Shown: piece after piece, positions 1-64,000 of the stretch | How the letters are laid out: each line of letters opens with the position of its first letter | Numbering within the stretch: the stretch's first letter is position 1 | Assembly: GCA_040756055.1 (NCBI GenBank) | Contig: JBFLZR010000005.1 | Location: forward strand, 219,501 to 283,500 | Length of the DNA stretch: 64,000 nt | Direction of reading: 5' to 3' | DNA from: Candidatus Zixiibacteriota bacterium | Lineage (GTDB): Bacteria; Zixibacteria; MSB-5A5; GN15; FEB-12 | Translations under genes and position numbers: made by a program | The notes under the pieces: model-generated | What the model was told of the DNA's origin: nothing | What the model saw: only the letters and a program-made list of their open reading frames with translations | Databases searched by the model: none

Positions 1-833
1 CCTTCCTCGACCGCGCGGTTAAGGAAATCCGATAACACCTTGCCGTCCTCGATCATCTTTATCAGACCGGAGACTTTTCGAAGGTCGGCGAACTCCGGTT
101 GTTGCACCAGATGGTCAGCGCCCGCCACGTGAATATCTTCCGAACGACCTTCGGACCATATCTTGTCCTTGGAATCGATTATCAGTTTAATCAGCCGACC
201 GTGGCCCGGCAAATCAGCCATTCTCTTTGAGATCGACTCCTTGATCTCGCCGAGCGTAAGCCCGGCCAGACGCTCGTTGAGAACCGACTCAACTTCGCGC
301 AATGTCGGCTCGGACAGGTCCGCCTCGATCTCGATAATCACACTTTTGGCCAGACCGGAATGCACCACCACCACCACCATAAGGCGACCATCGGCAATAG
401 GTATAAGCTTAAGGGCCTTTAAAACACCCTCTTCAAACCGGGGCGCGATTGTAACTCCAAGCTGATTGGTAATCTCGCTTAAGACTTTGCAGGTCTGACC
501 AAGAATCTCGCTGATTCCACGACCCTCGCGGAGAATTGAACCCTTAATGAACTTCTTCTCCCTCTCCGTGAGAGCATCCGGCTTCAACAGATAATCGACA
601 TATACGCGGTATCCCAGATCGGTGGGAATGCGACCGGCCGATGTATGCGGCTGAGTGACCAGACCAAGTTCCTCGAGGTCCTGAAGAGTATTGCGAATGG
701 TGGCCGAGGATATCCCCATCTGGAATTTGTTGGCAATAGCTCTGGAGCCAACCGGATCAGCGGTGGCGATATAGTAATTGATCAGATTCTCGAGAATCTC
801 TTTTTCACGTTGTGTTAAATTTTCGAAAGCCAT
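1..833 (-). CDS. hrcA: Heat-inducible transcription repressor HrcA (3' end beyond window)
   Basis: HrcA represses class I heat-shock genes (groE, dnaK operons) by binding the CIRCE operator, and depends on GroEL for activity. The translation on the minus strand begins at the ATG at 833 and shows the family N-terminus: a winged helix with TQREKEILENLINYYI, then DPVGSRAIANKF and SSATIRNTLQDLEELGL, then the wing motif HTSAGRIPTDLGYRVYVDYL. The GAF-like middle part follows. About 277 codons are present, and the family is usually near 340 residues, so the C-terminus is cut by the left edge. A CIRCE-like operator and a promoter lie just upstream, which fits autoregulation. Its usual partners grpE and dnaK would lie outside the window. 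Identification is firm from the N-terminal half. Confidence 0.95.
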   Translation of the reverse strand, partial: MAFENLTQREKEILENLINYYIATADPVGSRAIANKFQMGISSATIRNTLQDLEELGLVTQPHTSAGRIPTDLGYRVYVDYLLKPDALTEREKKFIKGSILREGRGISEILGQTCKVLSEITNQLGVTIAPRFEEGVLKALKLIPIADGRLMVVVVVHSGLAKSVIIEIEADLSEPTLREVESVLNERLAGLTLGEIKESISKRMADLPGHGRLIKLIIDSKDKIWSEGRSEDIHVAGADHLVQQPEFADLRKVSGLIKMIEDGKVLSDFLNRAVEE

Positions 834-856
834 ATGAATCACCCACACCTGCCACT

Positions 857-883
857 TTGGCAGCCGCAATGGCAGAGCGCTAA
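857..883. promoter_or_regulatory. CIRCE-like operator upstream of hrcA
   Basis: Read on the minus strand this is TTAGCGCTC, nine bases, then GGCTGCCAA. The CIRCE consensus is TTAGCACTC-N9-GAGTGCTAA. The first half matches 8 of 9 bases, the second 6 of 9, and the nine-base spacer is exact. It lies 23 bases before the hrcA start and would overlap the expected transcription start, where HrcA operators usually sit. The second half is degenerate, so binding is an inference. Confidence 0.65.
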
Positions 884-884
884 T

Positions 885-914
885 AAATTACGGGTTATTT
901 ATAACAATTGTCAA
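885..914 (-). promoter_or_regulatory. Probable sigma-70-type promoter of hrcA
   Basis: On the minus strand a perfect -35 TTGACA (914-909) is followed after 18 bases by TAATTT (890-885) as a weak -10. Initiation a few bases further on would fall in the CIRCE-like repeat, so repressor binding would block it. The -10 assignment is uncertain. Confidence 0.45.
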
Positions 915-957
915 GGCGAAATGATTCCTGGGAAACGAATTTCGCGCCAGGGGACTC

Positions 958-997
958 AAAAAGAAACCGGCCGCGGCTAAATGACCGTGGCCGGTTT
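958..997 (-). terminator. Intrinsic terminator after the 1022-1330 gene
   Basis: A 13-bp stem (964-976 with 985-997, one G-T pair, 8-base loop) is very GC-rich and is followed on the minus strand by a T-rich run (TTTCTTTTT). It separates the small secreted-protein gene from hrcA. Confidence 0.8.
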
Positions 998-1021
998 GGG
1001 AAAAAATCATATCTGATCGCT

Positions 1022-1330
1022 CTAACCTTCGTCGTCTTCCTTTTTATCGTCTTTCTTCTTGTCCGTCTTATCGTCTGTCGACTTCTTCTTCAGGTTCTCT
1101 TTGCGATCATCGATACCATTGTTGTTTTTATCTACGAAGTCATCGTATTTCTTGTTCTGCTCAGAACTCGAATCAGACTTCTTTTTGGCCTCTTCTTTCT
1201 TCTTGTCCTGATCCGACTTCTTCTGGGTCACCTTTTGCGGCTGCTTTTCCTTTTTCTCGATTGCGGCGACATTGCCGGCGACGGAGAACAGAAACAAGCC
1301 TGCTATCAGATATGTAAGCATCGTTTTCAT
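1022..1330 (-). CDS. Small secreted charged protein with one calcium-loop-like motif
   Basis: A 102-residue protein of unknown function. It starts with a signal peptide (MKTMLTYLIAGLFLFSVAG, cut near AAI). The rest is almost only Lys, Asp, Glu, Ser and Gln and should be disordered. The single ordered-looking element is DKNNNGIDDRKE, which resembles the Dx(D/N)xNG loops of thrombospondin type 3 or EF-hand repeats. ATG at 1330 is preferred over the in-frame GTG at 1336 because GGAG stands 8 bases before it. It lies 63 bases downstream of the DUF4384 gene on the same strand and is followed by a strong terminator, so the two are probably cotranscribed. Confidence 0.7.
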   Translation of the reverse strand: MKTMLTYLIAGLFLFSVAGNVAAIEKKEKQPQKVTQKKSDQDKKKEEAKKKSDSSSEQNKKYDDFVDKNNNGIDDRKENLKKKSTDDKTDKKKDDKKEDDEG

Positions 1331-1393
1331 TTTCACTGCTCCGTCAATAATTTAGACCTTACAATCTCTCTTAGCAACCAAAATCCTTCCCAC

Positions 1394-2941
1394 TTACTTC
1401 TTGGACTTTTTGGTGCTGTTATCAGGTTTGTTATCGGTCGATTTGCTCTTGCTCGATGAATTGTCGCTCGAGGAGTTGCTTTTCGCCGGAGCGGTCGCTT
1501 TTGATGATCCCGAACCACTGGACTGCTTTTCCACCTTGGTCGGTCTTGACCCGCTGCTTGACGAGCCTCTGTCGGATGAACCTTTGGTGACTGTCTTGGC
1601 GGCTCCTCGCGAACTCGAACTCGAACCCGACTTCTTCTGGTAATAACCCGAACCGGCTTCGCTCGATGTTTTACTGCTCGAGCTGCCCTTGGTCACCCGC
1701 TGGCTACCGGACGAACGGGTTGCTTTTTCACTGCCGGTGGAGCGTGATGTTCTTTCCGAGACGGTAGACTTACGGGCATCACCCGAGGCATCCGACCCTC
1801 TCGATTTGCCCGACTGGTATGAACGCGCCGACTCACCGGCGTCTTTCGACTTGGCAGCCGCGCCTGATTTGGTCACGTTACCGACTGTCTCAAAACCGCG
1901 ATCGGTCTTTACAACTTTCGCGGCGCCCCGGACATACTTCTTGTCCAGCGACACTTGGTCGGTGGAGACCTTGGATACCGTCTTGGAGCCCGTTATGACC
2001 GTCTTCGAGGGCGTACCCACCACGGACTTGGTCTTGAATGTCGGGTAACCGCTGGTAATCGGGTCGCGATAGCCAATCACACGAACGTCTTTGTACTTCG
2101 ACACCACTGTGGGAAGCGGGTTCACGATAGTCCGGTCCAGAACAACCGTGTGGTAGCGGGTGATATGCACCGGGTACTCCCAGCAGTAACCATAGTAATC
2201 GTAAACCGTGAAGGTGTGCCATCCGATATAGATCCTCGGTATATACAACGGCGCCACACCCCAGTAAACACCGTCAATATAAACCGTACCGCCCCACGGA
2301 TAGTCGATATAGACATTACCACACACTGTCCAGGTAGGATAGTGCGGATAGTGAATCGGGCGGTAGTATTCCGGTTCCCACTCATTGATATAGATCGCGG
2401 CCCGATCGAACGCAAAGCGCTGCCCGCCGTAGCGAACGAAATAATGCGAATTCAGATAGTCCATGTAATCCAGACGGTCGTCCCAGTCACAGACAAGGCC
2501 CGACGATGGGTACCAGTCCGGAAGCGGGAATCGTTCGCGCGAAGCGATAATCTGAATGTTCTCCACCCCGCTGGGGCCGCTCACCACGAAATCGAAATCA
2601 TCATCGCCACCGGGAAGACTATAGGTTGCCCCGCCGCGAATGAAATTGTCGGCCTCCGGCGCCACCGGGAACAGCATGTTAACCCGCCCGCGGCTGTCGA
2701 TCGAATAAATCGCCACGAACGCGTCGCGGTTGGCGCGGAAATTCAATACCAGATTATCACCGTCGTAGAACTCGTCATCCGAATGATTTGTCCAAATCTC
2801 CACATCCAGGTAGCGGTCAATCTTGATCTGGTCGTAGTCTTCGGCCGAAAAAACTTCGTCCTGCTGCGCTCTCACAACCGGCGCAAGTATGACAGCCAGA
2901 AGAGCCGTCATGCCGAGTAGTTTTGTGATGCTGCGTAACAC
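1394..2941 (-). CDS. Exported DUF4384/PEGA-like surface protein with Ser-rich tail
   Basis: A 515-residue exported protein. A signal peptide covers about residues 1-25 (cut after VVRA). Residues around 45-135 resemble DUF4384 (ANRDAFVAIYSIDSRGRV, then LFP), a domain found in many envelope proteins. The Tyr/Trp-rich middle contains a PEGA-like stretch near 212-240 (GTVYIDGVYWGVAPLYIP), a type of domain associated with cell-surface proteins. From about 330 to the end the chain is Ser/Gly/Lys low-complexity and probably disordered, and may contact the cell wall or surface polymer. The start is GTG at 2941 with AAGGAAGG 8 bases upstream. Function is unknown. Confidence 0.75.
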   Translation of the reverse strand: MLRSITKLLGMTALLAVILAPVVRAQQDEVFSAEDYDQIKIDRYLDVEIWTNHSDDEFYDGDNLVLNFRANRDAFVAIYSIDSRGRVNMLFPVAPEADNFIRGGATYSLPGGDDDFDFVVSGPSGVENIQIIASRERFPLPDWYPSSGLVCDWDDRLDYMDYLNSHYFVRYGGQRFAFDRAAIYINEWEPEYYRPIHYPHYPTWTVCGNVYIDYPWGGTVYIDGVYWGVAPLYIPRIYIGWHTFTVYDYYGYCWEYPVHITRYHTVVLDRTIVNPLPTVVSKYKDVRVIGYRDPITSGYPTFKTKSVVGTPSKTVITGSKTVSKVSTDQVSLDKKYVRGAAKVVKTDRGFETVGNVTKSGAAAKSKDAGESARSYQSGKSRGSDASGDARKSTVSERTSRSTGSEKATRSSGSQRVTKGSSSSKTSSEAGSGYYQKKSGSSSSSRGAAKTVTKGSSDRGSSSSGSRPTKVEKQSSGSGSSKATAPAKSNSSSDNSSSKSKSTDNKPDNSTKKSKK

Positions 2942-2981
2942 TTTATTTACCTTCCTTTCACTTATATTTCTATCCAGAGTG

Positions 2982-3845
2982 TTAAAAGCTCACCTTAAGG
3001 TAGTCCTCACCGTGAACCGGCTTCTCCAGGACGACCGGCTTGAGTTCAGGATTGCCTTCGTCAGTCTGATAAGCCCACTCGAACGTAATCGAATTCGTAT
3101 GAATCGCCGTCACACGCATCTTGGCGAAATTGTTATCAGCCGTCCAGATTACATATGTGTGATACAATACCACCTCGACCCAGCCGATTTCCGACCACCC
3201 CTCGGTCGGCGCCCAGCCGATATCGTCGAAACTCGAGGTATACCCCATGTCCTGGAGATCGGTGTTAATGTTGGCGGCGTTTATATAGAACACACTCTGC
3301 GTTTCGTCTACATCGAGATATATTCGGTCGATGACTATGTCCGCCGCCGTGTTGTCCCAGCTTACCGTCGTCTGGGCGGCAAAACTGTATCCCGATGCCT
3401 CAGGTATCACCGTGGAATCGAAAACCTCCGCCTGTCCTTCAGGTCTGGGAGTATCAAAAACATTTTCAGCCGACAATTCAGAAACGTTACCCGCCTGGTC
3501 GACTGAAGAGACGGCGTAGTAATAAGTCACTCCATTAACCACAGCGTCGTCGATATATTCGTAGATATACAGATCGAGATCCGGGTTGGCGACCGCATCC
3601 ACCCGGCCTATCTCTGCATAATTCGTGGTGGGTTCAAAGGAACGCCAGATTATGTACTCCGTGATATCGCTTTCATAAGGACCGTTCCAGAAAACATAAA
3701 CCTCTCCATCACCTGTAACGGAATAAACGCCCTGAGGAGCAGCCGGAGTGAAATCAGCGACGATAACATCAGGCTCGTCATCGGTGCATCCGACGAAAAA
3801 CAAGGCCGTCGCGGCCAGAACCAGCGCGAATATTTTCGTTTTCAT
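2982..3845 (-). CDS. Lipoprotein with fibronectin type III domain
   Basis: A 287-residue predicted lipoprotein: a Lys-containing n-region, hydrophobic core and lipobox FVGC with Cys at residue 20, followed by TDDEPD. Residues about 33-130 look like a fibronectin type III module (PQGVYSVTGDGEVYVFWNG, then YIIWRS and YYYAVSSVDQAGNVSELS). The remaining 150 residues are beta-rich and not recognised. It probably sits on the outer membrane and binds a protein or glycan partner. The ATG at 3845 has AAGGAG upstream. An unusual palindrome cluster lies about 125 bases before the start. Confidence 0.75.
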   Translation of the reverse strand: MKTKIFALVLAATALFFVGCTDDEPDVIVADFTPAAPQGVYSVTGDGEVYVFWNGPYESDITEYIIWRSFEPTTNYAEIGRVDAVANPDLDLYIYEYIDDAVVNGVTYYYAVSSVDQAGNVSELSAENVFDTPRPEGQAEVFDSTVIPEASGYSFAAQTTVSWDNTAADIVIDRIYLDVDETQSVFYINAANINTDLQDMGYTSSFDDIGWAPTEGWSEIGWVEVVLYHTYVIWTADNNFAKMRVTAIHTNSITFEWAYQTDEGNPELKPVVLEKPVHGEDYLKVSF

Positions 3846-3969
3846 AACCCAATCTCCTTAGGAATTCTGTTGTCTTCGGTTAATAGTTAATCAAAACCCG
3901 TGCCGAAGCAGACAAGTGCTTAGCTGGTCAACACTTAACTGATTTTAGGGGATTAATAGTAACATGGCA

Positions 3970-3993
3970 GCGCACAATAATTGTGCGCACAAT
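3970..3993. promoter_or_regulatory. Overlapping palindromes, operator-like (three GCACAAT half-sites)
   Basis: The heptamer GCACAAT occurs at 3972-3978, inverted at 3980-3986 and again direct at 3987-3993. This makes two overlapping perfect palindromes: 9-bp arms around one base (3970-3988), and 14 bp without spacer (3980-3993). It lies between the 3' end of the response-regulator gene and the lipoprotein gene. There is no T-run, so an operator is more likely than a terminator. No regulator is assigned. Confidence 0.5.
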
Positions 3994-4008
3994 GAAAAGG
4001 ACGCACTC

Positions 4009-5361
4009 TTATTGGTCGTTTGGCGACAAATCGTATTCTTTGATCTTGGTTCTCAAGGTGTTGCGGTGTATTCCCAGCTTTTCGGCGCACAGCGACATAT
4101 TCCATCCGAGGCTATCCAGACAACTCTTGATATGCCGTTTTTCCATTTCGGCAAGAGTCGTCATGGCGCCGCCGACGGTGGGGCCTCCCGTAGTAAGGCC
4201 GCTGAGATTTGTTTTGCGGATTCTGTCATCGCGGGTCAGAACAACCGCCCTCTCGATGATATTCTCAAGTTCGCGGACATTGCCCGGCCAGGAGTAGTTT
4301 ACCAACAGCTCCGCCGCTTCAGGGTCGATACCCCTGATTTCTTTTCCGACTTTCCTTGAGTATTTTTTAATAAACTCATCGGCCAGCAACAATACATCCC
4401 CTGCCCGGTCTTTGAGAGGAGGCAAATAGATTCGAATGACATTCAGCCTGTAGAACAGATCTTCGCGGAACTTCTGCTGCTCAACCAACCTGTCAAGATC
4501 TCGATTGGTGGCTGCGATTATCCTTATATCGAGCGGGATTTCTTTGACCGAGCCCAGCCGCTCGATTTTTCGATCTTCGAGCACTCTGAGAAGTTTCACC
4601 TGCATCGTAACCGGCATCTCCCCGATTTCGTCAAGGAACAGCGTGCCGCCATCAGCCAGTTCGAACCGTCCCTGCTTGGCTTTGTCCGCACCGGTGAAGG
4701 CGCCTTTTTCATAGCCGAAGAGTTCGGACTCCAGAAGATTTTCCGGGAAAGCCGCGCAGTTGATAGCCACCAGCTTCTTTTCCGCGCGAGGCGACAGGGC
4801 GTGAATGGCTCTGGCGACCAGTTCCTTGCCCGTGCCCGATGGTCCAGTCACAAGCACCGTAGCATCCTTGGGGGCCACCAGCGATATCATTTCTTTTACC
4901 TTTTTGATAGCCTCCGACCGACCAATTATCTCAGAACTGGGGAAAATTTCCGCCAGACGTTCACTCATTACCTTGTGCTCGACAACAAGTCGGTTCTGCT
5001 CGGCTGCCCGGTGGAGTTTGACGATAAGCTCATCGAGATCCTCGATTGGCTTGGTGAGATAATCAAAGGCGCCGGACCGCATCGCCTGTACAGCCGTTTC
5101 AACTGAGCCAAAGGCGGTCAGCACGATCACCTGTACGAACGGGTTAATCTCCCTCAATCGATCGAGAAGTTCCAGGCCGCTGATACCCGGCATTTTCAAA
5201 TCAACCAGCGCCAGCGGCGCGAATATTTTGTGATACTGCTCCAAGGCTGCCTCACCGCTTTCAGCGGTGTGAACCTCAAAGCCTTTTTTAGTTAAGAAAC
5301 CCTTGAGCAGGTCGCGCTGGCTCTGCTCGTCATCGACGATTAGAAGTCTCAAGTCTTTCAT
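4009..5361 (-). CDS. Sigma-54-dependent response regulator, NtrC family
   Basis: A 450-residue two-component regulator with three domains. The receiver (about 1-120) has the acidic pair D10/D11, phosphoacceptor D54 (LALVDLKMPG) and the YLTKP lysine. The AAA+ sigma-54 activator domain (about 145-370) has Walker A GPSGTGKE, the sigma-54 contact motif as ELFGYEKGAFTGA, and Walker B GGTLFLDEIGEM. The C-terminal Fis-type helix-turn-helix has LGIHRNTLRTKIKEY. It would activate sigma-54 promoters by ATP hydrolysis when phosphorylated. The ATG at 5361 places the receiver at the usual distance; in-frame starts at 5388 and 5397 would only add residues before it. No histidine kinase partner lies in the window, and its targets are unknown. 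Confidence 0.93.
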   Translation of the reverse strand: MKDLRLLIVDDEQSQRDLLKGFLTKKGFEVHTAESGEAALEQYHKIFAPLALVDLKMPGISGLELLDRLREINPFVQVIVLTAFGSVETAVQAMRSGAFDYLTKPIEDLDELIVKLHRAAEQNRLVVEHKVMSERLAEIFPSSEIIGRSEAIKKVKEMISLVAPKDATVLVTGPSGTGKELVARAIHALSPRAEKKLVAINCAAFPENLLESELFGYEKGAFTGADKAKQGRFELADGGTLFLDEIGEMPVTMQVKLLRVLEDRKIERLGSVKEIPLDIRIIAATNRDLDRLVEQQKFREDLFYRLNVIRIYLPPLKDRAGDVLLLADEFIKKYSRKVGKEIRGIDPEAAELLVNYSWPGNVRELENIIERAVVLTRDDRIRKTNLSGLTTGGPTVGGAMTTLAEMEKRHIKSCLDSLGWNMSLCAEKLGIHRNTLRTKIKEYDLSPNDQ

Positions 5362-5399
5362 CGCATAAAACTTAGATATTGCCCTCATTTCAGGCAAAC

Positions 5400-5428
5400 A
5401 AAAAACCCGCCAAGGGGCGGGTTTTTTT
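5400..5428 (-). terminator. Intrinsic terminator after the beta-barrel gene
   Basis: A perfect stem ACCCGCC/GGCGGGT with loop AAGG, flanked by A-runs on the left and T-runs on the right, so it can work in both directions. It separates the 5445-6122 gene from the response regulator, which therefore needs its own promoter in the short gap. Confidence 0.85.
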
Positions 5429-5444
5429 CAAACTCGTTGGTACA

Positions 5445-6122
5445 TCAGTCGCCGGAACCAATCAGAATTCTTACGCCGGCGTGAATCTCCCAAACCGCAA
5501 GATCATCGCCGAACACGTAGGTCGTTCCCTCGTACTCATGGTCGGATTCGGCGGATTTGATAATGTGGTAGTTGCCTTCAATAAAGAAGCCGCCGTAGTC
5601 GGCCGTGTAAATGAATCCGCCCGCGCCTATCCCGTATGAAAGTGCCGGGGAGTAGGAAAGCTGACGGTACCGGTCATTGTCTCCATCACCATCGCTGTCG
5701 ACATAAGTGGTAAACTTGTTGAAAGTCAGGCCAATGTTGGCCTTCACATACGGCGAATAGCTCGAATAAGGCATCAGATAATACTTGGCATAGACCTGGG
5801 GATTATAGATTCGGTGCTTGAGATCCGCAGCCGCCTCATCGTGACTGTAGGCCGCGATTGAGTATTCAGCGAACCTGAACGAAATTCCCGCCACCAGTGG
5901 GTTGGAGATAAAATATCCTATATCCATGCCAACATTGTAACCTGTCTTGGCGCCCAGGGAATCGTTCCATTCGAGCATATCCGAGGTGGGGCCGTCCACG
6001 CCGCCGAAGAAGTTCATCTCCAGAATATCGCGAGCCCATTCTTCTTCTTCTTCCTGGGCCATCACGGTCAAATTGAGCAAAAGTAACAACAGAGCCGCAA
6101 GCAAGATCACTGATTTTTTCAT
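5445..6122 (-). CDS. Outer-membrane beta-barrel protein
   Basis: A 225-residue protein with a signal peptide (MKKSVILLAALLLLLLNLTV, cut after MAQ) and a chain of alternating aromatic and small residues ending in amphipathic strands (FGDDLAVWEIHAGVRILIG). That pattern fits the small 8-strand OmpA/OmpW/OprF-type barrels. A DSDGDGDNDRY segment near residue 145 looks like a calcium-binding extracellular loop. It is monocistronic: a terminator follows and the next upstream gene ends 270 bases away. The exact family and ligand are not recognised. Confidence 0.75.
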   Translation of the reverse strand: MKKSVILLAALLLLLLNLTVMAQEEEEEWARDILEMNFFGGVDGPTSDMLEWNDSLGAKTGYNVGMDIGYFISNPLVAGISFRFAEYSIAAYSHDEAAADLKHRIYNPQVYAKYYLMPYSSYSPYVKANIGLTFNKFTTYVDSDGDGDNDRYRQLSYSPALSYGIGAGGFIYTADYGGFFIEGNYHIIKSAESDHEYEGTTYVFGDDLAVWEIHAGVRILIGSGD

Positions 6123-6320
6123 GGTGATATCCTCAAAAGCCTTTCGTTATATTCCACACACTTCGCTCGGCTGCTTTGCCCCTGAAGCCGCTTCGCGAAA
6201 AGTTGAAGTAAACATTTTATAGACGCTTTGTCAACTGATTATATCCAAAGGCGACCACAAAAAACGCTGCTTACCCCTGCTTTTTGCTTGGGGCAAAAGC
6301 GGTTACATCTGGCCGTCGTC

Positions 6321-6356
6321 AAACAAACGAAACGCCGGCAGTAAGCCCGCCGGCGT
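6321..6356 (-). terminator. Probable terminator after the LRR lipoprotein gene
   Basis: CGCCGGC (6333-6339) pairs with GCCGGCG (6349-6355) around a nine-base loop. On the minus strand it is followed by TTTCGTTTG. It lies 40 bases past the stop codon of the leucine-rich-repeat gene. Confidence 0.6.
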
Positions 6357-6395
6357 CGGCTCAAAGCTTCAGGACGCTTTCAGAAATTCTCAAAA

Positions 6396-7649
6396 TCAAT
6401 GATAAACTGTCACATCCCTGGCCTCGAGCGCGGGAATATGTTCATTTACTGATTCCTCTGAAAGGGGATTGTTCTGTAAGAACACGACGTCACCGGAATC
6501 CAAACCGGGATTGTTGACCAGTGGCTCGATGTCAACAATCTCGTTGTAGCGCAGGTTCAATTCCCTAATGCCGGTCAATCCTGAAAGCGGTGTAATATCG
6601 GCTATTCGGTTGAAGACAAGGTTCAGGATTTCTAATCCCGTCAAACTCCCCAGAGCGGTTACATCGCTAATGTTGTCGCCATTCAATATTAGAGTTTTTA
6701 CCTGCGTTAGATTAGCCGCAAAACTGACGTCCCCCAGCTGATTGCTGCCAAGATCCAATTCCGTTAAAGAGTCCAACCCATATAGGGTCGTGAAATCAGT
6801 TACATCGGTGGAATTGAGCCGGAGCCAGCCAAGATAACTCATATTGGCCAGCGGTGTGATATCGCTGATCGGATTCTCCCCTGCGATGAGTTGACGAAGC
6901 CCGGTCATGCCGGCCAACGGGGATAAATCCGAAATGTTGTTGTCAGCCAACCCCAGCGCGAATATCTCATCCAGATCCGCTAATGGTGTAAGGTCACTGA
7001 TATTGTTACCGTACAGAAAGAGAAAGTGAACCGAGACAAAATACTCCAGACCTGTTAAATCTTCAATTGTAAGATCTGTCGCGCCAAAATCAGTGATATT
7101 CTGAACATCGGAAAAATGAATGTCACCCGTAGCCAACCCAATTGTATCGCGAACCACCCGCACCAGAGCCGTATCGGCAAACACCACAACCTCATCAACG
7201 AGACAGGTCAAACTCAGACAGTTCGATAATCCACTCCAATTGCCAGCCACGTCGCGGGTCTTTATGGCAAAATAGTATTTCTGACCCGACTGAAGACCGT
7301 CCACGGTATACTCCTGAGTCATACCGGCCGGGAGTGGCGGATCAACCTCCGTTGCCTGAATCGCCGATAAAAAATTCGCGGCTGTAATGGAATCCGTTGA
7401 TCCTCGAAGATCGTACTCGTAGGCACATCCCGTCGAACCATCATCGCCAGGGGCTGTCCACCGAAGCAAAGCAGAGTTGGTGTTTACAGCAGCCACCCGT
7501 AAATCGACAATAGCACTCGGGGCGAGACCATCATTATCCTCGTCATCATCTACGTCTCCCCCCGTCGAGTTGTCCGAACAGGAAAAGGCCAACATGCAGG
7601 TGAGCGTCAGAACCATCGACAGCCCCCATGCCCTCACGGATCTGTACAT
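6396..7649 (-). CDS. Leucine-rich-repeat lipoprotein with Fn3 domain
   Basis: A 417-residue lipoprotein (lipobox LAFSC, Cys near 24) with an acidic linker DVDDDEDND. It has a fibronectin type III module (about 42-150; ends YYFAIKTRDVAGNWSGLSN) and about eight internalin-like leucine-rich repeats of 22 residues (about 170-400). The repeats have consensus xISDxTPLAxLTxLxxLxLxxN, for example NISDLSPLAGMTGLRQL. Such proteins usually sit on the cell surface and bind proteins. The ATG at 7649 has GGAGG five bases upstream. It is transcribed away from the DJ-1/propeller gene, with a 450-base divergent gap between them. Confidence 0.85.
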   Translation of the reverse strand: MYRSVRAWGLSMVLTLTCMLAFSCSDNSTGGDVDDDEDNDGLAPSAIVDLRVAAVNTNSALLRWTAPGDDGSTGCAYEYDLRGSTDSITAANFLSAIQATEVDPPLPAGMTQEYTVDGLQSGQKYYFAIKTRDVAGNWSGLSNCLSLTCLVDEVVVFADTALVRVVRDTIGLATGDIHFSDVQNITDFGATDLTIEDLTGLEYFVSVHFLFLYGNNISDLTPLADLDEIFALGLADNNISDLSPLAGMTGLRQLIAGENPISDITPLANMSYLGWLRLNSTDVTDFTTLYGLDSLTELDLGSNQLGDVSFAANLTQVKTLILNGDNISDVTALGSLTGLEILNLVFNRIADITPLSGLTGIRELNLRYNEIVDIEPLVNNPGLDSGDVVFLQNNPLSEESVNEHIPALEARDVTVYH

Positions 7650-8099
7650 ATCAACCTCCTTTTGAGAACCCTCGAACCGCCATACCTCAAAACATGTGAA
7701 ACCGGCGCGCGTTATTTAGTCTGTTTGAATGTCGCCGGTAGCATAATAGACAAATTTCTCAATTATAATGACGCAATGTACCTCCCCATGCCCGCAGCGT
7801 CAACCTGTCAGCATAAAAAAAACGTCAAGACCAGCGTAGACTGCGCGCCGTACCCCTTACAATATGCACGTAACAGTCTCGCGATTGATAGCGAATATAC
7901 GTCGATGAATCACCAGTTGATGCCAACCTTCGCTCTGAGCAGCATATTGGGGGAACGAGGCCAGAGCGCCATATTTTGTTGGCACACTTACTGTTGCGCC
8001 TGAGGGCGAAGGCGCGTTCCGAACGAAACAAAATCTCGGTTGATTCGTCTATGAAACAGGTGCGCCAATTAAACAAACACCAAAAGAGGAACCTCGCCA
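7650..8099. other. Divergent intergenic region without a recognised gene
   Basis: 450 bases between two divergent lipoprotein genes. Short open frames on both strands show no codon pattern or motif and are treated as chance. Visible items are a small hairpin GCGCCT...AGGCGC (7995-8014) in the leader of the 8100 gene, and GAGGAAC about nine bases before its ATG. A TATAAT at 7760-7765 (plus strand) has no good -35 partner. The promoters for both neighbours should be here but cannot be fixed by eye. Confidence 0.5.
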
Positions 8100-9926
8100 A
8101 TGATAGAATCTCGAAGAAAAACGCCAGCCATAGTGATTCTGATGGCGCTCGCCGCTATGATAATCATGACAGGCTGCTCAAATGAGCCTGAGCAACAGAC
8201 TCACGGCAAGCGAATTCTCGCCATAGTCCCCGAGGGTTTCGGCATCAACTACTTTCTGCTTCGCGATGCACTTGAGCAGTACGGTTATTCCATTACCTGC
8301 GCCGGACTCACCGATACCGTCGCGATCTGCGAGCCATTCAGTGTCCCGCGCGGCGGCTTGCCTATGACGGTCGACACGCTTTTGTCGCAGATGGCGGACT
8401 TATCGGGGTTTGACGCCATAGTCCTTCTCACCTCCACACAGTTCACCGATCGCGAACCGTTTGCGGATATCATTGGCAACGATCATACCATGCGCCTTAT
8501 CGCCGGGGCAGCATCCAAGGATATTCCCGTTTTTGCCTCCTGCGCCGGCGTCCGCGTGCTGGCAGCGCTTGACCTTATTAACGGCAGGTCGATCACCGGC
8601 AGCGCCAGATACCAGCAGGAATTCGAAGCGGCCGGTGGTATTTTTAAGGGAGTCGATTTTGCCCCGCAGATTATCGGCAACCTGATCACCTCCAGCCGCG
8701 GCCAGTATAACAATATCCCCAACGCCACGGCTATTTCGGCGGCAATAGAAAACCGTGAGACCGAATCATCTGAAGAGAAAATGTCGCCGACTGACTTTAT
8801 GACCGTATCCGATGCCGGATTCTCCGGCGATGATTTGATCTGGGCCAAAAAGTACGGAGGGTTGTCGGCCGATGGCGCTGGCGGGTTGTGCCCGACTGCC
8901 GATGGCGGCTGCCTGCTGGTGGGCTACACATTCTCGCAGGGCTGCGATAACGCTGACATCCTCGCTATCAATACAGACAGCCTCGGCGACACTATCTGGT
9001 CCAGAACATACGGCGGTCCCGGCAGCGACTACGCTCTCGCTGTCCTGCCGGTCGAGGACGGTTTCGTAATCACCGGCTACACTACATCGATAGGCGCGGG
9101 AGAAAAAGACGTTTACCTGCTCAAAATCGACCCGAGCGGACAGCAAATCTGGTCACACGCGTACGGCGGCGCAAACTGGGATGTCGGTACGGCGGTCTGT
9201 CGAACAGACGACGGCGGCTTTGCTATTGCAGGGTACACCACCTCTGAAGGCGCCGGCGAAGAAGACATTTACCTGGTCAGAACCGATATCGGCGGGGAGA
9301 TGCTCTGGAGCCGGACTTTCGGCGGGGAGAAAACAGATATGGGTAACTCGATTGTTTCTGCGCCCGATGGAGGCTTTGCCATCGGTTCGACCACCAACAG
9401 CTTCGGAGGCGGCAACAGCGATTTCTACTTGATCAAAACGGACGCAACTGGCAACCAAAAGTGGGCAAATGCCTATCATCCCACCGGTGAACACGGACAC
9501 GGTTTCGATTGGGGAACCTCCATGTGCGCCTCATCCGACGGCGGCTACTTCGTAGCTGGATTCTCCGACTGTAATGATCTGATGGACGCTTATGTAATCA
9601 AAGTTGACAAGGACGGAAATGAGCTCTGGGCGCGGGCTTTCGGCAATGAATTTTATGATTACGCCGTTTCCATACAGCCATCCGCCGATGGCAGCGTCCT
9701 CGTCTGTGGCGTCACCAAGGCCCCCTTTAACAACAACGATGTATTTATCGCCGGGATTGATTCGGACGGATCGGTCGCTGCGAGTAAATTTGTCGGGAGC
9801 GATGGCGCTGATTGGGCAAGCGGCTTCGTGATGATCTCCGATGGTCATTGTATTGTGAGCGGACAGACAGACGCTAAAAGCACCGGCCACCCGGATTTCA
9901 TGCTGGTGAAAATCAAGTTTCAGTAA
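8100..9926 (+). CDS. Lipoprotein fusing a DJ-1/PfpI-like domain to a seven-repeat beta-propeller
   Basis: A 608-residue protein with lipobox IMTGC (Cys near 26). Residues about 37-200 have the DJ-1/PfpI (class I glutamine amidotransferase-like) fold: ILAIVPEGFGINYFLLRDAL, a parallel-strand pattern, and the nucleophile-elbow segment FASCAGVRVLAALDLINGR. The elbow Cys is kept, but the following His of many family members is Ala. From about 245 there are seven repeats of roughly 50 residues, with W(A/S)xxYGGxxxD, then DGGFxxxGYT, then D(I/V)YLxKxDxxG, which should form a seven-bladed propeller. A catalytic domain tethered outside the inner membrane with a propeller is unusual; the substrate is unknown. 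It stands alone between divergent and convergent neighbours. Confidence 0.8.
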   Translation: MIESRRKTPAIVILMALAAMIIMTGCSNEPEQQTHGKRILAIVPEGFGINYFLLRDALEQYGYSITCAGLTDTVAICEPFSVPRGGLPMTVDTLLSQMADLSGFDAIVLLTSTQFTDREPFADIIGNDHTMRLIAGAASKDIPVFASCAGVRVLAALDLINGRSITGSARYQQEFEAAGGIFKGVDFAPQIIGNLITSSRGQYNNIPNATAISAAIENRETESSEEKMSPTDFMTVSDAGFSGDDLIWAKKYGGLSADGAGGLCPTADGGCLLVGYTFSQGCDNADILAINTDSLGDTIWSRTYGGPGSDYALAVLPVEDGFVITGYTTSIGAGEKDVYLLKIDPSGQQIWSHAYGGANWDVGTAVCRTDDGGFAIAGYTTSEGAGEEDIYLVRTDIGGEMLWSRTFGGEKTDMGNSIVSAPDGGFAIGSTTNSFGGGNSDFYLIKTDATGNQKWANAYHPTGEHGHGFDWGTSMCASSDGGYFVAGFSDCNDLMDAYVIKVDKDGNELWARAFGNEFYDYAVSIQPSADGSVLVCGVTKAPFNNNDVFIAGIDSDGSVAASKFVGSDGADWASGFVMISDGHCIVSGQTDAKSTGHPDFMLVKIKFQ

Positions 9927-9937
9927 TGGATGCTGAC

Positions 9938-9973
9938 AAAAAAACACCCCGGTTCGCGCCGCGAGCCGGGGTG
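9938..9973 (-). terminator. Intrinsic terminator of the carboxypeptidase gene
   Basis: CACCCCGG (9945-9952) pairs with CCGGGGTG (9966-9973), extended by inner G-C pairs. On the minus strand the stem is followed by seven T residues. It lies between convergent genes and may also slow plus-strand transcripts. Confidence 0.8.
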
Positions 9974-10001
9974 ATGCACTGTTGTTCGGGACAAATCTTG
10001 T

Positions 10002-12188
10002 CTATTGAAGCGGATGGCAGCCGGCAGGCGCCGGACCGCCCTTCCAGATATAGTTCACGAGATATGTAAGATCCAGGGGATCGACCTCAAGATCGCCATT
10101 TAAGTCAGCTTCCTCGAGACACGCAATATCCGAGCCGCTTTTCCACAACCAGTTCACGAAATAGGTGACATCGAGCGGATCCAGAAACCCGTCATGATTT
10201 ATGTCACCGGAAATCACGCAGCACAAAGTATTCGCGACGACCGTGTGCGTCATCTTGGAGAGATAGCCTTCCTGTCCCTCGGCGTCAGTCGCCGCGACGC
10301 TATACCAGTATTCGCCGTTAGCCTTGCCCGTAAAATTGTAGAAACCGTCGGTAATGGAGGACGACACCTGGTTCACGGTATTGAATATCTCTATCCGTTC
10401 AATATCATCGATGTAGACACCCTCTTCATAGTAATAGTCGTCGGTGATGTACGATAGGCGAAAGATTACTTGCTGCCCCTCGTATGGTGTCAGATCGAAC
10501 GGGGCGAGAACCCAAATGCCGGAGGAGCCGGTGATACCGTTGCCGTGATTCATTCCGTTAGGATCATCGTTAGTTGTATAATCGCCCGCCAGGTTTTCGA
10601 AGCTAAGGCCGCCATCGGTCGATACCTGGGCGTAGAAATAATCCCAGCCCGCTTCGATATCGTACCACAGCCACATCCGCAACATATCCCCCGTCTTCAC
10701 CTCATAAGGCGTCCTCGATTGCAGCCAAGCGAAACCATCGTAATTCAACACGTTGTGCCAGCTATAGCTTCCCGTATAATCTCTGTCGGTCGATCGCGAA
10801 AAGAACACGGCATCCCAGTAACCATAGTCGGCCTCGACATTGTCGACAACCTCCTGTCGGTCGGAATATTCCATCAGCCGGTAGGTGACAGCGGGGTTGT
10901 CGGTATCATCGAGCGTCCAGGCTACTGTATAATCGCCGGTCGATTCTTCGGGACTTGTAATCTGAGGGACCAAGGGAGGGGCTATGGCGTATGGATTATC
11001 GGCGATCTGCGCCAGGTACAGGTTAGGATAGAGGTTCTGCTCGCAGAGTATGGGTATACGCGACGGCGATGGCCAGAAACCATCGGAACTCGACCCGATT
11101 TCAACAGTCAGGGAGATGATCGCCGGTTTGGACAAGGTATCGCCCCAAATCCAATCATCAGAGTCACCGTTGGTCGGATACAGAGTCCAGCCTACACCTG
11201 GGGTGTAGTTATTGTATTGCGTTATCGTATCGCCCAGGTTGGCATAATATTCCTGGCGTAAATCAAAGAACCGGTCATAGCTTGGCGACCACAATTCCAG
11301 GTTAGAATATGTGTGAAAGTTGTGGACGATGGTAAAATCGCGGGAGACGATAAAGTTTCTAAGATTCTCGGTTTCGGGTTCGGAAAAGCCCGCGGTCCCG
11401 CGATAAGTCTCGTAGTTGGGTACCGGGCTTGAGCCCAGGTTGTCATAACCCCACTTCTCGCCCCAGTTGCGGTTGAGGTCAACACCGTAGGAACCGTCAT
11501 AGTTCTCACGACGGTTCTTGCGCCACATACCGCCGCCGTTGGGAGCTATTTCCTCATTGTAGTAGTAACCATCCGGATTTGCTACCGGGCAAAAGAACAG
11601 CTCACGATTGTCCACCAGATAGGTAACTTCGGGGTCCGTGCCATAATTGGCGACAAGATACTCCAGAAAATACAGCAGAGCAGCCGCTCCGGCAGGCTCA
11701 CGGGCGTGTATGAGAGAGTTGTAGAAAACTTCCGGCTCGTCTTCATCGACACCCGGATTATCGGACACCTTGACCACCCACTGGTTGCGCCATTCTATTG
11801 TAAGACCAATTGAGTATTTTGAAGTCATTATGGTCGGATGTGCCGCCGCCAGATCGTCAAGATAAGTCTCTATTTGAGCGAGGGTCATGAATCCGCCGAA
11901 GTCCGCTTCTTCAGCCCGGCTCACATAGAACTCCTGCACGTCGTCATGGATGACATCGAACCCAATCCCTTTCTGACGCAGTTTTTGAATATCGGATGGA
12001 TTGGCGAAAGCATCGAACTCCTGTCCGGGTTGGCGTCTGATATCCATGCCCATTTCGAGCATATCCAGGTATTGTTGTTTTGTCATCGGCTTTATTCTGA
12101 TTTGAGAGATTCTGTCAGCCCCCGCTGCTGAGGCCAATACGGTGACTGTGAGGATGAACACGATAACTGACAATGTTATCCGAAACAT
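10002..12188 (-). CDS. Secreted M14 zinc carboxypeptidase with C-terminal dockerin repeats
   Basis: A 728-residue exported peptidase. A signal peptide covers 1-23. The M14 catalytic domain runs from about 100 to 395: zinc ligands H161 and E164 in HAREPAG, substrate-binding NPDGYYY and DLNRNW near 240, third zinc ligand near H292 in HNFHTYS, and catalytic Glu near 363 in TVEIGSSSDG. It should remove C-terminal residues from peptides outside the cell. A Fn3-like stretch and a jelly-roll-like module follow. Two dockerin type I calcium loops close the chain (GDINHDGFLDPLDVTYFVNW and ADLNGDLEVDPLDLTYLVNY, about 660-718). Dockerins dock onto cohesins, and a cohesin-like domain is encoded at 16684-18936. 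The ATG at 12188 has GGAGGG upstream. Confidence 0.92.
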   Translation of the reverse strand: MFRITLSVIVFILTVTVLASAAGADRISQIRIKPMTKQQYLDMLEMGMDIRRQPGQEFDAFANPSDIQKLRQKGIGFDVIHDDVQEFYVSRAEEADFGGFMTLAQIETYLDDLAAAHPTIMTSKYSIGLTIEWRNQWVVKVSDNPGVDEDEPEVFYNSLIHAREPAGAAALLYFLEYLVANYGTDPEVTYLVDNRELFFCPVANPDGYYYNEEIAPNGGGMWRKNRRENYDGSYGVDLNRNWGEKWGYDNLGSSPVPNYETYRGTAGFSEPETENLRNFIVSRDFTIVHNFHTYSNLELWSPSYDRFFDLRQEYYANLGDTITQYNNYTPGVGWTLYPTNGDSDDWIWGDTLSKPAIISLTVEIGSSSDGFWPSPSRIPILCEQNLYPNLYLAQIADNPYAIAPPLVPQITSPEESTGDYTVAWTLDDTDNPAVTYRLMEYSDRQEVVDNVEADYGYWDAVFFSRSTDRDYTGSYSWHNVLNYDGFAWLQSRTPYEVKTGDMLRMWLWYDIEAGWDYFYAQVSTDGGLSFENLAGDYTTNDDPNGMNHGNGITGSSGIWVLAPFDLTPYEGQQVIFRLSYITDDYYYEEGVYIDDIERIEIFNTVNQVSSSITDGFYNFTGKANGEYWYSVAATDAEGQEGYLSKMTHTVVANTLCCVISGDINHDGFLDPLDVTYFVNWLWKSGSDIACLEEADLNGDLEVDPLDLTYLVNYIWKGGPAPAGCHPLQ

Positions 12189-12373
12189 GAGCCCTCCTTG
12201 AGCCTGTGCAAGGTTCGGTTTAAGCTGTTGCGGCGAGTACTATTAAGCCTAAAATAAGCAATTTTGCCAAATAGTAAACATCTTTCTCTCTATTGTTGTG
12301 GCATCCAGTGATTTTGCCTTAAAATGAGTGTGGAGACACGATAGTCCGTAGATGTCGCTCTGGAAAAAACAGT

Positions 12374-12402
12374 TTGTCTTTTGTGGTTGAATGGCTTATA
12401 AT
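12374..12402 (+). promoter_or_regulatory. Sigma-70 promoter of purD-purE
   Basis: TTGTCT (12374-12379), a 17-base spacer and a perfect TATAAT (12397-12402) lie 47 bases before the purD start. No PurR-type palindrome or purine riboswitch was seen in the short leader. Confidence 0.75.
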
Positions 12403-12449
12403 TTACGTTTTAAGAAAACCAGCCAAATATAGAAGATTTTTGGGGAACG

Positions 12450-13727
12450 ATGAAAGTACTGGTAGTTGGTTCCGGCGGTAGAGAACATGCACTGGTCTGG
12501 AAGCTCAAGAGTTCCAAGAAGGTAGACAAAATTTACTGTGCTCCGGGCAACGATGGCATCGGCCAGCAGGCGAAATGTGTTAACATCAAGGCTGACAACA
12601 TCAAGGGCCTTGCGGACTTCGCCGCCAAACAGAAAATCCATCTGACGGTTGTGGGGCCTGAAGCTCCGCTGGCTCAGGGAATTGTCGACGAATTCCAGAG
12701 AAGAAAACTCAAAATCTTTGGTCCGGACAAAAGAGCCTCCCAGCTCGAGAGCAGCAAGATATTCTCCAAAGAGTTTATGCGCCGTCACCACATCCCCACG
12801 GCTCCGTTCAGGGTTTTTGACACGGCGGCCGAAGCCATGGGATTTTGCAAGTCGGTACAGTTTCCGGCGGTCATCAAAGCCGATGGTCTCGCGGCGGGAA
12901 AAGGCGCGGTGATTGTCAAAGATATTGGGCAGGCGGAGAAAATAATCGATGAGATGATGATCAGGAAGGTCTTCGGCGGCGCCGGCGAGCGCATCATCGT
13001 CGAATCCTTTCTCACCGGCCAGGAAGTATCGATCATGGCAATCGCCGACGGGAAAACCGTTCTTCCCCTGCTGCCCAGTCAGGACCACAAACAAGCTTAC
13101 GATGGTGACCGCGGTCCGAATACCGGCGGCATGGGTGCCTACTGCCCGGTGCCGTTCGTGGATGCTGACATGATGGAGCGGATATATGAACACATTTTGC
13201 TGCCCACCATAAACGGACTGGCCCAGGAAGAAATTATCTACAAGGGCGTTTTATACGCGGGCCTCATGTTGACCGAAACTGGTCCGAAAGTGCTCGAATT
13301 CAACTGTCGATTCGGCGACCCTGAGACCCAGGCTGTTATTCCTCTGCTTAAATCCGATTTGGCCGAGGTTATGATGGCCGTTGTCAACCAGAAGCTCGGT
13401 TCATTTGGTAAACTCGGCTGGCGCAGTGAATCAGCCGCCTGCGTTGTCATGGCCTCGCGCGGATACCCGGGCAGATATGCGACCGGCATCAACATATCGG
13501 GGCTGTCAGACGTCCATAACGATAACTCTTTTGTCTTTCACGCCGGAACGTCCAGGCAGGGCGGAAAGTGGCTTACCGCCGGTGGTCGGGTTCTTGGAGT
13601 GATGGGTATGGATAAGACTCTCAAGCTGGCTCTCGAAAGAGCCTACCGGGAGGTATCGAAGATTCGCTTTGACGGCGCCATGTTTCGTCGCGATATCGGG
13701 TCCAGGACCGGGAAACCTAATAACTGA
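12450..13727 (+). CDS. purD: Phosphoribosylamine-glycine ligase
   Basis: PurD (GARS) joins glycine to 5-phosphoribosylamine with ATP, the second step of purine synthesis in the cytosol. The 425-residue protein has the usual length. Visible motifs are the N-terminal MKVLVVGSGGREHALVWKL, the ATP-grasp segment PAVIKADGLAAGKGAVIVKD, GPNTGGMGAYCPVP, and the metal-binding LEFNCRFGDPETQAV. The start is supported by GGGGA just upstream. It shares a transcript with purE, which begins 15 bases after its stop. No other purine genes are nearby, so the pathway is split in this genome. Confidence 0.97.
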   Translation: MKVLVVGSGGREHALVWKLKSSKKVDKIYCAPGNDGIGQQAKCVNIKADNIKGLADFAAKQKIHLTVVGPEAPLAQGIVDEFQRRKLKIFGPDKRASQLESSKIFSKEFMRRHHIPTAPFRVFDTAAEAMGFCKSVQFPAVIKADGLAAGKGAVIVKDIGQAEKIIDEMMIRKVFGGAGERIIVESFLTGQEVSIMAIADGKTVLPLLPSQDHKQAYDGDRGPNTGGMGAYCPVPFVDADMMERIYEHILLPTINGLAQEEIIYKGVLYAGLMLTETGPKVLEFNCRFGDPETQAVIPLLKSDLAEVMMAVVNQKLGSFGKLGWRSESAACVVMASRGYPGRYATGINISGLSDVHNDNSFVFHAGTSRQGGKWLTAGGRVLGVMGMDKTLKLALERAYREVSKIRFDGAMFRRDIGSRTGKPNN

Positions 13728-13742
13728 TGAGGTTGTTATAAA

Positions 13743-14189
13743 ATGGCTATGGTATTAATAATAGTCGGTTCGAAATCCGATCTCGAATACGCCGAAAAGT
13801 GCAAAGAGCAACTGGCTGCGTTCGGCATTGAAGGCACCATTGAGGTATCATCCGCGCACCGTCATCCGGAAAAAACAAAAGAACTTACGTCGGGGGCCGA
13901 GGCCAAAGGCTACGAAGTAATCATAGCCATGGCGGGACTTTCGGCTGCTTTGCCGGGAGTCGCAGCTGCACACTCCAATCTTCCCGTAATTGGAGTTCCT
14001 CTGCCGGCGGCCCTGAACGGTCTCGATTCATTGCTCTCTATTACTCAAATGCCGCCCGGAATTCCGGTGGCGGCTGTCGCGATCGGCACGCCGGGGGCAA
14101 AAAATGCTGCCGTACTGGCGGCCAGAATCCTGGCCCTCAAACACAAGTCGGTGAAAGATGCCCTCTTGAAGCATCGAAACTCTCTGTGA
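13743..14189 (+). CDS. purE: N5-carboxyaminoimidazole ribonucleotide mutase
   Basis: PurE moves the carboxylate of N5-CAIR to give CAIR in purine synthesis. The 148-residue protein shows the nucleotide-binding GSKSDL, the catalytic-His loop SSAHRHPEKT, and the C-terminal LNGLDSLLSITQMPPGIPV and GAKNAAVLAARILAL, all typical of class I enzymes. The loop that reads AGGAAHLPG in E. coli is AGLSAALPG here, so a conserved His is replaced by Ala. Class is therefore assigned with some caution. Coupled to purD. Confidence 0.92.
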   Translation: MAMVLIIVGSKSDLEYAEKCKEQLAAFGIEGTIEVSSAHRHPEKTKELTSGAEAKGYEVIIAMAGLSAALPGVAAAHSNLPVIGVPLPAALNGLDSLLSITQMPPGIPVAAVAIGTPGAKNAAVLAARILALKHKSVKDALLKHRNSL

Positions 14190-14253
14190 TAAAACGGGAT
14201 CATTTAAGAACATTATTTGTAAAACGTATAAATGGAGAACGTAAGGAGTGTTT

Positions 14254-15162
14254 ATGTTCGAAAAGAGAAAGTCAAATTTCTTGTCACTGATGTTTCTAAC
14301 CGCTGTTCTCTCAGCTTCGTTGGTGGCCCCCGCCACATTGCTTGCTGAGCCAGAAAAAGCAAAAGAGCACTTCAATGCCGGCCTGAGCGCCGAAAAAGCC
14401 GGCAACGAGGCTGGCGCGATTACGTCGTATGAGGCCGCAATCGGTGAGGATGCGGGGTTTGTCGACGCCTACATCAATCTCGGAGCCATATACTTCAGAC
14501 AGAAGCAGTTTGACAAAGCCCTTCAGAACTTCAAAACCGCCACCGAGAAAGACAAAAAGAACGCCGATGCCTTCGCCAATCTGGGCCGCGTCCAGTACGC
14601 TCTCAAGAAATACGCCGAAGCTGAAATCGCTCTCAAGGAGGCTATCGCCCTCAAGGGCGGCGACGCTGAGTACTACAAGGACCTGGGCAAAGTTTACTAT
14701 CGCAAGCAAAACAACGAAGAACTCATCGCTGCCTTATCGAAGTGCCATCAACTCGGCGGCGGCGATAATCTGACTTACTATATGTTGGGTAAGGCCTATG
14801 AGGACACGGGCAACATGGATCAGGCCATTAATGCCCTGAAGAAGTCGGCCGAACTGGATCCCAAATACGATAACGCTCATTCCGCCATTGGCGCCATCTA
14901 TCTCTCACAGGAGAAATATAACTCGGCAGCCGGGGCATTTAAATCCGCTCTGAATGTTGACCCGAACAACTACCGTGCGGCCTTCAACTACGCGGTAGCG
15001 GTGGAGTCGGGCAACCCCGAGAATTTCGATGCCAACATAGCCAACTGGGAGAATTTCATTCGGATCGGCTCCAAGAATCCGAAAGCCAAAAACGATGTGG
15101 CGGTCGCCAAGGAACATGTGAAGGAACTCAAGGCGGCCAAAGAAAAGGCCAATCTGCAGTAA
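14254..15162 (+). CDS. Exported TPR-repeat protein
   Basis: A 302-residue protein with a signal peptide (MFEKRKSNFLSLMFLTAVLS, cut near LLA). Six or seven tetratricopeptide repeats fill about 30-250 (for example AYINLGAIYFRQKQFDKALQ and AHSAIGAIYLSQEKYNSAA), and a charged C-terminus follows. It is likely a periplasmic scaffold; partners are unknown. The ATG at 14254 is chosen because AAGGAG (14243-14248) stands five bases before it; an in-frame GTG at 14248 overlaps that site. It is preceded by a 64-base gap after purE and ends at a clear terminator. Confidence 0.85.
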   Translation: MFEKRKSNFLSLMFLTAVLSASLVAPATLLAEPEKAKEHFNAGLSAEKAGNEAGAITSYEAAIGEDAGFVDAYINLGAIYFRQKQFDKALQNFKTATEKDKKNADAFANLGRVQYALKKYAEAEIALKEAIALKGGDAEYYKDLGKVYYRKQNNEELIAALSKCHQLGGGDNLTYYMLGKAYEDTGNMDQAINALKKSAELDPKYDNAHSAIGAIYLSQEKYNSAAGAFKSALNVDPNNYRAAFNYAVAVESGNPENFDANIANWENFIRIGSKNPKAKNDVAVAKEHVKELKAAKEKANLQ

Positions 15163-15190
15163 TCCCTTCCGAGAAGATTTATAAACCGCG

Positions 15191-15222
15191 AAAGCCCTGA
15201 ATTACTTCAGGGCTTTCTATTT
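15191..15222 (+). terminator. Intrinsic terminator of the TPR gene
   Basis: A perfect 10-bp stem AAAGCCCTGA/TCAGGGCTTT with a six-base loop, followed by CTATTTG. It lies 28 bases after the stop codon. Confidence 0.8.
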
Positions 15223-15249
15223 GCATCTTAATCACATCCCGAAGGGAGG

Positions 15250-15285
15250 ATGTGCCGCCAAGGGGAGGGAAACCCGACGGCACAT
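15250..15285 (-). terminator. Inverted repeat between convergent genes, possible terminator
   Basis: ATGTGCCG (15250-15257) and CGGCACAT (15278-15285) are perfect inverted copies around a purine-rich 20-base loop. A second overlapping hairpin is ACATCC...GGATGT just to the left. It lies 43 bases past the stop of the minus-strand gene, but there is no clean T-run, so the role is uncertain. Confidence 0.4.
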
Positions 15286-15328
15286 TTGGAAAATAGTATG
15301 GCGACTAAAGAGCGTTTATATCAAACAT

Positions 15329-16573
15329 TTACTTTCGGGTGAATTCAACCTTTTCGAAGTCTTCCCAGTCGATATCCACTTCTTCGCCGTTATCGAGCGT
15401 CACGAAAACACCCTTATTGTCCTCGTCAATATCGTTCGAGCCGCGAAGACGGAAAGTGCGGCCATCGGAAACGGTAACATCGCAAGACCTGTACGAGCGC
15501 TTGCTTATCTCTTTAATGAGACCGAACTCGATGTCGAATTCAATGTCATGATAATCGCCGTCCAAAATCTCCCAGGTATATTCTTCATCATTATCCCAAC
15601 GGATCTCACCCGTGACCTTCTGACCGTCTTCGGTGTAAACCGTGCCGTAAAGCCGTTGGCCACCGTCAAAATGACCATATTCGATCGCTCCGGGGGCCTT
15701 GGAGAAATCAAGCTTCTCGAACTCGTCCCAGTTCACGCGCACCTGTCCGAAAGCGGGGTCGGAGATAATAATGCCGCGATTGCCATCATCGATATCATTC
15801 GACTCTCGAAGGAGCATTTCGTCACCATCCACCAGCTTCACTGTCGCTCCGCTGGAGCTGTATCTTTCAATGGATGCGATCTTGCCGAACGGAATCTTTC
15901 TTTTGCGGTTGCGCTCATCACCGTCGAGGATATCCTCCGTGAACAACTCATCAATATCCCAGCAGACGAATCCGTTGAACGTCTCTCCTCTGCGCGTTGT
16001 CAGCGTACCATACAACCGATCGCCGAAATTTGACGAATATTCTTTATCCGGAGCCAGGAAAGTAATTGATTCGATATCATCCCAGACGAGTTCAATCTCA
16101 CCTTCCTGGTTGTCTTCGATGATAATCTCCCTTATGTCTTTGCCGATATCGGTAGAACCGTGCTCCAACTCGACCTCAATGCCCGATTTCGTCGTCAGCA
16201 ATACCATGTCGTCATCAACAACCTCGAGTGACTTAATGTGACCGAAACGGATGCCTGACTGAGCGGTTCCGAAATCCGACCACGAGGAATACTTGTCTCC
16301 AAGGGTCAGGCCGAGAATCTTTATCGACGTACCCTCGTCGCGATAACGTTTGCGCTCGGATTTTCTGAGATTCTTTTTGGGAAGATTCTTATCTCCGTCA
16401 AGAACGTCGACCCAGCCACCCTCATTTTTGTCCCACCTGATCAGGCCCTCAAACACGTCTCCATCGACGGTCTGGATCTTTCCGTAAATGCGCCCCGTAT
16501 CCTCCGCCTGGGCTACGACAGCCAATGTTATCAGAAGCCCAAGAGTCAGCGTTGAAATTCTCAAAATGCTCAT
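15329..16573 (-). CDS. Secreted protein made of three repeated about 130-residue modules
   Basis: A 414-residue protein of unknown function with a signal peptide (MSILRISTLTLGLLITLAVV, cut after AQA). The mature chain holds three copies of one module. Each begins R(I/L)YGxxxTxxGxxxxGxxxWD, passes ...ILDGD..., has a basic or aromatic turn and ends with a strand pair; copies two and three also have SNDIDDGN and V(N/D)WDEFEKxDF. The repeats are strongly acidic and beta-rich and resemble no family I can name. The ATG at 16573 has GGAGGA five bases upstream; 12 more residues would be added by an earlier ATG pair lacking such a site. The gene is flanked by convergent and tandem neighbours with gaps, so probably a single transcript. 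Confidence 0.75.
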   Translation of the reverse strand: MSILRISTLTLGLLITLAVVAQAEDTGRIYGKIQTVDGDVFEGLIRWDKNEGGWVDVLDGDKNLPKKNLRKSERKRYRDEGTSIKILGLTLGDKYSSWSDFGTAQSGIRFGHIKSLEVVDDDMVLLTTKSGIEVELEHGSTDIGKDIREIIIEDNQEGEIELVWDDIESITFLAPDKEYSSNFGDRLYGTLTTRRGETFNGFVCWDIDELFTEDILDGDERNRKRKIPFGKIASIERYSSSGATVKLVDGDEMLLRESNDIDDGNRGIIISDPAFGQVRVNWDEFEKLDFSKAPGAIEYGHFDGGQRLYGTVYTEDGQKVTGEIRWDNDEEYTWEILDGDYHDIEFDIEFGLIKEISKRSYRSCDVTVSDGRTFRLRGSNDIDEDNKGVFVTLDNGEEVDIDWEDFEKVEFTRK

Positions 16574-16683
16574 AATTCCTCCGTTACGCTCAACCTGCTT
16601 ATTCATCATGGTTTGTTTACGTTCTGGATAACAGAAAGTTACGGGGGAAGCGCAATTTTTGAAATTATGCGCGAAGAACCGCT

Positions 16684-18936
16684 TTATTTCAATAAGGCCA
16701 TTTTACGGACAGCCACCATCCGGTCCGCTGCGAGACGATAGAAGTAGATGCCCGACCCCACGGGATCCCCGTCGTCAGAGAGGCCATCCCAGCTTAAACG
16801 ATACGAACCGGAAGGCTGGACTCTGTCAACCAGCGTCCGAACCGGCTGACCGAGGATATTATACACTTTAAGTGTTACTTTAGATAATGCCGGCAAATCA
16901 TATCTAATGAGAGTACTTGAATTAAATGGGTTGGGGTAATTTTGCTTGAGGGAAAATGAGCCCGGAAGTTCATCCAACGGATCGCCGCTAAGGTCCGTCA
17001 ACGGAGAAATAGTAATCTCGGCGCCGCTGAAATCCGGAATCAATTCGGCGGCCCCCACTGTCACTCGAAATTGGAGAGTGTCGTTTGAAACCGTGTCGAT
17101 CGAGCACGCGCCGCTCGCAGCTCCGGCGGTAAAGTACAGATCGCCCAGATAGTAACTTCCCGGGCTAATGGTTGCTGTCGGCGTCCACTCAATCAGGACG
17201 AGTCCACCGGCGGTATCGATCGTTGACTGCAGGCCCACATCAGCCGGCAATGTCGGTCCGGCAAGAATCGAGTCGACCATCAGGCTATCCTTGTCGAATT
17301 GAAGTGGTAGTGAGATGTGAACAAGGTCGTTTACAATGACAGCCGTAATAGGGGTGCTGCCGACCCCTCCCTCCTCAACTATTGCCGGGTCAATTCTTAT
17401 CGTGTCTTTCTGAAGACCGATCACGTCCAATCTCACGGAAACAACCAGCGAAGAATCCTGACCGGCCACGTCGCTGAAAACCAGAGTACCAAAATAGGTT
17501 CCCTGAACCAGAGTGTCCGTAGCCACCGTTACACTTACCGTGTCCGGAGTAGCGCCTGAGTCCGGAAGAGCGCTGAGCCAATCGACCGTTGTCGAAATGG
17601 TGTAATCCACCGGTTCAGCTCCCGTATGATTTACCACAACTGTCCGTGCCGAAGGAACCGCGTCGGTCTCGTTCATGACCAGACTGATTGAAGTGGGAGT
17701 AATAGTCAACGATGGCTGTTTATATCGTGTTATGGAGGCATAAATATCCCAGTTCCCGCTGCGATCATCCGCCCAGGTGACATAGCGATACTCACCGTCC
17801 ATCCCGACATCGGGATCAAGCTGGTTGCCGCTCAAGTAGTCGTTGACGCGGAAATTCGATCCGACCAGGTTGCTGGAGTTATCAAGTATCTGCCCGGTGA
17901 TATTCCAGCCGTCGGTGGTCGAGTCCGACCAGACCACCACGGTGTTACCCATGCGATCCGATGTTATTGCCGCTTCGCGCTGGGCGTTTTGAGTGCCGTC
18001 ATAATTCACCCTAACATCACTCTTGACCGGTGTCATGAGGGTATCGAATGTTCTCACGTAGATATCAGGGTTGGATGGGTAAGCTCCGTTGCGCCAGTCC
18101 ACCCAGGCGACGGTAAATCTTCCCGTACCATCGGCAGCGACATCGGGAAACGCCTGCCTGGCTCCCTGGCTGTCGGAGTTCACTTTGACATTTATTCCCA
18201 GCCTGTTTCCGTCGCTGTCAAAGCGCTGAACGAATATATCGTCATTACTGGAACGGTTGTCATACCAGGTGACCACAAACCATCCCTGGGGCGACACTGA
18301 GACGCGCGGCGCGTGCTGCTGAGCCGTACCGATATCGTCGTTTATCTTGAAATCTGTCCCAACGAGACTGCCGTCTGATTCGAACATCTGCCCGTAAACA
18401 TCCCAGTTTCGATTGCGGTAATCGACCCACACCACCACGCCGCCCCCCCACTCGCCGAGAGCGAGATCGGGCGTTTCTTTGAGGGAGTCGGGGACATTGA
18501 CCGTGAGATTCACATTGCTTCCAACCGGGAGGACCGATGAATCATAGGCCTGGAAGTATATATCCGGTCCGAAGGGATAGAGATCGTTGCGATAATCTTT
18601 CCACACCACCGAGTACAGCCCGGAGAGATCGACCGCGATGGCCGGTTCGAATTGATAGGAATTATTGGTGTCGTCGTTTACTTTCGCATTATAGCCGGCA
18701 GCATACCCTTGCGGGTCGAATCGCTGGAGATAGATGTCGTTGGTGCTTCCTCGACGGTCTGTCCAGACAATCACGAATCCGTTTTTATCGGCCACGGCCA
18801 GCCTTGGCGCGTTCTGGACTGTGGTCGTATTATCATCATTGACCAGAAAGTCCGCTCGCTCGACGGCTTTCAGCGGAGTGGCGATTAGCAAGAGCACCGC
18901 CGCCACGGCCCAAATGTTGAGTCTGTCAGATTTCAC
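16684..18936 (-). CDS. Exported seven-bladed propeller with cohesin-like domain and FlgD-Ig/Por-type C-terminus
   Basis: About 750 residues. A signal peptide is followed by seven repeats of about 55 residues with VVxWxDxRNxxxDIYxQxFDxxGxxxG, each opening with VNDD, which should fold as a seven-bladed propeller. A BACON-like Ig module follows (SISLVMNETDAVPSARTVVV). Next is a region resembling a cohesin-like domain (about 525-655: NDLVHISLPLQFDKDSLMVDS, with GSYYLGDLYFTAG late). Last is a FlgD Ig-like/type IX-secretion-like C-terminal domain (NYPNPFNSSTLIRYDLP to MALLK). It is probably a surface protein. The start is uncertain: GTG at 18936 gives an ideal signal peptide (KSDR n-region), while GTG at 18966 falls inside a hairpin. 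Confidence 0.78.
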   Translation of the reverse strand: MKSDRLNIWAVAAVLLLIATPLKAVERADFLVNDDNTTTVQNAPRLAVADKNGFVIVWTDRRGSTNDIYLQRFDPQGYAAGYNAKVNDDTNNSYQFEPAIAVDLSGLYSVVWKDYRNDLYPFGPDIYFQAYDSSVLPVGSNVNLTVNVPDSLKETPDLALGEWGGGVVVWVDYRNRNWDVYGQMFESDGSLVGTDFKINDDIGTAQQHAPRVSVSPQGWFVVTWYDNRSSNDDIFVQRFDSDGNRLGINVKVNSDSQGARQAFPDVAADGTGRFTVAWVDWRNGAYPSNPDIYVRTFDTLMTPVKSDVRVNYDGTQNAQREAAITSDRMGNTVVVWSDSTTDGWNITGQILDNSSNLVGSNFRVNDYLSGNQLDPDVGMDGEYRYVTWADDRSGNWDIYASITRYKQPSLTITPTSISLVMNETDAVPSARTVVVNHTGAEPVDYTISTTVDWLSALPDSGATPDTVSVTVATDTLVQGTYFGTLVFSDVAGQDSSLVVSVRLDVIGLQKDTIRIDPAIVEEGGVGSTPITAVIVNDLVHISLPLQFDKDSLMVDSILAGPTLPADVGLQSTIDTAGGLVLIEWTPTATISPGSYYLGDLYFTAGAASGACSIDTVSNDTLQFRVTVGAAELIPDFSGAEITISPLTDLSGDPLDELPGSFSLKQNYPNPFNSSTLIRYDLPALSKVTLKVYNILGQPVRTLVDRVQPSGSYRLSWDGLSDDGDPVGSGIYFYRLAADRMVAVRKMALLK

Positions 18937-18957
18937 CGAGAAATAATAGGCAATAGA

Positions 18958-18983
18958 AATGCCCACCTGAGTAGGCGGGCATT
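18958..18983 (-). terminator. Strong hairpin in the leader of the propeller gene
   Basis: AATGCCCACC (18958-18967) pairs with GGCGGGCATT (18974-18983) with one mismatch and a six-base loop. On the minus strand TTTCTATT follows. It may be a second terminator for the HU transcript or a leader structure; it argues against translation starting at 18966. Confidence 0.5.
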
Positions 18984-19036
18984 AATTGACTCTACACCTC
19001 GGCTAATCTGTTGATTGCCAGAAGATTATCTATTTA

Positions 19037-19079
19037 AAAAAACCGTCAGGGAGAACACGCCCCGGTGTTCGTAGTCCCG
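19037..19079 (-). terminator. Intrinsic terminator after the HU and small ribosomal-protein genes
   Basis: On the minus strand GGGA-(CTAC)-GAACAC pairs with GTGTTC-TCCC around a six-base loop. A few bases later comes a run of seven T residues (19043-19037). It closes the transcript carrying HU and the 31-residue protein. Confidence 0.65.
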
Positions 19080-19134
19080 TCAGCCGGAAATATCTTCCAA
19101 AACTGGAGAAACAATAGTTCCCAGTATCAAAAAG

Positions 19135-19230
19135 CTATCTTACTTTCTTTTTGTGACGATTAGCGCGTCTGCGTTTTTTCCGTTTATGAGTCTTAATTTT
19201 GAGGCGCTTACGCTTTTTTCCGCTGGGCAT
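19135..19230 (-). CDS. Tiny AURKAIP1/COX24-type ribosomal protein (31 residues)
   Basis: Translation gives MPSGKKRKRLKIKTHKRKKR followed by RRANRHKKKVR, 31 residues and extremely basic. Bacteroidetes and relatives encode nearly identical 30-residue proteins annotated as AURKAIP1/COX24 domain proteins, related to mitochondrial mS38 and actinobacterial bS22. These are parts of the small ribosomal subunit near the decoding region. GGAGG stands six bases before the ATG at 19230, which is strong support for a reading frame this short. It lies 29 bases downstream of HU and before a terminator. The match is from memory of the family, but the whole length agrees. Confidence 0.88.
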   Translation of the reverse strand: MPSGKKRKRLKIKTHKRKKRRRANRHKKKVR

Positions 19231-19259
19231 TAATCCTCCATCTTGACATTGATTGTCCC

Positions 19260-19544
19260 TTAGATAGACAGTTTCGTGATCATGTTCTTGAACTCGTTCG
19301 ACGGTTTGAAAACCGGAACTTTGCGATCAGGAACCGGTACAACTTCACCGGTGCGAGGATTGCGGGCCTTGCGGGCTTTGCGTAGCTTAACCTTAAAGGT
19401 CCCAAATCCTCTGATTTCGATGTTGTGGCCGTTCTCGAGCGACTTTTTCACGGTATCGAGAAATGAGTCCACCACAACGGCCACGTCTGTTCTGGTAAGG
19501 CCTGTTTTCTCGGCAACCTTTTCAACTAAATCAGCTTTGGTCAC
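19260..19544 (-). CDS. HU/IHF-family DNA-bending protein
   Basis: A 94-residue histone-like protein that bends and compacts DNA. It shows TKADLVEKVAEKTGLT at the N-terminus, the dimer-core IEIRGFGTFKVKLRKARKAR, and the arm motif ARNPRTGEVVPVPDRKVPVF that inserts into the minor groove. GTG at 19544 is chosen as start because GGGAGG precedes it by five bases; TTG at 19562 would add six residues and would place that site inside the coding region. HU and IHF subunits cannot be told apart by eye. Upstream, 196 bases separate it from sppA. Confidence 0.95.
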   Translation of the reverse strand: MTKADLVEKVAEKTGLTRTDVAVVVDSFLDTVKKSLENGHNIEIRGFGTFKVKLRKARKARNPRTGEVVPVPDRKVPVFKPSNEFKNMITKLSI

Positions 19545-19740
19545 AGTGTCCTCCCAAGACAAAACGTATTCTGATTAATGGTATTTATTTCAATCTTACT
19601 CTTCATATAGTCGAATCTGCCACTCCGGGAAATTTCTAACCCTTTGGGGCAGGAAAAGATACCCAATATTTCCATAAAAGAAAAGGAAAATTATTGGTTT
19701 ATCAACTGTTTTTTGCGCTTTTTTTCAGAAAATTTGCTTG

Positions 19741-20649
19741 TTACTGATAGAGATACATCAACTGCGGCCCGGAAATGACCTTATTAACGGGCTGGGCCAG
19801 CAGGCTGGCGGCGCTACCCAGGAGGTCAAAAATCGTCACATTTTTGCGTTCGTAAGGATATACCGCCCTGGGCTCACCCGATATGTTAGCCAGGTCAGCA
19901 GCTACTTCCAGTGCCTCGTTCAAACCGCCAAGAGTATCTACCAGGCCAAGGTTATAGGCCTGTAGACCCGTAAAAACCGAGCCATCGGCCAGCGGGTAGA
20001 TTTCTTCGATATCCTTGCCCCTGCCGTCGGCCACCACCTGAACGAACTGCTCATAAGTATCCATGACCACGGATTTAAGCATCAGCTCTTCCTCAGCCGT
20101 CATTGACCGACTGTAATTGCCCACGTCTTTTAGCTCGCCCGCCTTTATCGTCTCTGTCCCAACGCCGACTTTCTCCATCAGGCCTTCGAACGTATGGAAC
20201 TGGAATATCACACCGATCGAGCCGGTAAGCGAGCCCGGGTTGGCGACCACTCTGTCGCAGGCGCAAGCGATGTAATAACCGCCCGACGCCGCAACGGAGG
20301 CCATTGAGGCCACCACCGGTTTTTCATAGTCGAAGCGGGCGCGGTGAATGGCGTCGTAAATCTCCTGAGAAATAGCGACTCCGCCGCCACCAGAATTTAT
20401 ATGAACTACTATCGCCTTGATCGAACCACTCTCCGCCCACTTTTCGATAAGCCTTATAGCTCTGCGGCCGGAATCCTCGTCGATCACGCCATAGACTTCC
20501 ACCACACCAATGTTCCCGCCCATTCCCGTGAACTCAAACTCCCCCTCCGGAGAAAGCATCTCAACAAACATTACCCCAAAAAATACGAAAGCCACCACGA
20601 AGACGGTGACTATCACAATCCCGACAATAATATCTCTTCTTTTCGCCAT
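19741..20649 (-). CDS. sppA: Signal peptide peptidase SppA, short form
   Basis: A 302-residue S49 family membrane protease that degrades cleaved signal peptides. One transmembrane segment (about 8-32) anchors a single protease domain, the half-length form found in many bacteria, as opposed to the duplicated E. coli form. Visible are NSGGGGVAISQEIYDAI, the Ser nucleophile region MASVAASGGYYIA, GSIGVI, and the Lys of the Ser-Lys pair in TIKAGELKDVG. The ATG at 20649 has AGGA upstream. It starts 11 bases after the transglycosylase gene and is likely part of the same operon. Confidence 0.94.
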   Translation of the reverse strand: MAKRRDIIVGIVIVTVFVVAFVFFGVMFVEMLSPEGEFEFTGMGGNIGVVEVYGVIDEDSGRRAIRLIEKWAESGSIKAIVVHINSGGGGVAISQEIYDAIHRARFDYEKPVVASMASVAASGGYYIACACDRVVANPGSLTGSIGVIFQFHTFEGLMEKVGVGTETIKAGELKDVGNYSRSMTAEEELMLKSVVMDTYEQFVQVVADGRGKDIEEIYPLADGSVFTGLQAYNLGLVDTLGGLNEALEVAADLANISGEPRAVYPYERKNVTIFDLLGSAASLLAQPVNKVISGPQLMYLYQ

Positions 20650-20660
20650 AGGAATCCTGT

Positions 20661-22910
20661 CTAATTTAAATAGATCCTCAGTGTCTCCCCGATGTTGAGC
20701 CTGTCGGGATCATCAATGTTATTATTCGCTCTAATACGGGCGATAGTCGTGTTGTACCTTCTGGCAATTGCCCCCAGAGTCTCGCCCCGCGCCACCCGGT
20801 GAATCACGTACCGGACATCGTCGGAAGCGACTTTCAGCACTTGTCCGGGATAAATACGACTGGAGCGGCCAAGACCGTTCAGCCTGCGGATCTGGCTCGT
20901 GGTCGTGCCGTACTTTCGGGCGATGTCCCACAGGGTATCGCCTGACCGCACTTTATACGATTTGACATCATCGGAGCCGCCGCTACTTTCAGTCGACGCG
21001 TACGTGGCGGACGATTTCGAGGTGACGTTCTTGTCCTTGAGCTGTGTGGCGCCCGATGGAATTCTCAGTTTCTGGCCCACATAGATTCGAGAACCTTTCT
21101 CGATGTAGTTGTCCCTGCGAAGGTCATCGACAGTGGTACCGAAAGCTTTGGCAATATCCCACATGGTATCGCCGGAGCGGACGACATATATCGAATTTCT
21201 TGCGGAGTAATCCAGGTTTTTGCGGTTCGATGACGCCTGGGAGTAGTCACGATCCAGCGGGACCGGTACGATCAGCGTCTTACCCTCATATATCTTTGAA
21301 CGCTGGCTCAAGTTATTGGCCTCGAAAATGGCATATTGGGAGACACCATACTTGGCCGCTATACTGCTTATGGTCTCCCCCCGATTGATGCGGTGCTGCA
21401 CCCAGCTTGTCTCTTTGGGAGACGGCATACCGTCATAGGCAGCCCAGAACTGGTCCTTTTTTCCGGGCGGAATTTTCAGAGTGTATTTTTTGGTGTTCGG
21501 AGGGGTGTACTTTCTCAGAAGCTCCGGATTCAGTTCTTTAAGTTCTTCCTCGCTGCAGCCTATCTCCCGGGCCACAACACCCAGTTCGAGACACTTGTCT
21601 ATTTCCACCTCTTCCCAAACAACCTCATCCTCGTGCTCAATATCATAGAAGCCGTATTTCTCGGGATTTTTGGCGATAATAGCCGCCGCCATGATCAGCG
21701 GCACGTAATCCATAGTCTGTCGTTTCAGTTTCAATTTCCAGAAGTCGATGGTTTTTTGCTTTTTTATCTGACGACTCACACGTCCCGGGCCGCCGTTGTA
21801 GGCGGCCATCGCCAGTTCCCACGAACCGAACTGATTGTACAGATCCCTTAGAAACTGACAGGCGGCGTGGGTCGACTTGATCGGGTCCTTGCGCTCATCG
21901 TACCACCAGCTACGGTCAAGCTTATATAACCGTCCGGTCGAGGAGATGAATTGCCACAGTCCCATCGCTCTCGCCCAAGAGTATGCATGAGGATTGTAGC
22001 CAGACTCAACCATGGAAAGATAGATCAAATCCTGCGGCAGGCCGTATTCGGCGAGGATTCTCTTCATCATCGGGGTATACCTTTTCGAGCGCTTAAGGAA
22101 CTTGTTGAATACGTCTCTTCCTACAGTCTGGTAATAGACGATAGAACTTTTGACCCGCTCGTTCATTACGACCGGAATGTCGTATGTTACCGGAGCTTCT
22201 TCGCTTCGGTAAACCCGCATAGTGTCATCACCGAGTTGACTGGCGAGGTCGCCGAACCGCTCGATGAGAACAGTCGGCGAGACATCGGCGTCGAGTTTTC
22301 CCAACGACCGCATCGTCACGCGATAATCCGCAATAAGTCCTTCCATAAGACCGGTGTATTTCGCCGCCTCGGGTGTCAGAGCCGAGTCGGCCTCAACGTC
22401 GATATTAGCCAGCACGCGCAAAGCCTTTTCAAAATAATACTGGGCCTCTTCCCAGCTGGCCTCACGATTGGCGATCACGCCCATGGCGTGATACTCTTCG
22501 GCCAGATCGAATTGACGCCAGAGGTCATCGTCGACAGCCGACGCTGAGTCATCGAGGTCGACACTACTGTAAAATACACCCTCTATTAATTCATAGTCGT
22601 CCGGGTCGCTTTCAAGAGGATCGGAACTATCCTCCCGCTGAGTCGTGTCTGAAGACTGAGTCTGCGCTTGTTCGGATGGTGTCTTGTTGAGCAGCAAATC
22701 GAGCAACGGCTTGTCTGCCACCGCGGCCGTGTCCTCCTCGGACGAACTGCCCGAGTCAACATCGGTCTCTTCCGCTGGTGGCCGACCGGCATAAATCTGC
22801 GGCGATGACATCGAGCCTTTGCCGGAACAACTGATGTTGGCAATGGTGAAAAGGATTAATACAGTTAGTAAGATGGCGGTCTGAAGTGTTTTTCTCATAT
22901 CCTCATCCAT
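20661..22910 (-). CDS. Lipoprotein lytic transglycosylase with four LysM repeats (MltD-like)
   Basis: About 749 residues. MltD-type enzymes cleave the glycan strands of peptidoglycan to 1,6-anhydro ends. A lipobox (ANISC) suggests an outer-membrane lipoprotein. After an acidic Ser-rich linker and a helical region comes the SLT domain: catalytic Glu in SMVESGYNPHAYS, AMGLWQFISSTGRLY, and AMAAYNGGPGRV. Four LysM modules follow (for example YVVRSGDTMWDIAKAFGTT and YKVRSGDTLWDIARKYGTT), each with an RIYxGQxLxI end; E. coli MltD has fewer. The ATG at 22910 is chosen with AGGA 8 bases upstream; ATG at 22898 is an alternative. Downstream of miaA and close to sppA. Confidence 0.92.
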   Translation of the reverse strand: MDEDMRKTLQTAILLTVLILFTIANISCSGKGSMSSPQIYAGRPPAEETDVDSGSSSEEDTAAVADKPLLDLLLNKTPSEQAQTQSSDTTQREDSSDPLESDPDDYELIEGVFYSSVDLDDSASAVDDDLWRQFDLAEEYHAMGVIANREASWEEAQYYFEKALRVLANIDVEADSALTPEAAKYTGLMEGLIADYRVTMRSLGKLDADVSPTVLIERFGDLASQLGDDTMRVYRSEEAPVTYDIPVVMNERVKSSIVYYQTVGRDVFNKFLKRSKRYTPMMKRILAEYGLPQDLIYLSMVESGYNPHAYSWARAMGLWQFISSTGRLYKLDRSWWYDERKDPIKSTHAACQFLRDLYNQFGSWELAMAAYNGGPGRVSRQIKKQKTIDFWKLKLKRQTMDYVPLIMAAAIIAKNPEKYGFYDIEHEDEVVWEEVEIDKCLELGVVAREIGCSEEELKELNPELLRKYTPPNTKKYTLKIPPGKKDQFWAAYDGMPSPKETSWVQHRINRGETISSIAAKYGVSQYAIFEANNLSQRSKIYEGKTLIVPVPLDRDYSQASSNRKNLDYSARNSIYVVRSGDTMWDIAKAFGTTVDDLRRDNYIEKGSRIYVGQKLRIPSGATQLKDKNVTSKSSATYASTESSGGSDDVKSYKVRSGDTLWDIARKYGTTTSQIRRLNGLGRSSRIYPGQVLKVASDDVRYVIHRVARGETLGAIARRYNTTIARIRANNNIDDPDRLNIGETLRIYLN

Positions 22911-23029
22911 GATGATATTCCTGTCTTTTCTTTCAATTATCGGAAGAAAATTCCGTTTTTTTAGGCCCAATGAGCTAACTCGTTGACATTTAACCCACCC
23001 CTCGAAACCATGTCAAGTTTAATCTCGTA

Positions 23030-23953
23030 TCATTTTTCGCCGGGCCAGCCCCTAAGGTCGATCGAATTGAGTAAACTTTCCCTATCCTCAAAAAATACGC
23101 AGTCCGGCTGCCTTCTAAACCATGTCATCTGCCTTTTGGCGTATCTTCGGCTGTTTTGCTTAATAATGCTTACAGCTTCAGACAGTGAAAAGTTTCCATC
23201 AAGATAATCAAGCAGTTCGCCATAGCCGATTACATTAGCTCTTCGGATCCGCTCCCGATATCCTTTTTGAATCAGGACTTTCAACTCCTCCAACAGACCA
23301 TCGGTCATCATCCGATCAACACGCCGGTTTATTGCCTCATAAAGACCCGGGCGCGGAGGTGTCAGGCAGAAATATTCGAACTCATACCTACCTTTTCGAT
23401 AGGCTCCCGAAGCCATCAGTTCCGATTTCGGTTTGCCCGTAAGTTGGAATATCTCCAACGCCCGGATAACCCGCACCTTGTTGTGAGGGTGGGTCTTGGC
23501 TGCCTCCAGCGGATCAATCTCTGTCAGGCGACGATACATTTCCTCCGGGCCCAGACTTTCCATCTCGGATGCCAGTTCTTCGCACACCGACATATCGTCC
23601 TGTTCTATCTCCACCACCCCCTCGGTCAGCGCCCTTAAATACAATCCCGTGCCGCCGACCACGAGAGGGATTTTCTTACGGGAAAGAATATCTTCTATCG
23701 CCTCATTGGCTTCATCGATAAACCTGAAAGCACAATAACGTTCCCCCGGTTCGATGAGATCAATCAGGTGAAATTTGACCATGGATTTTTGCTCGGGTGT
23801 TGGTTTTGCCGTGCCGATATCAAGATGGCGAATAATCTGACGGGAATCGGCCGAGACTATCTCCACGGGGTATTCGCCGGCCAGTTCAACCGCAGCCGCT
23901 GTCTTGCCCGAGCCTGTGGGGCCGCAGATAATCGGTATCGGCTTCTCAGGCAC
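23030..23953 (-). CDS. miaA: tRNA dimethylallyltransferase
   Basis: MiaA adds a dimethylallyl group to A37 of tRNAs reading codons that begin with U. About 307 residues, typical length. It shows the P-loop ICGPTGSGKTAAAVELA, VEIVSADSRQIIRHLDIGTA, IPLVVGGTGLYLRALTEG, and the C-terminal RYAKRQMTWFRRQ. The start overlaps the end of mutL: GTG at 23953 or TTG at 23959, neither with a clear ribosome site, so translation may be coupled to mutL. In many bacteria hfq follows miaA; here a transglycosylase does. Confidence 0.95.
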   Translation of the reverse strand: MPEKPIPIICGPTGSGKTAAAVELAGEYPVEIVSADSRQIIRHLDIGTAKPTPEQKSMVKFHLIDLIEPGERYCAFRFIDEANEAIEDILSRKKIPLVVGGTGLYLRALTEGVVEIEQDDMSVCEELASEMESLGPEEMYRRLTEIDPLEAAKTHPHNKVRVIRALEIFQLTGKPKSELMASGAYRKGRYEFEYFCLTPPRPGLYEAINRRVDRMMTDGLLEELKVLIQKGYRERIRRANVIGYGELLDYLDGNFSLSEAVSIIKQNSRRYAKRQMTWFRRQPDCVFFEDRESLLNSIDLRGWPGEK

Positions 23954-25775
23954 GGCCAAATTGTCTGTCCAAATCTTCCCGGGTTAGCTTCACAAAGGTA
24001 GGACGTCCGTGGGGGCAGGAATATCTATTGTCGCATTCGAGCAGGCGGCCAATCAAATGAATGGCCTCTTCGTCTGAGAGCCTGTCGCCCGCCATTACGG
24101 CTGAACGGCAGGCAATAGACTGAGCCATGGCTTTTTTCATGTCATGACCGGAGGCTTTGAGCGAGGCGAAATCATCGAGAACTTTCGTGAATGCTTCCGA
24201 TGGAGACTTGCGCGACAGAATCGACGGCACCGCTTCGATGTTGACCATTCTCCCGCCAAAATGCGAAACGGTAAACCCCGATTTATTCAGCAGCTCGGCT
24301 GCCTCGTCAAATACAGTCAGAAGTTCAGGGTTCAACTCTACCTGGGCCGGAAAGAGCAACGTCTGCGCCTCCACCGACTGACTTTCCACCTTGGCGAGAA
24401 TCTCTTCGTAGAGCACGCGCTCATGAGCTGTGTGCTGGTCGATGATATATAGGTTATCGCCAGACTGAAAGAGCAGATATAAATTGGCGAATCGGCCAAT
24501 AAGGCGAAGACCCGCCGGTGCCGCAGCATCGCCCTCGTCCGGTGCACCGCTGCGCAACTCATCGATCACTTCGCCGGTGCTCCGGTCGACCCGCACCACG
24601 TCCTGCCCTCCTGCCGGCGTTTCAGAGCCGGCTTTTTTGTACAACTCTTTCAGAAGACTGAAATCGACTTCGTGGTGACCCTGAACACCCGGGATATAAC
24701 CGCCTGCCCTTCGATCAGAACCCGATGCACTTCCCTGCCATGGTCCGGACTGCGCCGAAGGCTTAAAGACAGGTACGATACCGTCCTGCTGCAGAGATTC
24801 CTTCACAATCCTATAAACAGCGTCGTGTATCTCTCTTTCGCGCGAGAGTCGGACTTCGGCCTTGGTCGGGTGAACATTCACGTCCACTTCAGTCGGATCC
24901 ACCGTAAGAAGTAGCGCCCCGGTCGGGAAAGTACCGCGTGCGATAAGCTCGCCATAGCCTGCCGCCAGAGCGTGTGACAAGCTCGGCGAATAGATATAAC
25001 GGCTATTGATAAAGACAAATTGACCATAGCGGTTGTTCTGCACCATTTCAGGAGAACCGATATATCCCGAAACTTTAACCGGTCCCATCTCGCCCTGGAC
25101 CTTTACCAGTTTATCCTGCGCTCCCAGTACGGCGGCTACTCTGTCGCACAGCTCTGAATCGGCCGGTAAGGAGAAGATACTTCTACCGTTGAGGTTGTAT
25201 GAGAACGCGATATCGGGTCGTCCGATTGCGAGCGCCATAGCCGTGCGCGAGATGTGCCGTGCCTCGGTGGTTTCCGCCTTGAGGAATTTCCGGCGCGCGG
25301 GAGTGTTGTAAAACAGATTCTCGACTTCGATTATCGTGCCGGGTGAAGCTGAGGTCGGCTGTTTGGACTGAAGTACCCCGCCCTCGTAAATTATCTCGGT
25401 GCCAACCGTGGCGTCATGCGGCCGCGTGACCATACGAAGACGCGATATCGAAGCTACCGACGGCAGCGCCTCGCCGCGAAAACCATAGGTATAAAGGCTA
25501 TTCAGGTCGTCGAAACTGGCAATTTTCGAGGTGGCGTGACGGGAGAAGGCGATCTCTACCTGCTCGGCCGGTATACCACACCCGTTATCGACTATTTTTA
25601 TCAGGCGGGTTCCTGATTTCTCGATGATAATTTCGATGCGTGTGGCGCCCGCGTCGATAGAGTTTTCCACCAGTTCCTTTACAACCGCGGCGGGCCGCTC
25701 GATAACCTCCCCGGCGGCAATCTTGTTAATCACCCGCTCCGGCAGGGGCCTTATCCATCTGCGCGTTTGTTCCAC
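23946..25775 (-). CDS. mutL: DNA mismatch repair protein MutL, endonuclease type
   Basis: MutL links MutS recognition to strand removal. About 609 residues. The N-terminal GHKL ATPase has VVKELVENSIDAGATRIEI, DNGCGIP and TYGFRGEALPSVASI. The C-terminal domain carries the motifs of nicking MutL proteins: DQHTAHERVLYEE (the DQHA(X)2E(X)4E motif with Thr for Ala), ACRSAVMAGDRL and CPHGRPT. This fits bacteria without MutH. The open frame runs 57 codons further upstream, inside mutS; the conserved region begins at IRPLPERVINKIAAGEV, so GTG at 25775 (TTG 25778 or 25784 as alternatives) is chosen, just after the mutS stop with GGAG in the mutS end. Confidence 0.95.
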   Translation of the reverse strand: MEQTRRWIRPLPERVINKIAAGEVIERPAAVVKELVENSIDAGATRIEIIIEKSGTRLIKIVDNGCGIPAEQVEIAFSRHATSKIASFDDLNSLYTYGFRGEALPSVASISRLRMVTRPHDATVGTEIIYEGGVLQSKQPTSASPGTIIEVENLFYNTPARRKFLKAETTEARHISRTAMALAIGRPDIAFSYNLNGRSIFSLPADSELCDRVAAVLGAQDKLVKVQGEMGPVKVSGYIGSPEMVQNNRYGQFVFINSRYIYSPSLSHALAAGYGELIARGTFPTGALLLTVDPTEVDVNVHPTKAEVRLSREREIHDAVYRIVKESLQQDGIVPVFKPSAQSGPWQGSASGSDRRAGGYIPGVQGHHEVDFSLLKELYKKAGSETPAGGQDVVRVDRSTGEVIDELRSGAPDEGDAAAPAGLRLIGRFANLYLLFQSGDNLYIIDQHTAHERVLYEEILAKVESQSVEAQTLLFPAQVELNPELLTVFDEAAELLNKSGFTVSHFGGRMVNIEAVPSILSRKSPSEAFTKVLDDFASLKASGHDMKKAMAQSIACRSAVMAGDRLSDEEAIHLIGRLLECDNRYSCPHGRPTFVKLTREDLDRQFGRA

Positions 25776-25785
25776 CAAGGTCAAG

Positions 25786-28392
25786 TCACTCCATATCGTC
25801 TTTGAGTTGCCGCAGCAGATTGAGAGCGTCAATGGGAGTAAGATGGTCAAGGTCGGCGTCTTTAATCGTTTGCTCGATGGCCGATGGTCTGGCGTCAAAC
25901 AACGTGGGCTGTACTTTCTGTTTATAGATTCCCTTGCCGAGTTCACTCTGAGTGAACTTACCCGACTCCAGGAGTTTCAGAATCTGGCGCGCCCTGCCGA
26001 GCGCGGATTTAGGCAGCCCCGCAAGTTTGGCTACTTCAATGCCGTATGAATCATCACATCCGCCGGGAATAATCTGGTGCAGAAATATAACTTTGCTTTC
26101 CCATTTCTTTACCGCCACCTGGTAGTTGTGAACTTTCTCGTAAATCTCGGCCATACCGGTCAACTCGTGGTAGTGGGTCGCAAAAACGGTACGGGCCTGG
26201 ATTGCTTCGTTGATATGCTCCACAACCGCCCAGGCCACGGACAATCCGTCAAACGTCGAGGTTCCCCTGCCCACTTCATCGAGCAACACCAGCGATTGAT
26301 CGGTGGCGTTGTGAAGAATATTGGCTGTCTCTATCATCTCCACCAGGAAGGTAGACTGACCGCGCGCAAGATTGTCCAGCGCCCCCACGCGCGTAAAGAC
26401 CCTATCCACCAGGCCAATCTCAGCGGCGCCGGCAGGCACATATGAACCTACCTGAGCCAGTATGACAATCAGCCCTATTTGACGAAGATACGTGGATTTA
26501 CCCGACATGTTGGGACCCGTAAGAATGTGTATAAGCGAATCCCCGGACAAACTCACGTCATTGGCCACAAAGGTACCGGGTGGCAATACCGCCTCGATCA
26601 CCGGGTGGCGCCCGCTGACAATATTAAGTCGTGTGTCTTCGTAAATCTCCGGTCTGCAATACCCGTTCTCAACGGCGAGTTCCGCCAGTGCTGACACCAG
26701 GTCCACCTCGGCAAGAATATCCCCGGTAATCTTTATATCGCTGATATGACCGTTAAGATACTCCATCAATTCCTGATAGAGTTCCTGTTCGAGACGGAAT
26801 ATTTTCTCTTCCGCATTGAGAATCAGTTCTTCCTTTTCTTTGAGTTCCGGCGTAATGTAGCGCTCGGCGTTCACCAGTGTCTGCTTGCGAATGTAGTCAT
26901 CGGGTACCGCGTCCAGATTCGACCGGGTAATCTCGATATAATAACCAAACACCTTGTTGAAGCCGACTCTCAGATTGGTGATGCCGGTTCGCTCGCGCTC
27001 TTTGGCCTGAAGGCCGGCGATATACTGCCGGGCGTCCCGGATCGAATCGTTCAAGGCGTCGAGACGTTCGGAGTATCCCGGCCTGAAGATTTCACCCTTG
27101 TTGGTAACCTGAGGGGGATCGTCGCTGAGCGCGCTGCCGATCCTGGCGATGATTTCCTCGTTGTCAGGAATCGCCCCACCGAGCGTTCCAAGATGAACGC
27201 TTTCCGCTCTGGTGAGCAACTCACGAATGACCTTGCTTATAAGCAAACCTTCTTTGACGCTCTTCATCTGGCGTGGATTTAATTTCCCCAGCCCCAGCCG
27301 ACCGGCCAGCATTTCGATATCCGTCAGAAGGCGGGTGTGCCTGCGTATCTGAAACGCCATCTCCCTGTTTTTGACCAGCTCGGAAACCCCGCCCAGTCGG
27401 AGATCGATTTTCTGTTTAGTCTTAAACGGCCTGAGAAGAGCCGCCCGGAGGCGCCGTGTGCCGGCAGCCGTCTGACAGCGATCAATTACCGACAGCAGGC
27501 TGTTTTCTTGAGTCGCCCGGGCAATATTTTCTACCAGCTCGAGATTGCGAACGGTGGAGAAGTCAAGAGCCATCCGCTCGCTGTCATCAAAGCCGGAGAT
27601 TTTATCGATGTGAGAAAGATGCTCCCGGTGGTTCTCTTTAAGATACCTGAGTATCGCTCCTGCCGCCGATACACCCAGCCGCTGGTCGGCGACACCGAAC
27701 CCCTCCAGTGTGGCGGTTCCGAAATGCTCGTTGAGGTCACGTTCAGCGGTTTTGAAGTCAAAGTTCCATTCGCCGAACTCCGTCAGCATCGAGGCACCGT
27801 TGGTCAACCCCAGCCGTTGCTGAAACTCCTCCCTTTCTACATCGCAGGGAAAGATAATCTCCGATGGATCAAGCACTTTGAGGCGCTCGACCGCATCGCC
27901 GAATTCCCCTTCGTGTATGGTGAATGTGCCCGTCGTCATATCGAGGGCAGCCAGCCCGAGCAGGCCGCGTTTATTTTCACACACCGCCACCAGACATTGA
28001 GGCCGTTGTTTGAACCCCTCAGTCTCGAAAGTGGCCGTACCAGGCGTCAGGATTTCGACAATTTCCCTTTTCACGATACCCTTAGCGGTCCTGGGATCTT
28101 CAACCTGCTCCACCACGACAACCTTCTGGCCCGAAGACAACAGTTTGGCCAGGTAACGGTCGGCGGCGTGATACGGCACCCCCGCCAGTGGAATCGACTC
28201 CGCCGCGCCGTGAGATCGCGAGGTAAGGGCAATACCCAGAATGGGAGCCGCCTTCACCGCGTCATCACCGAACATTTCATAAAAATCGCCCATCCGGAAG
28301 AAAAGAATCTTGTCAGGATGCTTCTCCTTTACGGCATAGTACTGACGCATCAAGGGGGTTGAAGCTGATGATTTATCGGAGGGTTTGTTCAT
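25786..28392 (-). CDS. mutS: DNA mismatch repair protein MutS
   Basis: MutS binds mispairs and small loops and uses ATP to recruit MutL. At 868 residues it matches the MutS1 length. Motifs: the mismatch-contact loop near the N-terminus (KILFFRMGDFYEMFGDDA, with the Phe of FYEMF entering the mispair), Walker A TGPNMSGKSTYLRQIG, Walker B LVLLDEVGRGTSTFDGLS, and the His switch VFATHYHELT. It overlaps the SPOR gene by four bases at its start and runs directly into mutL, so the three are translationally linked. Confidence 0.98.
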   Translation of the reverse strand: MNKPSDKSSASTPLMRQYYAVKEKHPDKILFFRMGDFYEMFGDDAVKAAPILGIALTSRSHGAAESIPLAGVPYHAADRYLAKLLSSGQKVVVVEQVEDPRTAKGIVKREIVEILTPGTATFETEGFKQRPQCLVAVCENKRGLLGLAALDMTTGTFTIHEGEFGDAVERLKVLDPSEIIFPCDVEREEFQQRLGLTNGASMLTEFGEWNFDFKTAERDLNEHFGTATLEGFGVADQRLGVSAAGAILRYLKENHREHLSHIDKISGFDDSERMALDFSTVRNLELVENIARATQENSLLSVIDRCQTAAGTRRLRAALLRPFKTKQKIDLRLGGVSELVKNREMAFQIRRHTRLLTDIEMLAGRLGLGKLNPRQMKSVKEGLLISKVIRELLTRAESVHLGTLGGAIPDNEEIIARIGSALSDDPPQVTNKGEIFRPGYSERLDALNDSIRDARQYIAGLQAKERERTGITNLRVGFNKVFGYYIEITRSNLDAVPDDYIRKQTLVNAERYITPELKEKEELILNAEEKIFRLEQELYQELMEYLNGHISDIKITGDILAEVDLVSALAELAVENGYCRPEIYEDTRLNIVSGRHPVIEAVLPPGTFVANDVSLSGDSLIHILTGPNMSGKSTYLRQIGLIVILAQVGSYVPAGAAEIGLVDRVFTRVGALDNLARGQSTFLVEMIETANILHNATDQSLVLLDEVGRGTSTFDGLSVAWAVVEHINEAIQARTVFATHYHELTGMAEIYEKVHNYQVAVKKWESKVIFLHQIIPGGCDDSYGIEVAKLAGLPKSALGRARQILKLLESGKFTQSELGKGIYKQKVQPTLFDARPSAIEQTIKDADLDHLTPIDALNLLRQLKDDME

Positions 28393-29381
28393 CGAGCAAC
28401 GACCTGGTATGCTTCCTTATGGTTTGACTCCAGCATCGTTTTGAATCTACGGGCCTCTTCATAATCGGTAAAACGGCCCACATACACAACGTGATATTTG
28501 ACGTCCGATACGTTCTTTTGCCTGATCTCTACTTTCTGGTTGTACTGTTTGAACATATCGGCCTGTTTTTCCGCGTTATCCTTTACCGAAAAAACGCCGA
28601 CCTGAACGGAATAAAATGTGCCGGTCAGTTTTTCGGCGCGATTATCTCCGGAGTAGGTCAGGTTCTCCATCTTCTCCATCAGAGCGTCAAGACCTATGGC
28701 AGCCGGATAAGCTTCACGCAGAAGATTATAGTAAAAGACAGCGTCATCGGTATGCTTTTGGCGAATGGCTTCCTCGGCCAGCATGTACAAAGCCACCGCG
28801 ACACCCGGTCCCGACTTTTCCCGCGACAACTTGCGCAACATATTGTGCGCGCCGACATCCTTGTCAAAGCGACGCATTATTCTTGCTTTGTCGACCATAC
28901 CCCAGTGATTAGCTTCGCCCGAGCTGTACTCGAGCAGATATCGGTCCGACTGCTTGATGGCGGCGTCGTAATTGGCGTGCCGTTCATCGATAAGTATGGA
29001 AAGACGCTGCATTTCCGCCCGATACTTGCCGTTCTCCCAGTGCGTCCGGTACTCACTTACCAGCTCACTCAACCGCGTATAGTCTTCTTTCAGCAAATGA
29101 TAGAGAGCCAGACGGTAATAGATTTCCTGACGGTAAATCGGCGCCACGGAGCTTCTGAGCGCCGCCTCCATAAGTCGGGCCGACTGGTCAGCATCGCCCT
29201 CAAGCAGGCTACGATAAAAGAGCCTGTTGCCGTCACGGGTCGATGCCGTGGTAACATCGGAGAGCGAGTCCGCCGCCTCATCGAGTTTACCATCTCGAAT
29301 CAAAGAAAAGATATTGTCAGCCCGGGAAACGTGAAGCGGCAATAGCACAATCACGGACAGGATGAAGGACAGCTTTTTCAT
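28389..29381 (-). CDS. Exported TPR-like protein with C-terminal SPOR domain
   Basis: A 330-residue protein with a signal peptide (MKKLSFILSVIVLLPLHVSR). Helical TPR-like repeats fill about 25-245. A SPOR domain of about 75 residues ends the chain (FYSVQVGVFSVKDNAEKQAD to EARRFKTMLESNHKEAYQVV). SPOR domains bind denuded peptidoglycan at division sites, so a role in cell-wall remodelling or division is inferred. It overlaps mutS by four bases (ATGA) and lies 28 bases after lapB. Confidence 0.87.
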   Translation of the reverse strand: MKKLSFILSVIVLLPLHVSRADNIFSLIRDGKLDEAADSLSDVTTASTRDGNRLFYRSLLEGDADQSARLMEAALRSSVAPIYRQEIYYRLALYHLLKEDYTRLSELVSEYRTHWENGKYRAEMQRLSILIDERHANYDAAIKQSDRYLLEYSSGEANHWGMVDKARIMRRFDKDVGAHNMLRKLSREKSGPGVAVALYMLAEEAIRQKHTDDAVFYYNLLREAYPAAIGLDALMEKMENLTYSGDNRAEKLTGTFYSVQVGVFSVKDNAEKQADMFKQYNQKVEIRQKNVSDVKYHVVYVGRFTDYEEARRFKTMLESNHKEAYQVVAR

Positions 29382-29409
29382 GCTTGTAAATACCCAAGAG
29401 GGTTGATTT

Positions 29410-30516
29410 TTATTCGTTCGTAATGCCGATCAGCGAAGTATCGGCGATCTTGCTGGCAGCACGGAACTGAAGCTTCTGTCTTTTGTTTTCGATGGTTCTG
29501 ATAAGGTCGTGGATCTTCTTGTTCTCTCCCTTCTGGAGATGGATCCTGATCAACTCCACCACGGCCTTGATTTCATGAGGATAATCATCCACGATGCTGC
29601 TGAGAATCTCCTCGGCAATATCCATCTCCCCCTTCTTCTCATGAAATTCGGCCAGACACAATCGGGCCTCGAGATTCTTCGGAGAGTGCTTTAGAATTGC
29701 CTGGCAAATGCTGTTGATTTCACCATAGCGGCCGAGGTCAAACAGCGTCTTTTTCAACCTTTCAATCACCTGGTGACCTTCATCGGGAACGGTCGCTATG
29801 AGTTTATTCCAGAAACTCACAGCGTCCTCGTAGCGCTTCTCATCGTAATAGGAATCACCTATGGCCAGATAGGCCTTGACATAGGCGGGGTCGAACCCCA
29901 GTGCCTCCTTGAACAGTATTCGCGCTTTGTGGTACTCGCGCTTCTTGTACAGCGCCTCCCCCTGGTGATACTTGAAAGAGGCAAGCGGCTTTTTCGTTTT
30001 GTTGCCCTCTATTTTGAGAAGCATCACGGCAGTTTCATAGGCTTCATCCCACGCCTGCATTTTCTTCTGGACTTCGAGCATCTTGATATACGCCCAGCGA
30101 TCACGCGGTTTAATCGTAACCATTTCTTTGAGAGCTGCCTGGGCCATATCGGCGTTGTCCAGATCGACATAATCAGCGTAGAGTTGTTTTAGAATCTCGT
30201 ACTTTTGCGCGTTCGGCAACCCGACCCGGAGTGTCAGATCTTTATGAACCTGCAGGGCACGGTCCGGTTTCTTGTTGTCCCGAAGAATCTGACCAAGCCT
30301 GAGATAAGCATCGATATTGTTTGAATCCTCAACCACTACTTGTCTGAACTTGGTAAAGGCGCTTTCCTGACGACCATCGAGCAGATCGCGCAAAGCGTCG
30401 ACATAAAGATCCGTCTGCGGCTTGTTCGGCTTGTATAGAAAGCGGTCATACAAAAGATAAAACACCGCCACTGCAGCGAAGAGTATAAGAAAAGTAAACA
30501 GATATTCAGGAAACAT
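29410..30516 (-). CDS. LapB-like membrane-anchored TPR protein
   Basis: A 368-residue protein with one N-terminal transmembrane helix (EYLFTFLILFAAVAVFYLLY) and about eight TPR units (for example AYLRLGQILRDNKKPDRALQ and AYLAIGDSYYDEKRYEDAV). Its place directly after a LapA-domain gene copies the E. coli lapA-lapB (yciS-yciM) pair, which controls lipopolysaccharide synthesis through LpxC turnover. The C-terminal rubredoxin-like zinc domain of E. coli LapB is missing: the chain ends KIADTSLIGITNE with no Cys pair. It may thus keep the scaffold role with a changed output. Confidence 0.8.
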   Translation of the reverse strand: MFPEYLFTFLILFAAVAVFYLLYDRFLYKPNKPQTDLYVDALRDLLDGRQESAFTKFRQVVVEDSNNIDAYLRLGQILRDNKKPDRALQVHKDLTLRVGLPNAQKYEILKQLYADYVDLDNADMAQAALKEMVTIKPRDRWAYIKMLEVQKKMQAWDEAYETAVMLLKIEGNKTKKPLASFKYHQGEALYKKREYHKARILFKEALGFDPAYVKAYLAIGDSYYDEKRYEDAVSFWNKLIATVPDEGHQVIERLKKTLFDLGRYGEINSICQAILKHSPKNLEARLCLAEFHEKKGEMDIAEEILSSIVDDYPHEIKAVVELIRIHLQKGENKKIHDLIRTIENKRQKLQFRAASKIADTSLIGITNE

Positions 30517-30881
30517 TATTCACCATCCGCAAAAGGAGATTTTGTTTCGAGACGCTTTTCGTCCGAACCCCTCAGCAGGTCGGCCGATTCCTCAATAGGA
30601 CGATTGCGCAAGACGCCAACCTCGCCCTCCAGAGACTGGATGCGCCTGGTGGCTGCCCTGACCTGAACGGATAGCCGAACATAGACAGATATGAACAGAA
30701 ACAAGGACATCACCAGTCCGGCCACAAACGACCAGAACACAACCGTCACCAGTGGAACATCGAGATACTTAGCGTAAACAAGATTGACGTCCACCTTCTG
30801 TGACGGGCTGACGTTGAAATAGGCGAAAGCCACCACGACAATCACCAAAAGGGCCACCAAAACCGCCCTGACTGCCCACAT
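30516..30881 (-). CDS. LapA-domain (DUF1049) inner-membrane protein
   Basis: A 121-residue protein with two transmembrane helices (about 4-22 and 43-67), the YFNVSPSQKVDVNLVYAK stretch typical of LapA domains, and a cytosolic coiled-coil tail (RIQSLEGEVGVLRNR). It overlaps the LapB-like gene by one base (TAATG), as expected for a pair acting together in envelope biogenesis. It is the first gene of the minus-strand run that goes on to mutS, mutL and miaA. Confidence 0.85.
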   Translation of the reverse strand: MWAVRAVLVALLVIVVVAFAYFNVSPSQKVDVNLVYAKYLDVPLVTVVFWSFVAGLVMSLFLFISVYVRLSVQVRAATRRIQSLEGEVGVLRNRPIEESADLLRGSDEKRLETKSPFADGE

Positions 30882-30993
30882 AACGCCTCCAAATCCTGGC
30901 TGGTTTCTACACTATCACCGACTTAAACGCCGCTGCAAAATGTCACTAAAGATCACCAAACCAGCACGATAAAACAATAACTTTTTCTCGAAG

Positions 30994-31677
30994 TTATTTC
31001 GAAAACTCCAGTGTGCCGACAAACGTCGTCATCTCCGTCATGACATCGTCGGAGTAATCCTCCTCACACATTGTGTGGAAAAGAATTATCAGGTCGCCTT
31101 TCTTGACACCGACAATTGAGCCTTCGTAACCGCCATAGACCCGTTCCGCCCCCATCGAGGATTCGGACAGGGAAATCTCATTGCGGTACTTGACCTTACC
31201 GGACCAGATCAGACCTCGCTCGCCGCCGATTTCCATGGGTCGACGCTGCCTGGGAACCAGTTTCTCCCTTGACATTCCGGAGCCGTCGCCACCGCTCGAG
31301 AGGATTTCGAATTCCGCATAGATGGCTTTCATCTGACTCGAGCTGTAGTTTTCACTCACCAGCGAGTCAATGAAATCCGCGGCTGCCATGCCGGTAGTAT
31401 CAACATATACTACCGTCCTGGGAATTCTGGTATAGTCCGAAGCGTTGAGATACTGAGGCGGAATTTTATAGTTGTTCTGTGTGAGAACAAGACGAGCTTT
31501 GTCGTCGGCATCTCCTATCTTAAATTTCCAATTCTCAGGCATCGTCAGCGTGAAATTGTACTGGGCGTCCACATACTTCCCACCGTCTATACTACCGGCT
31601 TTCTTTTTGGGCCGCCGGGCATCCACACTGGAGGCCAACATGAACCCAACCATCACCAAAATTAAGAATTTTCGCAT
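30994..31677 (-). CDS. Secreted protein of unknown function
   Basis: A 227-residue exported protein with a signal peptide (MRKFLILVMVGFMLASSVDA). The mature part opens KYVDAQYNFTLTMPENWKFK, a pattern seen at the start of PsbP/DUF1795-like folds, and ends with a second such half (KKGDLIILFHTMCEED, then MTEMTTFVGTLEF). This similarity is weak. The ATG at 31677 has GGAGAAGG upstream; 12 residues ahead of it in the open frame are ignored. It lies between the lap operon and the polysaccharide cluster, with gaps on both sides. Confidence 0.6.
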   Translation of the reverse strand: MRKFLILVMVGFMLASSVDARRPKKKAGSIDGGKYVDAQYNFTLTMPENWKFKIGDADDKARLVLTQNNYKIPPQYLNASDYTRIPRTVVYVDTTGMAAADFIDSLVSENYSSSQMKAIYAEFEILSSGGDGSGMSREKLVPRQRRPMEIGGERGLIWSGKVKYRNEISLSESSMGAERVYGGYEGSIVGVKKGDLIILFHTMCEEDYSDDVMTEMTTFVGTLEFSK

Positions 31678-31829
31678 CACCTTCTCCTCATTTAACTTAG
31701 CACAGCTGCTCACGCATTAATGTTTTATACTTATACAAGTTTAGTCAAGGAATAAATTGAAAATTCGACAGACGGGACGCCCGCGAAGACATCAATACCG
31801 ACCAAAGCGGCGCGAGAAACGTTGTTTTG

Positions 31830-32699
31830 TCATTCGAATCCGATTCGTTTCTTCTTGAAAAGCTGCATATATTCAGCGGCGGTGGTGAAGGTGAAATCCT
31901 CCAGAAGCCTTTCGACCTTGTGGCGCAGGATAGCGGTCGAACTGTAGGTTCGGAAACGTTGCAACAGCGACAGACCCTCTATCCGGGGAATGTTGGGATC
32001 AATTTCCCACGGATGAATATAAAACACGACAGGCTGGCCTTCACCGTTCATTTTCTGAATCATACGTTTCGAATACCAGTAGGGGGAATGGCGGAAATAG
32101 CCTCCCCCGCCCACCGGAACGTTTCTTCCAAACAGCGGATAGGTCGTTGCCGGCAGTTCATACATCGTACGCCCCCCCGGAAACTCCATCCTGAAAAGTC
32201 GCCGAGGACCGTCCGGCCAACCGTAGAGGTCATGCTTTATGGGGAAAACCGAACTGTCGTATAGAAAACCCATCTCGGCCAGGGTTTCAAAGGCCCACGG
32301 ATTACTTGCATTGATCGACCAGCTGGGGGCACGGTAACCATAGGGTAGCACACCGGTGGCTTTCAGAATAGCGTTTATGGCCCTGTCGGTGTCTTTCTTG
32401 AACAAATCCCTTGAAAGAGAATCGACCCGCCTGTGGTAATAGCTGTGACATCCAATTTCATGACCGTAGCCAAAAATCTCCTGAATCAGGTCCGGGTATT
32501 TATCGGCACACCAGCCCAGCACGAACCACGTCGCCTTGACCTTCTTGCGATTGAGCAAATCGAGAAGTGTAAGAGAGTTCTGGATAAGCACCGACGGCAA
32601 CTCCGGCCATTTATCCGACGAGTACCTGTTGGCGAGAACCTCGACCACGAACCACTCTTCGAGGTCCACCGTAAAGATGTTCTGCTGCTGAGCCGACAT
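31830..32699 (-). CDS. Polysaccharide deacetylase, XrtA/PEP-CTERM-locus type
   Basis: A 289-residue NodB-fold enzyme that should remove acetyl groups from an exported polysaccharide. It shows FTVDLEEWFVVEVL (usually DVEDWF), KATWFVLGWCADKYP, the metal-binding HEIGCHSYYHRRVDSL, GYRAPSWSI, and VVFYIHPWEID near the end. The chain layout, with the late HPWE motif and a C-terminal helix, matches the subfamily found with exosortase/EPS loci. No exosortase is seen in this window. It follows the BY-kinase gene by 76 bases. Confidence 0.88.
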   Translation of the reverse strand: MSAQQQNIFTVDLEEWFVVEVLANRYSSDKWPELPSVLIQNSLTLLDLLNRKKVKATWFVLGWCADKYPDLIQEIFGYGHEIGCHSYYHRRVDSLSRDLFKKDTDRAINAILKATGVLPYGYRAPSWSINASNPWAFETLAEMGFLYDSSVFPIKHDLYGWPDGPRRLFRMEFPGGRTMYELPATTYPLFGRNVPVGGGGYFRHSPYWYSKRMIQKMNGEGQPVVFYIHPWEIDPNIPRIEGLSLLQRFRTYSSTAILRHKVERLLEDFTFTTAAEYMQLFKKKRIGFE

Positions 32700-32775
32700 C
32701 GTGAAATCCCGACAATTCAGTGTAATAACGTTCGAACCGGACTAAAAAACAGTCTCCGGTTCGCCCCGGCCTTTA

Positions 32776-33594
32776 TCAGTTTTCCCGAATGATCTTATCG
32801 TTGATGATTTGCTTTTCTTGGGCTGGACCGGACTCGACCGTCGGGGGAGTATTACCGGGAGATGTTTTCCCTTTACCGCTTTGATGATAGTCATAGCGAT
32901 AGTAGTCGTAGTTATAGTAATAAGGCAGCGTATGATTCATGTTATTAAGAACCGCGCCGAGGATATTGTTTTTTCGAGGATCCAGGATTGCCAGGGCCCG
33001 CTGGGCTACTTCTTTCTGAGTCTCGCCCGTTTTCACCACCATGATGACTGCGTCAACCTGAGACGCCAGAAGCATCGGGTCAGACACAGGCAAAACAGGC
33101 GAACAATCCAAAATGATCAGGTCATAGTAAAACTTGAGATCATCCACGAGACGTCCGATAGCCTCCGCATCGAAAACCTCCGTCGGATTACCGCCGTGAG
33201 TGCCGGCCGTAAGCACGTCCAGTCCATCCACCTTCGTTTTTCTAATCGCCTTTTTCGGATCTTCGCCCCGCGCGAGCACTTCGATCAGACCAGGGTGCAG
33301 GTTCATGGCAAAAAGCTTATGAATTGTGGGCAGTCGGAGGTCGGCATCGATAACAAGCGTCTTGAGGCCCTTTTTCATCGACGCCGTCATGGCCAGAAAG
33401 GCGCAGACAGTGGATTTCCCCTCGCCGGTCAACGCCGAGGTAATCAGTATCGACTTCAGCTCTTTGCCCCGATCCGAGTTCTGGAGACGATACAACAGCC
33501 GACGATACTCGGTCACATAAGGAGACTCGAGATCAAACAAATCGATGACTGATGTTTCGCCTTTGGCCTCAGCTTTCTTGTTGTTATTCCGCAA
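32776..33594 (-). CDS. Bacterial tyrosine kinase (CpsD/Wzc-type cytoplasmic domain)
   Basis: A 272-residue stand-alone BY-kinase that pairs with a separate Wzz-type membrane activator. Motifs: Walker A SALTGEGKSTVCAFLA, Walker A' TLVIDADLRLPTIHKLF, Walker B YDLIILDCSPVLPVSDP, and a Tyr cluster YYYNYDYYRYDYH with eight tyrosines near residue 230. This cluster is the autophosphorylation site that sets polymer length and export. A Gly/Pro/Lys tail follows the cluster. The start is TTG at 33594, overlapping the end of the TPR gene by 11 bases; no ATG is available before the conserved core. Confidence 0.93.
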   Translation of the reverse strand: MRNNNKKAEAKGETSVIDLFDLESPYVTEYRRLLYRLQNSDRGKELKSILITSALTGEGKSTVCAFLAMTASMKKGLKTLVIDADLRLPTIHKLFAMNLHPGLIEVLARGEDPKKAIRKTKVDGLDVLTAGTHGGNPTEVFDAEAIGRLVDDLKFYYDLIILDCSPVLPVSDPMLLASQVDAVIMVVKTGETQKEVAQRALAILDPRKNNILGAVLNNMNHTLPYYYNYDYYRYDYHQSGKGKTSPGNTPPTVESGPAQEKQIINDKIIREN

Positions 33595-34699
33595 TCTTCT
33601 TTACCGCCTCGTTTATTCTGTCGTAAGTATCTTCGGCTTCCTGAAGGTGTGCTGCCAGCTTGGTCAGGCCTGGATTTATATCGAGCGTCTTTTTATATTG
33701 CTCGACGCCCTTCTTCCAGGTCATTCTGGCGTGTTCGAGATAACACCGGGACAACTCTACATAAAGGTCGACATACGTCGGGTTCTTGCCAATCTCCCGC
33801 TGCAAAAAGCTTATTCTGTCCTCGATCGCCTTCTCGTTGATCCACTGCGGATATAGCGCGTATCGCATATAGTAAGGAGCGTAGCGGCGCGCATGAGCTT
33901 CCTTCTTTTCTTCCCGTACTTTTCTTAACAGCGCAAAGGCCTGCCTGGTGTCACCGGCTTTAAGCGCCGTCAGCCCTCTTTCGAACACGGCCGTTTTGTA
34001 ATCCGGATATATCAGCGACGCCTTGTTGAAGTAGTCGTTGGCTTTGGCGGTGAGATTTGGAGCCATCTGACGCATACCGATTTCCATCGACTGTCGAATC
34101 AGGGCCAGTCCAAGATTGAAGTAAGCATCCGAGTAGTAAAGATTGATCTCGATCGCCTTTTCGAACTGCTGCTGTGCTTCCTTCAGGGCCATTGAAGCCA
34201 TCAACGCTTCGCCGAAATTATTACGATAATCGGCATACTGTGGTCGAAGTTCTACGGCCGACCGGACAGCTTTGCTGGACGCCTCCACGTTGCCTAACGC
34301 CAGTTCGGTCTGGCCAAGTAGGTTGTAGGCTTCGTGATAACTCTCATTGAGTCCGATGGCGGTCGTGAACAGCGATTGCGCCTCACCATAAAAACGACGA
34401 TAGAAAAACGCCAGTCCCATGTGATACATCATTTCGGCATTGGCGCTCTCGAGGGCCTCATGATACGCCTTCAGGAGCGTCTCGATCTCTCTCTTCTTCT
34501 CGTCGTGAGTCGTCTGCACCAGAGCAAGCACCTCTTCGGGTTTAATTTGCTCCGGGTGCGGCAAATTCACGACATCGGCCAGCAAACCGTCGACGTATAC
34601 CTCCGACGATATACTTCCCAGGCTCACGTCGTTGGTCGTCTGGATCAGATACTCCTTGCTGTCATCAACCAGCTTGCTGTTTAATCGATAAGTTTCCAT
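33584..34699 (-). CDS. TPR protein inside the exopolysaccharide operon
   Basis: A 371-residue soluble protein without signal peptide. Residues about 85-300 hold several TPR units (for example AYNLLGQTELALGNVEASSK and AYFNLGLALIRQSMEIG), and the C-terminal part repeats the pattern (VDLYVELSRCYLEHARMTW). It sits between the chain-length regulator (three bases upstream) and the kinase (11-base overlap). In XrtA-type EPS operons these two are commonly adjacent, so this gene is likely a cytosolic adaptor specific to this polymer system. Function is inferred from position only. Confidence 0.75.
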   Translation of the reverse strand: METYRLNSKLVDDSKEYLIQTTNDVSLGSISSEVYVDGLLADVVNLPHPEQIKPEEVLALVQTTHDEKKREIETLLKAYHEALESANAEMMYHMGLAFFYRRFYGEAQSLFTTAIGLNESYHEAYNLLGQTELALGNVEASSKAVRSAVELRPQYADYRNNFGEALMASMALKEAQQQFEKAIEINLYYSDAYFNLGLALIRQSMEIGMRQMAPNLTAKANDYFNKASLIYPDYKTAVFERGLTALKAGDTRQAFALLRKVREEKKEAHARRYAPYYMRYALYPQWINEKAIEDRISFLQREIGKNPTYVDLYVELSRCYLEHARMTWKKGVEQYKKTLDINPGLTKLAAHLQEAEDTYDRINEAVKKIAE

Positions 34700-34702
34700 A
34701 CC

Positions 34703-36193
34703 CTAACGAATCACCTTTAGCTCATCTACTTTCGGAATTGCGGCGAGCACCTCTATGCCCAGGACCGATTCCACCTCATCTACCCGTCTAAAAGAATTAT
34801 CCAATAACTCCGTGAGAAAAACGAAACATCCCCCCAGGGCGAGGCCGAGAACAAAGCCAAGCAGGATTATCTTCGGCTTATCCGGCCAGACCGGCACAAG
34901 CGCTAACGCAGCCGGTTCGATGACGTGATACTTGGTTCTATCCTTAACCTGCTCCGATAAAATACCAACCGTGGTCTCCTCCGATCTAAAGGCATCACGG
35001 TAGCGTCTCGCCTCCTCCACGCGGCTTTGAAGTTCGGCGATCTCCGATTCCAGTCTCGGAATCATTGCCATCCTCTGTCTCAAATCGTCCAGCGGACGTT
35101 CAAGGCCCCGTTCTTTGGAGTTTGAAATGTCCAGATTTTCCTGCACTACAAAGTACCTCGTGAGCAAATCCTGCTGATTCGTCGGATAGGCTCCGAATTG
35201 TGTCCTCACAGCCTGCGCTATAACGTGCTCCAGGTCCTTGATCTGTGTGTTCAGCCGGATATTCACGCTAATGACGTTCTGCGCGCTCCACTCGTATTTT
35301 TCCATCATCTCGCCATAGGTCGATACCAAACCGTCAATGGCGGTTCTCAGATCCAGCATGGTGTCAGTATAGCGCAGCCTCGCTTCCCCGAGATTGAACT
35401 GACGCAGATTTTTTACGAGCGACTCCAGTTCTCGATTGAGATCAATTTGCTCAAGGTTTACCTTATCGATACTGGAAAGAATCGCAGCCTGGTTCTCTTC
35501 CGATGTGACATTCTCCGGCAAACGGAGTCTCGATAGCCTGGCTTGCGCGGCATTCATGGAATCCACGGCGAGTCGATAATAATATTCCGTTTTCTCCAGC
35601 TGCATGTCGGTAAATGCCTGGTTGTCCAGAATCCTCTCAAGTTCATATTTGGCTCTCTCCCGGGCCAGAATCTCCGCAAGTTTGTCAGCCATATCACGCG
35701 CCAGAATCGGACTCGCCGACTCAACGGTAATTTTAATCTGGTCATACCCGTGGAAAGTCACCGATATTTGCTTGCGGAGTCTCTCGACCAACATATTGTA
35801 CTTCAGCTGCTCCAGTGAAAACTCGGGGGCCGATTCCCTGGCCTTGGCGGCCTGGCGCGTAATTTCAGGATCATTATCAAGCTTCAATTCCTGAATCAGT
35901 TGAATCAGGAAATTCTTGGAAGTAATTTCCGTTTCCAACGCCAATTGCCGGCTCTGAAGTTCCTCACGAGTCTCGCGGCGCTCACCCACGATGTTGAGAA
36001 GTTCGCGGGAGACACTCGAAGACCTGTCGATCCACACGATAGTCGATGAACTGTACTTGGGCGTCAAAAAACGAGTGCCCACCGCAGCCACGATGGTAAT
36101 GACGATTACGGGGAGGATAATCAGCCACTTGCGCCTGAGAACTAAGGCAAGTATTTCTTTTACATCGATCTGTCGAGACTTATTGTCATCCAC
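34703..36193 (-). CDS. Wzz-type polysaccharide chain-length determinant
   Basis: A 496-residue inner-membrane polysaccharide co-polymerase. TM1 lies at about 18-38 (WLIILPVIVITIVAAVGTRF) and TM2 near 440-465 (IILLGFVLGLALGGCFVFLT). A long coiled-coil periplasmic part lies between them. A Pro-rich WPDKPK segment precedes TM2, as usual for Wzz, and a short cytosolic tail follows that would dock the separate kinase. It controls polymer length and activates the BY-kinase. It is the second gene of the cluster, 22 bases after the Wza-like gene. Confidence 0.92.
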   Translation of the reverse strand: MDDNKSRQIDVKEILALVLRRKWLIILPVIVITIVAAVGTRFLTPKYSSSTIVWIDRSSSVSRELLNIVGERRETREELQSRQLALETEITSKNFLIQLIQELKLDNDPEITRQAAKARESAPEFSLEQLKYNMLVERLRKQISVTFHGYDQIKITVESASPILARDMADKLAEILARERAKYELERILDNQAFTDMQLEKTEYYYRLAVDSMNAAQARLSRLRLPENVTSEENQAAILSSIDKVNLEQIDLNRELESLVKNLRQFNLGEARLRYTDTMLDLRTAIDGLVSTYGEMMEKYEWSAQNVISVNIRLNTQIKDLEHVIAQAVRTQFGAYPTNQQDLLTRYFVVQENLDISNSKERGLERPLDDLRQRMAMIPRLESEIAELQSRVEEARRYRDAFRSEETTVGILSEQVKDRTKYHVIEPAALALVPVWPDKPKIILLGFVLGLALGGCFVFLTELLDNSFRRVDEVESVLGIEVLAAIPKVDELKVIR

Positions 36194-36223
36194 GTCCTGT
36201 ATCCCTAAAAAGCTATTTACCGG

Positions 36224-37201
36224 TTATCGACCGGTCGTGCCAGTATCCCTGGTAAGAGCATCATACAAAAGTACACCCGAAGTGATTATACCGACCACTG
36301 TGGCGGCTCCGGTCAAACCGATACCGAGAAAACTGTCCCGCCGATATGGCAGAACAAAAGTGTCTTCCTTCTTCATAATGTACCGTGACGGAACACCCTG
36401 CTGAGAGTATTTCTCCAGATTGATTTCGATTGTCTGGGCGTAATAACCATCCTTAGTGATTATACGCGCTTTTTTCATGTCCGCGTCAATGGTTGGGCCA
36501 CCCGCCAGCGCCAGAGCCTCCATCATATCAACATCGTCCTGAAAAGTAATCGGCCCCGGCACGTTAACCGCTCCGATAACGTATATCACATTTTTGCGTG
36601 TCACCTGCTGACTGATATCAGCCGACGGAATACCGGCCGGTGTTCTGGGTATTTCAATCGTGTCCTGACGACGAATCCCGGGCAACTGGTCAAGCCTGCC
36701 GGATTCAATCGCCTCGATCACATCCACAACCTCGATCTTGCCGGCGTCGGTACCTCCGCGGATGATCGTGACCCGGGTCAAATCGCCCGTTTCGGTGATT
36801 CCACCTGCTTCGTTGATTATCGTCCAAAGGTCCGGAATCTCTTCAAAAGTCAGTTTACCGGGATTCAAAACCTGCCCCTTAACGAAAACGTACTGATACT
36901 GATAGTCAATCACCCGCACTACAGCCTGTGAGACCCTGGTATTCAGACGAGACATTTGGCGGACAATGTCGTTTTGCAGCTCAATCGTCGTCTTTCCGGC
37001 CGCCTGAATCTGGCCAATAATATCCAGGCTTATCATCCCATCTTGTCCCACCCTCACATCAACGTTGAGGTCGGGGTCCTGCCAGAATCTTATCTCCAGA
37101 AGATCACTGGGGCCTATGCGGTATTCGGCTCCCACAGCATATCCAACTGCCATAAACAGCATGGCAGCAACTATGTACGTTCTGAATTTCATATGTTTCA
37201 T
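36224..37201 (-). CDS. Wza-type polysaccharide export protein
   Basis: About 325 residues. It has a signal peptide (KFRTYIVAAMLFMAVGYAVG), then the polysaccharide export domain beginning YRIGPSDLLEIRFWQDPDLN (about 25-110), and SLBB-type modules (YVFVKGQVLNPGKLTFEE and VIYVIGAVNVPGPITF). It should form the outer-membrane channel for the polymer. The last 30 residues include a hydrophobic stretch (FLGIGLTGAATVVGIITSGV) that could be the membrane-spanning helix. In-frame starts at 37192, 37201 (both ATG), 37207 and 37210 exist; 37201 is a compromise. First gene of the EPS run. Confidence 0.9.
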   Translation of the reverse strand: MKHMKFRTYIVAAMLFMAVGYAVGAEYRIGPSDLLEIRFWQDPDLNVDVRVGQDGMISLDIIGQIQAAGKTTIELQNDIVRQMSRLNTRVSQAVVRVIDYQYQYVFVKGQVLNPGKLTFEEIPDLWTIINEAGGITETGDLTRVTIIRGGTDAGKIEVVDVIEAIESGRLDQLPGIRRQDTIEIPRTPAGIPSADISQQVTRKNVIYVIGAVNVPGPITFQDDVDMMEALALAGGPTIDADMKKARIITKDGYYAQTIEINLEKYSQQGVPSRYIMKKEDTFVLPYRRDSFLGIGLTGAATVVGIITSGVLLYDALTRDTGTTGR

Positions 37202-37365
37202 AAACACCAATTTGTTTCCCTTTCAGGTAGTAATAATCGGGTAATCTATTTTAAAACAACAAAAAAGCATATCGGTTTCAAAATTACAGGAGAGGTCGAA
37301 TATAAACGGTACCCCGCGGCCTGTAAAGATGAAATGGCATCGCCCCCACCTTAACCCGTTTGTAA

Positions 37366-39003
37366 TCAATGCGTTGCGCTGTAGATGAGGGATTTGTTAC
37401 GGCCTGTCTCCTTTGCCTTCAAAAGAGCCATGTCAGCCGCGAAAATGAGCTTCTTAGATTCATCAGCATGGTCCGGATAAATTGCCGCCCCCATCGATAC
37501 AGTGCAATTTATCGGCCCGGGAATATCATCAACCACGAACTTGTATGCGACTATTTCGGATTGGAGACGATTCATAAAACGCATGCACATCTGGCTATCT
37601 GCCTCAGGCATAATGGCGCAAAACTCGTCGCCGCCATACCGGGCCACCACGTCAATGGCGCGGATCGACCCGCGAAGAATATCTCCCATCTGGCGAAGGA
37701 TGCTGTCGCCGGCAAGATGACCGTAGGTGTCGTTTATATACTTTAGTTCATCAAGATCGAAAATGATAAGCGCGAGCGTCCGGTCATAACGCTTGGCACG
37801 GTTAATTTCTTCGTAAAGCCGTCTGAAAAAGTAACGCTGATTGGCCAGGCCCGTGAGATCATCAGTATACGATAACTCCTCAACTCTTTCAAAAGATTCG
37901 GCGTTTTCCACCAGATGAAAGGCATTGGCTTTAAACAACTCGAGTTGCTTTTGTACTTCTGTGGCGTCCTGCCCTCCGCCCCAGGCCAGTATGCCGCTGC
38001 GACGGCCGGTCGGTGGGAATGAAGCTACATACTCCAGACCATTAGCCTTAAGACGCTCCACCCATCCGGTTATAGTCGGTGATGTTCTATCCAATTCAGA
38101 CACCGCCCACAGCGGTCTGCCGTCGAGAACCAAGGCCAGTTCGCGAAGCGATTCATCGCTCGGTGTTTCCAGCGAAGAACTCATACCATGCTTCAATACC
38201 GTCGGAGCGTTGCCGGCATTTCGCGCACTGTAAACATAGGCCAACCGCGTGACTCCCGTAGCGTCACGGAAGTTGTCAATCAGCCTGGTTACGACAGTCT
38301 CGGTATTACGATGCCGCACCAGTTTGAGAAACCTGGCCGCTGAAGATTGTTCCTGCGGCACGACCGCCGGCGGCCGATGAGTGGCTTGGGACACCTGCTT
38401 GTGCAGCGCGTCGTACTTGGATTCATGCCATTTTATGTGATAGGCCGCCGACAAAGACTGGGCCAGACTGGCAACGAGAAAGGCAAAGGACGGCGAGTTA
38501 ATTTCGTAATTGCTGCGCACGAAGTAGATGCCATACACATTGTCCCGCCACAGGACCGGGAAATAGATGTTCATCCCGAATTTATCGAGATGTTCCCGGA
38601 ATTTAACGGGGAGAAACCTGCGCAGGCGCTCCACCGGTCGCGGGAGAAAATCGCTTTTCAGGACACCGGCCATTTCGTCACTGTAGACCGCGTGAAAATC
38701 AGTTCGATTGAACCCCTTAATTCCGTGATAATAGTTGAGGTCCAGGCTCCCCCGTTTCTTGCGGACAAACACGATTCGGTCGCAGCCAAAGGAATTTATC
38801 AGTAGTTCCGACACCTTGCGGGCGACCTCGACGATACTCCCCTCGACGCTGTTCGAGCGAAGGAAATCGGAGAAATCCTCCAGCCGCATGCTCCTTATCG
38901 CGGCATTTGAGTACCTCTCTGCCCTGATACGCCTCAGCAGAAGAAAACCGAGTAGAGCACTCAGCAATGCCAGGAGCGTTATTAATACGTCCTGCAATAC
39001 CAT
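37366..39003 (-). CDS. Membrane-bound GAF-GGDEF diguanylate cyclase
   Basis: A 545-residue enzyme that should make c-di-GMP from GTP. One N-terminal transmembrane helix (VLITLLALLSALLGFLLL) is followed by two GAF-like sensor regions (about 45-190 and 225-360). The GGDEF domain covers about 380-540, with the active-site RYGGDEF intact. RAID lies five residues before GGDEF, which matches the RxxD inhibitory site, so product feedback is expected. LTGLANQRYFFRRL and ALIIFDLDELKYINDTYGHL are also intact. It lies 155 bases upstream of the EPS operon and in the same direction, which suggests c-di-GMP control of that polymer. Confidence 0.94.
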   Translation of the reverse strand: MVLQDVLITLLALLSALLGFLLLRRIRAERYSNAAIRSMRLEDFSDFLRSNSVEGSIVEVARKVSELLINSFGCDRIVFVRKKRGSLDLNYYHGIKGFNRTDFHAVYSDEMAGVLKSDFLPRPVERLRRFLPVKFREHLDKFGMNIYFPVLWRDNVYGIYFVRSNYEINSPSFAFLVASLAQSLSAAYHIKWHESKYDALHKQVSQATHRPPAVVPQEQSSAARFLKLVRHRNTETVVTRLIDNFRDATGVTRLAYVYSARNAGNAPTVLKHGMSSSLETPSDESLRELALVLDGRPLWAVSELDRTSPTITGWVERLKANGLEYVASFPPTGRRSGILAWGGGQDATEVQKQLELFKANAFHLVENAESFERVEELSYTDDLTGLANQRYFFRRLYEEINRAKRYDRTLALIIFDLDELKYINDTYGHLAGDSILRQMGDILRGSIRAIDVVARYGGDEFCAIMPEADSQMCMRFMNRLQSEIVAYKFVVDDIPGPINCTVSMGAAIYPDHADESKKLIFAADMALLKAKETGRNKSLIYSATH

Positions 39004-39078
39004 AACAGGAAATCCATTATAGAAAACAATACCTATTTAAATATATATCTAAATCGCAAATCGTCAAACAAAAAGGGG

Positions 39079-39363
39079 TTACCGGCGACCCAGTATGTAC
39101 TTGAACCGGGACCTTCTCGTCAAAAGCCTGTTTTCCCTGAGAATCGAAAACACCTGCCACCAACTGGTACGCAAACCGCCGGGCCGCTCGTTGATTATCG
39201 TCTTAATCTCGCGTATCGAGGCAAACGGGTCCTGTTCGACCAGCTTCAAAACCGCGGCTTGAAGCCCCTGGGGAAAGTTCGGCTCTGGTTTGGAGGATTG
39301 CGGAGATGAGGCGAGATTTCGATGGGTCTTCCCGCTGGCATCAACTACCGTCAGCCGGGTCAG
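39079..39363 (-). CDS. Hidden 94-codon frame, basic HTH-like; reached by CTG start or -1 frameshift from the STAS gene
   Basis: The gap between the STAS and GGDEF genes holds an open frame with coding character but no ATG, GTG or TTG before its 39th codon. It begins LTRLTVVDASGKTHRNL, has a Pro/Ser linker, then helical stretches GLQAAVLKLVEQDPF, SIREIKTIINERPGGLR and TSWWQVFSILRENRLL, and ends RRSRFKYILGRR. The tri-helical, basic pattern resembles a winged or homeodomain-like DNA-binding fold. CTG at 39363 overlaps the STAS stop (CTGA) and has AAGGA six bases upstream. It is also the -1 frame of the STAS gene after a dnaX-like slippery run. A sequencing indel in the A10 run is the third explanation. 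Confidence 0.6.
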   Translation of the reverse strand: MTRLTVVDASGKTHRNLASSPQSSKPEPNFPQGLQAAVLKLVEQDPFASIREIKTIINERPGGLRTSWWQVFSILRENRLLTRRSRFKYILGRR

Positions 39364-39749
39364 CTTTTGTCCTTTTTTTTTTCGCCCGGTTCGCCGAAAC
39401 CCACGAAGGCATCACGCGCCTCATCAACCGATGTGTAGGCGGCTAACACGTTGTCGAATTCGAGCAGTTCGTATATCTCATGAACGTTGGAAATCATATT
39501 GGCCAGTTTGATATCTCCACCATTGGCCCGCACTTCCTTGATGTGTGATATGAATATACCCCAGCCCGCCGATGATATGTAATCCACACCGGCCAGATCC
39601 ACCACAAGGTTATACCGCTGCCTTTTCAGCAGAGAATCGATAACTTCCTCGAGTTCGCCCGCTGTCAGAGTATCGATCACGCCATCAACCCGAATCTCGG
39701 ACACTTCGTTGCCGGCGCCTTCCGATAGAGATATTGATATGTTGTCCAT
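39360..39749 (-). CDS. STAS-domain anti-sigma factor antagonist
   Basis: A 129-residue SpoIIAA/RsbV-like protein. In partner switching the unphosphorylated form binds the anti-sigma kinase and frees its target; phosphorylation on a Ser turns it off. It shows EIRVDGVIDTLTAGELEEVI, NLVVDLAGVDYISSAGWGIF with the phosphorylatable Ser in ISSAG, and ANGGDIKLANM. It ends in a Lys-rich tail EPGEKKKDKS coded by an A10 run. The ATG at 39749 is preferred to TTG at 39755. Its kinase and phosphatase are encoded in one gene 88 bases upstream. The tail may be replaced by a DNA-binding-like domain if ribosomes slip. Confidence 0.9.
   Translation of the reverse strand: MDNISISLSEGAGNEVSEIRVDGVIDTLTAGELEEVIDSLLKRQRYNLVVDLAGVDYISSAGWGIFISHIKEVRANGGDIKLANMISNVHEIYELLEFDNVLAAYTSVDEARDAFVGFGEPGEKKKDKS
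39372..39382 (-). other. Slippery A10-G run with dnaX-type heptamer
   Basis: On the minus strand the STAS codons read GAA AAA AAA AAG GAC. The last bases form the heptamer A AAA AAG in the phase used by the E. coli dnaX -1 frameshift. A -1 slip leads directly into the 94-codon frame and would give a fusion of about 223 residues. A run of ten A is also a known substrate for RNA polymerase slippage and for sequencing error. Confidence 0.5.
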
Positions 39750-39837
39750 CGTCAAAGAACTTCCCGAATCAGACGTATTGTGATGTTACGCATTAAAATG
39801 GTTTTGGGCTTTTCAGGCAAGAAAAATCTTAGACGAC

Positions 39838-41880
39838 TCAGCCCGGATTCTCATTGGCCGACTCGGCCCCAAGCTTCTTGACTTGCACCGATGGTCTCGA
39901 TGTTGCCCGGACAGACTCCACCGCAAGGTTGCAACGTGCCACCACAAAAGTCACGTCATCGGTGGTTTTCTGAAAACCGGTAAAATCGTCCAGTTCGTTT
40001 ACGATCGCCTTTGAAAGCGACGCCACATCCGCCGTCCCGTTCTCCGAAAGATAGCTGTCCAAAAAGCCCGTCAGGCGATCCATACCATACTGGCGGTTGT
40101 CCCGGTCCCTGGCCTCCGTAATGCCATCGGTGAAAATGAAGAACAGATCGTCGTGGCTGAGCGTCAAACTCGACTCCTCAAGACTGTCGGCGAAAGAAAC
40201 CCCATCGGCCAACGGCATCCCCAGCGGCATTCCCTTGGGATTGAGCAAAGAAAGACTTTTCTCGTCGGACCTGTAAAAAAGCATCGGGTTGTGTCCGGCA
40301 GACACGAAGCTGATCCGATGTTTGGCGGCATCGTATATCACCAGAAAAACCGTGATAAACATACCTGCCGGTATATTCTCCGTCAAATAGTCGTTTACTT
40401 TTATCAGAATATCGCGGGCCGAAGACTTCTCATCGGCCCGGATCTGAATAACCGTCCTCAATATTGACATTACCAGAGAGGCCGGAACTCCCTTACCCGA
40501 TACATCAGCAACCGTTATACAGTACCGATTCTCGCTAATCGCGAAAATATCGTAAAGGTCTCCTCCGATCACCGAGGCCGCCCGATAGAAAGCATCGATC
40601 TCGAGGCTTGGAAGATTCGGCAACTGACGTGGCAGCAAAGTCTTCTGAATCTCCGAAGCTACTTCGATCTCCTTGGCCATCTTTTCACGCTCGACTATAT
40701 TCTTCTGGTCCTGGCTCAGACGGGTCATCATCTGGTTAAAGGCCTTACTGATTTCAAAAAACTCCTCGGCGCCGGTTAAAGGAAGCTCCGATTCCAATTC
40801 TCCCGAGGTAAACCGCCTGACCCTGCGCGTGATATTGAGAATCGGGTTCACGAAGTAATTCGAGAGAAGGTAAATACCGGCAATACCGATTATCACCAGC
40901 ACGAGTATAAGCAGAAATGTCTTTTTGCGCGATTCCGCCAACTTGAAATAGATATTGGCGGTGGAATATGTGACGTGGACATCACCAATGACCCTCTCTC
41001 CCGACATAATTGGGGTCACCAGATAAGAAAGGGTTTCCCACTGGGTGTCCATGGTTTGTGGCTTGTTTACAATCGAAGTATCCACCTGTGCCGGCGGTTG
41101 GTAGAGGCGCCTGATATTGCGGATGTCGTCCGAATGAGCCCTGATCAGACCCGAGGCATCTGTGAGAACTATCAGTCTCAGTTCGGGGTTAGCCCGCCGG
41201 TAGCTGACGATCAACTCATCAAACTCAACATCCGACCGTCGATTTATGAAATACCCGCCCGCCTGATCAGCAATCGTCTTGGCAAGCGCCTGAACGGTTT
41301 CGTGCTTATGGGTGTACATCTGCTCGGATGTTCGATAATCGAAATAATAGATGGAGACCCCGATGATGACCGACATGATTATGAAAGTCCACACCGAGAA
41401 TTTCACCCGGAGGGTGAAAAGTCGCCTCAGGAATGTACGCCCCACCGGTGAAGGCTCGCTGATGTGTTTCATCATCCGCAGTTCATTGAACCCGGCGGTG
41501 GAGATGTATTCGACCGAATCCATGATCTTCTGAATCATGTAGAAGCCGAGCCCCCCCTTGCGACCGGATTCCACCAGCCGCTCGAGATCCAGGGCGCCCG
41601 TCCCGCTGGGCTGGAATGAACGGCCAAAATCAATCAGAGAGAAGACAATGAGATTTTTATAGATAACAATACGCAGGCGGATTATGCCCTTCTCGTACAG
41701 ATAGGCATGACGGATAATATTGGTCGCCCCCTCCTCCATAGCCAGCAGCACCGCCGCCGTATCCTTGCGCGACATCGAGGCGGCCGTGCAGCTCTCCCTC
41801 ACGGTTCTCTGAATACTGTCGAGGAATTTTTCCTCGGCAATGAATTCAGCGTTTATTTCTTTAATCGGGCGACGGAACAT
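39838..41880 (-). CDS. Fusion of anti-sigma kinase, membrane sensor, HAMP and PP2C phosphatase
   Basis: A 680-residue protein with both enzymes of a partner switch. Residues about 1-140 are an RsbW/SpoIIAB-like GHKL kinase: N-box MEEGATNIIRHAYL, LIDFGRSF, and GRKGGLGFYMIQKIMD. A transmembrane helix (about 165-183), an extracytoplasmic sensor region (about 185-325), a second helix (LLILVLVIIGIAGIYLL) and a HAMP domain follow. A SpoIIE/RsbU-type PP2C domain covers about 425-650, with IGGDLYDIF, VADVSGKGVPASLVM, FVSAGHNPM and FIFTDGITEARD. In known systems the kinase and phosphatase are usually separate proteins. The likely substrate is the STAS protein downstream. Confidence 0.92.
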   Translation of the reverse strand: MFRRPIKEINAEFIAEEKFLDSIQRTVRESCTAASMSRKDTAAVLLAMEEGATNIIRHAYLYEKGIIRLRIVIYKNLIVFSLIDFGRSFQPSGTGALDLERLVESGRKGGLGFYMIQKIMDSVEYISTAGFNELRMMKHISEPSPVGRTFLRRLFTLRVKFSVWTFIIMSVIIGVSIYYFDYRTSEQMYTHKHETVQALAKTIADQAGGYFINRRSDVEFDELIVSYRRANPELRLIVLTDASGLIRAHSDDIRNIRRLYQPPAQVDTSIVNKPQTMDTQWETLSYLVTPIMSGERVIGDVHVTYSTANIYFKLAESRKKTFLLILVLVIIGIAGIYLLSNYFVNPILNITRRVRRFTSGELESELPLTGAEEFFEISKAFNQMMTRLSQDQKNIVEREKMAKEIEVASEIQKTLLPRQLPNLPSLEIDAFYRAASVIGGDLYDIFAISENRYCITVADVSGKGVPASLVMSILRTVIQIRADEKSSARDILIKVNDYLTENIPAGMFITVFLVIYDAAKHRISFVSAGHNPMLFYRSDEKSLSLLNPKGMPLGMPLADGVSFADSLEESSLTLSHDDLFFIFTDGITEARDRDNRQYGMDRLTGFLDSYLSENGTADVASLSKAIVNELDDFTGFQKTTDDVTFVVARCNLAVESVRATSRPSVQVKKLGAESANENPG

Positions 41881-41938
41881 ACGTCGAAATGTAGTAAGGC
41901 GATTGGTACTCGTCTATTAAAAAACAGACAGCGCGCAA

Positions 41939-43771
41939 TTAATCGGACTCCTCCGATTGCAGACGAAGGCGCGCCTGTTCGATGTTATTGAGGGTATTCA
42001 CGTTGTTGGGATAGACCTCCAGAACCTTATTCCAGGACTCTATGGCCTTCTCATACTCTTTATTGCGCATATAGCGCAGGCCGTCGAGGTAATGCTGCCA
42101 CACAACGCGGTCCTTCTGAAGGTCCTCGAGGGTAACCTGTTTCTCCTGCAGAGCATCGATCTTCCTGAGGTATTCGATAGCCACCGGATTCTGCCGGTCG
42201 GCAAGGATTACCGCGCCAAAAGCCGCCCTTGCCCTGGAATACGAACCGGCGTTAAACAGCTCTATACCGCGATTTAGCTGCTGGGCTATATCCAGACTGG
42301 CCGCTACCTTTTCACGGTTGGCAATCGCCTCTTCGTTGCCGGGATCAAGTTCCAGAATCCTGTTATAGGATTCCAAAGCCGCCACGGAGTTTTTCTCCTG
42401 TTCGGCGGTTCGAGCCTTATCAAACTCAAGCGCTATATCCCTGGTTATCGCATCCTCGATTTCTCGCTTGAGGTCGGTGGCCTCGAGGTAATTCGGATTG
42501 ATGTCAAAAATCAGGTTCAGCATGTCAAGCGCCGCCTGATAGTACTTCTTGGCGAAGAAATTCTCGGCCTGCGCGTAGTAATTTTCGATAGATTTCTGAA
42601 GTTCCAGCCTTGTCGACCGAATCTTCTGCTGTTCCTCAAGCTGCACCGTCAGAGCGTTCTCAATCGCCGCGATTTTACCGACAATTTCCTCATTGTCTTC
42701 ATCAAAGGCCAGAGCGCGCTGATAATAAACAAGCGCCGAATCCAGACGGAAATTGGAATAGTAACTGTCGGCCTTCTCCCGGTAGAACTCGAACTGTTTC
42801 TGCCTTTCCCCTTCGAGCAGCACCGACCCCCGCCGCTCTTCGAGCATCTCGGAGCGCCTGAGCTGCTTGGTGATGGAAGGACCTATCAGGAACGACAGGG
42901 AGAATCGATGGCTGTCATCGAGAAACTCCAGGACCCTGTACGCATAATCGATCTTCAGCCGTCGGTATTTCAGGCCCGCCCCGAACGACAAGTTGTCACG
43001 ATCGTAACCGGCGCGAAGCGCGTAAGTCTCGTTGTACAGTAGTTCCAATCCGGTGTGAACCCGGACGGTCCGGTTCTCAATTTTCTCCAGTTCGAAGGCG
43101 GCGTTCAGGCTGGTCTGGTCGCTGAATGCGAGGTTGTTCAATGATAAACCTCCCGCGACAGTGATCGGGGTAATTTCCGAAGAGTGATCCAGCTCCAGTT
43201 CGGCCGGCACCATATCGCGCACAACCAATCCGGCCCGCACATACTTGTTCACACGCGCCAGCATACCCAGATCAAATCCGATGCCATAGGCCGAAAGGTC
43301 ATCAAGCGACTGATTGACAATCTTAAAACTCAGACCGAGAGATAACCCGCCCTGTAGACGCTGGCCGTAAGAAATCAAAAACTGTGAATGCGAGTAATCG
43401 AAGCTTCCGGTCTCGACAAAATTCTCACGCCTGATAATATCATCGGTCCCAATCCGCATATAGGCTATTCCGAAACCGCCCAGCTTGACATCGGGATAAA
43501 CCCATCCCGCAAAATTGTAGACGGTACCCTCGAAAAGATCCATGTGCATCAGGGAGATCTCCTGGCTCTCCAAAACCGGAAGACCGGCCGGATTGTAATA
43601 CATCGTCGATGCATCGTTGGCCAGAGAAGTAAAGGCTCCCCCCATACCCAGCGCCCGCGCGCCCGCCCCAGCGGAAAACGGCGATTCCTGACCGGCATCA
43701 CCGGCCATAGACGAAGCCGCGAGCAGCACCGCAGAGAGAACCAATATGTTTAATCGAAGCCTCGACATCAT
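41939..43771 (-). CDS. PorV/UPF0164-like outer-membrane protein with C-terminal TPR region
   Basis: A 610-residue protein. A signal peptide (cut after SSMAG) is followed by the PorV/PorQ-type barrel signature AGARALGMGGAFTSLANDAS and MYYNPAGL, then strand repeats to about residue 300 (RRLKIDYAYRVLEFLDDSHR). From about 310 to the end it is helical, with TPR-like repeats and coiled coil (ALESYNRILELDPGNEEAI, AIESWNKVLEVYPNNVNTL). PorV proteins shuttle type IX secretion cargo at the outer membrane. The large exported protein upstream overlaps it by four bases and ends in a Por-like C-terminal domain, so the pair may be cargo and carrier. The TPR extension is unusual for PorV. Confidence 0.85.
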   Translation of the reverse strand: MMSRLRLNILVLSAVLLAASSMAGDAGQESPFSAGAGARALGMGGAFTSLANDASTMYYNPAGLPVLESQEISLMHMDLFEGTVYNFAGWVYPDVKLGGFGIAYMRIGTDDIIRRENFVETGSFDYSHSQFLISYGQRLQGGLSLGLSFKIVNQSLDDLSAYGIGFDLGMLARVNKYVRAGLVVRDMVPAELELDHSSEITPITVAGGLSLNNLAFSDQTSLNAAFELEKIENRTVRVHTGLELLYNETYALRAGYDRDNLSFGAGLKYRRLKIDYAYRVLEFLDDSHRFSLSFLIGPSITKQLRRSEMLEERRGSVLLEGERQKQFEFYREKADSYYSNFRLDSALVYYQRALAFDEDNEEIVGKIAAIENALTVQLEEQQKIRSTRLELQKSIENYYAQAENFFAKKYYQAALDMLNLIFDINPNYLEATDLKREIEDAITRDIALEFDKARTAEQEKNSVAALESYNRILELDPGNEEAIANREKVAASLDIAQQLNRGIELFNAGSYSRARAAFGAVILADRQNPVAIEYLRKIDALQEKQVTLEDLQKDRVVWQHYLDGLRYMRNKEYEKAIESWNKVLEVYPNNVNTLNNIEQARLRLQSEESD

Positions 43772-46700
43772 TTCACCACCGCTATCTTCAGGTAGGCGAT
43801 CTCACCGCTTGACACATTCTTCATCTGGGCCACATAAACGCCATTGCGCACTACCTGCCCGTCGTCATTGCGGCCGTCCCACTCAATCAGATTCTCACCC
43901 TGGATGCCGCCGCTGGAGCCGGCCGAATATTCCGATGAGTACACTTCTTCGCCGGTCAGTGTGAAAATCCTGAACTCAACATCGGCTGCCGCCGGTAATT
44001 CATAGGAGAACCTGACGGGGGATTGCGACGGGTCCTCGGGATTGAACGGATTCGTTTCCACCGTAAATGAACCGGACAGACTGGAACCCTTCACCGACAA
44101 AATCGGCGGCGATATATCCTCTCCCTCGCTGTCCGAAGTCACAGGAACGAGCAGCCCGGCATTCGGTCCCTCAAGGAACCGCGCTTCCACTCCGGACTTG
44201 CTCAAATGGAAAGCTACTGCGGATTCCAGCGTCTCTTTCAGCTCGGCCTTGAAAACCAGTTGGCGGCTGTCCCTCGGTTCCAAGATAAAATTCTGGAAGT
44301 TGAAGATGAGCACACTGTCGCCGGCGGTTAAGCCCGTAATCTTCTGGTCGTCCTCGTAGAAACCGGTATTGCCGATATTTATGGTTGATATCGCGTCAAG
44401 GGGATAGCCGAATCCATTGAGCAGCACAATCGAAATCTTCTCCAGCATCAGGGTTGTGACTTCGGAGATACCGGTGTTGGTCAAGTTGACCTCGAACAAG
44501 TCTTTTGGTCTGCCCGGCAGGACCAGGTTGGTGCCGATCGGGATTATCTCCACAAAAAGCTCAGCGTCTCCGGACACGACACCTATGAATATCTGGAAAG
44601 ACACATCTTCGATAGCAGCAGTTTGGAGCGTATTGAGGTCATCGGGCAAAACCGTCAACTCAAAATAAACTTCGATTATGGTGTCCTTCTGCGGCGCCGT
44701 GAATGAAAATTCGATGTGCCGGTCGGCGCTGATAGACCCCACATAGGTATCAGTTCCGTCGAGGTCCAGTCCCTCGACGGTCATTCGATAAGAACCATCG
44801 GAAGTCGCGGCCATGCCGTAGTTGACCAGTTCCACGGTCAGACTTATCTCACTGCCATAATCGGCCAGAGAATTCTCGACGCCAAACAAACTGTAGGTGA
44901 GATCCAGCGCGGCAGGCGTCTGAATGGTAATAAGAGCCACATTGTCAACGGGTGAGAGATGGGTAACTCCGGTGTGGTCCAGTTCCATGATGATGATTTC
45001 AGCGGTATTGGGCTCTGAAGCGGCGACGACATCCCAGGATACATCAATCGTATCATTGGCCGGGATATCTACCATCATCGTCGCCGGCTCAAACGTAGAG
45101 TAACCATCGCTTGTCAGACGAAGCTCCGCAGCCATCACCGGCGCCGAGCTGAGATTGGCCACTTTCCCCACCAACTCAAACTGCTGCAGGGTGTTCACGT
45201 TGGGAACATTGGGGGCAACCGCCTCCAGATTTATTATCTGAATTACGGGAAGCGAGGTAACCTCTATCAGAAGACCGGAGAAGTCGGTGTTATAGACGAC
45301 GGCCTCCGCTATGCCGGGGACTTTGAAGGAAATGTTGGCTTCTAAACTGAGTTGATTGCCCTCTTCGGTCAGTGGCACAAAAATCTGACCGCTGGTAAAC
45401 AAATTGTCCCCTGGCAGTATCTCTCCGCCTTCAACGTTAAGGCTTGTCGACGTTGAAAAACCGGCGCCGGTCACGGTAAACGATGATTGCTCCAAATCCA
45501 CCATCAGGGGAAAAACACTGCCTGAATTCACTACGAAGCTGAACTGTGCCGGCGCGCCGGCAGCCACCGCCGAAGGAGTGACCAAGCCCGGATCAACGAC
45601 AAGGTCAACATCGCCGATGACATATATCGAATCAGGATTGGCATTATCGATCGTGAATATCGCCCCGAGCGAATAAAGCACATAATCCACCCGCAGCGTG
45701 TACCATCCGGTGCTCAAAGAAAGCGCGGCGTCGAGAAGGCTCTCCAGACCGTCGTAGCTGATAGTCCCCCCATCAAAACCGGCATACTCCGGCGACCCTT
45801 CGTAAAGTGTGGCCAGGATATCCCCGCCGGGGGCTGAAACGACATGTATGGCAACGTTGGTGCTGTCGATGGGCCGGTCGAACCCGTCAGAAAACACGGC
45901 AAACTGCGCCGTGAAAGAAGAACCGGCAAGAATCGTATCCGGCTTGAAACTTCCCTCGACAAACTCAAATGTCGCCGGATGTATCACGTCAATCGGATAG
46001 GACCGAATGTTTACAGTCTCATATATCTCGCCATCTATGTTGAACCGGGCTGTCAGTTCCACTACGAGTTCGTCGGCATTCATGTCGTGCTGAATGACCG
46101 GCAGGCCAAGCGGCACCACGACAATCTGCCCGAGCTCTCCCGGAACAAAGGTTGTCTCGGTTATCTCTGATATGGAGGTGAAACGCGCTCTCAAGGTGGC
46201 CGGGCTCTCAGCGACTATATTTCCATCGCTCAACACTTCCACTGAAACCGTTGTCGGCTGACCGGCATATACTGCGCTGATGGTGTTCCCCTGAGCATCG
46301 AGAACATCGCTCACATCATAACCGTTAAAACTGACATTGACCGAGTTCGACATCACCGTGTTGTCGTCAGCATAGATTGCGGTCGTCGCGGACATACCCT
46401 GGTATGTAATTCCGACCGGTATCAGATCGATACTACCGTTAACCAGTAGGGCGTCATCATCAATGACGTCAGGTACCAGTTGACTGCCGGTAGTGCGCAG
46501 GTATATGGGATTTCCGGAGAGACTGTAGTCGGTTTTCAAATTGCCGAATCCATCGTACAGCACCAGGTAGGCCTGTCCCAGAAGCGGTTGCTTAACCACC
46601 TGCGATGCCGAGATGAACAACTCCATGCGCGCAAGGTTACCTGGCCTGGCGGTAATCAGGCCAGACTGCCCGCTGACTCCGTTGACCGAAGCCACCGCTC

Positions 46701-47541
46701 GGGCCTCACCAGGGGTCGTTACATGGAGCGTGGAACCCTCAAAATACCCAAGGCAGTCGCCGCAATCGAGACCCCAGAGAAATGATACGCCTTCGACCTC
46801 GTTATCGAGGTCATCAAACGCCGAAGCAGTGAATGTCACCGACTCGCCGGCCTTCACCGTTATGTCTTCTGACGGAGATACCACAATCGAGCTAACGGTA
46901 TTGGCGGTGATCGTGAATACCTGGGAAAAAGTCGGCCCCGCTATCACCGCGCCATTTTGCTTGAAAGCCACCCCGGCGATCTGGTAATCACCGGCTACCG
47001 GATGGTTTATGATGGCATTGATTATCAGCGAAATATCGATAAGGGTCGTGTCCGCTACCGTAGCGTCCAGCGTCAGGGATTCCTCACATTCATCACAGCG
47101 AATCGGCTGGAGATATATCGTTATCAGTTGGTCAGCGACAACCCAACTCCCCACCCCGAGCTTGAATGCCTGACAGTTGTCGGTTATCACCATACTCTCT
47201 ATGGATCCCAGAGCGAACCCCACCGGAAACGCCAGCTTGAAGCCACCGTTTTTGAGCAGATCGTAGGTGCTCTGCCTGAGCTGAAAGTCGAGCTTGTATT
47301 CGGAAGCATACCCGGCCCGCGACTCAGACAGCGTCACGGCAAAATCCTCGAGGTTTTCGACCGGCGTTATCGTGGTAGCATCGAGAATATCCAGCAAATA
47401 AGCGGCATAGCTGTCAACCGGCTGCTCTTCAACCTGGGCCTTAATGGAAATTGGGCTTGACAACAACAGCGATAAGAACACAAGAATGACAACGGTAGAC
47501 ACTCGCATGGATGAACAAAAGTCCTGTTTCTGCTTGATCAT
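43768..47541 (-). CDS. Giant exported multi-Ig protein with FlgD-Ig/Por-type C-terminal domain
   Basis: About 1,257 residues. A signal peptide (STVVILVFLSLLLSSPISIK, cut near KAQ) is followed by a long series of beta-sandwich repeats. One near residue 230 has the Ig-like (Big) pattern VVSPSEDITVKAGESVTFTA. The last 100 residues form a FlgD Ig-like C-terminal domain (VRFSYELPAAADVEFRIFTL, then NLIEWDGRNDDGQVVRNGVY), like those on proteins exported by Por/type IX-type systems. Likely a surface adhesin or fibre. The ATG at 47541 has GGA eight bases upstream; ATG at 47508 is an alternative. It is translationally linked to the PorV-like gene. Confidence 0.8.
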   Translation of the reverse strand: MIKQKQDFCSSMRVSTVVILVFLSLLLSSPISIKAQVEEQPVDSYAAYLLDILDATTITPVENLEDFAVTLSESRAGYASEYKLDFQLRQSTYDLLKNGGFKLAFPVGFALGSIESMVITDNCQAFKLGVGSWVVADQLITIYLQPIRCDECEESLTLDATVADTTLIDISLIINAIINHPVAGDYQIAGVAFKQNGAVIAGPTFSQVFTITANTVSSIVVSPSEDITVKAGESVTFTASAFDDLDNEVEGVSFLWGLDCGDCLGYFEGSTLHVTTPGEARAVASVNGVSGQSGLITARPGNLARMELFISASQVVKQPLLGQAYLVLYDGFGNLKTDYSLSGNPIYLRTTGSQLVPDVIDDDALLVNGSIDLIPVGITYQGMSATTAIYADDNTVMSNSVNVSFNGYDVSDVLDAQGNTISAVYAGQPTTVSVEVLSDGNIVAESPATLRARFTSISEITETTFVPGELGQIVVVPLGLPVIQHDMNADELVVELTARFNIDGEIYETVNIRSYPIDVIHPATFEFVEGSFKPDTILAGSSFTAQFAVFSDGFDRPIDSTNVAIHVVSAPGGDILATLYEGSPEYAGFDGGTISYDGLESLLDAALSLSTGWYTLRVDYVLYSLGAIFTIDNANPDSIYVIGDVDLVVDPGLVTPSAVAAGAPAQFSFVVNSGSVFPLMVDLEQSSFTVTGAGFSTSTSLNVEGGEILPGDNLFTSGQIFVPLTEEGNQLSLEANISFKVPGIAEAVVYNTDFSGLLIEVTSLPVIQIINLEAVAPNVPNVNTLQQFELVGKVANLSSAPVMAAELRLTSDGYSTFEPATMMVDIPANDTIDVSWDVVAASEPNTAEIIIMELDHTGVTHLSPVDNVALITIQTPAALDLTYSLFGVENSLADYGSEISLTVELVNYGMAATSDGSYRMTVEGLDLDGTDTYVGSISADRHIEFSFTAPQKDTIIEVYFELTVLPDDLNTLQTAAIEDVSFQIFIGVVSGDAELFVEIIPIGTNLVLPGRPKDLFEVNLTNTGISEVTTLMLEKISIVLLNGFGYPLDAISTINIGNTGFYEDDQKITGLTAGDSVLIFNFQNFILEPRDSRQLVFKAELKETLESAVAFHLSKSGVEARFLEGPNAGLLVPVTSDSEGEDISPPILSVKGSSLSGSFTVETNPFNPEDPSQSPVRFSYELPAAADVEFRIFTLTGEEVYSSEYSAGSSGGIQGENLIEWDGRNDDGQVVRNGVYVAQMKNVSSGEIAYLKIAVVK

Positions 47542-47786
47542 ATATAGTCCAACTTTAAGCTGCAAACGATATGCCCTTGCGATATGACGGTTTGAAAATC
47601 AGCCCAGAAAAATATTCCGCCAAGCGGATACGGCAATAAGTCTGTAATCGTTTGATAATAGACAACTTAAAGGCTTTAATAAAGCCTTGGAGACTCTCTT
47701 TTTATACCTGAACTCTCGATAGAAGTTCTTTTGCGGAGGTAAGGTTATGTAAAGCCTTGCAACATTAGCCAAAGCCGTTGCAGGCC

Positions 47787-48686
47787 TCAAACCGCTTTGC
47801 CCAATCTGCGGGCGATATTTTCAGCCGCTGTCACCGTATTAGACATCAGCATCGCAATTGTCATAGGACCAACGCCTCCCGGAACCGGGGTTATAAAAGA
47901 CGCTCTTTCCAGGCAGGCATCAAAATCAACATCTCCCACCAGCCGATACCCCTTCTCGGCGGTGTCATCATCGACACGGTTCACGCCTACATCGATCACA
48001 ACCGCGCCCTGCTTGACCATATCGGCCTTGACAATCGCCGGCTTGCCGATCGCGGCTATGAGTATATCGGCCCGGCGCGCGATGGTATCCAGATTCTTTG
48101 AGCGGGAGTGAGCCACTGTCACCGTGGCATTGGCCATCCTGCCCTTCTGCATCAGCAATGCGGCGACCGGTTTGCCCACGATATTAGAGCGCCCGATAAT
48201 CACGACCTCTTTTCCTTCCGGATTGATATCATAATACTCAAGCAACTTAATAATGCCGTGCGGGGTACAGGGCAAAAGCCTTCCTCTGCCGAGCAACATC
48301 ATGCCGACATTGTAAGGGTGAAACCCGTCGGCATCCTTATCCGGGGAAATTGTCAGCGTCACGGCCAATTCATCAATGTGCGGTGGAAGCGGCGACTGAA
48401 CCAGAATACCGTGTATTCGATCATCGGCGTTGAGCTCCTTTACAATCTCAACCAACTCCTGTTGGCAAAGTGAAGCCTCCCGACGGATATTCCGAGAGTA
48501 CATTCCGAGCTTCTCGCAGGCTTTTCCCTTGCTGCTAACATACGTTTCCGACGCCGGATCATCGCCGACCAAAACAGTCGCCAGACCCGGTACAACGCCG
48601 GCCTGCTTCAGGGCCGCTATCCGGGGCTTCAACCCCTGCCGAATACTATTGGCAACATCCTTGCCTACAATAAGTTGCGCCGCCAT
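47787..48686 (-). CDS. folD: Bifunctional methylenetetrahydrofolate dehydrogenase/cyclohydrolase
   Basis: FolD interconverts 5,10-methylene-THF and 10-formyl-THF, supplying one-carbon units for purine and fMet synthesis. The 299-residue length is standard. Motifs: VLVGDDPASETYVSSKGKAC with the catalytic Lys, GILVQSPLPPHID, DKDADGFHPYNVG, PCTPHGIIKLLEYY, the NADP loop IIGRSNIVGKPVAALLMQK, and FITPVPGGVGPMTIAML. It lies 12 bases after ymdB on the same strand. The gap after it shows a hairpin (about 47750-47787) without a T-run. Confidence 0.97.
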   Translation of the reverse strand: MAAQLIVGKDVANSIRQGLKPRIAALKQAGVVPGLATVLVGDDPASETYVSSKGKACEKLGMYSRNIRREASLCQQELVEIVKELNADDRIHGILVQSPLPPHIDELAVTLTISPDKDADGFHPYNVGMMLLGRGRLLPCTPHGIIKLLEYYDINPEGKEVVIIGRSNIVGKPVAALLMQKGRMANATVTVAHSRSKNLDTIARRADILIAAIGKPAIVKADMVKQGAVVIDVGVNRVDDDTAEKGYRLVGDVDFDACLERASFITPVPGGVGPMTIAMLMSNTVTAAENIARRLGKAV

Positions 48687-48698
48687 ATTTAATGCCTT

Positions 48699-49529
48699 TT
48701 AATCGTCGTCTTCTTCGCTGTTTTTATTACCGAAACTTTTGAGGTCAAAATCTTCTTTAAACCTCGTGATGCTCAGCGCCTCTCCCGTTTCGGCATTGGC
48801 TTCTATTACCACACCCGATATCTTGACATCCTCACTTGCCGTCGAGAACCGAATCGGCATACCTGTCAGAAAACGGTCCAGCGATGGCCGCACTTCCATT
48901 CCTATTACGGACTCATAAGGACCGGTCATGCCCGCATCGGTGATGTAGGCTGTTCCCCGCTTTGTAATCTTCTCATCAGCCGTCTGCACATGCGTATGGG
49001 TACCCACAATCGCCGTCACCAATCCATCAAGATAGTAGCAGAGCGCCTGCTTCTCCGAGGTCGCCTCGGCATGGAAATCTACAAAAATCAAATTGGTTTC
49101 TTTGCGAAGGTGCGCCAGTTCTCGGTCGGCAACTTTGAACGGACAGTCAAGGTCCTTCATGTAGGTCCTTCCCATGAGATTCAAGATGCCTATTTTGGTG
49201 CCGTTGACAACGTCGAGATACCACCCGCATCCCGGTACTGACTGCGGATAGTTCGCCGGACGAAGCAGTCGGGGTTTGGTCTCGAAGTACTTTAGGATGT
49301 CGATTCGATCCCAGATGTGATTTCCGGAAGTTTGCATATCGACACCGTAAGAGAAGACCTTGCGCGACATCTCCGAAGTTATCCCGAAACCTCCCGCGGC
49401 GTTCTCGACATTGGCTATCACGTAGTCCGCCGCATATTTTTCTCGAAGCGGTTTTGTCAGATGGGCGGCAGCCTGCCGGCCCGCCTTGCCACAGATGTCG
49501 GCGATGAAAAGGATTCTAAACGATGACAT
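48699..49529 (-). CDS. ymdB: YmdB-family metallophosphoesterase (2',3'-cAMP phosphodiesterase)
   Basis: A 276-residue member of the TIGR00282/YmdB family, which hydrolyses cyclic nucleotides with a two-metal centre. It shows ILFIADICGKAGRQA, YVIANVENAAGGFG, MQTSGNHIWDR, VDFHAEATSEKQAL, VGTHTHVQTADEKI and TDAGMTGPYESVIGM, all family signatures. The C-terminal tail (NKNSEEDDD) is acidic. It follows rny, a pairing common in many bacteria, and precedes folD. Confidence 0.95.
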   Translation of the reverse strand: MSSFRILFIADICGKAGRQAAAHLTKPLREKYAADYVIANVENAAGGFGITSEMSRKVFSYGVDMQTSGNHIWDRIDILKYFETKPRLLRPANYPQSVPGCGWYLDVVNGTKIGILNLMGRTYMKDLDCPFKVADRELAHLRKETNLIFVDFHAEATSEKQALCYYLDGLVTAIVGTHTHVQTADEKITKRGTAYITDAGMTGPYESVIGMEVRPSLDRFLTGMPIRFSTASEDVKISGVVIEANAETGEALSITRFKEDFDLKSFGNKNSEEDDD

Positions 49530-49640
49530 TGAAATGTCTTTCTAAGGCGGAGCAGAAAATCGAGCGCCGGTTGTCTCCGCCGATTCAACCGACCAACCGG
49601 CCCGGCATCGCCTGCAGACGACACCGGGCTGTCAATATTG

Positions 49641-51206
49641 CTACTTGGCGTATTCGGTAGCCCGGGTTTCCCTGATAATGGTAACCTTGATTTGCCCCGG
49701 ATACTGCATTTCTTTTTCAATCTTATCGGCGAGGTCACCGGCCAGAATCGAGCACTGAAGGTCATCCAGCGCCTCATTCTCGACGATAACCCTGATCTCA
49801 CGGCCAGCCTGAATAGCATAAGCTTTGGCGACACCCTTGAAACTGTCGGCCAGTTCTTCGAGCTGCTGCAGGCGCTTGATGTACGCCTCCAGAGGTTCGC
49901 GTCTGGCCCCCGGCCTCGCTCCGGATATGGCATCGGCAGCCTGGACCAGTACCGGATATGGAGAGTTCATCGGAACATCGGCATGATGCGACTCAATGGC
50001 GTTAACGACCAGTTCGTTCTCCTTGTAACGCCTTATGAAATCGGCGCCGATGCTGGTGTGCGTACCCTCGGTCTCGCGGTCAATAGCCTTGCCGATATCG
50101 TGAAGCAGACCACACCTTTTCGCCATCACGGCATCCAGCTCAAGCTCAGCCGCCATAAGACCAGCCAGTATCGCGACTTCCTTACTGTGCGCCAGGACAT
50201 TCTGGCCGTATGACGTACGGAAATTAAGTTTTCCCAGCTGATAAACTATATCCGGGTGCAGTCCGTGAACACCAAGCTCAAAGCAGGCCTGCTCACCGGC
50301 CTCCCTGACAATGACCTCCATCTCCTTCTGAGACTTCTCGACAACTTCTTCGATTCGCGTGGGATGAATACGGCCATCGGTGATCAATTTCTCCAGCGCC
50401 ATCCTCGCTATCTCGCGGCGAACCGGATCGTATCCCGAAAGAATCACCGCTTCGGGTGTGTCGTCGACTATGACATCAATCCCCGTAGCCGTCTCGAACG
50501 AGCGAATGTTGCGGCCCTCACGGCCAATAATACGGCCCTTCATTTCGTCGCTCGGAAGGTTAACCACCGACACTGTCGACTCCACCGTATGGTCCGCGGC
50601 GCAGCGATATATGGATGAAAGGATGATTTCCTTCACTGACTTTTCCGCTTCCTGCTCGGCCTTTTCTTTGATGTCTTTGATGTGGGCGGCGGCCTCCATC
50701 TTCGCGGCGCTGATCATGTTGTCCATCAGCTGCTTTTTGGCTTCCTCGGGGGTCATCTGCGCTATCCTCTGAAGCTTCTCGTTTTGAGCCGCCATGATCT
50801 CATCGAGTTGCTTCTCACGGAAAGTAATGCCTTTGTCCCGCGCCTGTAAATTGCGGTCTTTATTTATAAGCTCTTTGTCGCGAACCTCAAGATATTCCAG
50901 TTTCCTCTGAAGTGATGTTTGCTGTTCGGTCAGCCGTTTCTCGGTACCATCAAGCTCCCGTCGCTTCTGCTCGAACTCGCGCTCGAACTCGGCCTTCAAT
51001 TTCAGAGCCTCTTCGCGAGCCTCGAGTACCGCCTCTTTTTTCTTGATCTTGGCTTCATTTTCGGCTTCGGCAATTATCCGCTTGGTTTCTTCCCGCGACG
51101 CCAGTTTCTCCTTGAGAATACTGCGACGGCCAAGATAGGCGAACAGGAAAAACGAGATAATCCCGACGACCACAGCAATGGCGACAAAAATAATCGCGTC
51201 GTTCAT
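49641..51206 (-). CDS. rny: Ribonuclease Y
   Basis: RNase Y is a membrane-bound endoribonuclease that starts mRNA decay. About 521 residues: an N-terminal transmembrane helix (AIIFVAIAVVVGIISFFLFA), a long coiled coil (about 35-205), a KH domain (GRIIGREGRNIRSFETATG), and an HD domain with HDIGKAIDRETEG and the later HHADVPM. The ATG at 51206 has GGGAGG six bases before it; the 16 extra residues in the open frame are not supported. It lies between zapA and ymdB. Confidence 0.97.
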   Translation of the reverse strand: MNDAIIFVAIAVVVGIISFFLFAYLGRRSILKEKLASREETKRIIAEAENEAKIKKKEAVLEAREEALKLKAEFEREFEQKRRELDGTEKRLTEQQTSLQRKLEYLEVRDKELINKDRNLQARDKGITFREKQLDEIMAAQNEKLQRIAQMTPEEAKKQLMDNMISAAKMEAAAHIKDIKEKAEQEAEKSVKEIILSSIYRCAADHTVESTVSVVNLPSDEMKGRIIGREGRNIRSFETATGIDVIVDDTPEAVILSGYDPVRREIARMALEKLITDGRIHPTRIEEVVEKSQKEMEVIVREAGEQACFELGVHGLHPDIVYQLGKLNFRTSYGQNVLAHSKEVAILAGLMAAELELDAVMAKRCGLLHDIGKAIDRETEGTHTSIGADFIRRYKENELVVNAIESHHADVPMNSPYPVLVQAADAISGARPGARREPLEAYIKRLQQLEELADSFKGVAKAYAIQAGREIRVIVENEALDDLQCSILAGDLADKIEKEMQYPGQIKVTIIRETRATEYAK

Positions 51207-51304
51207 GTGTTCCTCCCACCCGATGATGTCATCGGATGTCTCATCTATTATCAAATTATGGAGAAGAAAAGAGCAGACCCTGGGCAGGGTATTTACTCGG
51301 AGAC

Positions 51305-51610
51305 CTACGACAACTCTGAAAGAACCTTGTCGAGTCGAGACAACAAGCCATCGAGCCTGGACTCGACCCGCTCACCACTGAGCTGGCCGGTCTCTTTCGC
51401 GTCGTGCAACTCGGAGGCAATCGACATCGCCGCTAAAATGGCGACCTTATCTCGCGCTACAACACGGCTGCTCTGCGCCGCCTCTTTCATCTTTGCATCA
51501 ACGTAACCAGCTATGCGAGATATATAAGTGGCGTCGGTCACTCCCGTGATGGGATAGTCTTCGCCGAATATATTCACGACCACTTTGTTTGACGTTGAAG
51601 AATCTGCCAT
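51305..51610 (-). CDS. zapA: Cell division protein ZapA
   Basis: ZapA crosslinks FtsZ filaments at the division ring. The 101-residue protein has the ZapA head VVVNIFGEDYPITGVTDATY (usually V.I.G..Y.i), YVDAKMKEAA, VAILAAMSIASELHDAK, and a C-terminal coiled coil. Only a short coiled-coil gene separates it from pheT. This order (pheT, coiled-coil, zapA, rny) is seen in several phyla. Confidence 0.92.
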   Translation of the reverse strand: MADSSTSNKVVVNIFGEDYPITGVTDATYISRIAGYVDAKMKEAAQSSRVVARDKVAILAAMSIASELHDAKETGQLSGERVESRLDGLLSRLDKVLSELS

Positions 51611-51697
51611 CGGTCTATAAATACTTATCTGCTATTTTCTTATCCTACTAACTTACAACAATTTATGCGAATTATGGCATTTAAGTCAAGAAAAAAC

Positions 51698-51940
51698 TTA
51701 CTCACTGACACTCTCGAGCTGATCCAGACGGTGCAAAATGCTGGTCAATTTGGTCCGGGCATTCTCCGACTGGTCAGCAGCACTGAGTTTGAGAACGTCA
51801 AAATCCTTACGAAGCTGATTTAATTCGCCCGTCAGGCTCTTGTTCTGCTGTTTAAGCGAGCGGTTTTCAACGGTCATAGCCTCCAGCCGCTGAACAACCT
51901 TTTCTATTTTTTCCGCCAGAAGGTCAAGTTTATCATTCAT
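51698..51940 (-). CDS. Short coiled-coil protein, ZapB-like
   Basis: An 80-residue protein that is almost wholly a heptad-repeat coiled coil (KIEKVVQRLEAMTVENRSLK, QQNKSLTGELNQLRKDF). Its size and its place next to zapA resemble ZapB, the division-ring partner of ZapA, but coiled coils are poor evidence of homology. It begins two bases past the stop of pheT. Confidence 0.65.
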   Translation of the reverse strand: MNDKLDLLAEKIEKVVQRLEAMTVENRSLKQQNKSLTGELNQLRKDFDVLKLSAADQSENARTKLTSILHRLDQLESVSE

Positions 51941-51942
51941 TG

Positions 51943-54327
51943 CTACTTATCCCTGATTAGCGCATTAAAGTTATGCTTTAATGTATTTATAACACTCTGT
52001 TGTTGTTCATCAACTTGCTCGCTGGATAAATTACCCGCACGCGAACGATAGATGATCGATATCGCTACCGATTTTTTGCCCTTCTCGATCTGTTTTCCTT
52101 TGTACAGATCAAAAATTTCAACAGACTCCGCGATTTCTCCCCCGGCCTGGCGCACAGCGGAGATAAGGTCGGCGGCCCGAACACCCTCATCGACTATAAC
52201 AGCTATATCACGAGGGGCCGCGGGATAAATAGGAAGTTCCTGATACTGTCTTAGAGTTCCGCTGCGCTTCATCAGAGCCGTAAGAGCCAATTCAAGCAAA
52301 TAGACCGGCTGCTTTATTTCAAACCGTCCAAGGACCTCGTCGGTTAGCTGTCCGATGATGCCGACCGACTGATTCTCAAAACTTATTTCGTACGAAATTG
52401 TTTCCCTGAAGAAACCAAAAGGCTTTGGCTCGAATTTCATTTCGGGCCACCCGAAGTGACTGGCCAGCCGCGAGACCACACCGGACAAATCATAATAATC
52501 GAACGGCCGCGGACGATCCCGCCAGGTATGCTCCGTATTGCCCGTGACGGCCGCCACCAATCTGGGCTCTTCCACCCAGTCATCCTCCCCCGTTCCCGGC
52601 AGGTATATCTTTCCCACCTCAAACAGGCAGAGATCCAGATTTCGGTGGGATATATTGTGACCGACCACGCTAAGTGTGGTCGGAATCATCGAATTGCGCA
52701 TGACATTCAAATCTTCCGAAACCGGATTAACGATCCTGACCTGCTCTAGTTCCGGGTTCAGGATTTTCGAGCGCTGGCTGTCGGTCAACCCGTGATTGAC
52801 CATTTCATCAAAACCGCAGCCGAGCATAATCTTTCGCAATTCGGATCGGAACCTGTCCTCGTAATGCATCGGCGTAAACAGCGGACCGATATTGGTGGTG
52901 GCATCCGGCATGTTGTCGTAGCCTTCGATTCGCCCCACCTCTTCAACAAAGTCAATCTCTCGCTCTATATCAGGACGGAAAGTCGGCACGGTAACTCTCA
53001 TTGGGCTCTCACCATCCACTTTCATCTCCAGATCCGTCAGAATCTGCTTCATCCGTTTGGCGGGAATATCAGCCCCGAGAACATAATTACATCGCTGCGG
53101 CCTGAAGGAAATATTGAGCGGCTCGATGCGCCGCGCATAGCAGTCAACCACTCCCGAAAGCACCTTTCCGCCGCAAATCTGCTGAAACAAGTATGCCGCT
53201 CTGTCGATAGCATACGGGATACCATTGGGATCCGCCCCTTTTTCGAAACGCGATGACGACTCGGTCACCAGATCAAGTTTTTTTCTGCTGCGTCTTATCG
53301 TCGCAGGGTCAAAATAGGCGGCCTCAAGCAGGATATTCGTAGTGTCGTCTTCCACTTCCGAGTTAAGTCCCCCCATGACACCGCCGGCCGCCACGCCCGT
53401 TTGCCCATTAGTAATAAGAAGAACCTCCGGAGTCAGCTCATGCTTCTTACCGTCAAGCGTAGTGAACAATTCACCGCTGGCGGCCTTCCTGACCACCACA
53501 TGGCTGGAACCGAAACGGTCAAGGTCGAACGCATGCAGCGGATGGCCGGTCTCCAGCATAACGAGATTCGTAACATCAACAACGTTCGATATCGGACGTA
53601 CCCCTGAAAGCAGAAGTCGTTTCCTGACCCACCATGGCGACGGACCGATTTTGACATTGCGGATAACTCTCGCGGCATATCTCGGACACCCGGCCGGATC
53701 ATCTATGGTCACCTTGACAGCATTGGAGGCCGGCTCGGAAGCTTCGTTTATTTTCACTTCCGGTCGGATTACTTTTGTCGAAGCCAGCGCGGCCAGATCG
53801 CGCGCGATACCGATGGCGGACATGGAGTCGCCACGATTCGGCGTTAATTCGAATGTCAGGATATAATCATGAAAGTCAAGGGCCTCTGCCAGCGGAGTTC
53901 CCGGGGCAATCTTCGCATCAAGGACCATTATTCCCGAGTGGTCATCGGATATTCCCAGTTCTCTTTCGGAGCAGATCATTGCCGATGATTCCACGCCGCG
54001 GATCTTGACCTTTTTGATAACCATGCCGCCGGCGAGCGAGGCTCCTTCCAGCGCGACAGCCACCTTCTGACCAACGGCGACATTCGGGGCGCCACAGATT
54101 ACGTCCATTTTGCCATTTCCGACATCGACTGTCGCAAGTTGGATCTTATCAGCGCCTTTTACCGGATTGAGCGCCAGCACATCACCCACCACGACTTTGT
54201 CCATGTGACGGGCGGCGTGTTCTATGTATTCGCAGGCCGTTCCACACAGGGTGAGACGATGCGCGACATCCTCGACCGGCCAGTCAAGCCCGGTCAATTC
54301 CAAAAGCCATTTATAGGAAACCTTCAT
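51943..54327 (-). CDS. pheT: Phenylalanine-tRNA ligase beta subunit
   Basis: PheT forms the alpha2-beta2 enzyme with PheS and carries editing and tRNA-binding domains. At 794 residues it has normal length. Order: MKVSYKWLLELTGLD (N-terminal), EMAP-like tRNA-binding domain (KIQLATVDVGNGKMDVICGA), B3/B4 editing core (ETGHPLHAFDLDRF, SSRFEKGADPNGI), B5, the catalytic-like domain (EVGRIEGYDNMPDATTN), and a C-terminal anticodon-binding fold (PIYPAAPRDIAVIVDEGV). It starts three bases after pheS. Confidence 0.98.
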   Translation of the reverse strand: MKVSYKWLLELTGLDWPVEDVAHRLTLCGTACEYIEHAARHMDKVVVGDVLALNPVKGADKIQLATVDVGNGKMDVICGAPNVAVGQKVAVALEGASLAGGMVIKKVKIRGVESSAMICSERELGISDDHSGIMVLDAKIAPGTPLAEALDFHDYILTFELTPNRGDSMSAIGIARDLAALASTKVIRPEVKINEASEPASNAVKVTIDDPAGCPRYAARVIRNVKIGPSPWWVRKRLLLSGVRPISNVVDVTNLVMLETGHPLHAFDLDRFGSSHVVVRKAASGELFTTLDGKKHELTPEVLLITNGQTGVAAGGVMGGLNSEVEDDTTNILLEAAYFDPATIRRSRKKLDLVTESSSRFEKGADPNGIPYAIDRAAYLFQQICGGKVLSGVVDCYARRIEPLNISFRPQRCNYVLGADIPAKRMKQILTDLEMKVDGESPMRVTVPTFRPDIEREIDFVEEVGRIEGYDNMPDATTNIGPLFTPMHYEDRFRSELRKIMLGCGFDEMVNHGLTDSQRSKILNPELEQVRIVNPVSEDLNVMRNSMIPTTLSVVGHNISHRNLDLCLFEVGKIYLPGTGEDDWVEEPRLVAAVTGNTEHTWRDRPRPFDYYDLSGVVSRLASHFGWPEMKFEPKPFGFFRETISYEISFENQSVGIIGQLTDEVLGRFEIKQPVYLLELALTALMKRSGTLRQYQELPIYPAAPRDIAVIVDEGVRAADLISAVRQAGGEIAESVEIFDLYKGKQIEKGKKSVAISIIYRSRAGNLSSEQVDEQQQSVINTLKHNFNALIRDK

Positions 54328-54330
54328 CTC

Positions 54331-55344
54331 TTATCCGAATTGTCTCAAAAACCGAACGTCGTTGTTAAAAAACAGACGAATGTCATTAATTTTGTACTTG
54401 AGCATCGCGGGGCGCTCGACTCCCATCCCAAAAGCATACCCGGTGTACTTTTCCGGATCGTGACCGGCTTTTTCGAGCACGGCCGGATCGATCATTCCAC
54501 AGCCCAGAATTTCCAGCCATCCGGAGTGTTTACACACCCGGCAGCCGCTGCCACCGCAAAGGAAACAGGAAATGTCGACCTCGGCCGATGGTTCCGTGAA
54601 AGGGAAATACGATGGACGGAATTTGACTTTCAAACCTTCGCCGAAGAACGCATGGCAGAACGCCATCAGGGCGCCCTTCAAATCCGCCATGGTGACGCCC
54701 TCGTCAACGAGGAACCCGTCTACCTGGTGAAAGGCCACATGGGACCTTGTGGAAATAGCCTCGTTGCGATAACAGAGACCCGGAGTAATGATCTTGATCG
54801 GCGGTTTTTGTCGCTCGAGCACGCGGGCCTGAACGGGTGTGGTGTGCGTCCGGAGCAGTCGGCCGCCCTCGACAAACATCGTATCCTGCATGTCCCGCGC
54901 CGGATGATCGGGGCGGAAATTCAAAGCCTCGAAATTGTAGTAATCCGTCTCGACATCGGGGCCCCGCTCGATGGTGAATCCCATGCGATGGAAAATATCG
55001 CAGATTTCATCTATTACCTGATTGACTATGTGCGCCGTTCCGAGGCGCGGGGTTGTACCCGGTAGTGTCGGGTCGAAATCACTGACTTTGTCTTCCCGGC
55101 CGAAATTCCGCCGGGTGGTCTCGATGATACCCTCGAGTTCTTCACGAACCTTGTTGGCGAGAGCGCCGAGTTTCTTGCGCTCCTCCAAAGACAGGTCCTT
55201 CAGGCTCTTCAGGACGGCCGTAACGGCCCCCTTGCGTCCCAGATAGCGGACCTGAATTTCGTTTAGACACTCGAGCGAATCGGCTTTTCTGATTCGCTCG
55301 AGTGCTTCCTGCTTTATCTTGGTAATATCATCAAGAAGGGACAT
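54331..55344 (-). CDS. pheS: Phenylalanine-tRNA ligase alpha subunit
   Basis: PheS is the catalytic subunit for charging tRNA-Phe. The 337 residues include the N-terminal coiled-coil arm, class II motif 2 (ITPGLCYRNEAISTRSHVAF), SYFPFTEPSAEVDI, the Cys cluster CFLCGGSGCRVCKHSGWLEI seen in many bacterial PheS proteins, and motif 3 (GYAFGMGVERPAMLKY). It lies 18 bases downstream of rplT. No T-box or Phe leader peptide was seen. Confidence 0.98.
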   Translation of the reverse strand: MSLLDDITKIKQEALERIRKADSLECLNEIQVRYLGRKGAVTAVLKSLKDLSLEERKKLGALANKVREELEGIIETTRRNFGREDKVSDFDPTLPGTTPRLGTAHIVNQVIDEICDIFHRMGFTIERGPDVETDYYNFEALNFRPDHPARDMQDTMFVEGGRLLRTHTTPVQARVLERQKPPIKIITPGLCYRNEAISTRSHVAFHQVDGFLVDEGVTMADLKGALMAFCHAFFGEGLKVKFRPSYFPFTEPSAEVDISCFLCGGSGCRVCKHSGWLEILGCGMIDPAVLEKAGHDPEKYTGYAFGMGVERPAMLKYKINDIRLFFNNDVRFLRQFG

Positions 55345-55362
55345 AAAAGAGGCACTCCGGCA

Positions 55363-55713
55363 TCAGTTTCCGGCTGCCATCTTTACCAGATTCGAGAATG
55401 TAGCCGCATCGCGGGCCGCGATATCGGCAAGCATCTTGCGGTCAAGATTCACGCCGGCCTTCTTGAGACCCGACATGAACATCGAATAGTTCGTCCCATT
55501 CATCTGAGCGGCGGCTGAGATACGCGTGATCCACAGCGAGCGGAAAATCCGCTTTTTCGCACGGCGATCCCGATAGGCGTACTTAAGCCCTTTGTTTACG
55601 GTCTCGAGAGCAGTCCGATATAACTTCGCTCTTCCGTTATAGTTGCCGCGGGCCTTCTGTAGCACTTTCCGATGGCGCTTATGAGCAGCAACATTATTTT
55701 TAGCGCGTGGCAT
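55363..55713 (-). CDS. rplT: 50S ribosomal protein L20
   Basis: Binds 23S rRNA early in large-subunit assembly. The 116-residue protein shows ARGNYNGRAKLYRTA, RDRRAKKRIFRSLWITRISA and ADIAARDAATFSNLVKMA, all family features. It follows rpmI by 31 bases, in the standard order infC-rpmI-rplT. In other bacteria L20 represses this operon; the pseudoknot expected for that was not verified here. Confidence 0.98.
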   Translation of the reverse strand: MPRAKNNVAAHKRHRKVLQKARGNYNGRAKLYRTALETVNKGLKYAYRDRRAKKRIFRSLWITRISAAAQMNGTNYSMFMSGLKKAGVNLDRKMLADIAARDAATFSNLVKMAAGN

Positions 55714-55744
55714 CTGTCTAATTCTCCTTAGTTATCCAACCGTG

Positions 55745-55942
55745 TTACTGCGACGGCAACATGCGCCGTACTCTTCTAATATCCGCACTCGAAACGAGTG
55801 TGGCTTTGCGCAACTGCCTTACCCGCTTGGGACTCATCTTCGTCTGAATATGCGACTTGTAGGCTTTGTTCCGCTTGAATTTCCCGGTGGCCGTCTTTCT
55901 GAATCTCTTGGCGGCGCCCCGCAATGTTTTAATCTTCGGCAT
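55745..55942 (-). CDS. rpmI: 50S ribosomal protein L35
   Basis: A 65-residue basic ribosomal protein: [20 protein letters not shown], then [20 protein letters not shown] and a C-terminal [14 protein letters not shown]. Standard size and place between infC and rplT, 21 bases after infC. Confidence 0.98.
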
Positions 55943-55963
55943 TAAATCATATCCTCAAATTGG

Positions 55964-56593
55964 TTATTGTTCTTCTTCTACCTCAACTTCAATATCCGTA
56001 TCGGCAGCCTCATCCTGGTGTTTGACTTTCTCGTCTTCGACAATCTTGGCCGCCTTCTCTTTTTTCATCTGTTTAAGAACTTCCGGCTTCGGCCCCAGAA
56101 CCATGGTCATAGTCCGACCCTCAAGTTTCGGCTCGACTTCGATCAAAGCCAGGTCCTTAAGTTCCTCGGCGACTCTATCCAACACTTTGCGACCGAATTC
56201 AATGTGCGCCATCTCACGGCCCCGAAACATCACAAAAACCTTGACCTTGCTGCCCTGTTCGAGGAACTCTCGAACATGTTTGGTTTTGAAGTCAAAATCG
56301 TGCTGGTCAATCTTGGGCCGATACCGCATCTCCTTGAGCTGAAAGGAGTGCTGCTTCTTCTTCGCCAACCGGTCCTTTTTTGACAACTCGTACTTGAATT
56401 TGCCATAATCGAGTATCCGGCAGACCGGCGGACGGCTGTTCGGCGCAACCTCTACCAAATCAAGCCCATTTTCGCGGGCCCGTTCGAGCGCCTGGTCGGT
56501 AGGAACAATGCCCAACTGGTCACCGTCAGGGCCAATCAACCTGACCGGCGAGATCCTTATCTGGCCATTGATCCGCAAGTTCTTACTGCTTAT
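55964..56593 (-). CDS. infC: Translation initiation factor IF-3, probable AUA start
   Basis: IF-3 checks the start codon and splits ribosomes. The body has RINGQIRISPVRLIGPDGDQ, ENGLDLVEVAPNSRPPVCRI, LDYGKFKYELSKK and VKVFVMFRGREMAHIEFG. A Glu/Asp-rich tail (EDEKVKHQDEAADTDIEVEV) follows. The only upstream standard codon is TTG at 56578, with no ribosome site. Five codons earlier, ATA at 56593 stands five bases after GGAGG (56603-56599), giving (M)SSKNLRINGQ. Since E. coli infC starts at AUU and IF-3 rejects such codons to control itself, AUA is the better call. It is 21 bases downstream of thrS. Confidence 0.95.
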   Translation of the reverse strand: MSSKNLRINGQIRISPVRLIGPDGDQLGIVPTDQALERARENGLDLVEVAPNSRPPVCRILDYGKFKYELSKKDRLAKKKQHSFQLKEMRYRPKIDQHDFDFKTKHVREFLEQGSKVKVFVMFRGREMAHIEFGRKVLDRVAEELKDLALIEVEPKLEGRTMTMVLGPKPEVLKQMKKEKAAKIVEDEKVKHQDEAADTDIEVEVEEEQ

Positions 56594-56614
56594 GAATTCC
56601 TCCTATATCAGAAA

Positions 56615-58543
56615 CTACTTCGCTGTCAATCCCTTGCTTTTGATTTCTTCTTCAAGGTAATCAATCGCCTGGTTTAATGTCTTGGTCCCGGTGTCACCCA
56701 CGCCATGTTTGCGAACGGAGACTGTGCCGGCCTCTCGTTCCTTGGCGCCGACAATAAACATGTACGGAACCTTATACAACTCGGCGTCGCGTATCTTGGC
56801 CCCTACCTTTTCCGAGCGATCATCAAGCACAGCCCGAATATTGCGCTCCTTCAAGGCCCCGACAACTTCCGACGCATAGTCGTTTATGCTGTCCGTGATA
56901 GGCAACACCTTGACCTGCATCGGAGCCAGCCAGAGAGGGAAATTCCCGGCATAATGCTCCAGAAGCACGCCAAAAAAGCGCTCGATCGCGCCCAAAAGCG
57001 CCCGGTGAATCATAAACGGACGCTTCTGATGCCCATCCGAGTCAATATAATAGAGATCGAATCGTTCAGGCAAGGAAAAATCAAACTGTATCGTCGAACA
57101 CTGCCAGCTGCGACCCATGGCATCTTTTATCTTTATGTCTATTTTTGGTCCATAAAATGCCCCACCGCCCTCATCGACATCGTATTTCAGCTTCGCCTTC
57201 TCCAGCGTCGCCCTCAGCCCTGCCTCCGCCCGTCGCCAGTCTTCCTCTTTGCCGATCGCTTTCGCCGGCATAGTCGAAAGATAGATGTCATACTCGGTGA
57301 AACCGAATGACCTGAGTATGTGCAAGCAGAAGTCCAGAAGCCAATCCAGCTCCTGCTCCATTTTCTCCTGGGCCACAAAATGGTGAGCGTCATCCTGCGT
57401 AAAGCCCCTGACCCGCATCAATCCGTGAAGAACTCCCCCCCGCTCATACCGGTAAACCGTGCCCAACTCGGCCCATCTCAGCGGAAGATCGCGATAGGAC
57501 CACAACCGGGTCTTGTACATGCTGATATGGAACGGGCAGTTCATCGGCTTGAGCTGGTACTTTTTACCCTCTACGTCGATCGGACCGTACATGTCATCAG
57601 AATAAAAGCCGGTGTGTCCACTGCGATGCCATAATTCCAGATCGGCGATATGAGGCGAATAGACCAGGTCATAACCGTACTTAAAATGCTCCTCACGCCA
57701 GAAATTCTCTATCTCGTTTCTGACTCTGGCGCCCTTTGGCAGCCAGAGAACCAGCCCGGCGCCGACATCATCGTTTATAGAGTACAACTCGAGCTGCTTG
57801 CCCAAAAGCCGATGGTCGCGCTTCTTTGCGTCTTCCAATCGGGTCAGGTAATCGTCAAGCATCGCTTTCTTCGGATACGATACGCCGTAAATCCGCTGAA
57901 GCATCGTGCGCTTCTCGTCTCCGCGCCAGTAGGCCCCCGACGACGAGATGAGCTTGAAGGCCTTTATAATGCCGGTACTCGGAATATGCGGTCCGCGGCA
58001 GAGGTCTTCGAATCTCGAATGGTAATAGAAACTGACCTCGTCACCCTCAAGATCCTCCAGCAACTCAACCTTGTAAGTGGCTCCCTTGTCCCGGTAATAA
58101 TCTATGGCCTCGCCGCGCTTTTTCACCTCGCGCCTGAACGGAGCGTCTTCTTTTATGATCTCGCTCATTCTCTCTTCGATTTTTTCGAGGTCTTCGGGCG
58201 AGAACGGCTTGGATACTTCAAAATCGTAATACCAGCCCTCGGCAATCGGCGGACCAATCGCCAGCTTCGCCTGGGGGAACAACTCGAGCACTGCCTGAGC
58301 CATGATGTGCGAGCTGGAATGCCAGAACACCTGCCGGCCTTCCGGATGATCGAAAGTCAGAATCTCAACCGGAGCGTCCTTCGGAATCGGCGTGCTGAGG
58401 TCGGTCACGAAGCCGTCAACCTTGACAGCAATCGCCTCTTTGGCCAGCTTCGGCGAGATAGCCTTTGCTATCTCCATGCCGGTCGTGCCTGACTCAAAAC
58501 CGCGAATGGAACCATCGGGAAGTTGTATATTTACCTGGGCCAT
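56615..58543 (-). CDS. thrS: Threonine-tRNA ligase
   Basis: ThrS charges tRNA-Thr and edits Ser-tRNA-Thr. The 642-residue protein has all parts: TGS domain (VNIQLPDGSIRGFESG), N2 editing domain (HSSSHIMAQAVLELFP, with a later HIPSTG), the catalytic core with zinc Cys in LKPMNCPFHISMYKT, motif 2 YRYERGGVLHGLMRVRGFTQ, and motif 3 MIHRALLGAIERFFGVLLEH. The C-terminal anticodon domain ends the chain. It is the first protein gene of the translation operon, 74 bases from tRNA-Val. Confidence 0.98.
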   Translation of the reverse strand: MAQVNIQLPDGSIRGFESGTTGMEIAKAISPKLAKEAIAVKVDGFVTDLSTPIPKDAPVEILTFDHPEGRQVFWHSSSHIMAQAVLELFPQAKLAIGPPIAEGWYYDFEVSKPFSPEDLEKIEERMSEIIKEDAPFRREVKKRGEAIDYYRDKGATYKVELLEDLEGDEVSFYYHSRFEDLCRGPHIPSTGIIKAFKLISSSGAYWRGDEKRTMLQRIYGVSYPKKAMLDDYLTRLEDAKKRDHRLLGKQLELYSINDDVGAGLVLWLPKGARVRNEIENFWREEHFKYGYDLVYSPHIADLELWHRSGHTGFYSDDMYGPIDVEGKKYQLKPMNCPFHISMYKTRLWSYRDLPLRWAELGTVYRYERGGVLHGLMRVRGFTQDDAHHFVAQEKMEQELDWLLDFCLHILRSFGFTEYDIYLSTMPAKAIGKEEDWRRAEAGLRATLEKAKLKYDVDEGGGAFYGPKIDIKIKDAMGRSWQCSTIQFDFSLPERFDLYYIDSDGHQKRPFMIHRALLGAIERFFGVLLEHYAGNFPLWLAPMQVKVLPITDSINDYASEVVGALKERNIRAVLDDRSEKVGAKIRDAELYKVPYMFIVGAKEREAGTVSVRKHGVGDTGTKTLNQAIDYLEEEIKSKGLTAK

Positions 58544-58562
58544 AATTCTTTCTTATATACAA

Positions 58563-58594
58563 TACTAAAAGCGGGTTACAGTAGTTTGTAACCC
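58563..58594 (-). terminator. Hairpin between tRNA-Val and thrS, probable terminator
   Basis: GGGTTACA (58573-58580) and TGTAACCC (58587-58594) form a perfect 8-bp stem with a six-base loop; on the minus strand GCTTTTAG follows. It would end the tRNA transcript, or attenuate readthrough into thrS. Confidence 0.6.
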
Positions 58595-58616
58595 ACCGAG
58601 CAACCGGTGTTGAAAA

Positions 58617-58693
58617 TGGTGGGCGATACTGGAATCGAACCAGTGACCCCTTGCATGTCAAGCAAGTACTCTAACCATCTGAGCTAATCGCCC
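58617..58693 (-). tRNA. tRNA-Val (anticodon GAC)
   Basis: The minus strand folds as a cloverleaf: acceptor GGGCGAT with ATCGCCC, D-stem GCTC/GAGT, anticodon stem CTTGC/GCAAG with loop TTGACAT, and T-arm ACTGG-TTCGATT-CCAGT. The anticodon GAC reads valine codons GUC and GUU. The discriminator is A (58620), and the CCA end is encoded (58619-58617). A near-consensus promoter lies upstream. Confidence 0.97.
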
Positions 58694-58740
58694 GTTCCAA
58701 ATACCAAGCAAACTGCTAAAAATCCTGAAAGCAGTCAATT

Positions 58741-58768
58741 ATTATAAACTTCAGCCTAAAAATGTCAA
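58741..58768 (-). promoter_or_regulatory. Near-consensus sigma-70 promoter of tRNA-Val and possibly the thrS operon
   Basis: On the minus strand, perfect TTGACA (58768-58763), a 16-base spacer and perfect TATAAT (58746-58741) lie 48 bases before the tRNA. It is the best sigma-70 match in the window, as expected for a tRNA gene. Confidence 0.85.
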
Positions 58769-58870
58769 GAGTTATTATCGCGGGCGGTCAAATAAAATTC
58801 ATTGGACTTCAACAGGTTACGTTGCAGCCCCCCGATGCGGAACATCGGCCGTCCCCCTCTGCGGCCGCTC

Positions 58871-59752
58871 TTACAAACCGGCTATTTGCATGAAAGTCTC
58901 GGCCTTGGCGTACTCCGCTTTCAGCTCCGAGTCAAAATTAAGTAAATCGTCGTCGTTCACAGCCATATACGCCATCACGCTGCGGTCGGGTTCGGCGATA
59001 AGATGCTGTTCTTCTTCTTCGTAGAATGCCCGCTTTGAGATATAATCCGCAAGGTATACGATATAGGTAATGGGGTCCTTTTTCTCTTCGAGTTGCGGGT
59101 GGTGATGAAGCGTAATCGCTTCAACCAGCTTATGGGGAATTTTCCACTGTGTCCCCAGAAACCCGCCAACCTGGCTGTGAGTAAAACCGAACAGCCTTTC
59201 TTCGATTTCGAAATCCTCGGAATTTGTATCGGCTTCACGTTCGGCCTTGTATCGTTTCCACTCATCCGGCAGGAAACAGCAAATGACCATCTTGCCCACA
59301 TCGTGAAGCAGTCCGGCCGAAAAAGCCGAGTCCGGATCGACCATACCGCGCGACCGAAGTCTCCGGGCCAGCAAACGGCAGCAAAACGCCGTGGAAAGCG
59401 AGTGACGCCAGTACTTTTCCTGGTATTCTTCGTCTATATTCTTTCCCTTGAACATATCGAGCACCGAAGCAGAAAGCACCAGATTTTTTATCGCCTCAAA
59501 GCCGACTATTACTACGGCCTGCTTGACCGACTCAATTTCTCTCGCCAGCCCGTAAAAGGCGGAGTTTGTCAGCCTGAGCACCTTCACCGACATCGCCGGA
59601 TCCTCAGCGAGAATGTTGGCGACCTTTTCGGCGCTGACACCCGGATCATTAATCACCTTCTGGATCTGGTGAAACACGATCGGCGGCGTGGGCAGATTTC
59701 TGATGTTCGAGACTACTCTTTTGATTTTATTGTCTATCTCAGCAGTTATCAT
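58871..59752 (-). CDS. HDOD-domain signalling protein
   Basis: A 293-residue single-domain HDOD protein (about 12-215): LPTPPIVFHQIQKVINDPGV, ILAEDPAMSVKVLRLTNSAFYG, and QAVVIVGFEAIKNLVLS. The HD motif is kept (AGLLHDVGKMVIC), which many HDOD proteins lack. HDOD proteins act in c-di-GMP, motility and other signalling. It follows the FlgM-like gene by nine bases, so it is probably the last gene of the flagellar run and may tie motility to signalling. Confidence 0.92.
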   Translation of the reverse strand: MITAEIDNKIKRVVSNIRNLPTPPIVFHQIQKVINDPGVSAEKVANILAEDPAMSVKVLRLTNSAFYGLAREIESVKQAVVIVGFEAIKNLVLSASVLDMFKGKNIDEEYQEKYWRHSLSTAFCCRLLARRLRSRGMVDPDSAFSAGLLHDVGKMVICCFLPDEWKRYKAEREADTNSEDFEIEERLFGFTHSQVGGFLGTQWKIPHKLVEAITLHHHPQLEEKKDPITYIVYLADYISKRAFYEEEEQHLIAEPDRSVMAYMAVNDDDLLNFDSELKAEYAKAETFMQIAGL

Positions 59753-59761
59753 ACCTGACCG

Positions 59762-60067
59762 TTATCTATAGAATTTATTGATATTTTCCAGCATTTCGTC
59801 AAGCAGCCTGTCGACCATGATCTCTTTCACTAACTGCTGGTCATAAAACCCGGAGTCGATACGATCGCGGATTTCCTGGAGCCTGTCAATCTCCCGGTTG
59901 TTGTCTTCCATCTTTTCGTTAGCGGTCGCCTTGTCTGCTGTACACTTCTCTTTTCCGAGCGCTTCGGAATTCGCGCCGACATTTTCTGCCGGTCTTGTGC
60001 TCCTTTCGGGCCGCTGGCCCGAACCCTCGATGACGGCATTGCCGTCGTTAATCGGTCCTATTTGCAT
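59762..60067 (-). CDS. FlgM-like anti-sigma-28 factor
   Basis: A 101-residue protein. The first 60 residues are polar and probably disordered. The C-terminal half (REIDRLQEIRDRIDSGFYDQ, then QLVKEIMVDRLLDEML) matches the FlgM pattern, in which two short helices around an IxSGxY motif bind sigma-28. It lies directly after a FlgN-like gene, the usual flgM-flgN neighbourhood, though in opposite order to enterics. FlgM is exported through the hook-basal body when it is complete, freeing sigma-28. No FliA gene is in the window. Confidence 0.72.
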   Translation of the reverse strand: MQIGPINDGNAVIEGSGQRPERSTRPAENVGANSEALGKEKCTADKATANEKMEDNNREIDRLQEIRDRIDSGFYDQQLVKEIMVDRLLDEMLENINKFYR

Positions 60068-60151
60068 CTCTACACCTTCCTTACTTCCTATATACCGGTG
60101 TCTCCGGCAATCGCGGCGTTTACGCCCCGACCCGGGTATACGCTGATTTAT

Positions 60152-60613
60152 TCAATTCTTACTGTCGACGAACTGCGCCGAAGGTGCTTCATTCTGGATA
60201 TATTGCAGTATCTTGTGGCTGTTTTTCAATTCGCCGAGCTCCGTTCTCAGACGGTCGTGTCTTGACCTGACGTATTCCTCGTTCTCTTCTACCAAAGCCG
60301 AGCTCTTTTTGATCAGAGTGACAATACCGTTGACTATCTTGCGCACATCGGGAGCGATCACCGCCAGCTTGAACAGTTTCGGATGTTTGGTCTTGATGGC
60401 TTCGAGCTTCTCTTCCGACTTCTTAATGCGCATATGACAGCGCTCGATTTCAGCGAACAGGTCGAGAAGTTTCCCATCGTTCTCGAACTTGATGAAATCG
60501 CGCTGCTTGTCCAGCATCACATAAAGCGCCTGGTAAAAGGAATATTCCTCTTTGAGTATCGCTACCAGCTCCTTCTCGAGCTGACTGATAGCGTTTTGAT
60601 TCGTTTGTTCCAT
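60152..60613 (-). CDS. FlgN-like flagellar export chaperone
   Basis: A 153-residue all-helical protein with the FlgN pattern (LEKELVAILKEEYSFYQALY, then RDFIKFENDGKLLDLFAEIE). FlgN binds hook-associated proteins FlgK and FlgL before export. The ATG at 60613 is used; TTG at 60619 would add two residues. It slightly overlaps the end of fliS, and fliD-fliS precede it. Confidence 0.82.
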   Translation of the reverse strand: MEQTNQNAISQLEKELVAILKEEYSFYQALYVMLDKQRDFIKFENDGKLLDLFAEIERCHMRIKKSEEKLEAIKTKHPKLFKLAVIAPDVRKIVNGIVTLIKKSSALVEENEEYVRSRHDRLRTELGELKNSHKILQYIQNEAPSAQFVDSKN

Positions 60614-60615
60614 AA

Positions 60616-61050
60616 TCAAGCCAGAGTGACAAGGTCGAGTGAAGCCTGCTGCTGTGCCTTGTCCTCCGGTTCTTTCTGGCCGCTCTGCTGCTGTTTGAGA
60701 CCCAGCCAGCCTTGCCGAAGATTATTCAGTACACTTATGTTATCGTCAATCAGCTTCAAATCTTTCGTGCCCTCAATCACGTTTGTCTGATTTATCACAA
60801 ACGCGTACAGCTTACCAAGTTGTTCGGCGATCTCGCCGCCCTTTTCGTTGTCAAGAGTAGTGTACAGATGAGTGACAAATCGCTTTGCCCGCTCGAGTTG
60901 TTCGAAACCCTTGTTGCTTTCATTCTCCCGGTAGGCCCTGGAGGCCGCCTTGAAAGCCGAAATAGCGCCGTCATAAACAAGCAGGATCAAATCCAGTTGC
61001 GATTTGCCCATGATCTCGGACTTCTGATAAGCGTTAACGTTGTTTGACAT
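60616..61050 (-). CDS. fliS: Flagellin chaperone FliS
   Basis: FliS holds flagellin unfolded in the cytosol for export. The 144-residue protein shows NAYQKSEIMGKSQLDLILLV, YDGAISAFKAA and the ERAKRFVTHLYTTLDNEKGG helix, and extends with a Gln-rich tail (KQQQSGQKEPEDKAQQQ). It starts 21 bases after fliD with AGGA upstream. Confidence 0.94.
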   Translation of the reverse strand: MSNNVNAYQKSEIMGKSQLDLILLVYDGAISAFKAASRAYRENESNKGFEQLERAKRFVTHLYTTLDNEKGGEIAEQLGKLYAFVINQTNVIEGTKDLKLIDDNISVLNNLRQGWLGLKQQQSGQKEPEDKAQQQASLDLVTLA

Positions 61051-61071
61051 AGATGTTCCTATACGTGGATG

Positions 61072-63411
61072 TTAGTCTTTATTGAGAGCTTTCCAATTCG
61101 CGTTAATGGCATCTAATTGCTGCGTGAGATAGCTCGACTCCGAATTCAACAGGCCCAGCGCCTCTTCCATAGCGTAAAACTGCTGGTATAGCGTCTGACG
61201 GCGGTACTCCAGGCGCTCATCAATATCAGCCACCTGCTCCACGAGCGTATCAATCTGGCTCTGGTAGGCCTTAATGCGCCGGTCGATGACACCGTCGCCC
61301 GACGCCGTCACGCTGTCCACATAGTCATACATGCGGGCCGCGACACCTTTGGTGATCGTAATAGTCCCCTCGGCGCCGCTCACCAGTTGCCCGGCCTCAA
61401 GCGTCACCTTTATCTTCAATCCTTCTGTGGTCGCGTTACCTTCCACTCCTTCGAGAAATTGACCTTTCCCCTCGGCCTCTTCGCCGTTAATGGTCCCGGC
61501 AACATCCAGACCTTCATGCGAAACACCGGTCGCCAGCCCCAGCAGGGTGTAGGCTGAGTTGGTCTGCGATGTAATCATCTCGATCTTGCTGCCCGTACCA
61601 TAGGTAGAGCTTTCGAAATTCAGATAGCCGGTGGTCGCGCCCGTCTCAATCCACTCTACCGTCATCCCGCGATTGCCAATCTTCGAATCAGCATCTATCT
61701 GATTCTGAATCTCACGGGCCAGTTCCGCACCGGAGGTATAAGTCCTGGCCGCCAGAATCAACTCGTTCGAAGTCAGCCCATCCACCTTGACGCGCAGACG
61801 ATTGTTGGTATTGCTGAGAGTAATACCGGAGGTCGACGGACTGGTAATACCACCGCCCTGAAATCTTCCGTGGGTCGCCACCTGGGTGATGTCAACCTCC
61901 AGCGCCTCGCCAATCTTTGTCTTCGAAGTCGACGACACGAATTCTATAAATGAACTCGATGAATCACCCGCGCTGGCGAACAGGCTGATAACATCGTCCA
62001 GATTGTTGCGAAGAGCGTTTTCCAGCTTCGAGGAATCACTGAGATACAACGTACCGTCGCCGTTGGTCCTTATGCCTATGGTCCGAAGCTGATTGTATTC
62101 CCCCTCGATACCGTCAATGACGGCGCTGATATTGCTACTGAGGGAATTCTGAAGACCCCACACCGTGAAATCGCCGAAAAGTATCCCCGCATCCTCGGAG
62201 TCTTCAGTATAGGAATTCTGCTCGTTAATATACTTAATAATGGCGTTGTATTTCGATATAAACGACTCGACCTGCTGCCTGACGCCCGTCGTGTCGAGGT
62301 CGGTGTTCACCGTCACACTCTCCCCCGGCTCGGTTTCGCGGGACACAGTCAAAGATAATCCGCCGATAAGATCATCGAATGAATTGGTATCCGACGTTAC
62401 AACGATAGGCGAACCGCTGCCGCCGCTCGAACCAAGGGTTATCCTTGCATCCGAAGCTTCCTGGAGAAGCGGTGAGAAGGTACTGACCTGAAACTGATCA
62501 CCGGCGGTCAGTGTGCCGGAAGAAAAATTCAGCGTAAGACCATCGGACCCATCCCCCACCAGCAACACCTCGGCATCGGCCTGGGTGACAATTATCGCTC
62601 CCGAATTGGTGCCATCGGTCCAGTTGAGAGTGATATTATCGCTGCCAATAGTCTGCGTCCCTGTACCACCCACCGTAAAGGTGTACACCTTGTTCTCGGA
62701 GCCGGTGAAAGCCGCCGTGCTCCCGAGTGATATCTGCGACGATGAGGATGAGTTCATCAGGACCGCTTCGGGAGAATCGAACGAGGAATTATTGAAATCG
62801 AGACCCTGCCCACCGGCCAGATCCGAGGTCACCGTAAAGCGGTTGGCCGCTCCCGGCTTGTCCGATGTCAAAATCATGCGATAGGAATTCGAATCGGAAC
62901 CGTCATTTATAATCGATGCCGTGACGCCTATCTTGGCGTCATTAATAGCATTTTTGATACCTAATAGAGAATTGTTCGATGAATCAATGGTAACTGTCCG
63001 GGTTGCCCCGCTTCCCACCTGTATGCTTATCGTGCCGGTGCCAAAGGCCGAAATGGAATCGCTGGAAATGCCCTGGCTGGCCAACTGCTGGTTGCGCGCC
63101 AGGGATAACACCCGTACATCATAAGAACCACTGCTCACCCGACCATCGGTAGTCGCTGTCAACACGCTTTCGTCGGAAACACTTACCGACGACTGCTCGA
63201 ACGTGCTGGTCTTTTTGAGTTTGCTCAGCTCTGTGCTCAGAGCCAGAAATTTTGCCTGAAGCGACTGGAAAGCAGAGATCACGGCCTGTTTTTGGACCTG
63301 CTCGTTTTCGAGCAAGTAGGCATTCTGCCGTTCGATTTCTATTATGCTGTTTATTAAGGTATCGTAATCGAGTCCGGAGTTTATTCCGGTTATGGAGACG
63401 GTGCCCGCCAT
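61072..63411 (-). CDS. fliD: Flagellar filament cap protein FliD, long form
   Basis: FliD caps the growing filament and inserts flagellin. The 779 residues exceed the usual 450-550. The N-terminal D0/D1 (MAGTVSITGINSGLDYDTLI) and hook IN-type motif (LLGIKNAINDAKIGVTASII, then SYRMILTSDKPGAAN) are normal, as is the C-terminal coil (LVEQVADIDERLEYRRQTLY). The extra length lies in the surface domains, which carry several Ser/Thr/Gly-rich beta repeats; these are the parts exposed at the filament tip. The ATG at 63411 has AGGAG upstream. It lies just downstream of flagellin. Confidence 0.95.
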   Translation of the reverse strand: MAGTVSITGINSGLDYDTLINSIIEIERQNAYLLENEQVQKQAVISAFQSLQAKFLALSTELSKLKKTSTFEQSSVSVSDESVLTATTDGRVSSGSYDVRVLSLARNQQLASQGISSDSISAFGTGTISIQVGSGATRTVTIDSSNNSLLGIKNAINDAKIGVTASIINDGSDSNSYRMILTSDKPGAANRFTVTSDLAGGQGLDFNNSSFDSPEAVLMNSSSSSQISLGSTAAFTGSENKVYTFTVGGTGTQTIGSDNITLNWTDGTNSGAIIVTQADAEVLLVGDGSDGLTLNFSSGTLTAGDQFQVSTFSPLLQEASDARITLGSSGGSGSPIVVTSDTNSFDDLIGGLSLTVSRETEPGESVTVNTDLDTTGVRQQVESFISKYNAIIKYINEQNSYTEDSEDAGILFGDFTVWGLQNSLSSNISAVIDGIEGEYNQLRTIGIRTNGDGTLYLSDSSKLENALRNNLDDVISLFASAGDSSSSFIEFVSSTSKTKIGEALEVDITQVATHGRFQGGGITSPSTSGITLSNTNNRLRVKVDGLTSNELILAARTYTSGAELAREIQNQIDADSKIGNRGMTVEWIETGATTGYLNFESSTYGTGSKIEMITSQTNSAYTLLGLATGVSHEGLDVAGTINGEEAEGKGQFLEGVEGNATTEGLKIKVTLEAGQLVSGAEGTITITKGVAARMYDYVDSVTASGDGVIDRRIKAYQSQIDTLVEQVADIDERLEYRRQTLYQQFYAMEEALGLLNSESSYLTQQLDAINANWKALNKD

Positions 63412-63473
63412 ATCAACTCCTGTAAAACTCAGACATCAATGTCATCTCATCAGAACATCTGCTGTTTATCTCC

Positions 63474-63500
63474 CCGGGGGAAGCGGTCGGCTTCCCCCGG
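63474..63500. terminator. Strong hairpin between fliC and fliD
   Basis: CCGGGGGAAGC (63474-63484) and GCTTCCCCCGG (63490-63500) form a perfect 11-bp stem with a five-base loop. No T-run follows on the minus strand, so it may stabilise the abundant flagellin mRNA or reduce readthrough, as opposed to being a strict terminator. Confidence 0.6.
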
Positions 63501-63516
63501 AGTATTTAAAGATGGC

Positions 63517-64000
63517 TTAGAACAACGACAGAACCACCTGCGGAAGCTGGTTAGCCTGAGCCAGCATCGAAGTACCGGCCTGGACCAGAATCTGATTCTT
63601 GGTGAATTCTGACATCTCTTCAGCCATGTCAGTGTCGCGAATCTGCGATTCAGAAGCCGTCAGGTTCTGAGCCGCAATCCTGAGGTTTCTCAGGTTGGAT
63701 TCCAGAGTGTTCTTCTGGAAGCTACCGAGAGTACCACGGGTCGTGGAAACCTCATTAATAGCCGCGTCGATAATCGACTGGGCATCCTGAGCGCCCTGTA
63801 CGGTGGTCACATCGATTTCGGACAGCGCACGGAACATGTTGTCGGAAAGACCGGTTCCGAGCGATGAAGCCGACATGTTGCGCAGACCGATGCTGGCGGT
63901 CTGACCGACGTTGGCGCCAATCTGGAAGACCAGCGACTGGTCGACGTTGTTGATGGTCTCGGTGCCGCCTTCGGAGGTCAGGCTGTAAAGCAGTCTGAGA
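63517..64000 (-). CDS. fliC: Flagellin, C-terminal part (5' end beyond window)
   Basis: The last 160 residues of a flagellin are present and the frame runs off the right edge. The C-terminal D1/D0 helices are typical: GTLGSFQKNTLESNLRNLRI, SQIRDTDMAEEMSEFTKNQI, and the end AQANQLPQVVLSLF. The upstream part (LRLLYSLTSEGG to VFQIGANVGQTASIGLRNM) also fits the D1 strand-helix region. The filament is a polymer of this protein. Confidence 0.96.
   Translation of the reverse strand, partial: LRLLYSLTSEGGTETINNVDQSLVFQIGANVGQTASIGLRNMSASSLGTGLSDNMFRALSEIDVTTVQGAQDAQSIIDAAINEVSTTRGTLGSFQKNTLESNLRNLRIAAQNLTASESQIRDTDMAEEMSEFTKNQILVQAGTSMLAQANQLPQVVLSLF

Follow-up and report, generated by a model that had tools for sequence, protein, structure and literature searches.

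A conserved ten-adenine run between a STAS domain and a helix-turn-helix-like domain in Zixiibacteriota, a probable slippage site giving two products from one gene

Introduction

In partner switches of the SpoIIAA/RsbV type, the STAS antagonist works with a HATPase kinase and a SpoIIE/RsbU phosphatase. Among genes decoded by slippage, dnaX is the textbook case. In Thermus thermophilus, transcriptional slippage on the nine adenines (A9) of dnaX gives tau and gamma, about half of the product being the shortened form (PMC1088944, PMC5009743), and the hybrid of the Thermus RNA polymerase is given as 9-10 bp (PMC5009743), equal in length to the run described here. Two-ORF dnaX genes found by GeneTack have A10 between their out-of-frame halves (PMC3711429); no gene of the STAS, anti-sigma or phosphopantothenoyl kind is mentioned in the main text of that paper. 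In Shigella mxiE, transcriptional slippage joins two frames to give a full-length transcription regulator (PMC1088944). Slippage products are usually reported gene by gene; our literature search for STAS with transcriptional slippage found nothing, and those for Zixibacteria with frameshift and for coaBC with frameshifting found nothing related. Here we describe a STAS gene in the window (the whole stretch of 64,000 nucleotides that was analysed) in which conserved recoding at an A10 run, most likely by slippage of RNA polymerase, probably yields both STAS alone and STAS joined to a helix-turn-helix-like (HTH-like) domain.

Results

Reading frames and domains at the locus

The locus comprises the following features, in window coordinates.

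39360..39755, minus strand: STAS gene, the zero-frame short product (PF01740 and TIGR00377 above cut-off)
39373..39382, minus strand: putative slippage run of ten A, kept as A9-A11 in 58 of 58 distinct clade loci
39360..39362, minus strand: zero-frame TGA, the end of the short form
39341..39343, minus strand: TAG that closes the third frame shortly behind the run
39079..39381, minus strand: -1 frame continuing STAS with a linker and the HTH-like domain, stop at 39081-39079 (translation; purifying selection)
39082..39276, minus strand: predicted HTH-like four-helix domain (AlphaFold2 pLDDT 92.5; 81-sequence alignment; weak HTH matches in Pfam)

The run reads as T10 on the plus strand and lies at the 3' end of the STAS ORF (minus strand, GAA AAA AAA AAG GAC AAA AGC TGA), whose translation most likely starts at ATG 39749, as judged from the alignment with relatives. 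The -1 frame is open from within the run down to 39079 and its translation is KKKGQKLTRLTVVD...DPFASIREIKTIINERPGGLRTSWWQVFSILRENRLLTRRSRFKYILGRR. A first-pass annotation of this DNA had proposed a hidden frame of 94 codons with a late first start, a fusion of about 223 residues, a dnaX-type heptamer and an AAGGA motif before a CTG codon, all of which were recovered. The frame has 94 codons if counted from CTG 39363, its first ATG, GTG or TTG is at 39249, the fusion has 223 residues from ATG 39749, the heptamer A AAA AAG is in the right phase at the STAS end according to the codon phases, and AAGGA is found six bases before CTG 39363.

The STAS domain matches PF01740 with 58.6 bits (cut-off 22.6) and TIGR00377 with 61.2 bits (cut-off 53.45), with a serine pair (SS) that is invariant in the alignment with relatives. 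The C-terminal domain, of ~65 residues, is helical and conserved, and AlphaFold2 predicts STAS, a low-confidence linker (124-159 in the homologue L005) and a confident four-helix domain, so that the coherent HTH-like protein of the first-pass annotation is supported as a conserved domain with a predicted four-helix fold. In the Pfam search of this domain no family reaches its cut-off; HTH_Tnp_Tc3_2 is touched by 48 of the 81 domain members, and the window member scores 15.1 bits against a cut-off of 31.5. Also, the fold search against the PDB gave no neighbour at E<=0.001, the neighbours being mixed (FapR, FFRP/Lrp, AhrC and PadR among them), with several HTHs that bind DNA, and none significant. 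The Pfam, PDB-sequence and fold searches therefore agree in a weak HTH-type resemblance only, and since the HTH families stay below cut-off and the fold neighbours are mixed and non-significant, that the domain binds DNA is something we only infer. The domain was found as a sole copy in the window genome.

Fused and split relatives

The joined STAS-HTH protein was searched in 60 relatives, all of which gave a match (some through other STAS genes only), and a further scan of genome contigs added 80 loci, whose names are mostly Candidatus Zixiibacteriota, candidate division GN15 and Calditrichota. After removal of duplicates, 94 distinct loci have STAS together with the HTH-like domain, 60 as a single open frame and 34 split between frames. 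Regarding the run, 36 loci are fused without it, 24 are fused with A10 and 34 are split with A9-A11, and no split locus lacks it. The database search that the first-pass annotation had asked for thus returned many homologues of both kinds. The single-frame homologues without an A-run, which it had named as evidence against its proposal, were indeed found, but all of them lie outside the run-bearing clade, within which single-frame genes keep A10.

Purifying selection acts on the frame behind the run in split genomes, in agreement with the codon-level conservation on which the first-pass annotation had made its proposal depend. Pairwise dN/dS behind the run is 0.11-0.30 for split pairs and 0.07-0.23 for fused pairs, the changes between split genomes fall mostly at third positions, and the HTH-frame residues right behind the run are conserved in both classes. 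This supports that the hidden frame is translated as the continuation of STAS.

These comparisons also bear on whether the window genome carries an assembly error here, or a frameshifted gene in decay. Homopolymers are error-prone and all the genomes are assemblies, nearly all of those compared coming from uncultured organisms; nonetheless, in the other three species of the window's genus the reading at DNA level likewise has the halves out of frame at this point, and the 34 split loci come from many projects and show purifying selection. The arrangement shared by four congeners goes against the assembly error that the first-pass annotation had offered as an alternative, and an error or decay is hardly credible here.

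Two adjoining frames would also be expected if the HTH were a separate gene, initiated at CTG 39363 or another codon and translationally coupled to STAS, and in the window the CTG overlaps the TGA, with its AAGGA upstream. However, 60 loci are a single STAS-HTH frame, and the STAS stop of the split loci varies (TGA in 15, TAA in 15 and TAG in 4), an NTG in the position of this CTG being present only where it is TGA (15 of 34), so the CTG proposed in the first-pass annotation as a second route does not hold in general. ATG, GTG and TTG are absent before the HTH-like domain in 20 of the 34 split loci, and in the remaining 14 no Shine-Dalgarno-like (SD-like) 4-mer precedes any start ahead of it. 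This variety of stops and the lack of starts with an SD among the split loci led us to reject the CTG start, and a separate gene is very improbable.

Length, phase and history of the run

In the run-bearing Zixiibacteriota clade (58 distinct loci), the run sits exactly at the STAS/HTH junction in every locus and is A10 in 49, A9 in 8 and A11 in 1. All 24 fused loci have A10 with the HTH in frame, whereas the 34 split loci would be brought into frame by one more A (a -1 shift, 30 loci) or by one A fewer (+1, 4 loci); these four could include assembly errors. The codon phase of the run is 0, 1 or 2 depending on the locus. When the codons around the run were resampled from each locus's own usage with the amino acids fixed, the chance of a run was ~4% per locus (geometric mean), and 4.9 of 58 runs were expected against 58 of 58 observed, a figure to be read as a guide and not as a probability because the loci are related and are not independent trials. 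The other two frames close 0-16 codons behind the run (25 in one locus), with near stops that differ in stop codon between lineages and that exceed the expectation from codon resampling only modestly (mean P 0.25, with 0.5 expected).

Taken at the level of sequence, the hidden frame behind A10 is confirmed as real and conserved. Chance is no sensible explanation, because relatives keep both halves, 58 distinct loci keep a run that resampling predicts in fewer than five, and the 3.3-Mb genome holds just five A10 runs.

A tree built on the two domains, with the linker left out, requires a single switch between presence and absence of the run, which suggests that the run arose once, and about 13 changes between fused and split, ~4 of them forced by strongly supported branches alone. 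For example, the sister loci L016 (A10, fused) and L052 (A9, split) are one A apart and in register downstream. Such switches, together with the tendency of A10 to gain or lose bases, would fit replication slippage or phase variation, with cells carrying A9, A10 or A11 in their DNA and toggling the HTH genetically. Yet the split is common to four congeneric species at large synonymous distance with selection on the HTH kept, an in-frame A7 or A13 is never found among the clade loci, whose lengths stay at 9-11, and the same run is present in the housekeeping genes dnaX and coaBC. We consider phase variation improbable on these grounds.

Neighbouring genes

The genes around the locus, from Pfam and, for the first two, synteny, are listed below.

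39838..41880, minus strand: HATPase - sCache - HAMP - SpoIIE phosphatase, the likely kinase/phosphatase partner
37366..39003, minus strand: GGDEF protein, downstream
36224..37210, minus strand: polysaccharide export (SLBB) protein of the neighbouring operon
34703..36193, minus strand: Wzz chain-length protein of the neighbouring operon

In the upstream gene, an N-terminal HATPase (HATPase_c_2) is followed by sCache, HAMP and SpoIIE. Nearly all run-bearing relatives with enough flank retain both this HATPase-SpoIIE gene and the GGDEF gene as neighbours. This gene content indicates that the locus is a partner-switch module beside exopolysaccharide genes.

Other A10 runs in the genomes

Pattern searches of the window genome found its five A10 runs, both strands counted, in STAS-HTH, in dnaX, at the CoaC/CoaB junction of coaBC, at the start of mnmE and in no evident gene; its 13 A9 runs gave no further clear case at a domain junction. 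Genome G012 (3.0 Mb, rated 100% complete) has exactly three, in STAS-HTH, dnaX and coaBC, and G001 and G010 have these three and one more each. In G039, of family f4, STAS-HTH, coaBC and three other sites have A10. One G039 run (L250, C1:999925-999934) lies between two out-of-frame ORF pieces.

The three further gene-associated runs of the window genome are as follows.

C8:78186-78195 (L064:987-996): A10 of coaBC; relatives L188-L226
C6:5812-5821 (L063): run of dnaX; relatives L158-L187 and L228-L236
C1:354309-354318: run near the 5' end of mnmE, A9-A10 across the loci read; loci L255-L258, L260, L262, L266, L267, L270, L279 and L284

In families f1 and f4, coaBC has A8-A10 at the CoaC/CoaB junction, G019 and G023 being the exceptions among the readable genomes; the junction run was not found in f2 and f3. 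The halves are out of frame (+1A) in 7 run-bearing f1/f4 genomes and in frame in most, which suggests the same slippage device in a coenzyme A gene. As separate observations, coaBC of G023 (L223) is split with no A-run found and that of G026 (L225) is interrupted within CoaC; these breaks may be a pseudogene, an assembly error or another device.

The dnaX run is A9-A10, and in frame without exception, in about 20 f1 genomes; several f2/f3 genomes have it too, and it is absent from the seven f4 genomes read. It sits at a tau/gamma-like position, with the other frames mostly stopping close behind. In the window's genus, the run of mnmE lies behind a short upstream leader, and the MnmE frame has no in-frame start in three of the four species, so mnmE is a possible fourth slippage gene. 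MnmE modifies tRNA-Lys, and a feedback through this modification is a speculative idea.

Discussion

We propose that STAS-HTH is one gene decoded two ways at its ten-A run. RNA polymerase would slip on the run and give mRNAs with 9, 10, 11 or more A. In the window genome, the 10-A message would encode STAS alone, with 129 residues from ATG 39749 and a stop three codons behind the run, and the 11-A message would encode STAS-linker-HTH. Where a sister genome has the HTH in the zero frame, this slip would yield the short form as a second product, so that fused and split genomes would both make both proteins. The gene has the features expected of a slippage gene: a homopolymer of at least nine A/T in the coding sequence, a selected second-frame product and a run that is independent of phase. 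The two frames, the conservation of the run, the selection on the hidden frame and the synteny give this proposal its support from sequence; the slipping enzyme, the ratio of the products, DNA binding and the target bound are what we infer from it. The idea of the first-pass annotation, an HTH frame joined to STAS by frame slippage with two products, is thereby sustained at this level.

The same two products would arise by programmed -1 ribosomal frameshifting at A AAA AAG/A in the run, as in E. coli dnaX. The slippery heptamer is in phase, and for this reason ribosomal slippage alone could explain 30 of the 34 split loci, those with a -1 shift. Moreover, an SD-like 4-mer, a possible stimulator, stands at most 20 nt upstream in 16 of the 58 loci, against 2 in the control stretch, and the run behind the start of mnmE, a gene of tRNA-Lys modification, would suit a ribosomal theme. 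However, four split loci need +1 (some possibly assembly errors), seven A would be enough for the ribosome, and no conserved RNA stem-loop was found downstream of the run, where the folding z is about 0. Transcriptional slippage is favoured because the length is held at 9-11 where a heptamer would suffice, because both codon phase and shift direction vary, and because a downstream stem is not conserved. The dnaX-type -1 slip of the first-pass annotation thus stands as slippage, but its ribosomal route fits less well and seems unlikely as the main mechanism; it may add to transcriptional slippage in the -1 cases.

In terms of function, the upstream HATPase-SpoIIE protein would set the phosphorylation of STAS. 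Free STAS would act as an ordinary antagonist of the partner switch; the long form would bring the switch to DNA, perhaps at the adjoining GGDEF or exopolysaccharide genes. A single gene would then supply a partner switch with two antagonists, one free and one putatively DNA-binding.

A wider and more tentative reading, to which we give less than even weight, is a clade-wide slippage regime in which A10 is retained almost exclusively as a switch inside genes, at domain boundaries (STAS-HTH, coaBC, dnaX and possibly behind the start of mnmE), and the short-to-long ratios of several genes shift together through slippage of RNA polymerase, or through ribosomal slippage on AAA codons dependent on MnmE and tRNA-Lys. 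It is the length of the homopolymer, rather than its reading phase, that is conserved here in many genera, at domain junctions of several cellular genes, and these junction genes are nearly the sole use of A10 in the genome. The clade would therefore lend itself to comparative tests of programmed slippage in uncultured bacteria, and in many genomes frame-based annotation drops half of the regulator.

Compared with the described systems, the locus shares with Thermus dnaX a run of 9-10 A, close stops in the other frames and, as proposed, a short and a long product per gene. It differs in that the gene is a partner-switch regulator and that, in split genomes, the slip would be needed for the long form and not for the short one. 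The two-ORF dnaX genes found by GeneTack have likewise ten A between out-of-frame halves of one gene. As in Shigella mxiE, slippage would merge two frames, although mxiE has a U/T-run and belongs to an unrelated protein family. Finally, the locus resembles the SpoIIAA/RsbV systems in its STAS domain, its invariant serines and its adjacent HATPase-SpoIIE gene, and departs from them in the extra HTH-like C-terminal domain and in the two putative products of a single gene.
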